Assembly: GCA_946403625.1 (NCBI GenBank)
Contig: CAMJAP010000010.1
Coordinates: 1 to 56,648 of the forward strand
Reading direction: 5' to 3'
Length of the DNA: 56,648 bases
Origin: an uncultured Lachnospiraceae bacterium
GTDB taxonomy: Bacteria; Bacillota; Clostridia; Lachnospirales; Lachnospiraceae
Part shown: in pieces, positions 1 through 56,648 of the stretch
Layout: every line of letters starts with the position of its first letter
How positions within the stretch are numbered: position 1 is the stretch's first letter
Program-made: the position numbers and the translations under genes
The notes under the pieces: generated by a model
Told to the model about the DNA's origin: nothing
The model's database searches: none
The model's input: the letters and a program-made list of their open reading frames with translations, nothing else

Positions 1-1
1 A

Positions 2-1522
<1,521 letters not shown>

Positions 1523-1549
1523 TCATCCGATGTATGAGGTAATGTAGTT

Positions 1550-2419
1550 ATGGCGTCGATGAGAGACATCAAAAGACGTAAAAGCAGTGTCGAGAGCACG
1601 CAGCAGATCACCAAGGCCATGAAACTGGTGTCCACGGTAAAACTGCAGCGTGCCAAGGCGCGTGCCGAGCAGTCCATGTTCTATTTCAATGAACTGTACG
1701 ATACCGTTACGTCCATACTCGCCAGGTCCAGGGATCTGGAACATCCGTATATGAAGGGCGGTACGAGCGAGAAGCGTGCCGTGGTTATGATCACTTCCAA
1801 CAAGGGTCTGGCCGGCGGATACAACTCCAACGTGATCAAGCTGGTGACCAGAAATCCGGAATTTGACAAGAAAAATACCGTGATCTATGCGATCGGTAAA
1901 AAAGGCAAGGATGCGATGCTTCGGGAAGGCTATGAGGTAATGCGTGATTTTTCCGAGGCGATCGAGGCGCCCACCTATCGTGATGGTATGACCGTAACGA
2001 AAGAACTGCTGGAAGCTTTTGAAAAAGGCGAGATCGGCGAGATCTATCTGGCATACACCTTCTTTAAGAACACGGTGAGCCATATTCCGACGATGCTGAA
2101 ACTCCTGCCGGTAGAGATCGGTGAGAGCGAACTGGATGAAAAAGAAAAACAGTACGTGGATGTACCGATGAACTTTGAACCGGAAGATGAAGAAGCACTC
2201 AATCTGATCATTCCGAAATACATTTCCAGCATGGTATACGGTGCGCTGATCGAGGCACAGGCCAGTGAGAACGGTGCCCGCATGCAGGCAATGGATAATG
2301 CGACCAATAATGCAGCTGAGATGATCGAGCATCTGTCACTGTTGTACAACCGTGCAAGACAGAGCAAGATCACGACGGAGCTGACAGAAATTATAGCCGG
2401 AGCTGACGCGATCAGTTAA
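1550..2419 (+). CDS. atpG: ATP synthase F1 subunit gamma
   Basis: Central rotor shaft of F1, 289 residues, normal length. The N-terminus MASMRDIKRRKSSVESTQQI matches the conserved gamma start, where the N-terminal helix of the coiled coil begins. The C-terminal helix with the conserved RARQSKITTELTEI-type segment is intact near residues 265-280. The middle carries the Rossmann-like part (VVMITSNKGLAGGYNSNV). It lies between atpA and atpD in the usual order, with a 36 bp gap to atpD that holds an AGGAAGG-type ribosome site. It is co-transcribed with the rest of the atp operon. Confidence 0.97.
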   Translation: MASMRDIKRRKSSVESTQQITKAMKLVSTVKLQRAKARAEQSMFYFNELYDTVTSILARSRDLEHPYMKGGTSEKRAVVMITSNKGLAGGYNSNVIKLVTRNPEFDKKNTVIYAIGKKGKDAMLREGYEVMRDFSEAIEAPTYRDGMTVTKELLEAFEKGEIGEIYLAYTFFKNTVSHIPTMLKLLPVEIGESELDEKEKQYVDVPMNFEPEDEEALNLIIPKYISSMVYGALIEAQASENGARMQAMDNATNNAAEMIEHLSLLYNRARQSKITTELTEIIAGADAIS

Positions 2420-3853
<1,434 letters not shown>

Positions 3854-3882
3854 ATCGTGATTCAATTTGTAGGTAAAGTCGA

Positions 3883-4284
3883 ATGGCAGACACAACATTT
3901 CATTTAAAAGTCGTCACTCCGGAGCGTATCTTTTATGAGGCTCCGGTGGAGATGGTGGAATTTAATACAACGGAAGGCGAGTTGGGTATCTATGCGAACC
4001 ATGTGCCGCTGACCGTGATCGTGAGCCCGGGCGTGCTTACCATCACCACTTCCGAGGGTGAGAAAAAAGCAGCGTTGCATGCAGGCTTTGCAGAGATCCT
4101 GCAGGATAAGGTGACCATCCTGGCAGAGCTCATTGAGTGGCCCGGCGAGATCAACGAGGAACGTGCCACTGCGGCTGAGCAGAGAGCACGGGAGCGTATC
4201 GCGGCGAGAGATGACGGTGTCGATCTTGACCGCGCAGAGATCGCGCTGAAGAGGGCGATCGCTCGTATCCAGGCGTTGAAGTAA
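3883..4284 (+). CDS. atpC: ATP synthase F1 subunit epsilon
   Basis: Rotor subunit and regulator of ATP hydrolysis, 133 residues. The N-terminal beta-sandwich is recognisable from TFHLKVVTPERIFYEAPVEM and the GELGIYANHVPLTVIVSPG stretch. The C-terminal helix pair (residues about 90-133, rich in Arg and Ala) is complete. It is the last gene of the atp operon. A strong hairpin with a T-run follows 25 bp after the stop, so the operon ends here. The ribosome site upstream is weak (GTAGGTAAAG), as is common for this gene. Confidence 0.96.
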   Translation: MADTTFHLKVVTPERIFYEAPVEMVEFNTTEGELGIYANHVPLTVIVSPGVLTITTSEGEKKAALHAGFAEILQDKVTILAELIEWPGEINEERATAAEQRARERIAARDDGVDLDRAEIALKRAIARIQALK

Positions 4285-4309
4285 GAAAAGAAAATGCAGT
4301 AAAGGATTT

Positions 4310-4341
4310 CCCCCCTTTGTAATAGAAGGGGGGCTCGTTTT
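4310..4341 (+). terminator. Rho-independent terminator of the atp operon
   Basis: CCCCCCTT at 4310-4317 pairs with AAGGGGGG at 4326-4333 around an 8-base loop, followed by CTCGTTTT. It ends one base before the ATG of the next gene, and its right arm AAGGGGGG sits 8 bases before that ATG, so it could also act as the ribosome site. Confidence 0.85.
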
Positions 4342-6954
4342 ATGAGAGGAAGAGGGTACCACATCAGCAAAGGAATATTACGGATCATCTACTGCGGGGG
4401 GATTTTTATCCTCTCTCTTTTCGTGTTGAGTTCCTTTATGAATCGCGGTAATACGGATATGACAATGTCGATGCCGGATGCCACCTATCCTCTGGTCAGT
4501 TTTTTATGCGAAAACCGCCCGTTCAACCAGATGCACGGGTATGCGCAGGAGATGGATGCCGCAAGGGTTCGGGAGCATATTACGCCGCTTCCGGATGAGC
4601 GCAAACTGGAATTTGTGGTGGATACCTACGGAAACGAGATCGACCGTATCTCCTTTAAGATCCGTTCCCTGCAGGATGAGCGACTGATCGAAGAAACCCA
4701 GATCTATGATTATGCAAGAGAAGGGGATACGATCCGCGGCAGTCTGACGATCAAAGACCTGTTGCGGAAGGACGCGGAGTATTCCCTGTGTCTGATGCTG
4801 GAGACGAATGCCGGCGCAAAGCTGTATTATTACACGCAGCTTTTGCGTAGTTCCGAATGCGCACTGGCGGAAAAACTGGATTTTGTCAGTCATTTCAGCG
4901 AGCTGACCTTTGACCGGGTCCGGGGAGCGGCCGAACTGCCGACCTATCTGGAGAGCAACGCGCAGGGCGATAATACTACCTTTCATAAAGTGGATATCCA
5001 TTCCGGAGCGAATCAGGTATGCTGGGGAAATCTGCCGGTGGAACAGCTGACGGAACCCATGGCGTCAGTGAAAGATATCGATGCGGAAACGGCGCAGATC
5101 TGCCTGGATTATATCGTTCAGATCCCGGAGGAAACCAGAGTCCGCAGCTATTTTGTGGAAGAATGTTTCCGGGTGCGTCTGGGATCCGAAAGAATGTATC
5201 TGCTGGATTATGAGCGCACGACGGATCAGATCTTTACCCTGGGAGAGCAGGAGAAAAAAGAAGGCGTGCCGGATGTGGCATCGGTGATCGCCGGAAACAA
5301 GATCGTACTGGGCATCGCAGACACGGATGTGCAGAAAATGGAAAGCCTGGACGGAAACATTCTGGCTTTTGTAAATTGCGGCAGACTGTTTGTATATGAT
5401 GCTTCGGATAACCATATTTCCGAGGTGTTCAGTTTCTACGGTGACGACCTGAAGGATCGCAGGGAAACGGCCAGATCCCATGATATCCGCATTTGCCAGG
5501 TGCAGGAGACGGGCAATATCGTCTTTCTGGTCTATGGTTATATGAACTGCGGCGGACATGAGGGGCAGATGGGAGTCACGGTCTATGAATACGACAGTAC
5601 GCTCAACACCGTGGAAGAAAAAGTGTTTGTGCCCTATGACGGCGGATACGAATTTTTGAATCACGATATGGAAAAACTGGCATTTGCCGGGGATCACGAC
5701 CTGCATCTTTTGCTGCAGGACAGCGTATATGACGTGTCTCTGGAAGGTGCCGGCTGCAAGGCGTTGGCGGAAGAACTGCCGATCGGGGGCGTGATCTCTT
5801 CGGCGGACGGCGTAATGGCGGTCTGGAGCAACGGTTCGGATCTGTATGATGCAAAAGAACTGACCATGAAAAACCTGATGACGAATGTGGAGAGCCCGGT
5901 GCGTGCAGGCGAAGGTGAGCGGGTGATCCCGATCTCGTTCTTCGGGGCAGATCTGGTTTACGGTATCGCTGCGGTGGAAGATATCACCCAGGATATCAGC
6001 GGACATACGGTATTTGCGATGCACAGCGTGTGTATCCGTGACGAGGAAGGGGCGATCCTGAAAGAGTATTCGCAACCGGGGATCTTTATCACGGGTGTGG
6101 ATGTGAGCGAAGGGATGATCACGCTGCACCGCGCAACGCGTGATGAGAACGGAGAGCTGCAGCCCTATGTGGATGATCAGATCCTGAACAATTCCAAGAG
6201 CGGGAATGCCAAGAATACGATCGAAACGGCCGTGACCGAACGGTTTGAAACCATCGTGCAGATCGCCGTACGCAGCGAGATCAAGACCTCTTCCATGAAG
6301 ATCCTGGACCCGCGGTTTGTGATCTTTGAGGGAGAGCGAATTGCAGAGACGGAGCCGGCAACGCGGCAGGAGTATTATTATCTGTATCAGAAGGGCCATC
6401 TGCAGGGGATTTATGATAATGCCTATGAGCCGGTCAAAGAGGTGTTTGAGGGCAGCGGTGTGGTTCGCGATGCGGGCGGAACCGTGGTTTACCGGCGTAT
6501 GTCGTTGCCGGTAAAGAATCAGATCATGGCGATCAGCGAATCGGTGACAAAGGTTGAGTCCGATGAGATCCCGCTGACGGTACAGGCGGCGGCTTTGGAT
6601 ACGATGCTGGCCTATATGGGTGTGCATACGCAGACCGCGGAACAGATGGAAGACGGCAGCACCGCACGGGAGATCCTGAAGGAGAACCTGCCGACGGCGG
6701 TGGTGGTCGATCTGTCCGGAGTGACGCCGGATGCGCTGCTGTATTATACGGCGCAGGATATTCCGGTGCTGATGTCGTACCGGGACGGCAGTGCGATGTT
6801 GCTGATCGGATATAACGAATTGAACATCGTGGTGCTGAATCCGAAAGGCCGTGAGAACGGAGATCAGGTGTACAAGATCGGTCGCGGAGATGCGGCAAAA
6901 CTGCTTGCGGAAAACGGAAATCGTTTCCTTGTATGCTTGCGACCGGAAGACTGA
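4342..6954 (+). CDS. Membrane-anchored extracytoplasmic protein with degenerate C39-like C-terminal domain
   Basis: 870 residues, no confident family. One transmembrane segment at about residues 12-32 precedes a long outside part. The middle (about 330-720) is rich in short beta-type segments with repeated phrases such as DGNILAFVNCGRLFVYDAS, suggesting a beta-propeller-like fold. The last 135 residues (about 735-868) look like a C39-type papain fold: LDTMLAYMG resembles the helix after the catalytic Cys, and AMLLIGYNELNIVVLNPKG resembles the strand that normally starts with the catalytic His. Neither the Cys nor the His is present, so it is probably not a protease. The start is the first ATG after the atp terminator. 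It precedes two peptidoglycan enzymes, which suggests an envelope role. Confidence 0.75.
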   Translation: MRGRGYHISKGILRIIYCGGIFILSLFVLSSFMNRGNTDMTMSMPDATYPLVSFLCENRPFNQMHGYAQEMDAARVREHITPLPDERKLEFVVDTYGNEIDRISFKIRSLQDERLIEETQIYDYAREGDTIRGSLTIKDLLRKDAEYSLCLMLETNAGAKLYYYTQLLRSSECALAEKLDFVSHFSELTFDRVRGAAELPTYLESNAQGDNTTFHKVDIHSGANQVCWGNLPVEQLTEPMASVKDIDAETAQICLDYIVQIPEETRVRSYFVEECFRVRLGSERMYLLDYERTTDQIFTLGEQEKKEGVPDVASVIAGNKIVLGIADTDVQKMESLDGNILAFVNCGRLFVYDASDNHISEVFSFYGDDLKDRRETARSHDIRICQVQETGNIVFLVYGYMNCGGHEGQMGVTVYEYDSTLNTVEEKVFVPYDGGYEFLNHDMEKLAFAGDHDLHLLLQDSVYDVSLEGAGCKALAEELPIGGVISSADGVMAVWSNGSDLYDAKELTMKNLMTNVESPVRAGEGERVIPISFFGADLVYGIAAVEDITQDISGHTVFAMHSVCIRDEEGAILKEYSQPGIFITGVDVSEGMITLHRATRDENGELQPYVDDQILNNSKSGNAKNTIETAVTERFETIVQIAVRSEIKTSSMKILDPRFVIFEGERIAETEPATRQEYYYLYQKGHLQGIYDNAYEPVKEVFEGSGVVRDAGGTVVYRRMSLPVKNQIMAISESVTKVESDEIPLTVQAAALDTMLAYMGVHTQTAEQMEDGSTAREILKENLPTAVVVDLSGVTPDALLYYTAQDIPVLMSYRDGSAMLLIGYNELNIVVLNPKGRENGDQVYKIGRGDAAKLLAENGNRFLVCLRPED

Positions 6955-6963
6955 TATGCTATT

Positions 6964-8394
6964 ATGTTAACTATGACAGACCGAAAAAAACTACGAAAAC
7001 TGATAATCACAGGCTGCGCCGCAGGGAGTGCGATACTGTTTTTGAATTACGGCCCCCTGAAGGTATATGCCGATCCGGATATTGACGATGTCAAAGAGGA
7101 GCGTGAGGAGACGCAGCAGGAGCTGGATGAGGTAAATGCAACTCTGGAAGAGCTGGCGGCGGAACAGGAAGATGTGGAATCCCAGATCGAAGAGGTCGGG
7201 GAAGCGCTCACGCAGGTGATGGCAGAGATCGAAGTACTGGAAGGGCAGATCGAAGACAAGGGTGAAGAGATCAACGAGTCACAGATCCTGCTGGAGGAAG
7301 CGGAACAAAGAGCTTTGGATCAGTATGAAGCAATGAAGATCCGCATCCGATATATGTATGAAGAGGGCGAGTTCAGCTACGCCGCGATCCTGATGCAGGC
7401 CGAAAGCTATGCGGATATGCTGACGAAAGCGGACTATATCGAGCAGCTTTACGAGTATGACCGGAATATGCTGGCGCGTTATCAGGAGACCGTGCAGGAA
7501 GTGGCGGACCGAAAGGCGGCGCTGGAAGCGGAGCGGGAGGAACTGCTGGGACTGGAGAAAGACCAGGAAGAAGAGCAGGCCTATATGGAAGATGTGATCG
7601 CGGAGCTCAAAGAGATCTCGGACGATTATGCGGCAGAGATTCGTGTGGCACAGGCGCAGGCTGCGGAATATGCAAAGCAGATCCGCGAACAGACGGCAGA
7701 GATCCGGCGTTTGGAAGAGGAAGCCCGCAGAAAAGCAGAGGAAGAGGCCCGCAGAAGGGCAGAAGAGGAAGCCCGAAGAAGAGCGGAAGAAGAAGCACGC
7801 AGACGGGCGGCGGAAGAAGCGGCGCGCAAGGCAGCGGAAGAGGCAGCCCGCAAAGCAGCGGAAGAAGCCGAACGGAAACGGGCAGAAGCGGCAGCGCTGC
7901 AGCAGATCGAGGAAGAAAACCGACAGGCATCCGAGGCGCAGAGGGAATCGGCGGAGAGTTCCGTGGCAGAGAGCCGGGAGACCGGTACGATCACGACAAC
8001 CAGTTCCGCGACCTATGATGTATCGTCCATCTATGCGGCCAACGGCGGGGATACCGGAAAGTCGATCGCGGCATTTGCCTGCCAGTTCATCGGTAATCCT
8101 TATGTTGCAGGCGGTACCAGCCTGACCAACGGTGCGGACTGCTCCGGTTTTGTATTCTCCGTATACCGGGAATTCGGATACAAGGTGCCGCGTACATCCT
8201 ATGCATTGCGGAGTGCCGGGACGGAAGTATCGAGCATTGATGCGGCACAGCCCGGGGATGTCATTTGCTATCCGGGACATGTGGGGATCTATATCGGAAA
8301 CGGAATGATCGTGCATGCCAGTACGGAGCGCACCGGTATCAAGGTTTCCAGGGCAAATTACCGGCAATATACGACAATACGACGGATCATATAA
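6964..8394 (+). CDS. Secreted NlpC/P60 peptidoglycan hydrolase with coiled-coil N-terminus
   Basis: 476 residues. The signal peptide ends near VYADP (about residue 37). Residues about 38-245 form a long coiled coil of the PcsB/CwlO type, and residues about 246-306 are a highly charged helical repeat (EEARRRA units). The C-terminal NlpC/P60 domain has Cys393 in the DCSGF motif, His439 in GHVGIYIG and His451 in VHAS, the expected catalytic triad. Such proteins cleave D-gamma-glutamyl-diaminopimelate bonds in peptidoglycan stems and are typically controlled by the FtsEX complex through the coiled coil. The start has only a weak ribosome site and lies 9 bp after the previous gene, so the two are probably translated from one mRNA. 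Confidence 0.93.
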   Translation: MLTMTDRKKLRKLIITGCAAGSAILFLNYGPLKVYADPDIDDVKEEREETQQELDEVNATLEELAAEQEDVESQIEEVGEALTQVMAEIEVLEGQIEDKGEEINESQILLEEAEQRALDQYEAMKIRIRYMYEEGEFSYAAILMQAESYADMLTKADYIEQLYEYDRNMLARYQETVQEVADRKAALEAEREELLGLEKDQEEEQAYMEDVIAELKEISDDYAAEIRVAQAQAAEYAKQIREQTAEIRRLEEEARRKAEEEARRRAEEEARRRAEEEARRRAAEEAARKAAEEAARKAAEEAERKRAEAAALQQIEEENRQASEAQRESAESSVAESRETGTITTTSSATYDVSSIYAANGGDTGKSIAAFACQFIGNPYVAGGTSLTNGADCSGFVFSVYREFGYKVPRTSYALRSAGTEVSSIDAAQPGDVICYPGHVGIYIGNGMIVHASTERTGIKVSRANYRQYTTIRRII

Positions 8395-8517
8395 AAAACA
8401 TCTTGCATTTTGGGAAGAGAATCGATATTATTATCGCTTTGAGGGAATCGTTGCAGGAAAGCCCCGCGGGAAAGGGCGTGTTTGACCGGTACCGGGTGCC
8501 GGAGTGAGAGGGAAGTT

Positions 8518-10269
8518 ATGAAAAAGAAAAAAGGAGTGATCATCGGGATTGCAGTAGTCGCCGTTTTGGCGGTGGTGTACTTTGGTGTGGCATTGTATTA
8601 CAGTTCCCACCTGTTCTATAACACCCGGGTGGGTGGTGTTTCTTACGGCAATCTTGCTCCGGCCGATGCGGAAATGCGGCGGAATACCGAGGATATGCAG
8701 TACAGTATCCGTATTCTGGGACGCAATGGTGCCGAAGCGGTACTTACGGCGCAGGATATCGGTTTTCAGTGCCTGTATTCCAAGACGATGGGGCAGATCA
8801 AGCAGGAGCAGAATCCGTTTCTGTGGCCGATGAGTTTCTTTTCGGTGGAAGATCACGCGGCAGATCGTACCGTCAATTATGACCGGGAGCTGCTGGCGCA
8901 GAAGCTGGATGCCATCAGTTTCCTGCAGGAAGAAAATATGGAACAGCCCAAGGATGCATATCTGGGCGGTTTTGATATCACGGAGCATAAGTATGTGATC
9001 GTTCCGGAAGAAGAAGGCACCGTGGTGGTCCGGGAACTGATGCAGCAAAGTGTACAGAATGCGCTGCTGCAGCATCTGGAGCAGGTAGACCTGGATGAGA
9101 GCGGCTGTTACCGGGAGCCGGAGGTACGCTCGGACGATTCGAGACTGACGGCGCAGCTGGACAAGCTGAATGGTTTTACCGGTTCGGAAGTGACATTCAC
9201 CTTTGGTGAAGCAACGGAAGTGGTGGATTTTTCCGTATTCGGCGACTGGGTGGATGAGGTGAACGGCTCGGTTTCCTTAAACGAAGCCAAAGTCACCGAG
9301 TATGTGGAACAGATGGATGAAAAATACAGTACCTATCGCAAGGACGAGCAGTTCACGACCGTAGACGGGTATCTGTTAAATCTGCCGAAGGGTGATTTCG
9401 GCTGGAAGATCAATGTGGAGCAGGAAACACAGCAGCTTTCGGAAGAACTGCTGTCGGGAACGCAGGTTTCCCGTGAACCGGTATGGTATTCCAAGGGCGT
9501 GACTTTTGGTGACAGCGATATCGGCGATTTCTATGTTGAAGTGGACATTACCAACCAGACGGTGTATGTTGTGGACAAAGGGGAGGTCGTATTTACCACC
9601 CTGTGCGTAACCGGTAATGAAGCAAAGAACTGCCATACCCCGGCCGGCATCCACAGCGTGTTCTATAAGGCAAGAAATGCGGTGCTCCGCGGACCGGATT
9701 ATGCGACACCGGTGAAATACTGGATGCCGTTCAATAAGGGCATCGGTCTGCATGATGCATCCTGGAGATCCCGATTCGGCGGGAATATTTATCAGTACAG
9801 CGGATCGCATGGCTGCGTGAACCTGCCGACCTCCGCTGCGGCAAAGATCTATGATTATGTTTATGTCGGATGTCCGGTGATCTGCTACTATCTGGACGAG
9901 CGGTATATCGTAGCGGAGCCGGAACCGGAAGAACCGACCGAGACCCCGTCTCCGACACCTACGGCGACCCCGGGACCGACGATCATTGAGGAAGAACCGA
10001 CGCTTGCACCGACCGAGGCACAGCAGGGACCGGTATTCCCGGAAGGCACGGTTTATCTGCCGGACGGCACCTTCCTGTTGCCGAACGGTATCATCCTGTA
10101 TCCGGACGGTACGGCGATCTATCCGGGTGGCGTGATCGTATATCCGGACGGTACGGTGGTGGATCCGAATGCGCCTGCAGCAACGCCGGCGCCGACCCCG
10201 GCAGCCGATCCGAATGCAGGAGCCGCACCGGCGGCTGATCCGAACGCTGTCGCTATACCCGTAGAATAA
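8518..10269 (+). CDS. L,D-transpeptidase (YkuD family) with repetitive C-terminal tail
   Basis: 583 residues from the ATG at 8518, chosen because GAGAGGGAAG precedes it and the protein then opens with MKKKKGV and a transmembrane segment (about 6-28). Residues about 40-330 contain peptidoglycan-binding domains of the type that precede YkuD domains. The catalytic domain (about 335-450) ends in SHGCVNLP with Cys433, the hallmark of L,D-transpeptidases, which make 3-3 peptidoglycan cross-links or attach proteins to the wall. After about residue 465 the tail is rich in Pro, Thr and Ala and contains repeats of the form YPDGT (residues about 505-550). The tail probably lies in the wall. An in-frame ATG upstream at 8482 lacks a ribosome site. 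Confidence 0.93.
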   Translation: MKKKKGVIIGIAVVAVLAVVYFGVALYYSSHLFYNTRVGGVSYGNLAPADAEMRRNTEDMQYSIRILGRNGAEAVLTAQDIGFQCLYSKTMGQIKQEQNPFLWPMSFFSVEDHAADRTVNYDRELLAQKLDAISFLQEENMEQPKDAYLGGFDITEHKYVIVPEEEGTVVVRELMQQSVQNALLQHLEQVDLDESGCYREPEVRSDDSRLTAQLDKLNGFTGSEVTFTFGEATEVVDFSVFGDWVDEVNGSVSLNEAKVTEYVEQMDEKYSTYRKDEQFTTVDGYLLNLPKGDFGWKINVEQETQQLSEELLSGTQVSREPVWYSKGVTFGDSDIGDFYVEVDITNQTVYVVDKGEVVFTTLCVTGNEAKNCHTPAGIHSVFYKARNAVLRGPDYATPVKYWMPFNKGIGLHDASWRSRFGGNIYQYSGSHGCVNLPTSAAAKIYDYVYVGCPVICYYLDERYIVAEPEPEEPTETPSPTPTATPGPTIIEEEPTLAPTEAQQGPVFPEGTVYLPDGTFLLPNGIILYPDGTAIYPGGVIVYPDGTVVDPNAPAATPAPTPAADPNAGAAPAADPNAVAIPVE

Positions 10270-10285
10270 AAGGAATGGGAACGCA

Positions 10286-11776
10286 TTGGGAGAGTTACTG
10301 AATCAAATTGAAGCATATTGCAAGAAGGGAGCTTACCCTTTTCACATGCCGGGACACAAACGGAATGTGAAAGGGGTGGCCCCCTTTTTTGAACCATGGT
10401 TTGAGCGGGACGTGACCGAAGTACCGGGGCTGGATGATCTGCACGAACCGGAAGGGATATTGAAAGAAGCGCAGGAGCGGGCGGCTGCTTTGTACGGCGC
10501 GCGGCAGAGCTTCTTTCTGGTGAACGGCAGTACGGCGGGGGTGCTGGCGGCGATCTCGGCTGCCGTACCCAAGAATGGTACGATCCTGCTGCAGAGAGCT
10601 TCCCACCGATCGGCCTATCATGCGGTGCAACTGCGGGAGTTGAAGGTGCGCTATCTGTACGGCAGGCAGGCAGATTGCGGGGAGGCCGGCCGGATCGGAC
10701 TGGGCGTGGATTTGGAAGAAGTGCGCCGTGCGGTGGAAGCGGACTCTCGGATTGGAGCCGTGTTTCTGACATCGCCGTCCTATGACGGGTTTTCTTCGGA
10801 GATCGCAAAGATTGCGGAGTATCTTCATACGAAGGAGATCCCGCTTCTGGTGGACGCGGCCCACGGAGCACATCTCGGGTTTTCGGAAGACTTTCCGAAG
10901 AGTGCCTTGCAGGAAGGGGCGGATGTGGTCGTGATGAGTGTCCACAAAACCCTGCCGGCACCGACGCAGACTGCATTGCTGCATTTGGGAAGTACAAGAG
11001 TACCGGCGGAAAAGGTGCAGCGGTTTTTGAGTATTTACCAGACCTCCTCGCCGTCCTATCTGTTGATGGCCGCGATCGATGAATGCGTGGAGCAGGTATC
11101 AAAATGGGATACGGCGGTATGGCAGGCGTTTTATGAACGGAGAAAACGGCTGAGTGAGCGGTTGCATTCCCTAAAGAACATCGGTGTCTGGGATTGCTTC
11201 GGTCGGAGCCGGGTACCTGAGGGTTCGGAGGAGACTGCCTCTTCGGAGGTGCCGGAGCCGGGCAAGATCCTGATTTTTGCACCGGATGGCAAAAGCGGTG
11301 TGGCTCTGGGGGAATGGCTGGCAAAGGAAGGCGTGCAGTGCGAAATGGCATTGCCGGCCTATGTGCTTTTGATCTGTACCGTGGCAGATACGGAAGAAGG
11401 GTATGTGCGGCTGGCGGAGGCGTTGGAGAAAGCGGATCGCATGCCGGAGTTGCGAAAAGCGTTGAAGGAGTGTTGTGCCGGAAGGTCGGAGGCGGAAGAG
11501 TGTGATGCCAGACAGATCGGGGATGCGAGCGTGCGTGTGCTCCGGGAAGGGGGTCTGCGAAACGATGCGCAGGCGCTGACGATCGCCGGGGCCGCGGAAC
11601 TGCCGGAGGAACGGATGGCCTTAGCCGGGGCCGTCGGCAGGGTGAGTGCAGGTTTTGTCTCGGTCTATCCGCCGGGGCAGCCGATCCTGGTGCCGGGGGA
11701 AGAGATCACGGAAAAAAAGATCGCGGAATTGCGGACCTTGCTGCAACAGGGCGCCGCGGTACAGGGACTGGATTAA
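10286..11776 (+). CDS. Orn/Lys/Arg decarboxylase family PLP enzyme
   Basis: 496 residues from a TTG start preceded by AAAAGGAATGGG. The N-terminus has the family motif HMPGHKR, the substrate-binding region FFLVNGSTAG, and SVHKTLPAPTQTALLH with Lys221 as the PLP-binding residue. The large domain is complete and the C-terminal domain (about 330-496) is short, as in the Bacillus YaaO/SpeA-like group rather than the large inducible decarboxylases of enterobacteria. The reaction is decarboxylation of a basic amino acid, most likely lysine or arginine, feeding polyamine synthesis; the substrate cannot be read from sequence. It starts 16 bp after the L,D-transpeptidase gene, so it is probably in that operon. 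Confidence 0.9.
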   Translation: MGELLNQIEAYCKKGAYPFHMPGHKRNVKGVAPFFEPWFERDVTEVPGLDDLHEPEGILKEAQERAAALYGARQSFFLVNGSTAGVLAAISAAVPKNGTILLQRASHRSAYHAVQLRELKVRYLYGRQADCGEAGRIGLGVDLEEVRRAVEADSRIGAVFLTSPSYDGFSSEIAKIAEYLHTKEIPLLVDAAHGAHLGFSEDFPKSALQEGADVVVMSVHKTLPAPTQTALLHLGSTRVPAEKVQRFLSIYQTSSPSYLLMAAIDECVEQVSKWDTAVWQAFYERRKRLSERLHSLKNIGVWDCFGRSRVPEGSEETASSEVPEPGKILIFAPDGKSGVALGEWLAKEGVQCEMALPAYVLLICTVADTEEGYVRLAEALEKADRMPELRKALKECCAGRSEAEECDARQIGDASVRVLREGGLRNDAQALTIAGAAELPEERMALAGAVGRVSAGFVSVYPPGQPILVPGEEITEKKIAELRTLLQQGAAVQGLD

Positions 11777-11839
11777 AAGGCTTTTCCATATAAGGGAAGG
11801 CGGAGTATTTTATATTCCATCAAAAAGGGGGATTAGAAC

Positions 11840-12949
11840 ATGGAATTGAAAACGATCAAATTAACGGAAACAAAGAATTACCGCGTGCAGGGACGTACGG
11901 TCGCAGAGCGGGATCCGCTGACACTGCTGTGGTCGGGAGCGTCTCTGGATCTGTGCGTGCAGTGCAGCGAACTGTGGGCCGAGATGGAAGGACCGTTTGA
12001 AGGGCTGGAAAACTGGATGGCCGTGGAAGTAAACGGTGCGATCCTGACCAGACAGATGGTGGAGCCGGAGAGAAGATGGGTATGCATTTTCCGTGCCAGA
12101 AATGCGGCCCGGCCGACCAATGTCCGTATCATCAAGGAAACCCAGGCGATGAACGGGGATCCGAAGCATTGCATCAAGATCTACGGTCTGCGTCTGGATG
12201 GAGAGTTGCTGCCGGTAGAGCCGAAAAAGCACAAGCTCGAGTTTATCGGAGACAGCGTGACCTCGGCTGAGGGCGCGATCGGGGATACGAAGGAAGAAGA
12301 CTGGATCGCCATGTTCTTTAGCCATGTGCGTTCCTATCCGTATATGGTATCGAAGGAGCTGGATGCGGAGTATCACATCATTTCCCAGAGCGGCTGGGGC
12401 ACCTATATGTCCTGGGACAACCAGAGAAAGTGTACCATCCCGCCGTATTATGAGCAGGTGTGCGGCCTGGTGCCGGCAGAGCAGTTTGCACCGATGGGCT
12501 TCCATGAAAAGTATGACTTTTCTTCCTGGCAGCCGGAGGTGATCTGTGTGAACCTGGGAACCAATGACGACGGTGCCTTTCATAACCCGCCCTTTACGGA
12601 TCCGGTGACCGGAGAGACCATGAAACTGCGGATGGACGGCGACGAATATGTGGAAGAAGACCGCCTTAAGGTGCAGGAGGCGATGCGGGAGTTCCTTGTG
12701 ACGCTGCGAAAGAACAACCCGAACGCGTATATCCTGTGGTGTTTCGGCATTCTGGGCGATAAGATGGGCGCGACGATCCAAGCGGCGATCGCGGAATACA
12801 GCAAGGCCAGCGGCGATACGAAGGTGGAGTATCTGGCCATCCCGAATACCACACCGGAAACCGTGGGCGCCCGCTGGCATCCCGGCTATGCAGCGCATCA
12901 GGCTGCAGCCGAAGTCATCGTAAAGCGCATAGAGGAACTGTGGTCCTGA
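11840..12949 (+). CDS. SGNH/GDSL-family hydrolase
   Basis: 369 residues, no signal peptide. The N-terminal 125 residues are beta-rich and resemble the accessory jelly-roll domain of two-domain carbohydrate esterases. The C-terminal domain starts with LEFIGDSVTS, giving Ser139 as nucleophile in block I. VNLGTNDD matches the block III Asn, and ARWHPG supplies the block V His, although the usual DxxH spacing shows Ala-Arg where the Asp is expected. The likely role is deacetylation of a polysaccharide or oligosaccharide inside the cell. The ribosome site is GGGGGATTAG. The gene sits just upstream of the mannose genes, but these have their own promoter. Confidence 0.85.
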   Translation: MELKTIKLTETKNYRVQGRTVAERDPLTLLWSGASLDLCVQCSELWAEMEGPFEGLENWMAVEVNGAILTRQMVEPERRWVCIFRARNAARPTNVRIIKETQAMNGDPKHCIKIYGLRLDGELLPVEPKKHKLEFIGDSVTSAEGAIGDTKEEDWIAMFFSHVRSYPYMVSKELDAEYHIISQSGWGTYMSWDNQRKCTIPPYYEQVCGLVPAEQFAPMGFHEKYDFSSWQPEVICVNLGTNDDGAFHNPPFTDPVTGETMKLRMDGDEYVEEDRLKVQEAMREFLVTLRKNNPNAYILWCFGILGDKMGATIQAAIAEYSKASGDTKVEYLAIPNTTPETVGARWHPGYAAHQAAAEVIVKRIEELWS

Positions 12950-12959
12950 TGCCGGAAAA

Positions 12960-12988
12960 TTGACAATCCGGCAGGGCTGCAATATAAT
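12960..12988 (+). promoter_or_regulatory. Consensus sigma-70/sigma-A promoter for manC-manA
   Basis: TTGACA at 12960-12965 and TATAAT at 12983-12988 are separated by exactly 17 bases, a perfect consensus promoter. The start codon of manC is 62 bases downstream of the -10. Confidence 0.9.
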
Positions 12989-13050
12989 CGATGTGTTAAA
13001 CTAAAATTCCTACGGAATGCATTATTTTACTTAACAAGGAGATGTACAGA

Positions 13051-14355
13051 ATGAATATTATTTTATTGTCCGGTGGTTCCGGAAAGCGGTTATGGCCGTT
13101 ATCCAACGATATAAGATCCAAGCAGTTTATCAAGATCTTTAAGACCGGGGACGGCTATCAGTCCATGGTACAGCGCATTTACGGGCAGATCAAAAATACC
13201 GATCCGGATGCGACCGTAACCATCGCGACTTCCAAGTCTCAGGTATCCGAGATCCATAACCAGCTGGGCAATGATGTGGGGATCTCCGTGGAGCCCTGCA
13301 GAAGAGATACTTTTGCGGCCATCGCTCTGGCAACCGCCTATCTGCACGATGTAAAGGGTGTACCGGCAGACGAAGCCGTAGCGGTATGTCCGGTCGATCC
13401 GTATGTGGATGCGGAGTATTTCCAGTGCGTGAACGAGCTGTACAAGGCAGCGGCAAAGGGTGAGAAGAACCTGGTCCTGATGGGAATCGAGCCGACCTAT
13501 CCTTCCGAGAAATACGGATATATCAAGCCGACGGCAGACGGATCCTGGGGCTTTACCGAAAAGCCGACCGAAGAAAAGGCGAAAGAGTACATCGCAGCCG
13601 GAGCGCTCTGGAACGGCGGTGTATTTGCGTATAAACTGTCCTATGTTTTGGATAAGGCAAAGGAACTGCTGGGTACCTCGGATTATTCCGAGCTGTTCGG
13701 CAATTACGATCAGTTAAAGAAGATCTCCTTTGACTATGCGGTCGTAGAGCAGGAAACTTCCATCGATGTGCTTAAGTATGCCGGTCAGTGGAAGGATCTG
13801 GGTACCTGGAATACCCTGACCGAAGCAATGCAGGAAAACATCGTGGGTAACGGTATCTTAAATGAGACCTGCGAAAATGTACATGTGGTAAATGAACTGG
13901 GTGTTCCGGTGCTGGCGATGGGCCTGAAGGATGTGGTGATCTCCGCATCTCCGGAAGGTATCCTGGTTTCGGATAAAGAGCAGAGCAGCCGCATCAAGCC
14001 GTTTGTGGATGCGATCAACCAGCAGATCATGTTTGCGGAGAAGAGCTGGGGATCCTACCGTGTGTTGGATGTGGAAGCCGAGTCCATGACCGTAAAGGTG
14101 ACGCTGAATCCGGGCCATAAGATGAATTATCACAGCCATGACAAACGAGACGAGGTTTGGAACGTGATCAGCGGATCGGGCAAGACCATCGTGGACGGTA
14201 TGGAACAGCCGATCCGTCCGGGCGATGTGATCACCATGGCAGCTGGCTGCAAGCATACCGTGATCGCGGGAGACAAGGGTCTGCAGCTGATCGAGGTACA
14301 GCTGGGTAAGGATATTTCCTCTGCCGATAAGCACAAATACGAGATGCCGGTATAA
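13051..14355 (+). CDS. manC: Mannose-1-phosphate guanylyltransferase with C-terminal cupin
   Basis: 434 residues. The start is the ATG at 13051, nine bases after AAGGAG; an ATG at 13042 would abut that ribosome site. The N-terminus IILLSGGSGKRLWPLS is the nucleotide-binding signature of GDP-mannose pyrophosphorylases, and FTEKPTEEKA matches the second signature. The C-terminal 100 residues form a cupin with NYHSHDKRDEVWNV, as in type II phosphomannose isomerases. It makes GDP-mannose from mannose 1-phosphate and GTP for glycan synthesis. A separate class I isomerase follows 7 bp downstream, so the cupin may not be needed for isomerisation here. Confidence 0.93.
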   Translation: MNIILLSGGSGKRLWPLSNDIRSKQFIKIFKTGDGYQSMVQRIYGQIKNTDPDATVTIATSKSQVSEIHNQLGNDVGISVEPCRRDTFAAIALATAYLHDVKGVPADEAVAVCPVDPYVDAEYFQCVNELYKAAAKGEKNLVLMGIEPTYPSEKYGYIKPTADGSWGFTEKPTEEKAKEYIAAGALWNGGVFAYKLSYVLDKAKELLGTSDYSELFGNYDQLKKISFDYAVVEQETSIDVLKYAGQWKDLGTWNTLTEAMQENIVGNGILNETCENVHVVNELGVPVLAMGLKDVVISASPEGILVSDKEQSSRIKPFVDAINQQIMFAEKSWGSYRVLDVEAESMTVKVTLNPGHKMNYHSHDKRDEVWNVISGSGKTIVDGMEQPIRPGDVITMAAGCKHTVIAGDKGLQLIEVQLGKDISSADKHKYEMPV

Positions 14356-14362
14356 TTACGAT

Positions 14363-15349
14363 ATGAATCAAAGACAACCATTTTTGTTAAAACCTGCGGC
14401 AAAGGATTATCTGTGGGGCGGTTCACGCTTAAACGATGACTTTGCCAAGGACATTCCCTTATCGCCCCTGGCGGAGACATGGGAATGCAGTACGCATCCG
14501 GACGGGGAGTCGGTGATCGCGGAAACGGGACAGACCCTGGCGGCGGCACTGGCAGAACACCCGGACTGGCTGGGGAGCCACCCATTGTCCGTCACGGAAG
14601 GCCGGCCGGAACTGCCCATCCTGATCAAACTGATCGATGCGAAAAAGGACCTGAGTGTGCAGGTGCATCCGGATGACGAGTATGCAAAACGCGTGGAGAA
14701 TTCCCTGGGCAAGACCGAGATGTGGTATGTCCTGGATGCGCGGAAAAATTCGAAACTGATCTACGGATTTAACCGGGATGTGAATGCGGAAGTGGTGAAG
14801 CGTTCTTTACAGGACGGTACGATCGAGAAGATCTTAAACCATGTGCCGATCCGCAAGGACGATCTGTTCTTTATCGAGGCCGGAACGGTGCACGCCATCG
14901 GAGCGGGTGCGCTGATCGCGGAGATTCAGGAGAGCAGCAATATCACCTACCGTCTGTACGACTACAACCGTAAGGACAAGAACGGCAACACCAGAGAACT
15001 GCACATCGACAAAGCCCTGGAGGTATCGGATCTGCGATCTTCCCTGGCACCGAGACAGCCGATGCGTGTGCTCAAATACCGTAATGGCTATGCCAGCGAA
15101 CTGCTGACCCGCTGCAAGTATTTTCAGGTAGAGCGGGTGCTGCTCAACACGGAGATCCAGCGCAGGTTGGTGGATTTCCAGACCGACGCCAACAGTTTTC
15201 ACGCACTTCTTTGTGTGGACGGCTGCGGCAGTATGAGCGGTGACGGTTTTATGCTCAATTTCTTCAAAGGTGACTGCATCTTTGTTCCTGCCGAAAGTAT
15301 GGTATTCCATCTGCACGGCCGGGCACAACTGCTGAATGTCAGCTGCTGA
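14363..15349 (+). CDS. manA: Mannose-6-phosphate isomerase, class I
   Basis: 328 residues, the length of the short Firmicutes class I isomerases. The metal-binding motif VQVHPDDEYA and the segment FFIEAGTVHAIGAGALIAEIQ with the second metal ligands are intact, and the substrate-binding YRLYDYNR follows. It interconverts fructose 6-phosphate and mannose 6-phosphate in the cytoplasm and feeds ManC, its upstream neighbour, through a phosphomannomutase that is not in the window. A clear terminator follows the stop codon, so manC-manA forms a two-gene operon. Confidence 0.95.
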   Translation: MNQRQPFLLKPAAKDYLWGGSRLNDDFAKDIPLSPLAETWECSTHPDGESVIAETGQTLAAALAEHPDWLGSHPLSVTEGRPELPILIKLIDAKKDLSVQVHPDDEYAKRVENSLGKTEMWYVLDARKNSKLIYGFNRDVNAEVVKRSLQDGTIEKILNHVPIRKDDLFFIEAGTVHAIGAGALIAEIQESSNITYRLYDYNRKDKNGNTRELHIDKALEVSDLRSSLAPRQPMRVLKYRNGYASELLTRCKYFQVERVLLNTEIQRRLVDFQTDANSFHALLCVDGCGSMSGDGFMLNFFKGDCIFVPAESMVFHLHGRAQLLNVSC

Positions 15350-15355
15350 TGATTT

Positions 15356-15380
15356 AAAAACCACCCAAGAGGGTGGTTTT
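15356..15380 (+). terminator. Rho-independent terminator after manA
   Basis: AAAAACCACCC, loop AAGA, GGGTGGTTTT: a short, strong, near-symmetrical hairpin seven bases after the manA stop. It is A-rich on the left and T-rich on the right, so it may work in both directions. Confidence 0.9.
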
Positions 15381-15509
15381 AATATGTCATAAAATCAAAG
15401 GATTTCTTGCTAACTACACATAGGATCAGTGGAATACTGCGGAAAGATGTCATATAATAGATTATATGGCATCATTTTTTTTATGGGAAAAACGAAAGGA
15501 GAAGGTAGG

Positions 15510-15851
15510 ATGCTTACTCAAAAAGATCAGGTATGGGTTACGAATGCGGAGATTGACGGACAGAAGGGCGGCGAAGGTGTGGTGCGCCGGGTGCTGGCCT
15601 ATACGGATGAAGTAATGACGGTGGAGAACCGTTTTGAAAAAGGGGCGGTGGGTGCACTGCATCATCATCCGCACACACAGATCACCTATGTGGTATCGGG
15701 CAAGTTTGAGTTTACGATCGGCGGGGAAAAGCGGATCGTTACAGCCGGGGATACGATGCTGAAGAAAGACGGGATTGAGCACGGCTGCGTCTGCCTGGAG
15801 GAAGGGATACTGCTGGATATCTTTTCTCCGATGCGGGAAGATTTTGTATAA
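15510..15851 (+). CDS. kdgF: KdgF-like cupin, pectin-derived uronate metabolism
   Basis: 113 residues from the ATG at 15510, chosen because AAAGGAGAAGGTAGG lies directly upstream; the longer frame from 15429 starts without a ribosome site. It is a single cupin with the metal motif HHHPHTQITYVVSG and the second ligand His in GIEHGCV. The ending LLDIFSPMREDFV is the typical C-terminus of KdgF, which helps linearise the 4,5-unsaturated galacturonate released from pectin or alginate oligosaccharides so that it can enter the KDG pathway. The next genes are pectin-related, which supports the call. A TATAAT at 15453-15458 could be its -10 box, but I see no good -35. Confidence 0.82.
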   Translation: MLTQKDQVWVTNAEIDGQKGGEGVVRRVLAYTDEVMTVENRFEKGAVGALHHHPHTQITYVVSGKFEFTIGGEKRIVTAGDTMLKKDGIEHGCVCLEEGILLDIFSPMREDFV

Positions 15852-15934
15852 CTGACGATCACAACGGATACGGAGGCCGATTGGCGTAAGAAAGCGAAAA
15901 TGCCCCGTATCTTCATCCGAACAGGAGGAGTCCG

Positions 15935-18424
15935 ATGGCCGGTTTATTTGACGGATTTGTAAAGAAGAATAAAGAACCGTTCCTGCAGGTGCATTTCCCG
16001 AAACTGTATCGCTATGACCGCATTGCGGAGCATTGCAATGTAGCGATCCCCTTTGCGCAGGGAGAGTATGCAGAAGGAGACAGTATTGCGATCATCGAGG
16101 ATGGCGTGCGGATGCCGGTGCAGAGCAAGGTGACCAGCCGGTATGCGGATGGCAGCGCGCGGTATCTGTTTGTGCGTTTTCTGGCGGATCTGCCGGCAAA
16201 TCAGAAGAAGGATCTGCAGGCGGAACTGATCAAACAGGGAACGCAGAGTGAAGTGCCCGGGAAAGAATTTTCGAAACTGACCGTTACGCGTGACGGCGGC
16301 AGGATCACGGTGGATGGCGGCGACGGCGGCCTGCGTTTCACGGTGGCAGATGATGCGGAACATATTTTTGAAACGCTGGAAGACGGGCGCAAAACCTATA
16401 CGGCAGAGCAGTTTGTGGGGCCGTATCTGACGGACGGAAACGGCGCGCAGTACGGACCGGCGCTGACCGAGTGGTGTGTGATCGAGGAGGGGCCGCTGGT
16501 AGCGGTATTACGATGCAACGGGATCTGTATGCCTATGGAACGGGCACTGGCCGGAAGATCTGCGGAGGAAGGCGAACGCAGAGGGGGCAACCTGCCGGAT
16601 GAGCTGCCGGGATTTGAACTGAAGCTGACGGCGTATGCGGGCAAGCCCTGGGTGGAGATTTCTTACCGGCTGATCAATGAGACCGATGAGCCGTTGCATG
16701 CGGCATCCCTGGTATTTGCGCTAAAGAGTACGCCGGGAGCGATGTACGATCCGACGCTGCAAAGACAGATCGCTGTTGAAAAGGGCGATTCCGTCGGAGA
16801 GGGCAGTATGGCAGCAGGGGCGGATCCGCAGGAAGGGCCGTTGTATGAGACGACCGGGATCAAGCGCCTGCCGGCGATCGAACAGAAGGTATCCCTGCAA
16901 AACGGACGCACCTGTGTGGGCAGTTCCAACTACAAGACCAATTTCAGTATCGGCGACGGCATTGCGGTCGAGCGCGTGGTGGACGCCAGGCATCTGCTGG
17001 GTGAGGCAAATGAGCACTTTGCGGAAGTGTTCTACGGAACATTTTTTACGGACTATACCGACGAAGCCGGCGGTGTCTGCGCGACGATCTTTCAGGCGCA
17101 GCAGAACTATCCCAAGGCAGTGAAGGCCGATGCATCCGGAATCTATGTGATGCTGGTGCCGGAGGGTGTGGATCAGGTGGTGATGCAGTCCGGTATGAGC
17201 CGGGAGCAGCGGTTTTTGCTGCATTTCCACGGCGCGGAGGAAACACTGACACAGATCGACAACCGCAGCCTGATCTATCAGATGCCGGATAAGCCGTGGA
17301 TCGATTCCGAGCGGTTTAAGAAGGCAGGCGTGATGCCGGACATCTTTGTGGACCGGGACCGGATCAATGCCGAAGTGGAGATCGGGCTGATCACCAAGGC
17401 AGACGCTCACAGCCGCAGTTACGGTATGTTAAATTTCGGCGATGCGCCGGATATGAACTATACCAAGCAGGGGCGCGGCAAGGGGCATCTTGTTTGGACC
17501 AACAACGAATACGATTACCCGCACGCCTGTGCATTGCTGTATGCGCGCACCGGGGAGCGGCGTTTTCTGGATTATATGATCGCGGCCGGCAGCCACTGGA
17601 TGGATGTGGATGTATGCCATTACAGCAAAGATCCGCTGTTGCTGGGCGGGCAGTGGGAACATACCCGCGGGCATTGCGTGGACGGATGTATGGTCTGCTC
17701 CCACGAATGGGTGGAAGGCCTGTTGGATTATTATCATTTCACCGGGGATGAGCGGGCATTGGAAACGGCCCTGGGCATCGGAGAAAATGTACGCCGCCTG
17801 CTGGAGACACCGGAATATCAGGTGAGCGGCGAGAGCAACGCCAGAGAGACCGGCTGGGCACTGCGTACGCTGACGGCATTGTATCTGGAGACGAACGATC
17901 CGAAATGGATCGAAAAAGGCGATTGGATCATCGGGCATTTTACGGAATGGACCGAGGAATACGGCGAATGGATCGCACCGTATACGGACAATACCGCGAT
18001 CCGTACGGGATTTATGATCTCGGTGGCCGTGGGCAGTCTGATGCGCTACTACCGCGTATTCCCGTCGGAGCATTTGAAAGGCCTGATCCTGGGGGCGGTG
18101 GATGATCTGGTGGACAACTGCCTGCTGGACAACGGACTGTTCTATTATAAGGAACTGCCGAGCTTAAACCGGCTGGGCAATAATACGCTTCTTCTGGAGG
18201 CGATGACCATCGGCTATGAGCTGACCGGCGATAAGAAGTATCTGGAAGCCGGAAAAGCCACTTTCTGGAGCAATATCCGAAATATTTCCGGAACAGCCTT
18301 GGGCGATAAGCGGATCGTGGAGGATGCCGTCATCGTCAACGGCGGGCCTACCAAGAGTTTTGCGCAGAGCTGTGTGCCGCTTTCGGTATACTACAAGGCC
18401 ATCGCAGATGCCGGCATGTTGTAA
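15935..18424 (+). CDS. YetA/PcRGLX-like (exo-rhamnogalacturonan lyase family) protein
   Basis: 829 residues, close to the length of Bacillus subtilis YetA. The N-terminus (about 15-100) is a RIFT-barrel-like beta domain (FPKLYRYDRIAEHCNVAIPF), followed by a beta-sandwich region to about residue 480 and a C-terminal alpha/alpha-toroid (about 500-829) with repeats such as LETNDPKWIEKGDWI and EWIAPYTDNTAIRTG. The family includes an exo-rhamnogalacturonan lyase (PL26), so the protein probably trims rhamnogalacturonan-I oligosaccharides. It has no signal peptide, so it acts on imported fragments. AGGAGG precedes the ATG. Assignment to the family is from memory of its motifs; the exact activity is inferred. 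Confidence 0.75.
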   Translation: MAGLFDGFVKKNKEPFLQVHFPKLYRYDRIAEHCNVAIPFAQGEYAEGDSIAIIEDGVRMPVQSKVTSRYADGSARYLFVRFLADLPANQKKDLQAELIKQGTQSEVPGKEFSKLTVTRDGGRITVDGGDGGLRFTVADDAEHIFETLEDGRKTYTAEQFVGPYLTDGNGAQYGPALTEWCVIEEGPLVAVLRCNGICMPMERALAGRSAEEGERRGGNLPDELPGFELKLTAYAGKPWVEISYRLINETDEPLHAASLVFALKSTPGAMYDPTLQRQIAVEKGDSVGEGSMAAGADPQEGPLYETTGIKRLPAIEQKVSLQNGRTCVGSSNYKTNFSIGDGIAVERVVDARHLLGEANEHFAEVFYGTFFTDYTDEAGGVCATIFQAQQNYPKAVKADASGIYVMLVPEGVDQVVMQSGMSREQRFLLHFHGAEETLTQIDNRSLIYQMPDKPWIDSERFKKAGVMPDIFVDRDRINAEVEIGLITKADAHSRSYGMLNFGDAPDMNYTKQGRGKGHLVWTNNEYDYPHACALLYARTGERRFLDYMIAAGSHWMDVDVCHYSKDPLLLGGQWEHTRGHCVDGCMVCSHEWVEGLLDYYHFTGDERALETALGIGENVRRLLETPEYQVSGESNARETGWALRTLTALYLETNDPKWIEKGDWIIGHFTEWTEEYGEWIAPYTDNTAIRTGFMISVAVGSLMRYYRVFPSEHLKGLILGAVDDLVDNCLLDNGLFYYKELPSLNRLGNNTLLLEAMTIGYELTGDKKYLEAGKATFWSNIRNISGTALGDKRIVEDAVIVNGGPTKSFAQSCVPLSVYYKAIADAGML

Positions 18425-18437
18425 AAAAGCCGGATTC

Positions 18438-18466
18438 TATACAAACCGCGATTTTTTTGCTATAAT
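18438..18466 (+). promoter_or_regulatory. Possible promoter for the small cupin gene
   Basis: TATAAT at 18461-18466 with TATACA at 18438-18443, 17 bases apart. The -10 is perfect and the -35 matches 4 of 6. It lies 39 bases before the start codon at 18505. Confidence 0.55.
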
Positions 18467-18504
18467 CGTTTCTGTTGTGTTTGAAAAGACAATGAGGATT
18501 CCGA

Positions 18505-18837
18505 ATGTATTATTTTGATTCCAACAAAGAAATAGAGAGGATGCGTGCAGCGGGAAAGCGGGCTTGTGATGTGCTGGGAGAGGAACAGGGCTGCGTGAAC
18601 GGATGCCATGCCGGGCTCACTTTTTATAACGAGACCGAGTATGGAAAAGGCGGTAAACACGAGGATCAGGAGTGTTTTATTGTGCTGGAAGGCAACGGGA
18701 TGGCGATCATCGGAGAGGAAGAGTTTCCGATCTATCCGGGCCTTACGATGGTAGCGCCGGCAGGAGTGTTCCATGTATTCAAGCGGAATGCGGACAGTAT
18801 ACCGGTCAAGATCTTTTGGTTCCATGCTGCAGTGTAA
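18505..18837 (+). CDS. Small cupin-domain protein
   Basis: 110 residues. A single cupin with ligand pattern GGKHEDQECFIVLEGNGMAIIG and a second ligand in APAGVFHVFK, followed by VKIFWFHAAV. Such proteins bind a metal and often isomerise or sense sugar acids. The neighbours (YetA-like protein before, pectinesterase after) suggest a role in pectin sugar metabolism, but the substrate is unknown. A GAGGATT ribosome site precedes the ATG. The next gene starts 12 bp after its stop, so the two are likely co-transcribed. Confidence 0.75.
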   Translation: MYYFDSNKEIERMRAAGKRACDVLGEEQGCVNGCHAGLTFYNETEYGKGGKHEDQECFIVLEGNGMAIIGEEEFPIYPGLTMVAPAGVFHVFKRNADSIPVKIFWFHAAV

Positions 18838-18849
18838 AGGTGTAAGAAA

Positions 18850-19530
18850 ATGCCGGTAATGGACGAATTTCGGGAAGAACGAGAGCAGATCAAGAATGCG
18901 TCACCCGAAAAGAAGTGGCAGTATTTTAAAGATTATTATCTGAAATGGGTGATCGGCGGTGCGATCGGAGTAGCCCTGGTTATCTGGTTTATCGTTTCTA
19001 TGGTAACCAAAAAGGATGAAGTGCTGAATGTGCTGTTCATCAATTTTGCGGAGCTGGATACTGCGGATGCACAGATCGAGCAGCCGTTTACGGAACAGTT
19101 TGTACAGAATCCGAAGAAGGAGATGATCCTTTTGGATGCGTCATCGCACATCGCGGTGGGAGATGTCTCCGATAATATGGCGATGGTCAAGTACACGTAC
19201 CAGGATGAGGAACGACTGATGGCGCTGGCCTACACCGGCGGGATCGATCTGATGGTTTCCGGACAGGATGTGATCGAGCGATATACCGAGGCCGGCTGGT
19301 TTGTACCGCTGACGGATGTGCTGGATGCGGATACGATCGCCGCATTTGAGGCAGAGGACCGGGTGCTGTATTACGAAGAGATTCCGGTGGCGGTCTGCAT
19401 GGATACGGCAAAACTGTTCAATGCGAACTATGTTTATAACGGTGAAGGAACGCCGTCCCTGTATGCTGCATTTGGAGGCGGCAGTGAGCATACGGCGCTG
19501 GCTGTGGAATTCTTAAAATTTATTCAATAA
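18850..19530 (+). CDS. Conserved membrane-anchored protein of unknown function
   Basis: 226 residues. A charged N-terminus of about 35 residues precedes one transmembrane segment (about 36-56: WVIGGAIGVALVIWFIVSMV), and the remaining 165 residues are outside. The outside part is acidic and resembles a small substrate-binding fold in rhythm (LMALAYTGGIDLMVSGQDV, then VPVAVCMDT-like strands), but I cannot name a family. AAAGGTG precedes the ATG at 18850; a second ATG three codons later is possible. A terminator follows the stop codon. Confidence 0.6.
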   Translation: MPVMDEFREEREQIKNASPEKKWQYFKDYYLKWVIGGAIGVALVIWFIVSMVTKKDEVLNVLFINFAELDTADAQIEQPFTEQFVQNPKKEMILLDASSHIAVGDVSDNMAMVKYTYQDEERLMALAYTGGIDLMVSGQDVIERYTEAGWFVPLTDVLDADTIAAFEAEDRVLYYEEIPVAVCMDTAKLFNANYVYNGEGTPSLYAAFGGGSEHTALAVEFLKFIQ

Positions 19531-19533
19531 AAT

Positions 19534-19570
19534 AGGGCGTCGAAATCCCTGCGGTTTCGGCGCCCTTTTA
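19534..19570 (+). terminator. Rho-independent terminator
   Basis: AGGGCGTCGAAATC pairs imperfectly with GGTTTCGGCGCCC across a loop of about 6 bases, followed by TTTTACTTT. It closes the cupin and membrane-protein operon. Confidence 0.8.
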
Positions 19571-19692
19571 CTTTATAGGAAATTGCGTTGCAATTCCGAG
19601 AAAGCAAAAACCCTCCGGGCGATTGCAAGGAGAGGCAAAAAGTTATAAAGTAGGAGTAGGAGTCTACACAGAGAAAACAGGAGGGTTACGTT

Positions 19693-20451
19693 ATGCAATA
19701 CACATTATCCGAATCGGACAAGATTTACACGGGAGAACATTATACCGGGGATATCGGGGCGTTTGCGACGCATCCGGACGGGACACCTTACCGCACTTTC
19801 CGTACCCAGACGGTGCTGGTGGACGGAGATCGCGTGCGGTTTGAAAACTGCACCTTTGAGAATACGGCGGGGCCCGGAAAAGAGGCAGGACAGGCAATTG
19901 CGCTGTATCTGGACGGCGACGATATCCACGTGGAGAACTGCGTTTTGAAGGGACATCAGGATACTTTATTTCTGGCACCGCTGCCGCCCAAGGAAGTGCA
20001 GCCCGGCGGTTTTACCGGACCGAAGCAGCACACACCGCGCAAGGATCACACGGTATACTTTAAAAACTGCCGGATCGAAGGCGGCGTGGATTTCATCTTC
20101 GGCGGAGCCACGGCATATTTTGAGGATTGCGAGTTCGTAAGTAATGAAGTGGGCTATGTATTTGCGCCCTCCACACCCGAGCATGTGCAGGTCGGCTTTG
20201 TGGCGAAGAACTGTAAGTTCCTGCGCGCAGAGGGTATCCCGGACGGCAGCTGCTATATTGCCAGACCCTGGCGGATCTATGCGAAACTGCGCCTGGAGGA
20301 TTGCTGGATGGATGCCCATATCCGTCCGGAAGGCTACCATGACTGGAACAAGCCGGAAGCACACGAGACAACGGTCTTTGAGGAATATCGATCAAAAGGT
20401 CCCGGTGCGGAATGTGCAGAGCGGCCGGATTGGGTGACCTTTGAAACGTGA
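19693..20451 (+). CDS. Short cytoplasmic pectinesterase
   Basis: 252 residues, shorter than typical pectin methylesterases (about 300-430). The catalytic residues are visible: Asp90 in GHQDTLF, Asp133 in GGVDFIFGG and Arg191 in ARPW, all in the right order for the right-handed beta-helix. The first coils of the usual helix seem to be missing. There is no signal peptide, so it should remove methyl groups from imported oligogalacturonides in the cytoplasm. CAGGAGGG lies nine bases before the ATG. It follows the KdgF and YetA-like genes, giving a pectin-use block. No transporter lies next to it in the window. Confidence 0.88.
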   Translation: MQYTLSESDKIYTGEHYTGDIGAFATHPDGTPYRTFRTQTVLVDGDRVRFENCTFENTAGPGKEAGQAIALYLDGDDIHVENCVLKGHQDTLFLAPLPPKEVQPGGFTGPKQHTPRKDHTVYFKNCRIEGGVDFIFGGATAYFEDCEFVSNEVGYVFAPSTPEHVQVGFVAKNCKFLRAEGIPDGSCYIARPWRIYAKLRLEDCWMDAHIRPEGYHDWNKPEAHETTVFEEYRSKGPGAECAERPDWVTFET

Positions 20452-20483
20452 TCCCGGAAGATTTCCGGAGAAAGGAGCGGGTA

Positions 20484-21155
20484 TTGGATAAAGGATTGGA
20501 AGAGGATCTGCATAAGGCATTGGAGATCATGTCCGTGGATTGGCCGATGCAGAAAAAGATTCGTAATAAGGAGACCGGATTTATCTATAAAGCGGATTCT
20601 TTGCAAAAATGTCTGGAGATGATCGAACAGAACAAGGGCAATAAGGAATACGATTATGACTTCAAAGAGTATGCTCTTCATCGCTGGTACAATTATCAGA
20701 CTTCCGTCATGTGCGAATATATTTTCTGCGAATACGGAGCCGTTCACGATCCGGATCCGTACAATCATGATGTGGATATCCGGATCGCCGGAAGGGAATA
20801 CGATGTGAAACTGACCGTATACCCGAAGGCACTGCCGCGGGAGAAAAGAGACTATTATCTCGGAACGCGGGAGGGGAAGGATGAACTGGTCCGGTGGTTC
20901 TATGATAACCAATCGCAGGAAGACCGCAAGCAGATGCTGAACCGTTTGTATGTTGTGTGTGACGGCAGCGATGATGTGGAAAACATGGCGATGAAATGTG
21001 ATCTTGCTTTGATGCGCAAGCGGATCGCGGCCTATATGGACTATGAAAAAAGCAACGGGCAACGTTGCGGGATGATCACGGATAAAGCAACCGGCAAGAA
21101 ACACCGATTGTTTTGTAATCTGATCCGTCTGAACCGGGAAATTGAACAGTGGTAA
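20484..21155 (+). CDS. Unknown protein with a PD-(D/E)XK-like nuclease motif
   Basis: 223 residues from a TTG start that lies six bases after AAAGGAGCGG; the longer reading from a GTG at 20448 overlaps the previous gene and has no ribosome site. I do not recognise the family. Residues 96-109 read D-V-D-I-R-I-A-G-R-E-Y-D-V-K, so Asp98 and Asp107-x-Lys109 sit on what look like two adjacent strands, the arrangement of PD-(D/E)XK nucleases. The N-terminal third is helical and charged. The gene converges on a DNA adenine methyltransferase gene across a shared terminator, which fits a restriction partner, but this is an inference from one motif and position. Confidence 0.55.
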   Translation: MDKGLEEDLHKALEIMSVDWPMQKKIRNKETGFIYKADSLQKCLEMIEQNKGNKEYDYDFKEYALHRWYNYQTSVMCEYIFCEYGAVHDPDPYNHDVDIRIAGREYDVKLTVYPKALPREKRDYYLGTREGKDELVRWFYDNQSQEDRKQMLNRLYVVCDGSDDVENMAMKCDLALMRKRIAAYMDYEKSNGQRCGMITDKATGKKHRLFCNLIRLNREIEQW

Positions 21156-21160
21156 AAATA

Positions 21161-21196
21161 AAAGAGGTGGTCGTCAAACCACCTCTTTATTATTTT
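21161..21196. terminator. Bidirectional terminator between convergent genes
   Basis: AAAGAGGTGGT at 21161-21171 is a perfect 11 bp complement of ACCACCTCTTT at 21178-21188, with a 6-base loop. A-rich sequence lies on the left and T-rich on the right, so it can stop transcription from both sides. Confidence 0.92.
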
Positions 21197-22266
21197 TTCA
21201 GACAATGCAGATATTCGGTTGTGGAACTGCCGGCGATCTTTCGATGGGTGTCGTTATCGGCCTTGAAGCGCTTGTATACCTTGGTGTAGTAGCTGTACTT
21301 TCCGTAACGGGACATGATCTCTTTGATGGTATCCAATGACATCAGGCCTTCATTGTTGTAGCTTAGGAAGATGTATTTGAAGTCGGCATTTTTGATCAGG
21401 TCTTCAAATACTTCTGCCACCGTTCGCTTGGAGCAGAACAGACTTTTCTGATCGTCGTTCTTGCGAAGCCCCGTAACACCCGTCAGTTCCGGATTGTCAT
21501 AACGGGCAATGGTCTCGAGTACATGATAGTTGGAGGAATACTGTCTCGCATTGTATGGCGGATCCAGATAAAGCACATCGCCGTGGATATGCCGTACCAG
21601 CATATTGATGTCTTCATTAAATACTTTGCCGATCTTGCCGGGGATCACCGGAAACAGCTCCAGACGGAATTGTTTCTGGGCGGATTTTTTGACATGCTTT
21701 AAAAACGCACCGTAGACCGAAGCGGTGTTGGCATAGCGGTCGATGGAATTGATCAGGCTGGCAAGATAGTAGAAGTAGACATTTTCACTGATCTCACCGG
21801 AAGTATACAGACGTTCCAGCTCCATACGGATGGCGTCGCATTTCTTTCCGTTGTCGTCCGTGAAATAGTTTCTGCCGGATCCGGAGCCTTCGCAATAGTT
21901 GTTGTAAAGAAAGCCCTCTGCGGGCGGCAGATCATTTAAGGTATTCAGCAGATCCGTGGTGCCGTCCATCAGTCGCTGCTGTGAACTGGCAGCCGCATCG
22001 GGATCGCACAGGGACGCATACTGCCCTGCGGAGAACAAAAGCTCCGGGATATTTTCGATCAGGTGCTTGTTTAAAACATAACTGAAATACTGAATGTCGT
22101 TAGCGATGACCGTACAGCCTTTTGCTTTGTAAGTCTGTCCGACGATGCCGGTTCCCGCGAACAGGTCGGCAAAAACATAGGAATCTCCGTCTTTGTATCC
22201 GGTCACCTTTGTGATTGTTTCCTGTAAAAAATCCAATAAAGAATACTTTGAACCAATATAATTCAC
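21190..22266 (-). CDS. D12-class N6-adenine DNA methyltransferase
   Basis: 358 residues from a GTG start with AAAGGTGG upstream. NYIGSKYSLLDFL near the N-terminus and FADLFAGTGIVGQ form the SAM-binding motifs, and DPPYNARQYSSNY is the catalytic DPPY motif followed by the D12-family NARQY signature. It transfers a methyl group from SAM to the N6 of adenine in a specific DNA site. It lies 27 bp downstream of the first LacI-GGDEF gene on the same strand, so the two may be co-transcribed. The convergent neighbour could be a nuclease partner; otherwise this is an orphan methyltransferase. Confidence 0.9.
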   Translation of the reverse strand: MNYIGSKYSLLDFLQETITKVTGYKDGDSYVFADLFAGTGIVGQTYKAKGCTVIANDIQYFSYVLNKHLIENIPELLFSAGQYASLCDPDAAASSQQRLMDGTTDLLNTLNDLPPAEGFLYNNYCEGSGSGRNYFTDDNGKKCDAIRMELERLYTSGEISENVYFYYLASLINSIDRYANTASVYGAFLKHVKKSAQKQFRLELFPVIPGKIGKVFNEDINMLVRHIHGDVLYLDPPYNARQYSSNYHVLETIARYDNPELTGVTGLRKNDDQKSLFCSKRTVAEVFEDLIKNADFKYIFLSYNNEGLMSLDTIKEIMSRYGKYSYYTKVYKRFKADNDTHRKIAGSSTTEYLHCLKK

Positions 22267-22293
22267 GTGTTGTTAAAACCACCTTTGTTTATT

Positions 22294-24210
22294 TTATGAA
22301 TATCTGGGTTTGCCGTCCCGGGCGTGGACTTCCTGCTTGATCTGATACATCAGGTTGTCCGCTTCCTTGACATATTCCTGCAGATTGGACGGCGTATCGG
22401 GATCCGTGATCACGTAGCCGCAGCTGGCTGAGATCTCAAAGGGCTGCGTACCGTCGTGATTTTTGACATCCAGGTATGCCAGGATATTGTGGCGCACCTG
22501 TGTCGCAGCATCCTTATCGCAGTTGGTTGCGATCAGCAGGAATTCGTCACCGCCGAAACGAACGGCGATCCAGTCATCCTGCAATACGCTTTTGATCGAT
22601 TCGGCAACGGTCTTGATGGCATTATCGCCGTGCAGGTGTCCGTACTGGTCGTTGATGCGTTTCATATAGTTGATATCCACGAACATGACCATCATCGGCT
22701 GTTTGTTCTGCAGACTTTTGTGATAGAGTACCTCGGCTTTTTCCTCATAAGCCAGTCGGTTGTAAAGACCGGTCATCGGATCGCGGTTATAGATGCGGAT
22801 CAGGTCTTTGTTCAGGCCGTCCAGTCGCAGATTGATCCGCAGCAGTTTCAGGGATTCCTGCAATTTTTCCAGATACGGATTGATCATATCCTGTTGCATG
22901 ATGACGGAACCTTCCACGAATACCACATAGCCGTAATTGTACTGCGCGTTGTGTAACGGCAGGAAATAGTAGATATGCGGTTCTCCCGGTTTCTTTTGAT
23001 AGCCGGGGATCAGCTCGTGCCGGTCTGTCTTGGTAGCAGGGCAGATCTGTCCGTCCTTCAGGATCACGACGGCCTCCATCTCATCTTTATAGCCGGCAAA
23101 CAGGATTTCCTCTTCTTTGGCGACCACATCCACGAAGTATTCGGGATTGATCATCATATAAAATTCGTTTCCTTCGAAGATATGATATTCGCGGAAATGA
23201 TCCTGCAGGTCTTTTTTCAGCGAATCATAATCACCGGTCACGGCGATGTTACGAAGCAGGATACGCTCGAACATCTCAATGGCCGTTGATTCCAGGAAAT
23301 GCTGGTAGGAATATTTGCAAAACTGTTTCCGGAGTGTAACATACTTGGGCAGTTCCTTGCAACCGCAGCTTTCCGCGTGCGCAAAGAGAGAGGGAACCGC
23401 CTGATCAAGCTGTACTTCTCTGCCTTTCATCAGATCAAACAGGATCTTGCAGCTCTGATAACCGATCTGGGTAAAGTTCGGATCGACCGAGGTCAGCGCC
23501 GGATAATAATGCCGCCCGTGGGGGGAATTGTCAAAACCGGTGATGATCATATCATCGGGAACGGAATACCCGTTTCGCACAAACTGCGTGATCGCCGCCA
23601 TCGCCATGGTATCGTTCGCGCACACCAGGGCATCCGGAAAATCCCGGGTTTTGATCAGTTGTTCGATCACTCTTCTGGGAGCCGTATTTCCCCAGTCGCC
23701 GTAGATGATATCTTCGTCTTTCAGCGTCAGGCCGTGCTCTTCCAACACGGTTTTGGTGGTCTCCAGTCGGATGGTGTTATCCACATGATCGGCGGGGCCG
23801 CCTAAGAACATAATGTGTTTGACGCGGTGGTCTTCGACAAGGTGTGTCACCAGGGCACGCATACCCTCTTCGTTAGAGAAACGGATGCACGGAACGTCGT
23901 CGATCTGCATACCTACGCTTACGACGGGGATATTCTTTTCTTTGGCTTCGCGGCAAAGGCTGATCGCGGTCTCGGGGGAATTCAGATGATTGGAAAAAAC
24001 GATGATACCGTCAAAATCTTCCATATGGCCGAGATGGTATATGTTCAGTTCGCCCGCATTGTGATCATGGTTCTCGCTGTATGAGGCAAATCCCATAAAC
24101 ACGAAGATATCAAAGTCTTCCTTTTCGATGAAGTTCTGTATTCCCTTTAAGGCTTGTCGCAGAGGCTCGATGTTAAACCCGTTAGCATAGATAGCAATCC
24201 TCTTCTTCAT
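22294..24210 (-). CDS. LacI-type sensor fused to GGDEF diguanylate cyclase (copy 1)
   Basis: 638 residues, soluble. Residues 1 to about 270 form a LacI/PurR-type periplasmic-binding fold (KRIAIYANGFNIEPLRQALKG at the start, DALVCANDTMAMAAITQF and DDMIITGFDNSPHGR later) but with no helix-turn-helix, so it is a sensor and not a repressor. A linker domain follows, then a GGDEF domain (about 475-630) with FGGDEFLLIA intact, so it should make cyclic di-GMP. The RxxD inhibitory site expected before GGDEF is absent (Gln and Trp at those positions). It is a close tandem paralogue of the gene at 24413-26329. The likely input is a sugar-like ligand in the cytoplasm. Confidence 0.9.
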   Translation of the reverse strand: MKKRIAIYANGFNIEPLRQALKGIQNFIEKEDFDIFVFMGFASYSENHDHNAGELNIYHLGHMEDFDGIIVFSNHLNSPETAISLCREAKEKNIPVVSVGMQIDDVPCIRFSNEEGMRALVTHLVEDHRVKHIMFLGGPADHVDNTIRLETTKTVLEEHGLTLKDEDIIYGDWGNTAPRRVIEQLIKTRDFPDALVCANDTMAMAAITQFVRNGYSVPDDMIITGFDNSPHGRHYYPALTSVDPNFTQIGYQSCKILFDLMKGREVQLDQAVPSLFAHAESCGCKELPKYVTLRKQFCKYSYQHFLESTAIEMFERILLRNIAVTGDYDSLKKDLQDHFREYHIFEGNEFYMMINPEYFVDVVAKEEEILFAGYKDEMEAVVILKDGQICPATKTDRHELIPGYQKKPGEPHIYYFLPLHNAQYNYGYVVFVEGSVIMQQDMINPYLEKLQESLKLLRINLRLDGLNKDLIRIYNRDPMTGLYNRLAYEEKAEVLYHKSLQNKQPMMVMFVDINYMKRINDQYGHLHGDNAIKTVAESIKSVLQDDWIAVRFGGDEFLLIATNCDKDAATQVRHNILAYLDVKNHDGTQPFEISASCGYVITDPDTPSNLQEYVKEADNLMYQIKQEVHARDGKPRYS

Positions 24211-24245
24211 AAACCGGCCACCTTTCTCTGAGTGTGCGTGCTATT

Positions 24246-24288
24246 TATACTCTACCACATTTTGCCTGTTTTTTGGGATTTTTTTCTG
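24246..24288 (-). promoter_or_regulatory. Upstream element shared by the two LacI-GGDEF genes (copy 1)
   Basis: The 22 bases at 24246-24267 match 26357-26378 at 21 positions, and the flanking T-rich stretch is also conserved. Both copies lie about 30-36 bases before their start codons, so they probably hold the promoter and any shared operator. No clean -35 box can be named. Confidence 0.55.
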
Positions 24289-24292
24289 AAGA

Positions 24293-24392
24293 GTCAGACA
24301 GGGGGACGGTTCTTTTGTCTGACCAAGGACCGTCTATCATTTGATTGTGAAATAATCCGGTCAGACAAAAGAACCGTCCCCATTGTCTGACC
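24293..24392. repeat. Long inverted repeat, MITE/REP-like
   Basis: The left arm 24293-24324 and the right arm 24359-24392 are inverted copies differing by about one base, around a 34-base loop. Each arm starts with GTCAGACA and ends with TGTCTGAC, and contains GGGGACGGTTCTTTTG. This word is one I associate with short interspersed repeats in Clostridia, but I could not check copies. It lies between the stop of the downstream-reading paralogue and the leader of the other, so it may also work as a terminator or RNA-processing hairpin. Confidence 0.8.
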
Positions 24393-24412
24393 GCTGTCTG
24401 AAAAAGATGAAA

Positions 24413-26329
24413 TCAGGAATATCTGGGCTTACCGTCCCGGGCGTGGACTTCCTGCTTGATCTGATACATCAGATTGTCCGCTTCTTTGACATATTCCTGC
24501 AGATGGGACGGCATATCGGGATTTGTGATCACATAGCCGCAGCTGGCAGAGATCTCAAAAGGCAGAGATTCCTCATGATTCTTTCTGGCAAGACAGGACA
24601 GGATGTTCAGGCGCACTTCCGCAGCGAGTTCCCGGTCGCAGTTGCTTGCGATCAGCAGAAATTCATCACCGCCGAAACGGACAGCGATCCAGTCTTTTTT
24701 CAGAACGCTTTTGATGGATTCGGCGACCAGCTTGATCGCATTATCCCCATGCAGGTGTCCGTACTGGTCGTTGATGCGCTTCATATAGTTGATATCCACA
24801 AACATGACCATCATGGTGGTCTTGTCTTTCAGGCTTTGTTTATATAGTAACTCTGCCTTTTCCTCATAGGCCAGACGGTTGTATAGACCGGTCATGGGAT
24901 CACGGTTATAAACGCGTTTCAGATCCTGATTTACACGGTTTAAGCGCAGATTGATACAGAGCATCTTTACGGATTCCTGCAGTTTCTCCAGATAAGGATT
25001 GGCCTTGTCCTGCTGCATAATGGCGGCATCGTCTTTAAATACGACATAAGCATAATTGTATTGCTGGTTATGCAGCGGCAGGAAATAATAAACATGCTGT
25101 TCACCGTCGGTTTTTTCATATCCGGGGATCAGTTCATGCCGGTCAACCACAAGGTTGGGAAGCGGCTGGCCGTTCTTGAGAGATACGATCACATCCATCT
25201 GTTCTTCGTAGGCGATCTCTTTGCCGGCGTTTTCTTCCGTGATCACTTTTTCGAAGTAGTCATGGTCAACGATGATATGAAAATCATCGCCTTCAAAGAA
25301 ATGATTGCGGTTGAAGTGGTCTTGCATCTGTTCTTTCAAAGATTCATATCCGTTGGTTCCGGACATACTTTGAAGCAGCAGGCGCTCGAACATCTCAATG
25401 GCGGTGGATTCCAGAAAGTTCTGATAGGAGTATTTGCAAAAATACTTCCGGAGATTGACATAGTCGGGATGATCGATACAGCCGCAACTCTCTGCACGCG
25501 CAAAGCGGGACGGGACCGTATGGTGGAAAGCGGCGTCTTTGCCGAGGATCTGGTCCCAAAGGATCTGACAGCTCTGATATCCGATCTCGGGAAAATTCGG
25601 ATCCACGGTGGTCAGCGCCGGATAGGATTTTTGGCCGTAAGTGCTGTTGTCAAATCCGGTGATGATCATATCTTCGGGAACGGAATATCCGTTGCGTATG
25701 AATTGTGTAAAGGCGGCCATAGCCATGGTATCGTTTGCGCATACCAGAGCATCCGGAAAATCCTTCTTTTCGATCATTTGATTGATCACCATACGGGGAA
25801 CGGTATTTCCCCAGTCACTGTACGCGATATCTTCCTCTTTTAAGGAAAGACCGTATTTGGAAAGAGTCTCCCTGGTGGCATTCAGTCTTGCGATACAGTC
25901 GCTGTGGTCAGCAGGTCCGCTTAAGAAGGCGATGCGTTTCACACCGTGCGCTTCGACCAGATGAGTGATGAGGGCACGCATACCTTCTTCATTGGAAAAA
26001 TTGATGCTGGGAATGCCTTCGAGGGGCATACCGATGCTGACTACGGGGATATTTTTTTCTTTTGCATCCCGACACAGTTTTTCGGCCGTGTGGGGCGCAT
26101 TCAGATGGTTTGAGAATACAATGATGCCGTCAAAGTCTTCCGTATGCGGCAGCGTGTAGATGTTCAGTTCGCCGATATTGTGGGCCTGTTCTTCGCCGTA
26201 GGACGCAAAGCACATAAAAACAAAGATGTCCCAGTCAGCCTTTTCGGAAAATCGTTGGATCCCCTTCAGAGCTTCTTTTAAAGATTCGGTATTATATCCG
26301 TTTGCGAAAACAGCGATCTTTTTTTTCAT
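24413..26329 (-). CDS. LacI-type sensor fused to GGDEF diguanylate cyclase (copy 2)
   Basis: 638 residues, the same length and architecture as the paralogue at 22294-24210: LacI-type ligand-binding fold without DNA-binding domain (KKIAVFANGYNTESLKEALKG, DALVCANDTMAMAAFTQF, EDMIITGFDNSTYG), linker, and C-terminal GGDEF (FGGDEFLLIA). The two proteins end identically (HARDGKPRYS) but differ most in the linker and ligand-binding lobes, so they probably sense different ligands. The RxxD site is absent here too. The upstream element is also shared, so the whole unit was duplicated together with its control region. Confidence 0.9.
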   Translation of the reverse strand: MKKKIAVFANGYNTESLKEALKGIQRFSEKADWDIFVFMCFASYGEEQAHNIGELNIYTLPHTEDFDGIIVFSNHLNAPHTAEKLCRDAKEKNIPVVSIGMPLEGIPSINFSNEEGMRALITHLVEAHGVKRIAFLSGPADHSDCIARLNATRETLSKYGLSLKEEDIAYSDWGNTVPRMVINQMIEKKDFPDALVCANDTMAMAAFTQFIRNGYSVPEDMIITGFDNSTYGQKSYPALTTVDPNFPEIGYQSCQILWDQILGKDAAFHHTVPSRFARAESCGCIDHPDYVNLRKYFCKYSYQNFLESTAIEMFERLLLQSMSGTNGYESLKEQMQDHFNRNHFFEGDDFHIIVDHDYFEKVITEENAGKEIAYEEQMDVIVSLKNGQPLPNLVVDRHELIPGYEKTDGEQHVYYFLPLHNQQYNYAYVVFKDDAAIMQQDKANPYLEKLQESVKMLCINLRLNRVNQDLKRVYNRDPMTGLYNRLAYEEKAELLYKQSLKDKTTMMVMFVDINYMKRINDQYGHLHGDNAIKLVAESIKSVLKKDWIAVRFGGDEFLLIASNCDRELAAEVRLNILSCLARKNHEESLPFEISASCGYVITNPDMPSHLQEYVKEADNLMYQIKQEVHARDGKPRYS

Positions 26330-26356
26330 AAGCAGAGCCCTCGATGTGCATGTACA

Positions 26357-26398
26357 TATACTTTACCACATTTTGCCTCGTTTTTGGGAATTTTTTCT
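26357..26398 (-). promoter_or_regulatory. Upstream element shared by the two LacI-GGDEF genes (copy 2)
   Basis: Second copy of the conserved segment described at 24246-24288, including the TTTACCACATTTTGCCT core on the plus strand and the T-rich flank. It lies 28 bases before the start codon of copy 2. Confidence 0.55.
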
Positions 26399-26421
26399 AA
26401 GTTGCAGTTTGCCGGGGAGCA

Positions 26422-26450
26422 TTGAAGAAACGGCCGGAATATAGTATGAT
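26422..26450 (+). promoter_or_regulatory. Promoter for pflA
   Basis: TTGAAG at 26422-26427 and TATGAT at 26445-26450 with a 17-base spacer. It lies 32 bases before the ATG, with CAGGAGGG as ribosome site between. Confidence 0.7.
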
Positions 26451-26481
26451 GAGGGAGAATAATTGTTCAGGAGGGTAAGAC

Positions 26482-27240
26482 ATGAAGGGTAGAATTCATT
26501 CGACGGAAAGTTTTGGAACGGTAGACGGGCCGGGCGTCCGTTTTGTAGTATTTTTGCAGGGGTGTCCGATGCGCTGCGCATATTGTCACAATCCGGATAC
26601 ATGGGATCCGAAAGGAGGAACGCCGACGGAGGCTTCCGAGATCATAGAGCAGTATATCCGCAATGAAGGTTTCTATCAGGGCGGCGGTATCACCGTGACC
26701 GGCGGCGAACCTTTGATGCAGATCGATTTTGTATTGGAGCTGTTTACACTGGCAAAGCAGCACAATATCCATACCTGCATCGATTCTTCCGGTATTATGT
26801 ATCATCCGGGGGAGAGCGAGTACAATAAGAAGCTGGATGAACTGATGAAGATCACGGATCTGGTGATGCTGGATATCAAGCATATCGATCCGGAGAAGCA
26901 CAAGTGGCTGACACAGCAGCCCAATGATGGGATTCTTGCGTTTGCGAAGTATCTGGATGAAAAGCATGTAGATGTTTGGATCCGCCACGTGGTGGTGCCG
27001 GGGATCACGGATGATGACGAGTATCTCTACAAACTGGGCTATTTCATCGGCGGCCTGAGCAATCTGAAGGCGCTGGATGTGCTGCCGTACCATACCATGG
27101 GATTGCCGAAGTATGAAAAGCTCGGTCTGGAGTATCGTTTGAAGGATGTGCCGGCGATGGACAAGGGCGCGGTGCTTGAGAAGAAAAAGGTGATCCTGGA
27201 CGGTGTGCGGAAGCGTCGCGAAGAGCTGCAGAATGCCTGA
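26482..27240 (+). CDS. pflA: Pyruvate formate-lyase activating enzyme
   Basis: 252 residues, the usual length. The radical-SAM cluster ligands are Cys28, Cys32 and Cys35 in GCPMRCAYCHNPDTW, and TGGEPLMQ is the SAM-binding motif. GRIHSTESFGTVDGPGVRFV is the PflA start signature. It uses a 4Fe-4S cluster and SAM to form the glycyl radical of pyruvate formate-lyase, so the organism probably has mixed-acid or formate-producing fermentation. The pfl gene itself is not in the window. A small 2[4Fe-4S] ferredoxin gene follows and could supply electrons. Confidence 0.95.
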   Translation: MKGRIHSTESFGTVDGPGVRFVVFLQGCPMRCAYCHNPDTWDPKGGTPTEASEIIEQYIRNEGFYQGGGITVTGGEPLMQIDFVLELFTLAKQHNIHTCIDSSGIMYHPGESEYNKKLDELMKITDLVMLDIKHIDPEKHKWLTQQPNDGILAFAKYLDEKHVDVWIRHVVVPGITDDDEYLYKLGYFIGGLSNLKALDVLPYHTMGLPKYEKLGLEYRLKDVPAMDKGAVLEKKKVILDGVRKRREELQNA

Positions 27241-27398
27241 AAAAGGTGTCAGAGAGAAGCATTTTCGATGGCAAGATAGGTAGATACAACTAATCAAGAT
27301 TTCGTAACACTAATATAGGGCTTTATGCTACTATGTGTTTAGTCGGGGAAGACTAATTTAACAGCTTTTGGCTGAGAGAAAACAGGAGGAAATGAAAA

Positions 27399-27569
27399 AT
27401 GGCATATGTAATCAAAGACGGATGTATTTCTTGCGGTACTTGTGCAGGCGGATGCCCGGTAGGCGCTATTTCCGAAGGTGATGGCAAGTTCGAGATCGAT
27501 AAGGACACTTGCATCAGCTGTGGCGCATGCGCAGGTTCCTGCCCGGTAGGTGCTATCGAGGAAGAGTAA
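27399..27569 (+). CDS. 2[4Fe-4S] ferredoxin
   Basis: 56 residues, too short for ordinary gene lists. It has two CxxCxxCxxxCP motifs: CISCGTCAGGCP (residues 9-20) and CISCGACAGSCP (38-49), typical of clostridial ferredoxins that carry two 4Fe-4S clusters. AGGAGG lies nine bases before the ATG. It is a low-potential electron carrier for pyruvate oxidation, hydrogenase or radical-SAM enzymes such as the neighbouring PflA. A small hairpin (27339-27356) lies in the leader and a terminator follows, so it is probably a single-gene transcript with high expression. Confidence 0.96.
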   Translation: MAYVIKDGCISCGTCAGGCPVGAISEGDGKFEIDKDTCISCGACAGSCPVGAIEEE

Positions 27570-27597
27570 TTTTCCGAAAATACATCAGATAAAATAT

Positions 27598-27637
27598 CAG
27601 GCTGTTTCCTTTACGGAAGCAGCCTGTTTTTTTGGGC
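27598..27637 (+). terminator. Rho-independent terminator after ferredoxin gene
   Basis: CAGGCTGTTTCC pairs with GGAAGCAGCCTG around a short loop, followed by TTTTTTT. The sequence on the left is also AT-rich, so it may serve the convergent nth gene as well. Confidence 0.9.
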
Positions 27638-27649
27638 AAAAGTCCGGGA

Positions 27650-28291
27650 TCAGACCTTACCGTTCTTTTTATAGTACGAACACAGATCGCGCAGGAAGCA
27701 TTCTTCGCATTTGGGGTGCTGGGATTTGCAGATGGTACGGCCCAGCGCGATGAGCTGTGTGTTGATGGCAATCCAGTGATCCTTCGGGATGGCTTTCATC
27801 AGGGCATACTCCACTTTTTCGGGATCCTCTTCTTTGGTGAGCCCCAGGCGTCTGGCCAGGCGGCCCACATGGGTATCTACGACCACGCTGGGTTCCCGAA
27901 AGACATTGCCGCGGATCACATTGGCGGTCTTGCGTCCTACACCGGGCAGTGAAGTCAGTTCTTCGATGGTCTGCGGAACCTCCCCGCCAAAGTCCTCGAT
28001 CAGACGGCGGCAGCAGGCGATGATGTTGCGGGCCTTATTATGGTAGAAACCCGTGGAGTGAATGTCCTGTTCCAGTTCGGTCAGATCCGCATCCGCAAAG
28101 GCTTTGACATTCGGATACTTAACAAACAGATCTTTGGTGACCAGATTGACTCTGGCATCCGTGCATTGGGCACTCAGGATCGTGGCAATCAATAGCTGCC
28201 AGGCATTCGCGTGGTCGAGATAGCAGGGAATCTCTGTGCCGTATTCGGCATCCAGGCGGTTTAACAGTTCGGAAATCTCAGTTTTCTTCAT
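27650..28291 (-). CDS. nth: Endonuclease III
   Basis: 213 residues, normal length. The helix-hairpin-helix LPGVGRKTANVI supplies the catalytic Lys, VVVDTHVGRLARRLGL the catalytic Asp, and the C-terminal C-x6-C-x2-C-x5-C pattern (CKSQHPKCEECFLRDLC) binds a 4Fe-4S cluster. It is the DNA glycosylase/AP lyase that removes oxidised pyrimidines in base excision repair. It converges on the ferredoxin gene and is transcribed alone. A likely promoter is at 28330-28359. Confidence 0.97.
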   Translation of the reverse strand: MKKTEISELLNRLDAEYGTEIPCYLDHANAWQLLIATILSAQCTDARVNLVTKDLFVKYPNVKAFADADLTELEQDIHSTGFYHNKARNIIACCRRLIEDFGGEVPQTIEELTSLPGVGRKTANVIRGNVFREPSVVVDTHVGRLARRLGLTKEEDPEKVEYALMKAIPKDHWIAINTQLIALGRTICKSQHPKCEECFLRDLCSYYKKNGKV

Positions 28292-28329
28292 AAGCAGATG
28301 CTCCGTTTCGGTATCAATAAGATGTGCAT

Positions 28330-28359
28330 ATTATAGTATAAATCGGCTCGTTTTGTCAG
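28330..28359 (-). promoter_or_regulatory. Probable promoter for nth
   Basis: On the minus strand CTGACA and TATAAT are separated by 18 bases (complement of 28354-28359 and 28330-28335). It lies about 40 bases before the start codon. Confidence 0.6.
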
Positions 28360-28429
28360 TATATCAAGCCGCCGGGCGTCGACATTTCTGTCATCGATGG
28401 TGATTTTTCACAAAAATACAATAAAAATG

Positions 28430-28458
28430 TTGACAAAAACTGAAAACAAAATTATATT
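28430..28458 (+). promoter_or_regulatory. Promoter for the SCP2-like Lys/Ala-rich protein
   Basis: TTGACA at 28430-28435 and TATATT at 28453-28458 with a 17-base spacer, in strongly AT-rich sequence. It leaves a leader of about 90 bases before the ATG at 28553, longer than most here. Confidence 0.78.
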
Positions 28459-28552
28459 TATCTTTGTAGTTATTAGCTAATATTGGTTATTATACAATCA
28501 CGCTGGAAAAAGTGAAGGGGAATCTGTAGTAGACAGAGGAAGGGAGAGAATT

Positions 28553-29110
28553 ATGACTTACGAAGAGATCGTCGGCTATGTGAAGAAAAAGGCAGCAAAG
28601 GCAGATGCAAAGAAGTTTGCTCAGGCTGCAGTTCAGATTGACATTACGGGCGAGGGCGAAGGTGCTTTCTATGTAGCAGTTGCAGACGGAAAGATCGATG
28701 TTCAGCCGTATGAGTATTATGATTACAACGCAAAAGTAGTTGCAGACGGTAACGATTTTGTTGCATTTCTGGATGGCAAGAAGGGTGCAGAGGTTCTGAG
28801 CGTAGAAGGCGATGCAGCAGCAGCAGAGATCGTAAAGAGCTTCGCAGAGAAGGCTAAGGCTGAAGCAAAGAAGGCAGAAGCAAAGCCGGCTGAGAAGAAA
28901 GCAGAGGCAAAGAAGGCTGAGCCGAAGAAGGCTGCAGCAAAGACCGCTGAGAAGAAGGAAGAAGTAAAGAAGGCTGAGCCGGCAAAGGCAGAGGTTAAGA
29001 AGGCAGAAGCAAAGCCGGTTGAGAAGAAGGCAGAGGCAAAGAAGGCTGAGCCGAAGAAAGCTGCATGTGCAAAGCCCACAGCAAAGAAGACTCCTGCAAA
29101 GAAGAAATAA
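28553..29110 (+). CDS. SCP2-like domain with Lys/Ala-rich histone-H1-like tail
   Basis: 185 residues. The first about 100 residues resemble a small SCP2 (sterol carrier/lipid-binding) domain: VQIDITGEGEGAFYVAVADG, then DYNAKVVADGNDFVAFLDGK and a closing helix. From about residue 103 the protein is almost only Lys, Ala, Glu and Pro in repeats such as KKAEAKPAEKKAEAKKAEPK, ending in KKTPAKKK. Such tails bind nucleic acids or acidic polymers, as in histone-H1-like bacterial proteins. AAGGGAGAG precedes the ATG. No operon partner. The pairing of a lipid-binding-type fold with a basic tail is unusual; function unknown. Confidence 0.72.
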   Translation: MTYEEIVGYVKKKAAKADAKKFAQAAVQIDITGEGEGAFYVAVADGKIDVQPYEYYDYNAKVVADGNDFVAFLDGKKGAEVLSVEGDAAAAEIVKSFAEKAKAEAKKAEAKPAEKKAEAKKAEPKKAAAKTAEKKEEVKKAEPAKAEVKKAEAKPVEKKAEAKKAEPKKAACAKPTAKKTPAKKK

Positions 29111-29180
29111 TCATACCGATCATTATTGATCCGAAGTTTGCAGTATAGCCGAACTTTTCTAAGCGTATAAAGATAATCCG

Positions 29181-29216
29181 GCAGAGAGAGCAAGATTGCT
29201 TTCTCTGCTTTTTTAT
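29181..29216 (+). terminator. Rho-independent terminator
   Basis: GCAGAGAGAGCAA pairs with TTGCTTTCTCTGC through one G-T pair, followed by TTTTTTATT. It closes the Lys/Ala-rich gene. Confidence 0.9.
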
Positions 29217-29240
29217 TCCGGAACGCCTTGGCCGGTAATG

Positions 29241-29268
29241 AAAAAATCCCCCGAATATCGGAGGATTT
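29241..29268 (-). terminator. Rho-independent terminator of the DUF1858 gene
   Basis: On the minus strand AAATCCTCCGA, short loop, TCGGGGGATTT and a T-run. It begins 29 bases after the stop codon of the gene at 29298-29513. Confidence 0.82.
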
Positions 29269-29297
29269 ATGAACAGCAGAGCAATTTGTAAGGGATC

Positions 29298-29513
29298 TTA
29301 CAGTTCGGCGCCGTTGTTTACGGCTTCCAGCAGATCTTCCACATCAAAGCCGTGTACCAGTGCGGCTTCCTCGAGGGTCTCGCCCTGGGATGCGGGACAG
29401 CTGAAGCAGAACATACCTGCATTCATCAGAACGGTTGCGATCTCCGGCTTCGTAACCAGAGCTTCACCGATCGTCATATCCTTTGTGATCGTGATCTTCT
29501 TTTCTTCTTCCAT
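29298..29513 (-). CDS. DUF1858 (redox-disulfide/hybrid-cluster-associated) small protein
   Basis: 71 residues. MTIGEALVTKPEIATVLMNAGMFCFSCPASQGETLEEAALVHG matches the DUF1858 pattern, with CFSC as the conserved CxxC pair and a helical C-terminus (DVEDLLEAVN). Members are often found next to, or fused to, redox and iron-sulphur proteins. AGAAAGGAT lies before the ATG on the minus strand. It has its own terminator and appears to be a single-gene unit. The exact role is unknown; redox sensing or disulphide exchange is possible. Confidence 0.88.
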   Translation of the reverse strand: MEEEKKITITKDMTIGEALVTKPEIATVLMNAGMFCFSCPASQGETLEEAALVHGFDVEDLLEAVNNGAEL

Positions 29514-29648
29514 GATCTGTATCCTTTCTATATTAAGAAATCCGGCATATCGTTATCAGCAACAAAAAGTACTATAGCACAGACTTTGCAAAACTGCAAG
29601 ACGGTGTGTTTCGGGAAATTACAGGGCGGAAGCTGCCTTTTGACGGAA

Positions 29649-29678
29649 TTGACAAAGCGGGAAAGCCATGCATATAAT
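29649..29678 (+). promoter_or_regulatory. Promoter for the Asn-rich membrane protein
   Basis: TTGACA at 29649-29654 and TATAAT at 29673-29678 with an 18-base spacer, 36 bases before the ATG at 29714. Confidence 0.8.
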
Positions 29679-29713
29679 AAACTAACTATAGGCATTTTTG
29701 GGGAGGAAATAGT

Positions 29714-31729
29714 ATGGATAATAACACGGAAAACTTCACCAATACCGGTATGCAGGGCGGAGCAGAAAATACCGGGAGCAATCCGGATAACGGAAATGCG
29801 GTTAATACGGATCCGGCGGTAAATACGACGAATACCGAAAATACCGAAGCGCCGATCAATATCAGCGGTGCGTTTGCGAACAGCGGAGTATTTAATGAGT
29901 ATACGGTAAATACGGATCCCGGATATACACAGGGATTTGTGCCTCCCGCCAATGACGGGGGAGATGTTTCCAAACCGAAGAAAAAGAAACCGGTGCTGGG
30001 CATTGTTATTGCGGTAGTTGCGATCCTTGCGGTAGCAGCAGGCGTTCTGGGTTTTGTATTCCGGGCGGCTTTGGCCAATACATGGGCCCGAATGACCAAA
30101 TCTCCGGAGGAATACACACAGTATGTGCTGCAGAAGAATCTGATCGAGAACGATGCGCTTTGGAAAGGCTACGAGGAAGTCTGCAAGCAGGCAGATGACC
30201 TGAAAGGCCTGAAGGTCAGCGGTGAGCTGCGCATGGAGCTTTCCAAAGATATGATCCATGGGATAGAGGACCTTTATACCGAGTATCAGAATAGCCGTTA
30301 CAGTTATATGGGCGAATACTATGATGAGTATATGGAATATATGCAGGATGAGTGGGATAAGGGAAATTATGATTATCTCGACTATAACGAATGGGAAAAG
30401 ACCTATGCACCGGCCGATAACGGAGACAAAGAGCCGGCAATTCGTCTGGATGCCCTTTCGAACATTGCCCTGCTTTACGAGTTTGAGCGCACGGAAGAGG
30501 AGGCGCGTGCTATGCAGGCATTGCAGCTCTCCGATCGGGATAATCTGCTGACGCTGAATGAGTTGTACGATTCAAACAAACATACTTTTTATATACAGAT
30601 GCCGGAGATCAACAAGGATTATGCAAAGGTTGAGCTGGATGACTTTTTGGACGAAGACGAGCTGGAGAAGATGGAAGAGGTGTTGTTTGGTTCCGCGGAG
30701 ATCGCCAAGCAGACGATCGATCCGAAGGTATTAAAAAGCATCTACAATCGTTATATGAACATTTTGATCTCGAAGATCGATAATGTGGATGAGAAAAACG
30801 ATACTCTGGAAATCGCCGGCGAAGAACAGAAATGCATTTCGCTTACCTTTACGGCAGATGAAGAGATGGTGAAAGAAACGGCCCGGGATCTGCTGGAAAC
30901 ACTGGCAGATGATGAAGAACTGCGTCAGGCGGTCATGGATAGCATGAAAGAAATGTTGCCGAACGAGGACTTTGACGATTCCTGGGATGAATTTACCGAG
31001 GAAGTGGAGCAGGCACTGGAAGATCTGGACGATGCACAGATCGATCAGGAATGGGAGATCACTCTGTATGTCAACAAGATCGGTCAGATCATCGGCTTGC
31101 GAATGGAAGAGGATTCGACAACGGATAAAGTGCTTCTTTGCGGATATGTGCTGAACAAGGGGCAGCTGTATGCCGGGCTGTATTGCACGGAAGATGACGA
31201 TGAACTCCTGTCGCTGGAAGGAAACGGAAAACTGACGAGTTCCGGTGCTACGATGGACTTTACACTGACTTCCTCCAATCTGGATGATGAGATCACTTTT
31301 GCGGTAGAAGATCTGAACGGTAAGGGTGGCGTGTTTAAGATGGATCTGCGTCAGTTCTATGATCTGGCGAAGGATGAGATCGAAAATGAAATCGATGACG
31401 AGGCAGGCAGATTCGTAAATCTGATGAAGGATGCGACACTGCAGATCGAGTACCACGCAGAAGTCAAGGCGACGGATCTTTCCGTGGCGCTGATGGAGGA
31501 TGATGAAAAGATCATCTGCATCAGCAGCAAGATGTCCGTGGCAAATGCCGGAACCATCGAGATGCCTTCTTCCAAGGAGACGGAGAATATCCGGGATGAG
31601 ATGGATCTTTTGCAGTATGCCAGCGAATCGGATCTGGGTGCGCTGGTGGACGCGCTGGAAGAACTGGGATTGCCGGAAGATGCGGCAAACGATCTGCGCG
31701 ATGAGCTGGATATGATCAGTTATTATTAA
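29714..31729 (+). CDS. Asn-rich membrane-anchored protein, unknown function
   Basis: 671 residues. The first about 90 residues are low-complexity and rich in Asn, Thr and Gly (such as NTGMQGGAENTGSNPDNGNA), then KPKKKKPV and a transmembrane segment (about 96-118), and an acidic extracytoplasmic region of about 550 residues with alternating helices and strands. I cannot name the family. The Asn-rich part would face the cytoplasm, which is an unusual place for such a sequence. GGGGAGGAAA precedes the ATG. The next gene starts 39 bp after the stop and could share its transcript. Confidence 0.65.
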   Translation: MDNNTENFTNTGMQGGAENTGSNPDNGNAVNTDPAVNTTNTENTEAPINISGAFANSGVFNEYTVNTDPGYTQGFVPPANDGGDVSKPKKKKPVLGIVIAVVAILAVAAGVLGFVFRAALANTWARMTKSPEEYTQYVLQKNLIENDALWKGYEEVCKQADDLKGLKVSGELRMELSKDMIHGIEDLYTEYQNSRYSYMGEYYDEYMEYMQDEWDKGNYDYLDYNEWEKTYAPADNGDKEPAIRLDALSNIALLYEFERTEEEARAMQALQLSDRDNLLTLNELYDSNKHTFYIQMPEINKDYAKVELDDFLDEDELEKMEEVLFGSAEIAKQTIDPKVLKSIYNRYMNILISKIDNVDEKNDTLEIAGEEQKCISLTFTADEEMVKETARDLLETLADDEELRQAVMDSMKEMLPNEDFDDSWDEFTEEVEQALEDLDDAQIDQEWEITLYVNKIGQIIGLRMEEDSTTDKVLLCGYVLNKGQLYAGLYCTEDDDELLSLEGNGKLTSSGATMDFTLTSSNLDDEITFAVEDLNGKGGVFKMDLRQFYDLAKDEIENEIDDEAGRFVNLMKDATLQIEYHAEVKATDLSVALMEDDEKIICISSKMSVANAGTIEMPSSKETENIRDEMDLLQYASESDLGALVDALEELGLPEDAANDLRDELDMISYY

Positions 31730-31768
31730 AACGATACAGCAGACGGTTGACAAAAGGGGGTTACGAAG

Positions 31769-32701
31769 ATGAGTACATTTGCAGTAGCAGGGATCACGCA
31801 GTTGGAAACGATCGTGAATGTGGGAGAGATCCCCATTCAATATCAGCCGATGACCAGCGTACCGAACAGCATTAGCATTGCGCCCGGCGGAGATGCGTAT
31901 AATGAGACGCTGGCGTTGAAATGGCTGGGAGATGAGGCGCTGTTGTTGTCGTTGGTCGGCCGGGATCAGGATATGAATATCTTCAACCCGCCGGGGCACA
32001 AGGTGAATATCTCTACGGAATATGTTCTGCCGGTGCTGGATGAAATGCCGATGCAGGTGATCCTTTGCGATAAAGAGCGAAGACAGCAGATCTTTGAGGA
32101 CATTAAAGGTTTGCGGGATGTGCATTATGATATGTCCATGGTGGCTCCGCTGATCGCGCGCTGTGATATGCTGGTTCTTTCCAATGCGAATTTTTGCCGG
32201 CCGTTCATTGAGGTGGCACAGCGCTATCACAGACCGATCACGGTAAACATTCACGAATTTCACCGGGAAAAGGAAACGTATAATGAAGAGTTTCTGAAAG
32301 CTGCAACGGTATTGTATTTCAGCGATGACACGATCGCAGAAGATCCGTTTGAATTCGTAGCGGATATTGCAAAACGGTATAAGCCGGAGATCATCATTCT
32401 GGGACAGGGCGCAAAGGGACTGATCCTGTATGATCGTGCAAGAAATATCAATGTACATTACAATACGGTTAAAACAAATGAGGTGGTGAACACGGCAGGC
32501 GCCGGAAATGCGTTGCTGGCCTGCTTTTTGCACCGCTATCTGGAATGCGGGGATTCGACGATCGCGATCAAAGATGCGATGCTGTTTGCATCCTACAAGA
32601 TCGGATATGTGGGAACTTCGAACGGGTTCCTGACTGTGGAACAATTGGAACAGTGGCGCAATCTGATCTGGGGCATTAATTCTCAGGGCGTGGTATCCTG
32701 A
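31769..32701 (+). CDS. PfkB-family carbohydrate kinase-like protein, catalytic Asp replaced
   Basis: 310 residues. The N-terminal segment IAPGGDAYNETLALKWLGDEALLLSLVGRD is the PfkB sugar-binding signature (GG-x-x-x-N), and the fold continues to the second signature. There the usual GAGD reads GAGN (Asn247), so the general base is missing. This could mean loss of activity, a different substrate or an altered reaction. A GGGGGT ribosome site precedes the ATG. Its 3' end overlaps by 19 bp the 3' end of the opposite-strand gene at 32683. Confidence 0.82.
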   Translation: MSTFAVAGITQLETIVNVGEIPIQYQPMTSVPNSISIAPGGDAYNETLALKWLGDEALLLSLVGRDQDMNIFNPPGHKVNISTEYVLPVLDEMPMQVILCDKERRQQIFEDIKGLRDVHYDMSMVAPLIARCDMLVLSNANFCRPFIEVAQRYHRPITVNIHEFHREKETYNEEFLKAATVLYFSDDTIAEDPFEFVADIAKRYKPEIIILGQGAKGLILYDRARNINVHYNTVKTNEVVNTAGAGNALLACFLHRYLECGDSTIAIKDAMLFASYKIGYVGTSNGFLTVEQLEQWRNLIWGINSQGVVS

Positions 32702-33342
32702 GAGGATTGGCCGGAAGAATCCGTATGGTCATCGGAGCGTTTCTCTTCCAGGGAACGGACGATCGCACCGGATAAAGCGCTGTTTAGAGCGGCAGCTTTG
32801 GGAATGAGATCATCGATCTTTTCCGGGCTGCCGTTTTCGATATACAGATCCCCCAGCAGTTTATAGGTGGTGCTGATGTCGGTTTTGGTGTCGACGGCAA
32901 ATTCCAGAACCCGGATGGCGTCGGAGCGCTGTTCTTTGCGGATCAGATATTCTGCCAGGGACTGCAGGGCTCTTGCCAGTAAGGTGTAGTTCTGGTCAAA
33001 GCGGGACAGAGACGGCAAATTAGCGGGACCGTAAGCCAGTTTCAGATCCGTATTGGTGATGCCGGTAAAGTTGACGATCTGCTCGTCTTTTAAGCTGTTT
33101 AAGATCGTCATGGCTTCTGCGGCATCGGGGTCAGCCTCTGCATCGTAGGGAAAAGAAAAGAATTCTTCCGGGATATGAATGTATTCCAGATCCTCCAGGG
33201 ACTGCTTGCGCACCAGATTGGCAGCCTGCTCTTTTTCCCAGAAACGATCCAGCTGTTCTTTCATCTGGTGGTCGCTTTTTCGGTTCGCAAGAGCCATTGC
33301 AATAATAAACAGTACAACTATTGTCAAAACAGGAAATACCAT
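32683..33342 (-). CDS. TPR-like membrane-anchored protein
   Basis: 219 residues. One transmembrane segment at the N-terminus (about 2-19: VFPVLTIVVLFIIAMALA), then a soluble helical domain in the rhythm of tetratricopeptide repeats (SLAEYLIRKEQRSDAIRVLEFAVD, then TTYKLLGDLYIENG) and a polar, flexible C-terminus. No catalytic motif seen. GGAGAG lies eight bases before the ATG. It is transcribed away from the VanW gene and towards the PfkB gene. Confidence 0.7.
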   Translation of the reverse strand: MVFPVLTIVVLFIIAMALANRKSDHQMKEQLDRFWEKEQAANLVRKQSLEDLEYIHIPEEFFSFPYDAEADPDAAEAMTILNSLKDEQIVNFTGITNTDLKLAYGPANLPSLSRFDQNYTLLARALQSLAEYLIRKEQRSDAIRVLEFAVDTKTDISTTYKLLGDLYIENGSPEKIDDLIPKAAALNSALSGAIVRSLEEKRSDDHTDSSGQSSQDTTP

Positions 33343-33404
33343 GTATAATACTCTCCAATACAGAGTTGTTTTTCGGTTTCTTATATAAATATGAGGTAGA
33401 AATT

Positions 33405-33515
33405 ATGTTTAATATGCACAGTAACAAAAATAAAAAAGTCTTCACTACGATCATGATCATCATTCTGACTCTGGCCATGGTATTGCCTACGGTTGCCGCG
33501 GCATTAGCCATGTAA
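33405..33515 (+). CDS. 36-residue membrane peptide, Prli42-like
   Basis: MFNMHSNKNKKVFTTIMIII, then a hydrophobic segment ending TVAAALAM: a basic start followed by one transmembrane helix and almost nothing after. The size and arrangement resemble Prli42, the small membrane anchor of the stressosome in Listeria. GAGG lies before the ATG at 33405. An extension to an upstream ATG at 33321 would lack a ribosome site. The gene lies 42 bp before the VanW gene. The identification is by shape only. Confidence 0.5.
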   Translation: MFNMHSNKNKKVFTTIMIIILTLAMVLPTVAAALAM

Positions 33516-33556
33516 TCGTATTTCTCGATTTTATCGTACTTTTTGAGGGAACGCAA

Positions 33557-35206
33557 GTGAAAAAGAATAGGAGAAAACAGAGGCGAAGGAAGCAGAAAGT
33601 CTGGCTTCCGTTGGTTTTATTGGCGGTTGCGGGTGTAGCCGCCGTATTTTGGTATTCGGCAGCAACCCATGTGGCGGCAGTGCAGACCGATCATAAGGCA
33701 TATTATCTGCCGGGTGTCAGTACGGAAGAAGATATGGATAAGGAAAATGTGATCCGGGATGCGGTGGTGTATCCCGGTGTACATTTGGGAGCCGTGGATA
33801 TCTCCGGGCTTACCATAGAGCAGGCTGTTGAAGCAGTGGAACAGTATTATACCGGCGTATGTGAGCAGGAAGTAACACTGATCGCAGCGCAGAACAAGCC
33901 GGTGACCGTGTGCCTGAAAGATCTGGCGCCTTACTGGGAAAACCGGGATGTCTTGGATGAACTGCTGTGCCTGACGGATGGCAGTGATGTGATCGACCGT
34001 TATATGATGAAGAAAGATATCGCGCAGAACGGAATGAATCTGCCGTTACAGATTTCTTTTGATAAGGAAGTTGTGATCGACTTTTTGAGAAATAACTGTG
34101 CGATCTATGATGTGCCTTTGCAAAATGCCAATCTTCGTCGTGAGAACGGACAGTTTATCGTAGAGGAAGGTCAGGCCGGGGAAGGCGTTAATATCTCCGA
34201 ATCGGCCGGTATGATCCAGGGCGGTCTGTTTGATGAAGTGGTTGCAGGCAATACACAGATCAATCTGCCGCTGGAGGAACTTTATCCGATGGGGCAGGCT
34301 GAGGAACTGGCGCAGGTGAAGGATCTGCTGGGAACCTATACGACCAGCTTTTCGTCCTCCGGCGCATCCAGAAGTGCCAATGTAACGAACGGCTGTAACC
34401 TGATCAACGGAACGTTGCTGTATCCGGGAGAAGAGTTTTCGGCGTATAACACGATCAAGCCGTTTACGGAAGAAAACGGATATCGTCTGGCAGGTTCCTA
34501 TCTGAACGGCAAAGTGGTAGAGAGTCTGGGCGGCGGTATCTGCCAGGTTTCCTCTACCTTATATAATGCGGTACTGCGTGCGGAACTGCAGGTGGTGGAA
34601 CGTCACAACCATTCGATGGTGGTTACCTATGTGGATAAGTCGGCGGATGCGGCGATCGCAGAGTCGGCCGGCAAGGATTTCCGTTTTGTGAACAGCTCGG
34701 AGCATCCGATCTATATCGAAGGATATACACATGATAAGCAGATCACCTTCAATATTTACGGTGTGGAAACCAGAGATCCGGGCAGAAAAGTGACCTTTGA
34801 GAGCGAAGTGCTTTCCGAGAATCCGCCCAAGAATGAGTCGATCATCGCGGACGGCGGACAGGTGGTAGGCTATGTGAGCGTGACCAGTGCACATATCGGC
34901 TATCAGGCAAGACTGGTGAAAGTGGTATATCAGGACGGTCGTGAGATCGAGCGTTCCATTGTAAATGAGAGTAAATACAATCCCAGCCCGCGTACGGCAG
35001 TGGTTGGTATTGCGGCCGCCGATCCGAACTATACGGCGATGATGCAGCAGGCGATCGCAAGCGGTTCCATCGACCAGTGCAAGCAGATGGCAGCGGCGAT
35101 CAAGGCACATCAGGCAGAGCAGGCGGCCCTGGCAGCACAGATGGCAGCAGAAGCTCCGGTGGTAACGGAAGTGACGGCTGCCCAGAGCGATTCGGTGGCA
35201 CCGTAA
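33557..35206 (+). CDS. VanW-domain cell-envelope protein
   Basis: 549 residues from a GTG start with TTGAGGGA upstream. A basic start and one transmembrane segment (about 16-35) precede a peptidoglycan-binding-like domain (VYPGVHLGAVDISGLTIEQA), a linker, and the VanW domain (about 265-400) with the conserved SLGGGICQVSSTLYNAVL segment. A beta-rich G5-like part follows, then an Ala/Gln-rich end. VanW proteins are common in Clostridia; they associate with the wall and their reaction is unknown. The following gene starts at the very next base after the stop codon (TAA then ATG), so the two are translationally linked. Confidence 0.92.
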   Translation: MKKNRRKQRRRKQKVWLPLVLLAVAGVAAVFWYSAATHVAAVQTDHKAYYLPGVSTEEDMDKENVIRDAVVYPGVHLGAVDISGLTIEQAVEAVEQYYTGVCEQEVTLIAAQNKPVTVCLKDLAPYWENRDVLDELLCLTDGSDVIDRYMMKKDIAQNGMNLPLQISFDKEVVIDFLRNNCAIYDVPLQNANLRRENGQFIVEEGQAGEGVNISESAGMIQGGLFDEVVAGNTQINLPLEELYPMGQAEELAQVKDLLGTYTTSFSSSGASRSANVTNGCNLINGTLLYPGEEFSAYNTIKPFTEENGYRLAGSYLNGKVVESLGGGICQVSSTLYNAVLRAELQVVERHNHSMVVTYVDKSADAAIAESAGKDFRFVNSSEHPIYIEGYTHDKQITFNIYGVETRDPGRKVTFESEVLSENPPKNESIIADGGQVVGYVSVTSAHIGYQARLVKVVYQDGREIERSIVNESKYNPSPRTAVVGIAAADPNYTAMMQQAIASGSIDQCKQMAAAIKAHQAEQAALAAQMAAEAPVVTEVTAAQSDSVAP

Positions 35207-35740
35207 ATGGATATCATTGTAACGGCACCGGTGGCATTGCGGGCAACGGTGCAGGCGGCAAGGGATAACAAAGAAGCTTTGCGGAAGCGATATGCACCGG
35301 CGTATGTGCAAAAGGCTTTGGAGATTGAGCGCTATGCGATGGCAAAGCCGGAGATCGCGCAGTACGCAAATGCAAAGGGGAAGCAAAACGATTCGGCGCC
35401 TTTGCTGCGTGAGATCGCGGAAGGTGGTATCGAAGCGGCGTTGTGGGAACTGGCGAAAGAGCATCATGTGGGACTGCGGGCGGAGCTTCGGGACATCCCG
35501 ATCCGACAGGAGACGGTGGAAGTATTTAACGAACTGGATATCGATCCGTACCGTCTGGATTCCTACGGCAGTTGGCTTTGTTTTGTAAATAACGGCGCGG
35601 AAGTACTGACGGAACTGCGCAGGCAGGGCTATACCGAGGCGGCCGTGATCGGCTATACCACAAAAGATAACAAAAGATTGTTGTATTACAGCGGGGTGGA
35701 ACGATTCATTGTTCCTCCCGAGAGATATTTGGATAAGTGA
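35207..35740 (+). CDS. Orphan AIR-synthase/HypE C-terminal-like domain protein
   Basis: 177 residues. Residues about 70-177 follow the pattern of the AIRS_C domain of HypE, PurM and ThiL: EGGIEAALWELAKEHHVGL, then IPIRQETVEVFNELDIDPY, SYGSWLCFVNN, ELRRQGYTEAAVIGYTT and a closing GVERFIVPP. The N-terminal ATP-binding domain normally present is missing, replaced by about 65 helical residues. It lies directly after the VanW gene. Function unknown; it may bind a nucleotide-like ligand or act as a regulatory subunit. The match is by eye. Confidence 0.6.
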   Translation: MDIIVTAPVALRATVQAARDNKEALRKRYAPAYVQKALEIERYAMAKPEIAQYANAKGKQNDSAPLLREIAEGGIEAALWELAKEHHVGLRAELRDIPIRQETVEVFNELDIDPYRLDSYGSWLCFVNNGAEVLTELRRQGYTEAAVIGYTTKDNKRLLYYSGVERFIVPPERYLDK

Positions 35741-35772
35741 GGATTAGTCAATAGCCGGGGAGCAGTCCCTTG

Positions 35773-35835
35773 CCTTCCCCCTGCTTGCGGGGGGAAGGTG
35801 GCGCGAAGCGCCGGATGAGGGGGCTCCACGAAAAA
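35773..35835. repeat. Interspersed palindromic repeat
   Basis: CCTTCCCCC, loop TGCTTGC, GGGGGGAAGG, directly followed by GGCGC-GAA-GCGCC and GATGAGGGGG. Two adjacent hairpins in a 60-base unit, of a type I recall as a dispersed repeat in Lachnospiraceae and related genomes. It lies between the AIRS_C-like gene and the Lrp gene. Confidence 0.75.
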
Positions 35836-35851
35836 AAAGGAGGGCATACAT

Positions 35852-36337
35852 ATGTTACGCGAAGAGATCTTAACCACAATTGAAAAGAACAGCCGTGTGG
35901 ATGTACACGAGCTGGCGGTACGTCTGGGCAGTACGGACGAGATGATCGCCGCCGAGATGGCCCGTATGGAAGATGAGGGTGTGATCTGCGGTTATCACAC
36001 GATGATCGACTGGGAAAAGACCAGCCTGGAAAAGGTGACGGCGCTGATCGAAGTGCGTTGTACCCTGCAGCGCGGCCAGGGCTTTGACGGTCTCGCGGAA
36101 CGCATCTATATGTATCCGGAAGTAAAGAGCGTATATCTGATCAGCGGCGGTTATGATCTGCTGGTAACGCTGGAGGGGCGTTCCATTAAGGAAGTCTCCA
36201 CCTTTGTTTCCGACAAGCTCTCTACCATGGAAAACGTACTGAGCACGGCAACACACTTTATTTTGAAGAAATACAAAGATCACGGTACCATTATGGCAAA
36301 GAAACCGGAAGATGAAAGGCAGATGATCACACCATGA
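35852..36337 (+). CDS. Lrp/AsnC-family transcriptional regulator
   Basis: 161 residues, normal length. The N-terminal winged helix (residues 8-55: TIEKNSRVDVHELAVRLGSTDEMIAAEMARMEDEGVI) is the DNA-binding part, and the C-terminal half (70-150) is the ligand-binding RAM domain with GYDLLVTLEG. AAGGAGGG precedes the ATG. Its stop overlaps the ATG of the next gene (ATGA), so it is co-translated with an aminotransferase. It probably regulates this operon in response to an amino acid. Confidence 0.92.
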   Translation: MLREEILTTIEKNSRVDVHELAVRLGSTDEMIAAEMARMEDEGVICGYHTMIDWEKTSLEKVTALIEVRCTLQRGQGFDGLAERIYMYPEVKSVYLISGGYDLLVTLEGRSIKEVSTFVSDKLSTMENVLSTATHFILKKYKDHGTIMAKKPEDERQMITP

Positions 36338-37500
36338 GAAATCCATTATGTGAAAAAGTCGTAAATATCAAGCCTTCGGGCATTCGTAAGTTTTTTGACA
36401 TTGCAAGTGAGATGAAAGATGCCATCTCCCTGGGTGTGGGTGAGCCGGATTTTGATACGCCGTGGCACATCCGTGACGAGGGTATCTATTCGCTGGAGCA
36501 GGGGCGTACCTTCTACACCTCCAATGCCGGTCTGAAAGACCTGAAGATCGAGATCGCCAGATACTTAAAGCGCCGTATCGGTGTGGAGTATGATTACAAC
36601 CACGAGATCATGGTGACGGTCGGCGGTTCCGAGGGTATCGATATCGCCCTGCGTGCGATGATCGATCCGGGAGATGAAGTACTGATCCCGCAGCCCAGCT
36701 ATGTTTCCTATGAGCCTTGCGCGATCCTGACCGGAGCAAAGCCGGTGATCATCGAGCTCAAGGCAGAGAATGAATTCCGTCTGACCGCACAGGAACTGCG
36801 GGATGCCATTACCGACAAGACCAAGGTGCTGGTGCTGCCGTTCCCGAACAACCCGACCGGTGCTATTATGGAGCGTCACGATCTGGAAGCGATCGCGGAA
36901 GTGATCGAGGAACACGATCTGTATGTGATCTCCGATGAGATTTATTCGGAACTTTCCTATAAGGGCGACCATGTGTCCATCACGCAGTTGCCGGGAATGA
37001 AAGAGCGTACGGTGCTGATCAACGGATTTTCCAAAGCATATGCAATGACCGGCTGGCGTCTGGGTTATGCCTGCGCACCGCAGATCATTCTGCAGCAGAT
37101 GCTCAAGATCCATCAGTTTGCGATCATGTGTGCACCGACCACCAGCCAGTATGCGGCAGTGGAAGCGCTGAAGAACGGTGATGAAGATGTAGCAAAGATG
37201 CGAGAAGCTTATAACCAGCGCAGACGTTTCCTGATGGATGCGTTTAAGCGTATGGGCCTGGAGTGCTTTGAACCGTACGGAGCGTTCTATGTATTCCCGT
37301 GCATCAAGGAATTCGGTATGACATCGGAAGAGTTTGCGATGGCATTCCTGGAGGAAGAAAAGGTAGCTGTCGTTCCGGGTACCGCATTCGGTGACAGCGG
37401 CGAAGGCTTCCTGCGTATCTCCTACGCTTACTCCATCGACAATCTGAAGGTTGCGATCGGAAGACTGGAGAAGTTTATTACAAAACTGAGAAATAAATAG
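36334..37500 (+). CDS. Class I/II PLP aminotransferase
   Basis: 388 residues, complete. The PLP lysine is in NGFSKAYAMTGWRLGY, and the conserved FPNNPTGA and SDEIYSEL segments bind the cofactor. The start MRNPLCEKVVNIKPSGIRKFFDIA places it in the branch of aromatic/aspartate aminotransferase relatives common in Clostridia. It starts with a four-base overlap to the Lrp gene and is followed by a second aminotransferase after 9 bp. The substrate cannot be decided. Confidence 0.94.
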   Translation: MRNPLCEKVVNIKPSGIRKFFDIASEMKDAISLGVGEPDFDTPWHIRDEGIYSLEQGRTFYTSNAGLKDLKIEIARYLKRRIGVEYDYNHEIMVTVGGSEGIDIALRAMIDPGDEVLIPQPSYVSYEPCAILTGAKPVIIELKAENEFRLTAQELRDAITDKTKVLVLPFPNNPTGAIMERHDLEAIAEVIEEHDLYVISDEIYSELSYKGDHVSITQLPGMKERTVLINGFSKAYAMTGWRLGYACAPQIILQQMLKIHQFAIMCAPTTSQYAAVEALKNGDEDVAKMREAYNQRRRFLMDAFKRMGLECFEPYGAFYVFPCIKEFGMTSEEFAMAFLEEEKVAVVPGTAFGDSGEGFLRISYAYSIDNLKVAIGRLEKFITKLRNK

Positions 37501-37509
37501 GAGCATAAT

Positions 37510-38697
37510 ATGATTTCACAACACTACAAAGATATGTGTGCAACCCCGTCCGTGATCCGCGCTTTGGCGGTATATGCAAGCGAGCGCGGCAAGGAGATCG
37601 GCTACGAGAACGTATTTGACTACAGCCTGGGCAATCCGTCCGTCCCGGTACCGGATGCCTTCAATGAGGCAGTGATCCGTATCCTGCAGACCAAGACTTC
37701 TTCGCAGGCACACGGCTACAGCCCGAACCCGGGAAATCCGGAAGTGCGCCGTATCGTGGCGGATTCTTTGAAGAGAAGATTCGGCATTGATTACAAGACC
37801 GAGCATATCTTTATGACATCGGCAGCGGCATCGGCGATCGCGCATGCCCTGCGCTGCGTAACCCAGCCGGGGGATGAAGTGCTGACCTTTGCACCGTATT
37901 TCCCGGAGTACAATCCGTACATCAATCAGACCGGAGCAGTGCTGAAGGTGGTTCCGGCAGATACGACGAGTTTCCAGATCAATTTTGCTGCATTTAAGGA
38001 GATGCTGAACCCGAAGGTGCAGGCAGTGCTGATCAATACGCCGAACAACCCTTCCGGTATCGCATATTCTTCCGCAACCCTGCAGAAGCTGGCAGAGATC
38101 CTGTATGCAAAGCAGGAAGAATACGGCCACGAGATCTTCCTGATCTCCGATGAACCGTATCGTGAGATCGTGTTTGCGGGAGCGGATGCGCCGTTTGTGT
38201 CCAAATTCTATGACAATACACTGTGCTGCTATTCCTGGTCGAAGTCCTTATCCATCCCGGGTGAGCGCATCGGCTATGTGGCAGTAAACCCGAAGGCAAA
38301 GGATGCGGAGATGATCGTACCGATGTGCGTACAGATCTCCCGCGGTACCGGACATAACTGCCCGTCGTCTTTGATCCAGCAGGCGGTGGCAGAGTGCATT
38401 GATATGACCAGCGACCTGTCCGTATATGAGACGAATATGAACCTTTTGTATAACGAACTGAAGGATCTCGGATTTACCGTAGTGAAGCCGGGCGGAACTT
38501 TCTACATCTTCCCGAAGGCTCTGGAAGAGGATGCAAATGCATTCTGCGAAAAGGCAAAGAAGTACGATCTGATCCTGGTGCCGTCCGATTCGTTCGGCGT
38601 GAAGGGCTACTTCCGTATGGCATACTGCATCGATACGGAAAAGGTGGAGCGTTCTCTGGTAGCGCTGCGCGAATTTGTAAATAAGGAGTATAGATAA
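37510..38697 (+). CDS. Class I/II PLP aminotransferase (second)
   Basis: 395 residues, complete. The PLP lysine is in CYSWSKSLSIPGERIGYVAV, with NTPNNPSG and SDEPYREIVFAG as further cofactor contacts. It belongs to a different branch from the neighbour at 36334, so it is not a recent duplicate. TAGGAG lies before the ATG. Its last base overlaps the ATG of uppP (TAATG), tying it to the same mRNA. Confidence 0.94.
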   Translation: MISQHYKDMCATPSVIRALAVYASERGKEIGYENVFDYSLGNPSVPVPDAFNEAVIRILQTKTSSQAHGYSPNPGNPEVRRIVADSLKRRFGIDYKTEHIFMTSAAASAIAHALRCVTQPGDEVLTFAPYFPEYNPYINQTGAVLKVVPADTTSFQINFAAFKEMLNPKVQAVLINTPNNPSGIAYSSATLQKLAEILYAKQEEYGHEIFLISDEPYREIVFAGADAPFVSKFYDNTLCCYSWSKSLSIPGERIGYVAVNPKAKDAEMIVPMCVQISRGTGHNCPSSLIQQAVAECIDMTSDLSVYETNMNLLYNELKDLGFTVVKPGGTFYIFPKALEEDANAFCEKAKKYDLILVPSDSFGVKGYFRMAYCIDTEKVERSLVALREFVNKEYR

Positions 38698-39626
38698 TGG
38701 AGATCTTAAAGGCGATCCTCTTTGGTATCGTAGAAGGGGTTACGGAGTGGCTGCCGATCAGTTCCACCGGGCATCTGATCCTGTTGAATGAGTGGGTAAA
38801 GTTTCATCTGGATCCGGAACGCGAAGCGGCGTTTATGGAATTTTACGACATCGTGATCCAGCTGGCGGCGATCCTGGCAGTTGTGATCATTTACTGGAAA
38901 GTGCTGTGGCCCTTCGGAATTGCAAAAGCCGGTGCCGCATCGGAGGCATCCAAAGGCAAAAAGAAGAGCCGTGACGAGCAGGTGTGGAAATTGTTCGGAA
39001 ATGTGGTCGTAAAGCAGAAGATCTTTTGGATGTGGGTAAAGATCGTGATCGCTTGCATTCCGGGTGTGTTGTACGGACTGCTTTTGGACGAACTGGTAGA
39101 AAACCTGACCGCACCGTACAAACCGATCATCGTAGCAGTGATGCTGATCCTGGTCGGTATACTCTTTATCATTATCGAAACAAAGCATAAGGGTGTGAAG
39201 CCCAAGATCAAGACCATCCCGAACCTGACCTGGCAGATTGCGCTGGCCATCGGTTTTTGCCAGCTGATCGCAGCGGCACTTCCGGGAACCAGCCGTTCCG
39301 GCGCAACGATCATTGCCGGTCTGATGCTGGGCCTGTCCAGACAGGTGGCTGCCAACTTCACCTTCTTCCTGGCGATCCCGACCATGGCCGGAGCCAGTCT
39401 GGTGAAGCTGCTCAAGTTTCTGGGCACCGGTATGACGTTTACGGGACCGGAGCTGACCATCCTGATCGTTACTTCCGTTACGGCGTTTCTGGTATCTCTG
39501 GTTGCGATCCAGTTCCTGACGCTGTATATCGGTAAGAACAAGGATTTCAAGCCCTTCGGATGGTATCGTATTATACTGGGAGCTGCAGTACTGATCTACT
39601 TTGTGTTCATACGCCAAGGTGCGTAA
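38697..39626 (+). CDS. uppP: Undecaprenyl-diphosphatase
   Basis: 309 residues, several membrane spans. EGVTEWLPISSTGHLIL and PGTSRSGATIIAGLMLGLSR are the two conserved BacA/UppP motifs with the catalytic Glu, Ser and Arg. It removes a phosphate from undecaprenyl diphosphate so that the lipid carrier can be reused for peptidoglycan and other surface polymers; overexpression of the family gives bacitracin resistance. It overlaps the upstream aminotransferase gene by one base. A polar loop of about 40 residues (75-115) is longer than usual. Confidence 0.96.
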   Translation: MEILKAILFGIVEGVTEWLPISSTGHLILLNEWVKFHLDPEREAAFMEFYDIVIQLAAILAVVIIYWKVLWPFGIAKAGAASEASKGKKKSRDEQVWKLFGNVVVKQKIFWMWVKIVIACIPGVLYGLLLDELVENLTAPYKPIIVAVMLILVGILFIIIETKHKGVKPKIKTIPNLTWQIALAIGFCQLIAAALPGTSRSGATIIAGLMLGLSRQVAANFTFFLAIPTMAGASLVKLLKFLGTGMTFTGPELTILIVTSVTAFLVSLVAIQFLTLYIGKNKDFKPFGWYRIILGAAVLIYFVFIRQGA

Positions 39627-39665
39627 GGAGCTGACAGGAAAAGTGTAGCAAAGGGGGTAACAAAT

Positions 39666-39890
39666 ATGGAAGAATTCAATTTTATCGGCAAAAAGGTGTA
39701 TATCGAACTGGATACCGGAACCAAGGTGGACGGCACTCTGGTAGGAGCTGACGATCAGTGTCTGTATGTGAATGAGCTGGCAGGCCAGAATATCCATCAT
39801 TTCATTGTGTATAAAAACAAGATCACCTATATCCGAAATGTGGAAGTAGGCGCAAACCGTATGCCGGAGCCGTATTTAAATAATTACTAA
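39666..39890 (+). CDS. Small conserved protein, Sm-fold-like (DUF6897 candidate)
   Basis: 74 residues. Starts MEEFNFIGKKVYIELDTGTK and continues with VDGTLVGADDQCLYVNE, a rhythm of five strands that recalls Sm/Hfq-like or SH3-type small barrels. I associate it with DUF6897 but cannot check. AAAGGGGGT precedes the ATG. It may read from the uppP transcript. A role in RNA or membrane regulation would be a guess. Confidence 0.75.
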   Translation: MEEFNFIGKKVYIELDTGTKVDGTLVGADDQCLYVNELAGQNIHHFIVYKNKITYIRNVEVGANRMPEPYLNNY

Positions 39891-39901
39891 ATAACACTGA
39901 T

Positions 39902-39930
39902 TTGACATTTTAACCGGTATAAGGTATATT
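39902..39930 (+). promoter_or_regulatory. Promoter for the DUF6465 gene
   Basis: TTGACA at 39902-39907 and TATATT at 39925-39930, spacer 17. It lies 44 bases before the start codon. Confidence 0.75.
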
Positions 39931-39973
39931 AAAACTTGGTGTACTATAATCTATACACGGAGCGGAGAAAACT

Positions 39974-40726
39974 ATGTCAACCAGGAGTGAAAAAGCGAAA
40001 GAGAGTTCTACAGGAATCTTGAAACCGTTGGCTGCTGCGTTTTTTGCGACCGAGCCGGAGGAAGATGACAAACTGCTGACACCGAAGCCGGTAGTAAAGA
40101 AAGCACCGTCCAAATCATCGATGAAAGAGCCGGATCCGTTACTCGGAGAACTGAGTACGGAAGAGGCAAGAGCGCTTCTGAAGGAGCAACTGGTCGGAAG
40201 GATCTCCAACGAGATCGGGGCCGGGAAGGAAGCACCGAAGAAGAAAGCTACTGCAAGTAAGAATACAGAAATAAAGAAAAAGGATGTTGTGGAAGTTTCG
40301 ATGGCATCCGCAAAGGAAATCGCAAAAAAGGTTTCCAAGATTGAGAATAAGATAGATACGAAAGCAGCAAGCAAGGCAGCTGTGAAGGAAACGGTTGCGG
40401 AAAAAGCTGTCGGCAAGAAGGCGGAGAGTGTTGCAAAGAAGGCGGAAATCCCCGGAAAGGAGAAGTCTTCCAAGGTGAAAGAAAAACCGGCAACCAAAGA
40501 TAAGATCGTTCTGCCGGTATCGGATGTTCCGGAAGAGATCCATATGGAGTATGCAGGGGAATCCTATGATATGGATGAACTGGTGAAAAAGGCCGTACAG
40601 GTATGGACCAGCGTATACAAGCGCAGCCGCCGGGAACTTTGGTCGGTAGAGTTGTATGTGAAGCCGGAAGAGAAGAAAGCTTATTATGTGCTGAATAAGC
40701 GCAAGAGCGGCAGCATCGATCTGTAA
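39974..40726 (+). CDS. DUF6465 protein with Lys/Ala-rich N-terminal part
   Basis: 250 residues. The first about 180 residues are low-complexity and rich in Lys, Ala and Glu (such as KKAPSKSSMKEPDP and KKAEIPGKEKSSK). The C-terminal about 65 residues, from EEIHMEYAGESYDMDELVKKA to VELYVKPEEKKAYYVLNKRK, match DUF6465, a domain found in Clostridia. No signal peptide. The basic N-terminal part may bind nucleic acid. The gene has its own promoter. Confidence 0.85.
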   Translation: MSTRSEKAKESSTGILKPLAAAFFATEPEEDDKLLTPKPVVKKAPSKSSMKEPDPLLGELSTEEARALLKEQLVGRISNEIGAGKEAPKKKATASKNTEIKKKDVVEVSMASAKEIAKKVSKIENKIDTKAASKAAVKETVAEKAVGKKAESVAKKAEIPGKEKSSKVKEKPATKDKIVLPVSDVPEEIHMEYAGESYDMDELVKKAVQVWTSVYKRSRRELWSVELYVKPEEKKAYYVLNKRKSGSIDL

Positions 40727-40747
40727 GAGAGCAGAGTATAAACGAGA

Positions 40748-41152
40748 ATGGATCAAAGATCCGAAAAAAGAATACGCATTTTTATGGCGGTTGCGATTTC
40801 GGTCGCAGCCGTCTGTTTGATTTTGGGGGCGAAGTGGTTTTTGCAATCCGGTTATCGGCTGGCAGAGTGCACTTTTCACGAGGCGACCGGCGGATGGTGT
40901 CCCGCATGCGGGAATACCAGATGTGTCCGGGCGTTGCTGGAAGGGGATATTGCGCTTGCGTTACGAAGTAATATCACGATCCCTTTTTTGATCGGTTTGA
41001 TCATCGCATTATATATCGAAAATCTTCTGGCATTAGCCGGCAGGAAGATTCATATACTGACCAGGCGGCGTATCGTATGGTATCTGGTCCTGGTGTTCTT
41101 TTTTATCTATTATATTGCAAGAAACTTTATTCCGGCGATCGCGCCTCTGTGA
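40748..41152 (+). CDS. DUF2752 membrane protein
   Basis: 134 residues with three likely transmembrane helices. The motif CTFHEATGGWCPACGNTRCV is the DUF2752 signature (C-P-x-C-G-x-T-R). The family is widespread and without known function. No clear ribosome site precedes the ATG, so it may be translated by coupling to the DUF6465 gene 21 bp upstream. It lies just upstream of the heat-shock promoter of hrcA. Confidence 0.88.
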   Translation: MDQRSEKRIRIFMAVAISVAAVCLILGAKWFLQSGYRLAECTFHEATGGWCPACGNTRCVRALLEGDIALALRSNITIPFLIGLIIALYIENLLALAGRKIHILTRRRIVWYLVLVFFFIYYIARNFIPAIAPL

Positions 41153-41159
41153 CACCTGC

Positions 41160-41188
41160 TTGACAAGAAATACAAGTAGTGTTATTTT
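41160..41188 (+). promoter_or_regulatory. Promoter of hrcA
   Basis: TTGACA at 41160-41165 and TATTTT at 41183-41188, spacer 17. The CIRCE begins exactly 40 bases after the first base of the -35, as at the grpE promoter. Confidence 0.82.
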
Positions 41189-41199
41189 ATTACTATGAA

Positions 41200-41226
41200 T
41201 TAGCACTCTACAGAAACGAGTGCTAA
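41200..41226 (+). promoter_or_regulatory. CIRCE operator (HrcA-binding site) upstream of hrcA
   Basis: TTAGCACTC-N9-GAGTGCTAA, a perfect CIRCE inverted repeat. It lies just after the -10 box and 27 bases before the hrcA start, so HrcA represses its own gene. Confidence 0.97.
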
Positions 41227-41253
41227 TATCAATAAGACTACCGGGAGAGAAAG

Positions 41254-42291
41254 ATGCAGGGAGAATTAGACGAGAGAAAAAAGAAGATTCTGCACGCTGT
41301 CATTCGTAACTACCTGGAAACGGGAGAGCCGGTGGGCAGCCGTACGATCTCGAAATACACAGATCTGAACCTGAGTTCCGCTACGATCCGTAATGAAATG
41401 TCGGATCTGGAGGAGCTTGGTTATATTGTACAGCCGCATACTTCGGCAGGGCGTATCCCGACGGACCGGGCGTATCGTATGTATGTGGATAATATGATGC
41501 AGGAAAAGGACAAGGAGATCGAGGAACTCAAGGGCCTGTTGGTACAGACCGAGGACAAGATGGACAAGGTCCTGAAGAATGTTGCGAAGGTATTGGCAAC
41601 CAATACGAATTATGCGACGGTGGTATCCGCACCGCAGATCCGCGGCAATCGTCTGAAATTTTTGCAGTTATCCAGAGTGGATGAGAACCAGATCCTGGCG
41701 GTCATCGTTGTGGAAGGCAATGTGATCCGCAATGAGATGATCCATGTGGACGAAGCACTCAGCGATGAGACGATGCTGAAACTGAACATTCTGCTGAACA
41801 CACATTTGACCGGACTGGCATTAGAAGAGATCAATCTGGGGATGATCACGGCGCTGAAAGAGCAGGCAGGCATCCACGGAGATATCGTCGGAGAAGTGAT
41901 GGATGCCATCGCGCAGGCGATCAAGGGCGAGGAAGATCTGGAGATTTACACCAGCGGCGCCAATAATATCTTCAAGTATCCGGAACTCTCGGACAACCAG
42001 AAAGCCAGTGAGCTGATCAATACCTTTGAGGAAAAGAAGGCATTGGCGAGACTGGCCACCGAGAAATTATCCGATGAGGGTAATACCGGCATTCAGGTTT
42101 ACATTGGCGAGGAAGCGCCGGTGCAGGCAATGAAGGACTGCAGCGTGGTGACCGCTACCTACGAACTGGGGGAAGGAATGCGCGGCAGTATAGCGATCAT
42201 AGGTCCCAAACGTATGGACTACGATAAAGTAGTCGGTTCCCTCCGTACGATGATGAATGAATTGGAGAGAGTGTATAAAAAGGAACAGTAG
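41254..42291 (+). CDS. hrcA: Heat-inducible transcription repressor HrcA
   Basis: 345 residues, full length. The N-terminal winged helix with SRTISKYTDLNLSSATIRNEMSDLEELGYI and HTSAGRIPTDRAYRMYVD is the HrcA signature. The C-terminal domain ends in the conserved VKGSIAIIGPKRMDY-type stretch (here RGSIAIIGPKRMDYDKV). It binds CIRCE and represses chaperone genes until heat shock draws away GroEL. It is usually the first gene of hrcA-grpE-dnaK; here a terminator follows and grpE is 12 kb away, with its own CIRCE. Confidence 0.97.
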   Translation: MQGELDERKKKILHAVIRNYLETGEPVGSRTISKYTDLNLSSATIRNEMSDLEELGYIVQPHTSAGRIPTDRAYRMYVDNMMQEKDKEIEELKGLLVQTEDKMDKVLKNVAKVLATNTNYATVVSAPQIRGNRLKFLQLSRVDENQILAVIVVEGNVIRNEMIHVDEALSDETMLKLNILLNTHLTGLALEEINLGMITALKEQAGIHGDIVGEVMDAIAQAIKGEEDLEIYTSGANNIFKYPELSDNQKASELINTFEEKKALARLATEKLSDEGNTGIQVYIGEEAPVQAMKDCSVVTATYELGEGMRGSIAIIGPKRMDYDKVVGSLRTMMNELERVYKKEQ

Positions 42292-42320
42292 ATATATTAT
42301 AATAGAAGAAACAGATACGG

Positions 42321-42350
42321 ACCGCCCGGGAAAGAACCGGGCGGTTTTGT
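42321..42350 (+). terminator. Rho-independent terminator after hrcA
   Basis: ACCGCCCGG at 42321-42329 pairs with CCGGGCGGT at 42337-42345, followed by TTTTG. It makes hrcA a single-gene transcript. Confidence 0.92.
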
Positions 42351-42373
42351 TCTTATAATACCTTTTATCCGGG

Positions 42374-42424
42374 TAGCACGCCCGGATTTTTCTTTAGCAC
42401 GCCGATTTTTTGAATTAGCACGCC
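42374..42424 (+). repeat. Three TAGCACGCC repeats phased at 21 bp
   Basis: TAGCACGCC occurs at 42374-42382, 42395-42403 and 42416-42424, exactly 21 bp apart, two DNA helical turns. The second and third are preceded by T, giving TTAGCACGCC, which shares its first seven bases with the CIRCE half-site. An inverted copy (GCGTGCTA) lies at 42541-42548, after the promoter. The only large space without a gene here (42292-42616) is filled by this array, the hrcA terminator and a promoter. Confidence 0.8.
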
Positions 42425-42482
42425 GTTTGGAAGTGATTTTTTTCGTTTCGCGTCATTTTCGTTGTCGTTCGTGTTTCTTTTA

Positions 42483-42514
42483 TTGACAGGGCATGGTTGA
42501 AACCATAATATAAT
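42483..42514 (+). promoter_or_regulatory. Promoter for the LRR/SLH/DUF4214 protein
   Basis: TTGACA at 42483-42488. TAATAT at 42506-42511 lies at 17 bases; a perfect TATAAT at 42509-42514 would need 20. The start codon is about 100 bases downstream and the inverted repeat unit at 42541 lies in the leader. Confidence 0.7.
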
Positions 42515-42616
42515 GGCGGTTATAAGGGCGGCTGCAAAAAGCGTGCTAGTCTCAACTAACCGGATGGAAGCGGCGATGAGAACGGCTTTTTGGAGTTTTA
42601 TGGAGGTGTGAGAGTA

Positions 42617-45196
42617 ATGAAACGGAAACTATTGGCAAAATTTCTTACGGCAGCGCTGGTCGTGGAGACGGTTCTTCAGGGCTGGGGGGCATTCCCGGTA
42701 CATGCAGCCGGTGAGATTCCGATTGATTCGGCACATTTTCCGGATGCGGAATTTCGGAAGATCATGAATCAGCGATATGATACGAACCATGACGGCTATT
42801 TGGATGAAAGAGAACGCGGCGTTTATAATGTTGTCTGTGAGGGCAACAAAAATGTAAAGTCCATGGAAGGAATTGAGTATTTTCCGGATGTCAGAGGTAT
42901 CTGGTGCAAGGATTGTGATCTGGCTTCCCTGGATCTCAGCCAAAATAAAGAGGTTACCGGTGTATGGTGTTCGGGTAATCCGAGGATCAAATCGTTATCG
43001 TTTCGGGATAATCCGAACCTGGAATGGCTGTATTGCCACGATTGTGATCTGCGATCTTTGGATGTAACACAGAATGATAAATTGGCATATCTGGAAGTAA
43101 ACACAAACGAGTATCTGGGGACGCTGGATGTAACGAATAATCCGAATCTGGAGCATTTAACCTGCGGTACCTGCGGACTCGCCAGATTGGATCTGTCGAA
43201 TAATCCTATCCTTACGCATTTGGACGCTTTTCAGAACAAATTCACCTCTTTGGATCTGTCGCATAATACGCAGCTGAAGAGACTGGATATTTGGAATAAC
43301 AGGGAACTGGGGAATATTGATGTCAGTATTTTCCCGGATCTGGAGTTTTATAATTGTGCATATAACGGAGTTACGGAACTGGATGTAACCCATAACGAAA
43401 GTCTGATGATGTTAATCTGTTCGGGTAACCCGGATCTGAAGAAACTTGATCTGACGCATAATCACAGACTTGCTTGGCTCAGATGTATGAGTACCGGTAT
43501 TAGCAGCCTGAATTTGTCTCAGTGTCCGCAGTTGTATTTCTGCCAGGTTTGTCATAATCCCGGCCTTACCAGTTTGGATATCAGTAATAATACACGGTTG
43601 ATCAAGATCGTGCAGGATGGAGAAATCGATTATTCCGAATATGACGGAATGAACTATGACTGGGTGATCAACTATGGCGGCAGCACGGACTATATGGATG
43701 ATCTTCGCTATTGGTTTATCGTTGATGACGCATGGTGTAATGTAACGGGAGTGCCTTCGCAGCCGGTCGGCAACGGTGATCCGAACTATTATGACTGCTT
43801 TATCAACACGAATGACGGTGCATCCGGAGATATTGTAACTCGCGGCGAAGCAATACAGACGCTGTATGAGTTGGCAGGACGGCCCGGATACAACGGCAGC
43901 GGTGCTTCCCGATTCAATGATTTGGATGGAGAATTTTATAAGGCAGCCGCAATCTGGGGAGCAGAGGAAAACATCGCATTGGGTTATCCGAATGTATATT
44001 CGGACACTTTTGCGGGAGATAAGCCGATTTCCAAGCAGGATCTGGCACTGATGGTTCACAGATATGCATTGGCTTACGGATATGACAGCGCATATGATTA
44101 TGGTAGAACGGATCACTTTAAGGATTCTTTGGACATTGATTTTTATGCCTGGGGTGCATTTACCTATGCGATCCAGTGGGAGATCATTCCGACAAAGGGA
44201 GATTATGTCTATCCGCACGGAAGAGCAACAGCGACGGAGTTTCAGACGGGATTAAAGAATTTTATGGATCATGTCGGAATTTCGAGATCGGTTTCTGTAT
44301 GCACCAGTGGTGGCAACGGAAATCTGACGGCGCAGGATAAGAATACACGACATTATACTAATCATAGTGAATGCTTTGGGAACTCCAATAACGGCGGAGG
44401 CTCCGGGAATAATAACAGCAATCCGGTGAACAACTTTAACAGAGAAGAAGCAACAAAGTTTGTTGATCGTATGTATAAGGTAGTGCTGGGGAGAAACGCA
44501 GACCAGGATGGAGAGAATTACTGGGTGCGTGAGTTGGAAAGCGGCAGAAAAGATGCGGTAGACATTGTATACGGTTTCTTTTATTCGCAGGAATACCAGA
44601 ATTCGAACAAGAGCAATAATGAGATCGTGACGGATTGCTATAATGCGATGTTGGGAAGAGATCCGGATTCATCAGGGTTTGATTACTGGGTTCAGCGACT
44701 GGATGTAGGGATGACCCCGGAGGCGATTCTTGCAGGATTTGTCGGAAGTCAAGAGTTTATAAACCTTTGCAGAGGTTACGGTATAGATCCGGGAACCTAC
44801 AGAACAACAGCTGCAAGGGATCAGAATTATGAACGCACCTATTTTGTATATCGTCTCTATAAGAACTGTCTGGGCAGAACACCGGATGTTGGCGGACTGG
44901 AGAATTGGTGCGGCGAACTCGGAAGAGGCGGCTCCGGTACAAAAGTGGCGTATGGCTTTGTCTTTAGTCAGGAGTATTTGAGAAAGCATACAAGCAATGA
45001 AGAGTATGTGGATATGCTTTATCGTACTATCCTCGGACGCGAGGCAGACTCGGCCGGCAGAAGAAACTGGGTAGGACAGTTGAACAGAGGCGGATCCCGA
45101 GAGCAGGTTCTGAATGGATTTATGCAGAGTCAGGAATTTGCAGAACAATGCAGGAAAGCGGGCATCAATAAAGGTGATCCGATTCCGGAACCGTAA
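42617..45196 (+). CDS. Large surface protein: EF-hand-like loop, LRR, SLH and DUF4214 repeats
   Basis: 859 residues from the ATG at 42617, chosen because GGAGGTG lies eight bases upstream; an in-frame ATG at 42590 lacks a ribosome site. The signal peptide ends near VHAAG (about residue 31). Residues 55-66 (DTNHDGYLDERE) form a complete EF-hand-like calcium loop. Residues about 85-330 are leucine-rich repeats of the bacterial type (LxxLDLSxNxxL). Residues about 400-555 hold SLH-type repeats (IVTRGEAIQTLYELAG, AAIWGAEENIALGYP). After a Gly/Asn linker (592-608), four DUF4214-type units (LGRxxDxxGxxxW) follow to the end. SLH would attach it to the wall polymer; the LRR and DUF4214 parts face outwards. 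Probable adhesin or S-layer-associated protein. Confidence 0.9.
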   Translation: MKRKLLAKFLTAALVVETVLQGWGAFPVHAAGEIPIDSAHFPDAEFRKIMNQRYDTNHDGYLDERERGVYNVVCEGNKNVKSMEGIEYFPDVRGIWCKDCDLASLDLSQNKEVTGVWCSGNPRIKSLSFRDNPNLEWLYCHDCDLRSLDVTQNDKLAYLEVNTNEYLGTLDVTNNPNLEHLTCGTCGLARLDLSNNPILTHLDAFQNKFTSLDLSHNTQLKRLDIWNNRELGNIDVSIFPDLEFYNCAYNGVTELDVTHNESLMMLICSGNPDLKKLDLTHNHRLAWLRCMSTGISSLNLSQCPQLYFCQVCHNPGLTSLDISNNTRLIKIVQDGEIDYSEYDGMNYDWVINYGGSTDYMDDLRYWFIVDDAWCNVTGVPSQPVGNGDPNYYDCFINTNDGASGDIVTRGEAIQTLYELAGRPGYNGSGASRFNDLDGEFYKAAAIWGAEENIALGYPNVYSDTFAGDKPISKQDLALMVHRYALAYGYDSAYDYGRTDHFKDSLDIDFYAWGAFTYAIQWEIIPTKGDYVYPHGRATATEFQTGLKNFMDHVGISRSVSVCTSGGNGNLTAQDKNTRHYTNHSECFGNSNNGGGSGNNNSNPVNNFNREEATKFVDRMYKVVLGRNADQDGENYWVRELESGRKDAVDIVYGFFYSQEYQNSNKSNNEIVTDCYNAMLGRDPDSSGFDYWVQRLDVGMTPEAILAGFVGSQEFINLCRGYGIDPGTYRTTAARDQNYERTYFVYRLYKNCLGRTPDVGGLENWCGELGRGGSGTKVAYGFVFSQEYLRKHTSNEEYVDMLYRTILGREADSAGRRNWVGQLNRGGSREQVLNGFMQSQEFAEQCRKAGINKGDPIPEP

Positions 45197-45211
45197 AAGA
45201 GATCATCGTAT

Positions 45212-45249
45212 GTTGCTGTTCACGGGCGAAAAGAGATGTGAACAGCAAC
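45212..45249. other. Perfect 12-bp stem hairpin without T-run
   Basis: GTTGCTGTTCAC at 45212-45223 and its exact complement at 45238-45249 with a 14-base loop, 16 bases after the stop of the LRR/SLH gene. There is no T-run on either side. It may be an mRNA-stabilising hairpin or a binding site. The rest of 45197-45466 holds the promoter and leader of the next gene. Confidence 0.7.
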
Positions 45250-45335
45250 GATTGTGTGATTGAGATCTGCAAATACCAAGATGTTGTAGAAAAGAGTAAT
45301 CCTTTGAATTTCAAGGAAAAAATCCAAAAAAATCC

Positions 45336-45364
45336 TTTACAAAGCGGATAACGGGGAGTATAAT
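45336..45364 (+). promoter_or_regulatory. Strong promoter of the secreted DUF4214 protein
   Basis: TTTACA at 45336-45341 and a perfect TATAAT at 45359-45364, spacer 17. The leader of about 95 bases contains GGGG and CCCC runs that can pair, then AGGAAAGGAG before the ATG at 45467. Confidence 0.85.
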
Positions 45365-45466
45365 TCCTAACATAAAAATATTCCAAATGAATATAAGGGG
45401 AATATAAAAATTGGGGGGGTAAAAAGGACCCCGTAAAAACCCGGGACGGGAGGAAAGGAGAAAGAA

Positions 45467-46495
45467 ATGAAGAGTAATGGTTTGAAGAAAGCAATCGCAG
45501 TGGCAGGTGCAGTAGGTGCTATGATGTGCCCGATGCTGGCTAACGCAGCAGACAGCCCGGAAACTACTCCGACAGTCGATGATGTTGCGAAGGAAGGATC
45601 CGTTAAATATGATGAAGAAACCGGTAAGGTAACATCTTTTGAAGTTGCTGATGGTGTTGAGGACGGTTATCAGGAGATCAATCTTGGTAACGGACCGGAG
45701 ATGGTTTACATCAAAGACGGTAAGTACAATGCAGAGTTGGATTCCACTGCAGATTTCGTAGCAGGTTTCTATCAGGATGCTTTAGGCAGAGGAACAGATA
45801 AAGCTGGTTTGGATGATTGGGTTAACCAGTTGGCATCCGAAGAGATTGGTGGTGCAGAACTTGCACACGGATTCTTTGCTTCCGCTGAGTATTTGGAGAA
45901 TGCTGAAAAGAACGCAGCTGATGTTGCAGCAAAGAATGCAGCTATCGTAGATGACTTCTACAAAGTAATGCTTGGCCGCACAGCTGATGAAGAAGGAAAA
46001 GCATATTGGGTTGCTCGTTTGAATGCAGGTATGACTGTGGATGCTCTTGTACAGGGATTTGCATACAGTGCTGAGTTTGCTGAGAAGTGTGTAGCATTCA
46101 ATGTAACTCCGGGATCTTATCAGCCGACAGCAGCTGTAGACCAGAACTATGAGCGTACCGCTTTCGCATCTCGTCTGTACACAGAAGCGTTGGGCAGAGG
46201 ATACGATAACGCTGGTTTGGAAGATTGGTGCGGTCGCTTGGATGCAGGTCAGAGCGGTGCACAGGTTGCATACGGATTTGTATTCAGCCAGGAAATGAAT
46301 GATAAGAATCTTTCTGATGAAGCGTTTGTAGAGATGCTTTACAAGGCTATCTTCGGACGCGAGGCTGATCCGGAAGGTCTGCAGAACTGGATCAATGCAT
46401 TGACTGTACACACCAGAGAAGAAGTATTTGATCTGTTCACAGACAGCGTAGAGTTTGGCAATCTGTGCGATAAGGCTGGTATTGCAGTAAAATAA
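45467..46495 (+). CDS. Secreted DUF4214-repeat protein
   Basis: 342 residues. The signal peptide is MKSNGLKKAIAVAGAVGAMM followed by CPMLANAAD, cut after ANA. Residues about 30-75 are an acidic linker. Four DUF4214 units fill residues about 80-342: LGRGTDKAGLDDWVNQL, LGRTADEEGKAYWVARL, LGRGYDNAGLEDWCGRL and FGREADPEGLQNWINAL. The last two resemble the last two units of the LRR/SLH protein upstream (both share VDQNYERT-like and VAYGFVFSQE segments), so the genes are related. Very good ribosome site and promoter and simple codon choice suggest abundant expression. No wall anchor is seen, so it may bind other DUF4214 proteins or the polymer made by the next genes. Confidence 0.9.
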   Translation: MKSNGLKKAIAVAGAVGAMMCPMLANAADSPETTPTVDDVAKEGSVKYDEETGKVTSFEVADGVEDGYQEINLGNGPEMVYIKDGKYNAELDSTADFVAGFYQDALGRGTDKAGLDDWVNQLASEEIGGAELAHGFFASAEYLENAEKNAADVAAKNAAIVDDFYKVMLGRTADEEGKAYWVARLNAGMTVDALVQGFAYSAEFAEKCVAFNVTPGSYQPTAAVDQNYERTAFASRLYTEALGRGYDNAGLEDWCGRLDAGQSGAQVAYGFVFSQEMNDKNLSDEAFVEMLYKAIFGREADPEGLQNWINALTVHTREEVFDLFTDSVEFGNLCDKAGIAVK

Positions 46496-46543
46496 TCTGA
46501 TGCAAAGTTAGGATTGCAGAGATTGAATTCAATTTAGTGTTTC

Positions 46544-46575
46544 AAAAAGGGCAGTTTTTACGACTGCCCTTTTTA
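46544..46575 (+). terminator. Terminator between the DUF4214 gene and the glycan genes
   Basis: AAAAAGGGCAGT pairs with ACTGCCCTTTTT around a 7-base loop, followed by AT. The glycosyltransferase gene begins only about 16 bases later with no promoter of its own visible, so read-through or antitermination may control it. Confidence 0.9.
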
Positions 46576-46590
46576 TAAGTCTTTTTTCGA

Positions 46591-48141
46591 ATGGAAAATC
46601 TGAAGCAGAATATTAAAAATAATATGAAGCGTAACGAAAATGTGATGCTGGTGATGTGCCTGATCGGTGAAGGCATGGCATACCTGTATGCACTTTTGTT
46701 TCGTTATGTCATTTTTAACTGGTATTATAAGAATCCGACCCGTGAATATGATTTTTACAAGGTGTTCTTCTGGGTAGTGTTGCTTTCCTATTGGGCAGTG
46801 TTCCAGTTCCGGAAGAATCGTCGTTCGCCGGTATGGAAGCAGGAATTTGCAGAGAAAGCGTTTGAAGTGATCAAGCAGCATGTAACGATGCTGGTCTGCA
46901 TCCTGTTCTTTTTGTTTTTCATCGGATGGTCGCAGAGAATCTCGCGTACGGTCATGGGAGTTATCCTTGTTTTCGGTATGATCTTCGATCTGCTGATCCG
47001 TTGGCAATATGGTAAGTTTGTTGCAAAGCGTATCCAAAAAGGCCAGAAGGTTTTGGAAGTAATCCTCGTAGCACGCCGGGACGAAGCGGAGCGATTGAAG
47101 TGGTGTATCGAACGCTACGGTTATGATAATGAATGGAAAGAGATTCAGAGTGCATGCCGCGTGACGGAGACGATTTTGTTGGAGGATGATCCGGATCTGA
47201 AAGTGTTGGCACGCAAAAAAGCGGACTTGATCTATCTCTCGGATGGCGTAGCACGCAATTTTTCGTCGGAACAAATCGGCGTGCTGGAAGGTGCCGGACT
47301 CCCGATTTGTCGTGAACTGGGAGAGAGTTCCGAAACGGACATGGTGGTAAAACTGGGAAAAAGAGCCGTTGTGTACCGGAATCTTATGAACTATACATCT
47401 CCGGTGCTGGGGGTCAATTATACGACATCTACAATTTCGGAAGTGGCGGGATATTTGATCCGGCATGCCGAAGATTTGGCGGGAGAGTATATCTGTTTTT
47501 CCAATGTGCATACGACGGTGATGGCAGCGGATGATCCGGAATATTGTGAGATACTGAACAGTTCGGCAATGACTTTTCCGGACGGAATGCCGGTTGCCAA
47601 AAAGATCCGCGAGAACGGATTTGCCGAGGCAGAGCGTGTGGCCGGACCGGATCTGATGGAAGCATTGTTCCGCCAGAGTATGGGAACCGGCAGAAAGCAT
47701 TATTTCTACGGATCCAGTGAAAAGACGATCGCGCAGCTGGAAAAAAATCTGAAGGAACGCTACCCCTGGATGGAGATCGTAGGAATGGTTTCCCCGCCGT
47801 TTCGTACATTGACGGAGGAAGAAGATGCGGCCGCCATTGCAGAGATCAACGAAAGCGGTGCGGATTTTGTCTGGATCGGATTGGGAGCGCCCAAGCAGGA
47901 AAAGTGGATGAATGCGCATAAGGGCAAGATCAATGGTGTGATGCTTGGCGTGGGGGCCGGTTTTGATTTCCACGCCGGTACGGTAAAGCGAGCCCCGTCC
48001 CTGATCCGTAGTTTGGGGCTGGAATGGTTTTACCGCCTGTTGCAGAATCCGGGGCGCCTGTTGAAACGCTACTTTATTACCAATACGAAATTTCTTTTAT
48101 ATACAAAATTGAAAAAGGGAAGAAAGGGGAGCAGCAAATGA
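46591..48141 (+). CDS. WecG/TagA/CpsF glycosyltransferase fused to a sugar-transferase-like membrane half
   Basis: 516 residues. The first about 270 residues have three or four transmembrane helices (about 18-38, 55-72, 95-115, 118-135) and then a nucleotide-fold-like region, the layout of the N-terminal half of polyprenyl glycosylphosphotransferases but without their catalytic end. Residues about 275-500 are a WecG/TagA/CpsF domain: FSNVHTTVMAADDPEYC, SAMTFPDGMPVAKKIR with the catalytic Asp, and WIGLGAPKQEKWM. It would add the second sugar to a lipid-linked sugar made by the next protein. The start has no ribosome site; 46624 is an alternative. The stop overlaps the ATG of the next gene. Confidence 0.85.
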   Translation: MENLKQNIKNNMKRNENVMLVMCLIGEGMAYLYALLFRYVIFNWYYKNPTREYDFYKVFFWVVLLSYWAVFQFRKNRRSPVWKQEFAEKAFEVIKQHVTMLVCILFFLFFIGWSQRISRTVMGVILVFGMIFDLLIRWQYGKFVAKRIQKGQKVLEVILVARRDEAERLKWCIERYGYDNEWKEIQSACRVTETILLEDDPDLKVLARKKADLIYLSDGVARNFSSEQIGVLEGAGLPICRELGESSETDMVVKLGKRAVVYRNLMNYTSPVLGVNYTTSTISEVAGYLIRHAEDLAGEYICFSNVHTTVMAADDPEYCEILNSSAMTFPDGMPVAKKIRENGFAEAERVAGPDLMEALFRQSMGTGRKHYFYGSSEKTIAQLEKNLKERYPWMEIVGMVSPPFRTLTEEEDAAAIAEINESGADFVWIGLGAPKQEKWMNAHKGKINGVMLGVGAGFDFHAGTVKRAPSLIRSLGLEWFYRLLQNPGRLLKRYFITNTKFLLYTKLKKGRKGSSK

Positions 48142-49580
48142 TATCCAAAGGCAGAAATTCGTTTAAGCATATTGATTTTATGCTCCTTGATCTGCTCCTG
48201 GTTCAAATAGCCTTACCATTGGCATATCTGATCCGGCAAGGAGATCTGACACTTTACGAAAAAGATGCATACCAGACATGTGTGATCTTACTTGTTGTAG
48301 CGGCCATTGTGAACGGATTCTTTACAGAGAATTACAAGAATATCCTGAAGCGTGGTTATATGAAGGAACTGGTTGCTACGCTGAAGTATATTGTGTTGAA
48401 TGTCCTGTTTTTGATCTTTTGGCTGTTCTTCAGCAAGCAGGGAGATCAGATCTCGCGTTCCGTCGTTATTTATTTTGTGTTGATTTTCGGTGTGGCCAGC
48501 TACGCAATGCGCAATCTTTGGAAGATTCATGTGCGCGTGCGGATTGCCAAGAATAAAAAGAATCAGCAGCATCTTTTGGTGGTTACGCACAGCAGTATCG
48601 CCGGTGATGTGGTGGCGGAATTCCTTTCCCATATGCTGGAGCCGGTGGAAGTGGTTGGGCTGGTCACGGTGGATGACGGAATCCCGACCGGCACAATGGT
48701 AAACGGGGTGGAAGTTATTTCCGTTTATGCGGAGGCGATCGATTATATCCGTGTCAACTGGGTGGATGCCGTGTATATCAAACTGCCGCATGATGTTCGG
48801 ATGCCGGAGAGTCTGTTGAATAAGTGTGCAACAATGGGTGTTACGACCTATCAGTGTCTGGTAATGGAATCGGAGCGCAGTGTGGTGCAGTCCATAGACC
48901 GGATCGCGGGCAATATTGTAATGGTAGAGAGTATGAACATTGTTCCTCCGGGGCGTCTGTTTGCCAAACGGATTCTGGATATCGTAGGCGGTCTGGTAGG
49001 CGTGGTCTTTACATTACTTTTGATGATCTTTGTTGCGCCGGCGATTTTTTTTACCGATCCGGGTCCGATCCTGTTCAGTCAGAACCGTGTGGGAAAGAAC
49101 GGGCGAATCTTTCGGATTTATAAATTCCGCAGTATGTACCGGGATGCCGAAAAGCGGAAGAAAGAACTGATGGAAAAGAACACCATGCAGGGCTTAATGT
49201 TTAAAATGGATGATGACCCCCGTATTTTGGGCAGCGGCCCGGACGGCAAAAAGCATGGGATCGGCTGGTTTATCCGTAAGACATCGATCGATGAGTTCCC
49301 GCAGTTTTGGAATGTTTTGAAAGGGGATATGTCCCTGGTAGGTACTCGCCCGCCGACGGTGGATGAGTGGGAGCAGTACAAGCTGCATCATCGTGCAAGG
49401 CTGGCAATGAAACCCGGGATCACGGGATTGTGGCAGACCAGTGGCAGAAGCCAGATCACGGATTTTGAAGATGTGATCAAACTGGACCTGCAGTATATCA
49501 ACAGCTGGTCGATCGCCGGAGATCTGCGTTTGATCCTGAAGACAGTGGGAGAAGTGTTCAAGTCCAAAGGGGCGAAGTGA
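48138..49580 (+). CDS. Polyprenyl-phosphate sugar transferase (exopolysaccharide initiation)
   Basis: 480 residues from the ATG at 48138, which overlaps the previous stop (ATGA) and follows AAAGGGGAG; a longer frame from 48024 has no ribosome site. Four to five N-terminal transmembrane helices (residues about 10-135), a central nucleotide-fold-like domain (140-265) and a C-terminal bacterial sugar transferase domain (about 275-480) with KFRSM, SIDEFPQFWNVLKGDMSLVGTRPP and KPGITGLWQ. It transfers a sugar phosphate from a UDP-sugar to undecaprenyl phosphate, starting a surface polymer. It makes the acceptor for the WecG/TagA-type enzyme of the previous gene. Confidence 0.93.
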   Translation: MISKGRNSFKHIDFMLLDLLLVQIALPLAYLIRQGDLTLYEKDAYQTCVILLVVAAIVNGFFTENYKNILKRGYMKELVATLKYIVLNVLFLIFWLFFSKQGDQISRSVVIYFVLIFGVASYAMRNLWKIHVRVRIAKNKKNQQHLLVVTHSSIAGDVVAEFLSHMLEPVEVVGLVTVDDGIPTGTMVNGVEVISVYAEAIDYIRVNWVDAVYIKLPHDVRMPESLLNKCATMGVTTYQCLVMESERSVVQSIDRIAGNIVMVESMNIVPPGRLFAKRILDIVGGLVGVVFTLLLMIFVAPAIFFTDPGPILFSQNRVGKNGRIFRIYKFRSMYRDAEKRKKELMEKNTMQGLMFKMDDDPRILGSGPDGKKHGIGWFIRKTSIDEFPQFWNVLKGDMSLVGTRPPTVDEWEQYKLHHRARLAMKPGITGLWQTSGRSQITDFEDVIKLDLQYINSWSIAGDLRLILKTVGEVFKSKGAK

Positions 49581-49598
49581 GCTTTCGGTGACAAGAGA

Positions 49599-49627
49599 TT
49601 GACTTTTATTTATTTCTGTTTTATTCT
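49599..49627 (+). promoter_or_regulatory. Possible promoter for the LCP gene
   Basis: TTGACT at 49599-49604 and TATTCT at 49622-49627, spacer 17, 45 bases before the TTG start at 49672. Confidence 0.6.
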
Positions 49628-49671
49628 GTTATGTACCAAAACGGTTGCTGAAGAAAGGGAGGATCCGAATA

Positions 49672-50982
49672 TTGAAAAAGGTATTGGTTAGGATATTTTT
49701 GGGATTGTTTGTGCTGATACTTGTCGGCGGCGGTGTCGTGGGCGGTTTGTATCTTTCCGGTCGTAATAAATTGAAAACAGAAGTACTTGCCGGAGAGGAT
49801 ATCGGAGCCATCGGCGGATTTGAAGATCCTGTTCCGACAACGGATCTGCCGGTCATGGAAATGGATGAAAACGGTAATGTGACCATGATCGATCAGAACG
49901 GAGAAGTGGTGAAACAGCAGGAACCGGATGCACCTGAAACACCGGAAGTTATTGCGGAAAAAGATCCGATAGAGACGCCGGAAAATGCAGTACAAGATTC
50001 GGCACAAAATCAGGTACAAAGCACATCACAAAATCCGGCGCAAAACACATCACAAAATGCATCACAGGAGAAAACATCTGCTCCGGAGACATTTAATACT
50101 GCGCCGGCCAATACAGTTGAGATGAAAAGTGATGAAGCCGGAGTAGTAACTTATAAGGGGCAGAGATATCGTTATAATGAAGACTTGATCACGATCCTTG
50201 TAATGGGTATTGATAAGAATTCTACAGTAACGGCTGCTTCACATGGCAGTGATGGCGGACAGGCAGATGCGATCTTTTTGCTGTTACTGGATGGTAGCAG
50301 TGGTCAGATCAATATTGTAACGATCAATCGTAACTCTATGGCAAAGGTGGATGTATATAATAGGAACGGTTCCTATTTTGGTCAGGGTATGATGCAGCTG
50401 ACATTGCAGCATGCATACGGAGATGGTATGGGTGTGAGCAATGCACGTATGGCAGAGGCAGTATCCCGTATGTTCCATAATATTCCGATCCATGCGTATG
50501 CATCCTTGAATATGGCAGGTATTGCAACCTTAAACGATACGGTCGGAGGAGTGACGGTTACACCGATCATGGATATTCCCGGATCTTCGATCAGAAAGGG
50601 TGAACCCATTACTCTGATGGGCAAACAGGCGTATGACTATGTACATTGGCGTGATATAAATGAGTTTGCGTCTGCGGATTTGCGTCTGGAGCGTGAAAAA
50701 CAGTATCTGGCAGCGTACGGAAAGAAGGTACTGGCGCAGATCAAGACCGATCCTTCAGTGGTGACCGGTTTGTATAATGCCGTTCAGAAGTATCTGGTAA
50801 CCGATCTGAGCCTGGATCGGATCACCTACCTTGCAGCAGAGGCAGGCGGTTATCATTTTGATGCAGCAAATATTTACAGCGTTCCGGGAACCACAAAGAT
50901 GGGACGCCGGTATGAAGAGTACTATGTTGACGAAGAAGCTCTGCGTGATCTGATCATTCGGTTGTTCTTCAAGCAGATCTGA
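49672..50982 (+). CDS. LytR-CpsA-Psr (LCP) family glycopolymer ligase
   Basis: 436 residues from a TTG at 49672, nine bases after AAAGGGAGG; another TTG at 49645 lies before this ribosome site. One transmembrane helix at about 4-25 and an outside part. Residues about 85-135 form a flexible linker with Gln/Asn/Ser repeats (SQNPAQNTSQNASQ). The LCP domain (about 175-380) is seen in LITILVMGIDKN, GGQADAIFLLLL, TINRNSMAKVDV with the conserved Arg, and NDTVGGVTVT. LCP enzymes attach lipid-linked polymers to peptidoglycan or proteins. Its neighbours make such a polymer. Confidence 0.92.
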   Translation: MKKVLVRIFLGLFVLILVGGGVVGGLYLSGRNKLKTEVLAGEDIGAIGGFEDPVPTTDLPVMEMDENGNVTMIDQNGEVVKQQEPDAPETPEVIAEKDPIETPENAVQDSAQNQVQSTSQNPAQNTSQNASQEKTSAPETFNTAPANTVEMKSDEAGVVTYKGQRYRYNEDLITILVMGIDKNSTVTAASHGSDGGQADAIFLLLLDGSSGQINIVTINRNSMAKVDVYNRNGSYFGQGMMQLTLQHAYGDGMGVSNARMAEAVSRMFHNIPIHAYASLNMAGIATLNDTVGGVTVTPIMDIPGSSIRKGEPITLMGKQAYDYVHWRDINEFASADLRLEREKQYLAAYGKKVLAQIKTDPSVVTGLYNAVQKYLVTDLSLDRITYLAAEAGGYHFDAANIYSVPGTTKMGRRYEEYYVDEEALRDLIIRLFFKQI

Positions 50983-50999
50983 TCGGAAAACTGCTTTAT

Positions 51000-51028
51000 T
51001 TGACATCCGATCTCTATTAATTTATACT
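51000..51028 (+). promoter_or_regulatory. Promoter for the two Wzz-like genes
   Basis: TTGACA at 51000-51005 and TATACT at 51023-51028, spacer 17, 79 bases before the start codon at 51107. Confidence 0.8.
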
Positions 51029-51106
51029 TATGCAATGTGTTGTCGCCGTTCTTTCCCGGACGGTGACAATCATTTATTGCGGTTTGCAACAAAGGAGTTG
51101 GAGGAG

Positions 51107-52648
51107 ATGACTGTGAAAAACGAAAAAGAAGTGCTGACTCAGACAGAGGATGAACTTCTCTCCGGCAGAGCATCCCAGATCAATCTGGTGATGAACAGTC
51201 CGCAGGATGAGGAAGATACCATTGATCTGGGGAATGTATTCCGGAAGATGAAACAGGAGAGCCGGAAGTATCTTTTGCTGATGCTACTGTTTATGGTAGC
51301 CGGCGTGAGCATTGCGTTGCTGGTCTATCAGTTTACCAAGGAGCCGGAGCAGGTATCGTCGGTAGTAACACTGAAGTACCAGGTGAACGGGCAGGCCGTA
51401 ACGGATATGACAGCACCGGACGGATCAGAATTGGATCTGTCCATGTTTACATCGTCTTATGTTTTGAATAACGCATTGAATGGGGTGACACTTTCCCAGC
51501 CGATCAGTCTGGAATCCCTGCGGAACAATCTGAGCATTCAAAAGATCATTACCAAGGATTCAAGACGCCAGCAGGAATTGGTTTCCAGCATGATGGAAGA
51601 TAAGAATGAAGACGCGTATGATCAGGCAAGTGCTCTTCATTTGGTATATCAGAACAATTTCATGGTCAATCTGCAGAACGGTTTTTCTACCGGGCTTTCT
51701 AATGACAGCAAAAAGGTGTATCTGACCTCCGAGGAAATGCAGGTACTCCTGGAGAGAGTGATCTCTTCCTATAATGAATATCTCTATCGTACCTATGCAG
51801 ACTTGTATCTCCCGGGTGATGAGATTTCGGTGATCGACTACGCAAACCTGGATGTGTTGGACAGCCTTGATCAGCTGGATGCCGGTATGGATAATCTGTA
51901 TGCGTACTGTAACGGCAGATCCGGTGAGATGAAAGCATATCGTTCCTGGAGAACGGGCCATTCTTTATATGATCTGATGGATTCGATCCGTACTCTGGAA
52001 AATGTGGATATCAACTATCTGCGTTCTTATGTATATTACAAATCCATTACCGATGACCTGCAGAATATTCTGACGAGATACAGATACCAACTGCGTCAGA
52101 AAGAGATGCAGATTGAAGAACTGAAGGAAAAGATCGCTACTACGGATGCAATCCTGAACTCCTATCAGAATGACAGCGTGTTCGTTTCTTCTTTGGATAA
52201 TGCGACCAATATGACAACAGAGACGACAACGGAATATTATAACCAGTTGGTGATGACTCAGGCAGGGTATTATGAATCGCTGGCTTCCCTAACGGCGTCG
52301 GCTGAGAACCTTTCCATCAGGATTGCCAGACTGGAAGAAAACGGTGTAGCGACTGCCGTATCGCCGGAGGTGCGTGTGGAACTGGAGCGTGTATTTAAAG
52401 ACGCTGCGGATCTATATAATGAGATCAGTGATCAGGTGACGGAACTGATGGACAATCCGTTTCATGTAAACTATCTGGATCATACTGCTGCACAGGGAGA
52501 TAATGAAAGTTTCTTAAAAGCCGGTATGATGAATATACTGATCGGTGCAGGTGCCGGTTTTGCGATCGCATTTGCGATGTGGTTTATGGCAGCACTGATC
52601 CCGGAGATGTTCGGTGAAAAGAAAGAGGAAAAGGAGACGGCAAGATGA
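51107..52648 (+). CDS. Wzz-like polysaccharide co-polymerase
   Basis: 513 residues from the ATG at 51107, chosen for AAAGGAG nine bases upstream; the longer frame from 51035 has no ribosome site. After an acidic start, EEDTIDLGNVFRKM and a transmembrane helix (about 55-75) open the outside domain, which is long and coiled-coil-forming. A second helix at about 478-497 (GMMNILIGAGAGFAIAFAMW) closes it, followed by a short charged cytoplasmic tail. This is the layout of chain-length regulators (Wzz/CapA type). There is no tyrosine-kinase domain. It overlaps the next gene by four bases. Confidence 0.82.
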   Translation: MTVKNEKEVLTQTEDELLSGRASQINLVMNSPQDEEDTIDLGNVFRKMKQESRKYLLLMLLFMVAGVSIALLVYQFTKEPEQVSSVVTLKYQVNGQAVTDMTAPDGSELDLSMFTSSYVLNNALNGVTLSQPISLESLRNNLSIQKIITKDSRRQQELVSSMMEDKNEDAYDQASALHLVYQNNFMVNLQNGFSTGLSNDSKKVYLTSEEMQVLLERVISSYNEYLYRTYADLYLPGDEISVIDYANLDVLDSLDQLDAGMDNLYAYCNGRSGEMKAYRSWRTGHSLYDLMDSIRTLENVDINYLRSYVYYKSITDDLQNILTRYRYQLRQKEMQIEELKEKIATTDAILNSYQNDSVFVSSLDNATNMTTETTTEYYNQLVMTQAGYYESLASLTASAENLSIRIARLEENGVATAVSPEVRVELERVFKDAADLYNEISDQVTELMDNPFHVNYLDHTAAQGDNESFLKAGMMNILIGAGAGFAIAFAMWFMAALIPEMFGEKKEEKETAR

Positions 52649-54228
52649 AGAAAGAAGCAAAGAAGCAATCTGCAGCGATTAAATATCTCGTTGTTTTGGC
52701 CGTATGTCTCCTGGTGGGGATCATTGTAACGATTGCCGTATTTTTCAAGGACAGCGATCGCATATCGGCAAATTCCTCCGTGCTGTTTGCATTTGACGGT
52801 GCGGCAAACGGGGTGACTCCGAGCGGTGATGAGTTTGATATCAGCGGTATCGGCGCAGAGGATGTTTTGAGTGCGGCGCTTACGGAATGTAATTTGCAGG
52901 ACAAATATACAACGGATCAGATCCGCAGCAGTCTGTATGTGCGCGGTGTTTACCCGGAGGATATTGCGGAGCAGATCCTGAGTTTTGAATCCCTGTTTGA
53001 TTATGAGTCCAGCAAGACATTTACTCACGATGGATTCTATGCAACCAGATATAATATTGCACTTTACAACGATTTCGACAGACACATTTCCAAGGATCAG
53101 TTGAGTAAGATCCTGAGTGCGGTGATGGTTGCTTATCAGACCTCATTCAAGGCAGAGTACAGCGAGGCTTGGGATGCAAAACTGGTAGATCTGAATCTGG
53201 AAAACTACGATTATATCCAGCAGCTGTCTATTTTAACTGAAAGAATGGATCAGGTGGGGGATTATGCGGCACAGATGTATCAGAAGGAATCCAAAGTGAT
53301 CACCGGAGGGCAGACCTTCAATGATATTAACATTCGGATCCGGAATCTGTCGGATAATGAAATTCCCCGATTGCGTGCACTGGTAATTCTGGGTGGTCTT
53401 TCCAAAGACCCGGAGAGGCTGTTGCTGCAGTACCAGTACGAGATTGAGAACCTGTCAATTCGTTTTCGTAACCAGAAGGAACGCCTGGAAGAGGTAGAGA
53501 AACTGCTGGATGCTTACGAAAAGAATGAAGTGTTGTATATCAGTTCCGGGGATTCGTTTACGAAGATTGACGGCAATTCTTCCCAGACATATGACCAGCT
53601 GGTAGCGGAACGCCGATCTGTTGCAAACGGGATCACGGAGATCAAGACGGATATTTCCGAACGTCTGCTGAGAATGGGTGATATTATCGGCGATGAAGCA
53701 GAATCATCCGAATACTTTATTCAGGTAAATGAAATGCTTCGTGAGCAGATGGACGAAGAGGAATACCGGCAGTTACTGGATGAAATGTCGGAAGAAGGCG
53801 GCGAGAACGCAGAGACTGTTGAGGAATCGGAGGAAACGGATAACGGTGAGAATCCGGATGAACAGGCGCTTCCCGAAGAAGATACCCAGGCATCCGTTCG
53901 TAAAGGGCGTATAGATATCGACATTGAAGCGGCAGCACTGGAATCGGATATTTATGCGTTGGTTGACAAGATCGCTGTGATCGAGAACGACTTCAATGCG
54001 ATGCTTGAAATATATAATGATGAACAGTTTAATGATATGACCATTGTACTTTCCCCTTCTGCGGTAAGTTCCAAGAAGCTTATCTCCGGCGCATTCATTA
54101 AAGCCGGCATCAAGAATGCGGGACCGTTTATGGCAATCGGCGTGATGATCTGCGTGATCATGCTGCTTGCGGATTCCGGTAAAAAGACTTCCGCTCCGAA
54201 GGAAAAGAAAGAGAAGAAGGAAGACTGA
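52645..54228 (+). CDS. Second Wzz-like two-helix membrane protein
   Basis: 527 residues. One transmembrane helix at about 12-32 and a second at about 495-513 with a long coiled-coil outside domain between them, as in the preceding protein, and a Lys-rich cytoplasmic end (KEKKEKKED). Weak sequence similarity but the same layout, so probably a distant paralogue forming a pair. Residues about 370-420 are an acidic insertion. Starts with ATGA overlap. A terminator follows, which ends the polymer block. Confidence 0.72.
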   Translation: MKKEAKKQSAAIKYLVVLAVCLLVGIIVTIAVFFKDSDRISANSSVLFAFDGAANGVTPSGDEFDISGIGAEDVLSAALTECNLQDKYTTDQIRSSLYVRGVYPEDIAEQILSFESLFDYESSKTFTHDGFYATRYNIALYNDFDRHISKDQLSKILSAVMVAYQTSFKAEYSEAWDAKLVDLNLENYDYIQQLSILTERMDQVGDYAAQMYQKESKVITGGQTFNDINIRIRNLSDNEIPRLRALVILGGLSKDPERLLLQYQYEIENLSIRFRNQKERLEEVEKLLDAYEKNEVLYISSGDSFTKIDGNSSQTYDQLVAERRSVANGITEIKTDISERLLRMGDIIGDEAESSEYFIQVNEMLREQMDEEEYRQLLDEMSEEGGENAETVEESEETDNGENPDEQALPEEDTQASVRKGRIDIDIEAAALESDIYALVDKIAVIENDFNAMLEIYNDEQFNDMTIVLSPSAVSSKKLISGAFIKAGIKNAGPFMAIGVMICVIMLLADSGKKTSAPKEKKEKKED

Positions 54229-54253
54229 TCACAAAACAAACAGAGTTTCAAGA

Positions 54254-54284
54254 AAGGCATTCGGGTAATCCGGATGCCTTTTTT
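54254..54284 (+). terminator. Rho-independent terminator before the grpE promoter
   Basis: AAGGCATTCGG pairs with CCGGATGCCTT around a five-base loop, then TTTT. It separates the polymer operon from the heat-shock operon. Confidence 0.92.
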
Positions 54285-54316
54285 CGAAAAAATTGGCGGA
54301 TAGTACGAAAAAAGGA

Positions 54317-54345
54317 TTGACATTCCACATAAGTAGTGCTACTTT
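54317..54345 (+). promoter_or_regulatory. Promoter of grpE-dnaK
   Basis: TTGACA at 54317-54322 and TACTTT at 54340-54345, spacer 17. The sequence AAGTAGTGCTACTTTATTA closely resembles AAGTAGTGTTATTTTATTA at the hrcA promoter. Confidence 0.85.
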
Positions 54346-54356
54346 ATTATCAGATG

Positions 54357-54383
54357 TTAGCACTCCAACCAAACGAGTGCTAA
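54357..54383 (+). promoter_or_regulatory. CIRCE operator upstream of grpE
   Basis: TTAGCACTC-N9-GAGTGCTAA, a second perfect CIRCE, 40 bases after the start of the -35 exactly as at hrcA. HrcA from 41254-42291 should repress here. Confidence 0.97.
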
Positions 54384-54409
54384 CAAGAAGAAAGAAGGGA
54401 CCGGAGGAT

Positions 54410-56648
<2,239 letters not shown>

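Follow-up and report, generated by a model that had tools for sequence, protein, structure and literature searches.

The helical module DUF4214 probably holds surface proteins on a wall sugar polymer in a Lachnospiraceae bacterium; module and sugar genes differ at the corresponding site of a close relative

A set of surface proteins of an uncultured Lachnospiraceae bacterium is probably held on the cell wall by the little-studied helical module DUF4214, which would grip a wall sugar polymer, and both the module and the sugar genes are different ones at this spot in the genome of a close relative. We predict that DUF4214, a domain with a phycobilisome-linker-like fold, serves as a non-covalent, glycan-binding wall anchor that works like CWB2 or SLH, and we assign this reading a probability of about 0.6. 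It rests directly on gene content, domain architectures, co-occurrence among genomes, a confident fold prediction and the difference in module and sugar genes at the same site.

The stretch of DNA that we analyzed (56,648 nucleotides, hereafter the window) harbors the locus of interest as an insertion between hrcA (41254..42291, Pfam HrcA 8e-67) on the left and grpE (54410..55111) on the right, with all features on the forward strand. Both border genes are preceded by a CIRCE operator with zero mismatches to the searched pattern (41200..41226, where the chance expectation is none, and 54357..54383). Among relatives, 17 hrcA stretches (L099-L115) contain one such operator each, and the relative G078 possesses a further one before grpE (L308). 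The inserted locus starts with a secreted LRR protein (42617..45196, DUF4214 Pfam 1.2e-58) that has an SLH-like middle part and a C-terminal four-unit DUF4214 module (44438..45193, AlphaFold pLDDT 94.9). It is followed by a small secreted protein (45467..46495, Pfam 2.3e-50) that consists mostly of a four-unit DUF4214 module behind a hydrophobic N-terminal segment (residues 9-29). Next come a WecG/TagA fusion glycosyltransferase (46591..48141; C-terminus WecG/TagA 4.7e-57, membrane N-terminus EPS_sugtrans-like 2.2e-10), a polyprenyl glycosylphosphotransferase as initiating enzyme (48138..49580, Bac_transf 7.4e-61), an LCP family glycopolymer ligase (49645..50982, 1.6e-14) and two paralogous membrane proteins (51107..52648 and 52645..54228) with hydrophobic segments near both ends. 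Genes outside annotated records were taken as the longest open reading frames, uncurated; the start codons of the glycosylphosphotransferase, the first membrane protein and grpE were set by inspection.

The domain matches agree with the gene order given in the preliminary description of this locus. The two DUF4214 (PF13946) proteins score 195.5 and 169 bits and pass the gathering cut-off of 23.2, and no CWB2 family was listed for either of them in Pfam at E ≤ 0.01. That description also placed an SLH domain in the LRR protein and had it attach the protein to the wall. The region reaches only 14.5 bits against a gathering score of 20.8 (E 0.035) and is thus below threshold; attachment through it is not supported, and anchoring by the DUF4214 module is more likely. 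The membrane protein pair is present as described, and its proposed Wzz likeness could not be confirmed, as this label is based on the hydrophobic segments near both ends only: Pfam searches listed no Wzz family, and Foldseek found nothing at E ≤ 0.001 for a 'Wzz' model of low confidence (pLDDT 60).

A flippase, a polymerase and further glycosyltransferases had been reported missing, which is correct for the stretch from the LRR gene to the second membrane protein gene and incorrect for the genome: contig C103 carries Wzm, Wzt and three GT4 genes, and contig C20 carries further transferases. Two more DUF4214 proteins are encoded on contig C124, and the pathway, with its parts distributed over several contigs, is not the compact one that had been supposed. 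The contig that carries the window genome's own copy of one GT4 gene, GT4c, lacks a DUF4214 gene; in the sibling genome G074, the dispersed pathway pieces and DUF4214 genes are joined in a single 27-kb locus. The wall teichoic acid pathway proceeds by TagO-TagA-TagGH-LCP, and the genome of the window resembles it in that a TagA-like WecG enzyme, an ABC exporter and an LCP ligase are all present. It differs in that the transferase adjoining WecG is a Bac_transf protein (PF02397), a family to which TagO is not known to belong.

The genome content that tracks DUF4214 is this GT4c/Wzm/Wzt pathway, which lies outside the window. In a family sample that includes the window's own genome, GT4c was found in 5/6 genomes with and 3/54 genomes without DUF4214 (p 5.9e-5), and in a genus sample in 2/2 versus 0/33, the same two of 35 genomes holding both; these statistics ignore the relatedness of the genomes, and the GT4c profile was seeded with DUF4214-linked loci or their orthologue. 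The GT4c locus contains or adjoins a DUF4214 gene in G042, G053, G054, G017 and G074. Exceptions exist in both directions, as G006, G007 and G034 possess a GT4c locus without DUF4214, and G012 has DUF4214 with GT4c not found at E ≤ 1e-40. WecG, found in 2/6 genomes with and 9/54 without DUF4214, shows no such association (one-sided p 0.30). That DUF4214 is functionally linked to a surface polymer, as originally suggested, is thus supported at the level of the genome through GT4c and not through the neighbors that had been named, since WecG does not track the domain and the neighboring block also occurs in a genome that lacks DUF4214.

This genome, G078, has no DUF4214 match and harbors the entire block from WecG over the glycosylphosphotransferase and LCP to the 'Wzz' proteins at the same hrcA/grpE site, including a homolog of the first membrane protein (51107..52648) with 65% identity; the block is not specific to DUF4214. 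The LRR proteins next to hrcA are 48.7% identical over residues 1-570 of the window protein and differ at their C-terminal ends, which carry DUF4214 in the window and another repeat module in G078. The latter is related to proteins of G072 (E 5.6e-18), including one that matches Choline_bind_4, and occurs again in the same locus of G078, L212 having seven reading frames with it and L307 four. The sugar genes at the site differ as well between the window and G078, the assembly of which is flagged as 8% contaminated.

Closeness of individual DUF4214 genes to glycan genes was dropped as proof of a link, as no significant difference from controls was apparent. Glycan genes, recognized in these locus comparisons by their resemblance to seed proteins from a small number of loci, were found near DUF4214 in 5/42 public loci of at least 15 kb (p 0.34) and in 5/25 family regions (p 0.14), each compared to 1/21 clostridial control stretches from G042, G053, G012 and G017 that were hand-picked at round coordinates before annotation rather than by a random generator. 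On plasmids, 6/10 DUF4214 stretches and 4/10 controls were near glycan genes (p 0.33), the controls being taken half a plasmid away on the same plasmid, with one shifted to suit a linear record. When 16 neighborhoods (flanks of 2.5 to 15 kb) out of 115 plasmid records with a DUF4214 match were read by product names, 11 contained at least two polysaccharide genes (H18 only if a polysaccharide deacetylase is counted), one contained a single such gene (H42) and four contained none (H5, H10, H19 and H35). For single DUF4214 genes, a random position relative to such clusters is therefore not rejected, and the link emerges from the comparison of whole genomes. Conservation of DUF4214 beside WecG, the transferase and LCP, as the preliminary description would have it, was encountered in one of 73 public loci, that of the sibling G074; these loci stem from the best 80 of 141 relatives, and some share a genome. 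This count, the p value of 0.30 for WecG and the block in the DUF4214-free G078 led us to reject a specific DUF4214-WecG/LCP pairing, although one observation favors it, the sole DUF4214 gene of G012 being located immediately upstream of a WecG gene.

Evidence for wall binding also comes from phages. Four closely related viral contigs encode an endolysin in which an ELLD catalytic domain is combined with DUF4214 (Pfam on two of them), and in three relatives of this catalytic domain the place of DUF4214 is taken by PG_binding_1 or SH3_3. DUF4214 is thus interchangeable with known wall-binding modules in two settings, the endolysin relatives and the LRR protein of G078 with its Choline_bind_4-related repeats. 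A renewed search of the viral contigs with the endolysin part returned the same four contigs only; scanning them with the Catenibacillus DUF4214 module gave nothing useful, and phage records yielded a single weak match to this module, EBPR siphovirus 2.

Across 118 of 142 representative proteins, DUF4214 appears as a module common to functionally diverse secreted proteins, wall enzymes among them. Pfam partners comprise CAP (at least 11), Transglut_core (at least 9), YkuD (at least 4), Amidase_3, NLPC_P60 and Phage_lysozyme2 (at least 2 each), Peptidase_S11 and GH25 (at least 1 each), and also LRR and Big_2. Among the matches listed, 13/118 proteins have choline-binding repeats (Choline_bind_3) as a second possible anchor, and it was because repeats of this type dominated that a PDB search with whole DUF4214 proteins listed clostridial toxin chains. 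The partner count deliberately leaves aside the endolysin and a GT4c fusion, which were scanned separately; from a further batch of 22 proteins outside the count, a methyltransferase of G017 was scanned. In G054, DUF4214 is fused to GT4c, and in G017 to this methyltransferase, which adjoins Wzt and is the sole DUF4214 match of its genome.

The fold of DUF4214 is that of the phycobilisome linkers, with structural similarity over the domain and a remote sequence relation: the window proteins score 24.6 and 22.4 bits for PF00427, below its gathering score of 28.7, and the GT4c fusion of G054 scores 33.4 bits. Phycobilisome linkers are protein linkers inside light-harvesting complexes, so DUF4214 might likewise be a protein-protein assembly module, with the surface proteins held by a lattice or a common protein partner and the co-location with glycan genes reflecting clustering of surface genes. 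We regard this as unlikely, albeit worth serious consideration, since it does not readily explain DUF4214 where endolysin relatives have PG_binding_1 or SH3_3, the fusions to GT4c and the methyltransferase, or the co-occurrence with GT4c; in contrast to the linker domain, DUF4214 is found in secreted proteins, in an endolysin and in sugar enzymes.

In the wall-anchor reading that we prefer, the polymer would be built in the cytoplasm by the GT4 enzymes GT4c/d/e, in a presumed order of steps, exported through the ABC transporter Wzm/Wzt and then attached to the wall by the LCP ligase, and the four-unit module would bind this cell-wall glycopolymer non-covalently. The window would then contribute two anchored clients, the LRR protein and the small DUF4214 protein, and a block for initiation, linkage and ligation made up of the sugar transferase, the WecG fusion, LCP and the two membrane proteins, with two further clients and the remaining steps encoded on other contigs. 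A role of DUF4214 as a glycan acceptor, with GT4c/d/e glycosylating DUF4214 proteins and the fusions bringing enzyme to substrate, would also fit its co-occurrence with and fusion to GT4c. This appears improbable, as protein glycosylation would be a poorer match than a wall polymer for an ABC exporter with an LCP ligase, and an acceptor domain is not expected in a phage endolysin in place of a binding domain. That the exopolysaccharide block of the window is an ordinary one placed by accident beside unrelated surface proteins would agree with the behavior of WecG, the block accompanying another module in G078 and the arrangement recurring in one of 73 loci, and is less probable still given the shared distribution of GT4c and DUF4214 in the genus and family samples.

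The anchor reading can tentatively be extended to a recognition module that acts on both sides of the membrane, a proposal that may well prove wrong. Inside, DUF4214 fused to GT4c or the methyltransferase would hold or measure the growing chain, and outside it would attach surface proteins, and likewise the lysin of a phage that infects the cell, to the completed chain on the wall. Strains would swap the module together with the sugar genes that match it and retain the block for linkage and ligation.

The proposed anchor resembles CWB2, repeated non-covalent modules of many Clostridioides difficile cell-wall proteins that, according to PMC4973711, bind the polymer PSII, for which a likely locus was proposed; PMC9045149 describes a phage endolysin whose binding domain is a CWB2 that probably stems from the host. 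DUF4214 belongs to another family, Wzm/Wzt-type ABC export would apply here, and its binding is a prediction. SLH domains bind secondary cell wall polymers, as stated in PMC12175726, which matches the non-covalent binding to a wall-linked polymer proposed for DUF4214; again the family is another one, and the SLH match of the window protein is sub-threshold. The same domain with the same or a similar proposed role appears in excerpts of two papers, as a domain that likely anchors proteins to the surface of segmented filamentous bacteria (PMC12780176) and as an S-layer component elsewhere (PMC11970703), and these excerpts mention neither a glycan ligand nor a set of enzymes nor an exchange of modules. 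Our searches of open-licence PMC literature found the name DUF4214 in four papers, no mention of PF13946, and nothing joining phycobilisome linkers with S-layer, or with cell wall, surface protein and Firmicutes in combination.

With these findings, a domain of unknown function gains a testable kind of ligand and named candidate enzymes for making it, and a wall-anchor system of Clostridia, possibly also of segmented filamentous bacteria, would become accessible to direct test. A probe for the polymer could be derived from the DUF4214 module of the phage lysin. The comparison of the window with its relative suggests that a swap of the surface-protein anchor can go together with a swap of the wall polymer at a single chromosomal site.

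The genome carrying the window (3.5 Mb in 195 contigs, the window being contig C10) contains seven genes, all on the same strand, between hrcA (41254–42291) and grpE. The first two encode DUF4214 (PF13946) proteins: an LRR protein with a four-unit module at its C-terminus and a small secreted one. A WecG/TagA fusion, a Bac_transf sugar transferase and an LCP ligase come next, and a pair of paralogous membrane proteins closes the row. The preliminary description had the LRR protein held by an SLH domain, the match to which scores below the SLH cut-off, and labeled the membrane proteins Wzz-like, for which we obtained no confirmation. In the gap between hrcA and the LRR gene (42350–42580), TAGCACGCC occurs three times together with one inverse copy, and a similar inverted pair precedes the LRR gene of the related genome G078; these repeats are possibly an operator of the locus.

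An hrcA match is present in 31 of the 35 genomes of the genus sample (host included), and the hrcA stretches of 17 relatives (L099–L115) were examined. In 15 of these, grpE follows hrcA directly, with dnaK 2.7 kb further on in one of them (G073); the exceptions are G078, which carries an insert, and G072, which has other genes from hrcA to the contig end. Each of the 17 stretches possesses one CIRCE operator. The window has two, located before hrcA (41200–41226) and before grpE (54357–54383), and G078 has an additional one before grpE (L308, 7783). The window and G078 are the two genomes with the full insert; the insert thus arrived with this copy or the copy came afterwards, and HrcA control of grpE-dnaK may thereby be kept. 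In G072, a tyrosine-integrase-like gene (L101 6775–7782, recognized by eye) lies after hrcA, flanked by two LRR_5-type proteins, a hint of the way in which this site may gain inserts.

The hrcA of G078 (a genome 99% complete, flagged as 8% contaminated and carrying a further hrcA on a different contig) is 98% identical to that of the window. Its insert of about 64 kb lies on a single contig and comprises, in order, an LRR protein, glycan genes, surface proteins and a block from WecG to the membrane proteins, followed by grpE. This block resembles that of the window (WecG fusion 65%, transferase 69%, LCP 60%, membrane proteins 65 and 58% identity). The two LRR proteins share 48.7% identity over residues 1–570 of the window protein, but that of G078 ends in a different repeat module. 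Seven reading frames of L212 and four of L307 carry this module as well; it is related to two G072 proteins, one with a Choline_bind_4 match. Searches of the G078 genome yielded neither a DUF4214 match nor GT4c, one of three GT4 glycosyltransferases (GT4c/d/e) of a putative polymer pathway with export by a Wzm/Wzt ABC transporter. As the WecG blocks are alike while the LRR C-termini and sugar genes are not, the linkage block is common to both genomes at one site and the module and sugar genes differ. In G003, also of the genus, the WecG fusion lies four genes downstream of three surface proteins (L201 1–7600) sharing a C-terminal region of about 350 residues (32–44% identity), distinct from the other modules and possibly another anchor module.

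We compared which pathway co-occurs with DUF4214. WecG was rejected as a gene tracking DUF4214 in the family sample (2/6 DUF4214-positive genomes versus 9/54 others, p 0.30). GT4c was found in five of six DUF4214-positive family genomes (the host, G017, G042, G054 and Catenibacillus scindens, G053) versus 3/54 others (G006, G007 and G034; one-sided p 5.9e-5, in a test that ignores the relatedness of the genomes), G012 being the DUF4214-positive exception. Of the 35 genus genomes, host included, the two with DUF4214 are also the two with GT4c (p 0.0017). The seeds of the GT4c profile were DUF4214-linked loci or the host orthologue, four of them from sampled genomes; G053 was not among them, and the profile also detects DUF4214-free genomes. 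G053 and G042 each hold at least 80 DUF4214 units across many contigs, with a DUF4214 gene about 8 kb and less than 1 kb from the GT4c locus, respectively. In G054 the GT4c protein and four DUF4214 units form a single fusion (L194 18072–19943). The only DUF4214 unit of G017 is internal to a methyltransferase encoded between Wzt and GT4c (L198 10001–11569), whose N-terminus resembles proteins of about 150 residues from GT4c loci and which we take to be reminiscent of chain-terminating methyltransferases.

The pathway had been described as compact; its parts are instead spread over contigs C10, C20, C103 and C124 of the host genome. The window and C124 each have two of the four genes that account for the 16 DUF4214 matches of this genome; those on C124 encode a transglutaminase/Big_2/CAP protein (Pfam) and an LRR_5-like protein whose counterpart in the sibling G074, a sheep-rumen Lachnospiraceae MAG of the same genus, is LRR_5 by Pfam. 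Beside them lie a 653-residue membrane-type protein, for which a Pfam search gave no match, and, where the contig ends, an epimerase-like gene. C103 (11.6 kb) encodes Wzm, Wzt, a 165-residue protein and GT4c/d/e, and no DUF4214 gene; C20 contributes further transferases and a LoaP-like gene. The link of GT4c to DUF4214 in the host comes from G074, which has both in one locus and whose GT4c is 77% identical to that of C103. There a single contig carries the whole set in about 27 kb, bounded on each side by two DUF4214 genes: LRR-DUF4214, small DUF4214, WecG fusion, transferase, LCP, membrane protein, LoaP-like, transferases, Wzm, Wzt, GT4c/d/e, CAP-DUF4214 and LRR_5-DUF4214 (WecG fusion 74%, transferase 81% and LCP 69% identical to the window). 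From the Wzm/Wzt genes on C103 and in G074 we infer that ABC export accounts for the lack of a flippase and a polymerase.

Scanning public genomes yielded 73 DUF4214 loci, with record titles including Lachnospiraceae, Oscillospiraceae, Ruminococcaceae, other Clostridia and similar. These loci, together with G054, supplied 118 complete DUF4214 proteins, whose partner domains include LRR, CAP, transglutaminase, Big_2 and choline-binding repeats. Wall enzymes are also represented; as just the top 25 of 40 and of 36 families were listed, their counts are lower bounds: YkuD at least four, Polysacc_deac_1 at least three, Amidase_3, NLPC_P60, Phage_lysozyme2 and Beta-lactamase2 at least two each, Peptidase_S11 and GH25 at least one each. 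An endolysin-type protein with C-terminal DUF4214 is encoded on four closely related viral contigs; the two tested each contain ELLD and two DUF4214 units, and three relatives of the catalytic domain bear PG_binding_1 or SH3_3 in place of DUF4214. A comparable case in the literature is a phage endolysin of C. difficile with a binding domain that likely comes from the host CWB2 anchor (PMC9045149).

The GT4c loci of the three DUF4214-free genomes count against the link. In G012 (L197 8715–13113), the only DUF4214 gene immediately precedes a WecG/TagA gene, an order shared with the window, and a GT4c profile search at E≤1e-40 found none in its genome. The window arrangement recurs in 1/73 public loci. 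Glycan genes are few around most single DUF4214 loci. Two or more glycan genes accompany DUF4214 at five of 42 public loci of at least 15 kb (8/73 of all) and in 5/25 family regions (controls 1/21), neither enrichment over controls being significant; on plasmids, the counts are 6/10 DUF4214 stretches versus 4/10 same-plasmid controls. Two small alphaproteobacterial plasmids with several DUF4214 genes, pTHAF8_c (L245) and Sulfitobacter sp. S190 unnamed2 (L253), also bear KDO or rhamnose pathway genes, the latter with an ABC transporter pair besides.

Scattered clients, one polymer pathway, wall enzymes and an endolysin that carry the module, and exchange with known wall-binding modules together make the pattern of a non-covalent wall anchor, the putative role of DUF4214. 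The pattern is of the same kind as that of CWB2 with the polymer PSII (PMC4973711); for DUF4214, binding is predicted. DUF4214 has already been suggested as a surface-protein anchor in segmented filamentous bacteria (PMC12780176), and an S-layer role has been proposed elsewhere (PMC11970703). To this we add a candidate ligand pathway for DUF4214, its occurrence in fusion with GT4c and with a methyltransferase, the exchange of endolysin binding domains, and the differing of module and sugar genes at the same site.
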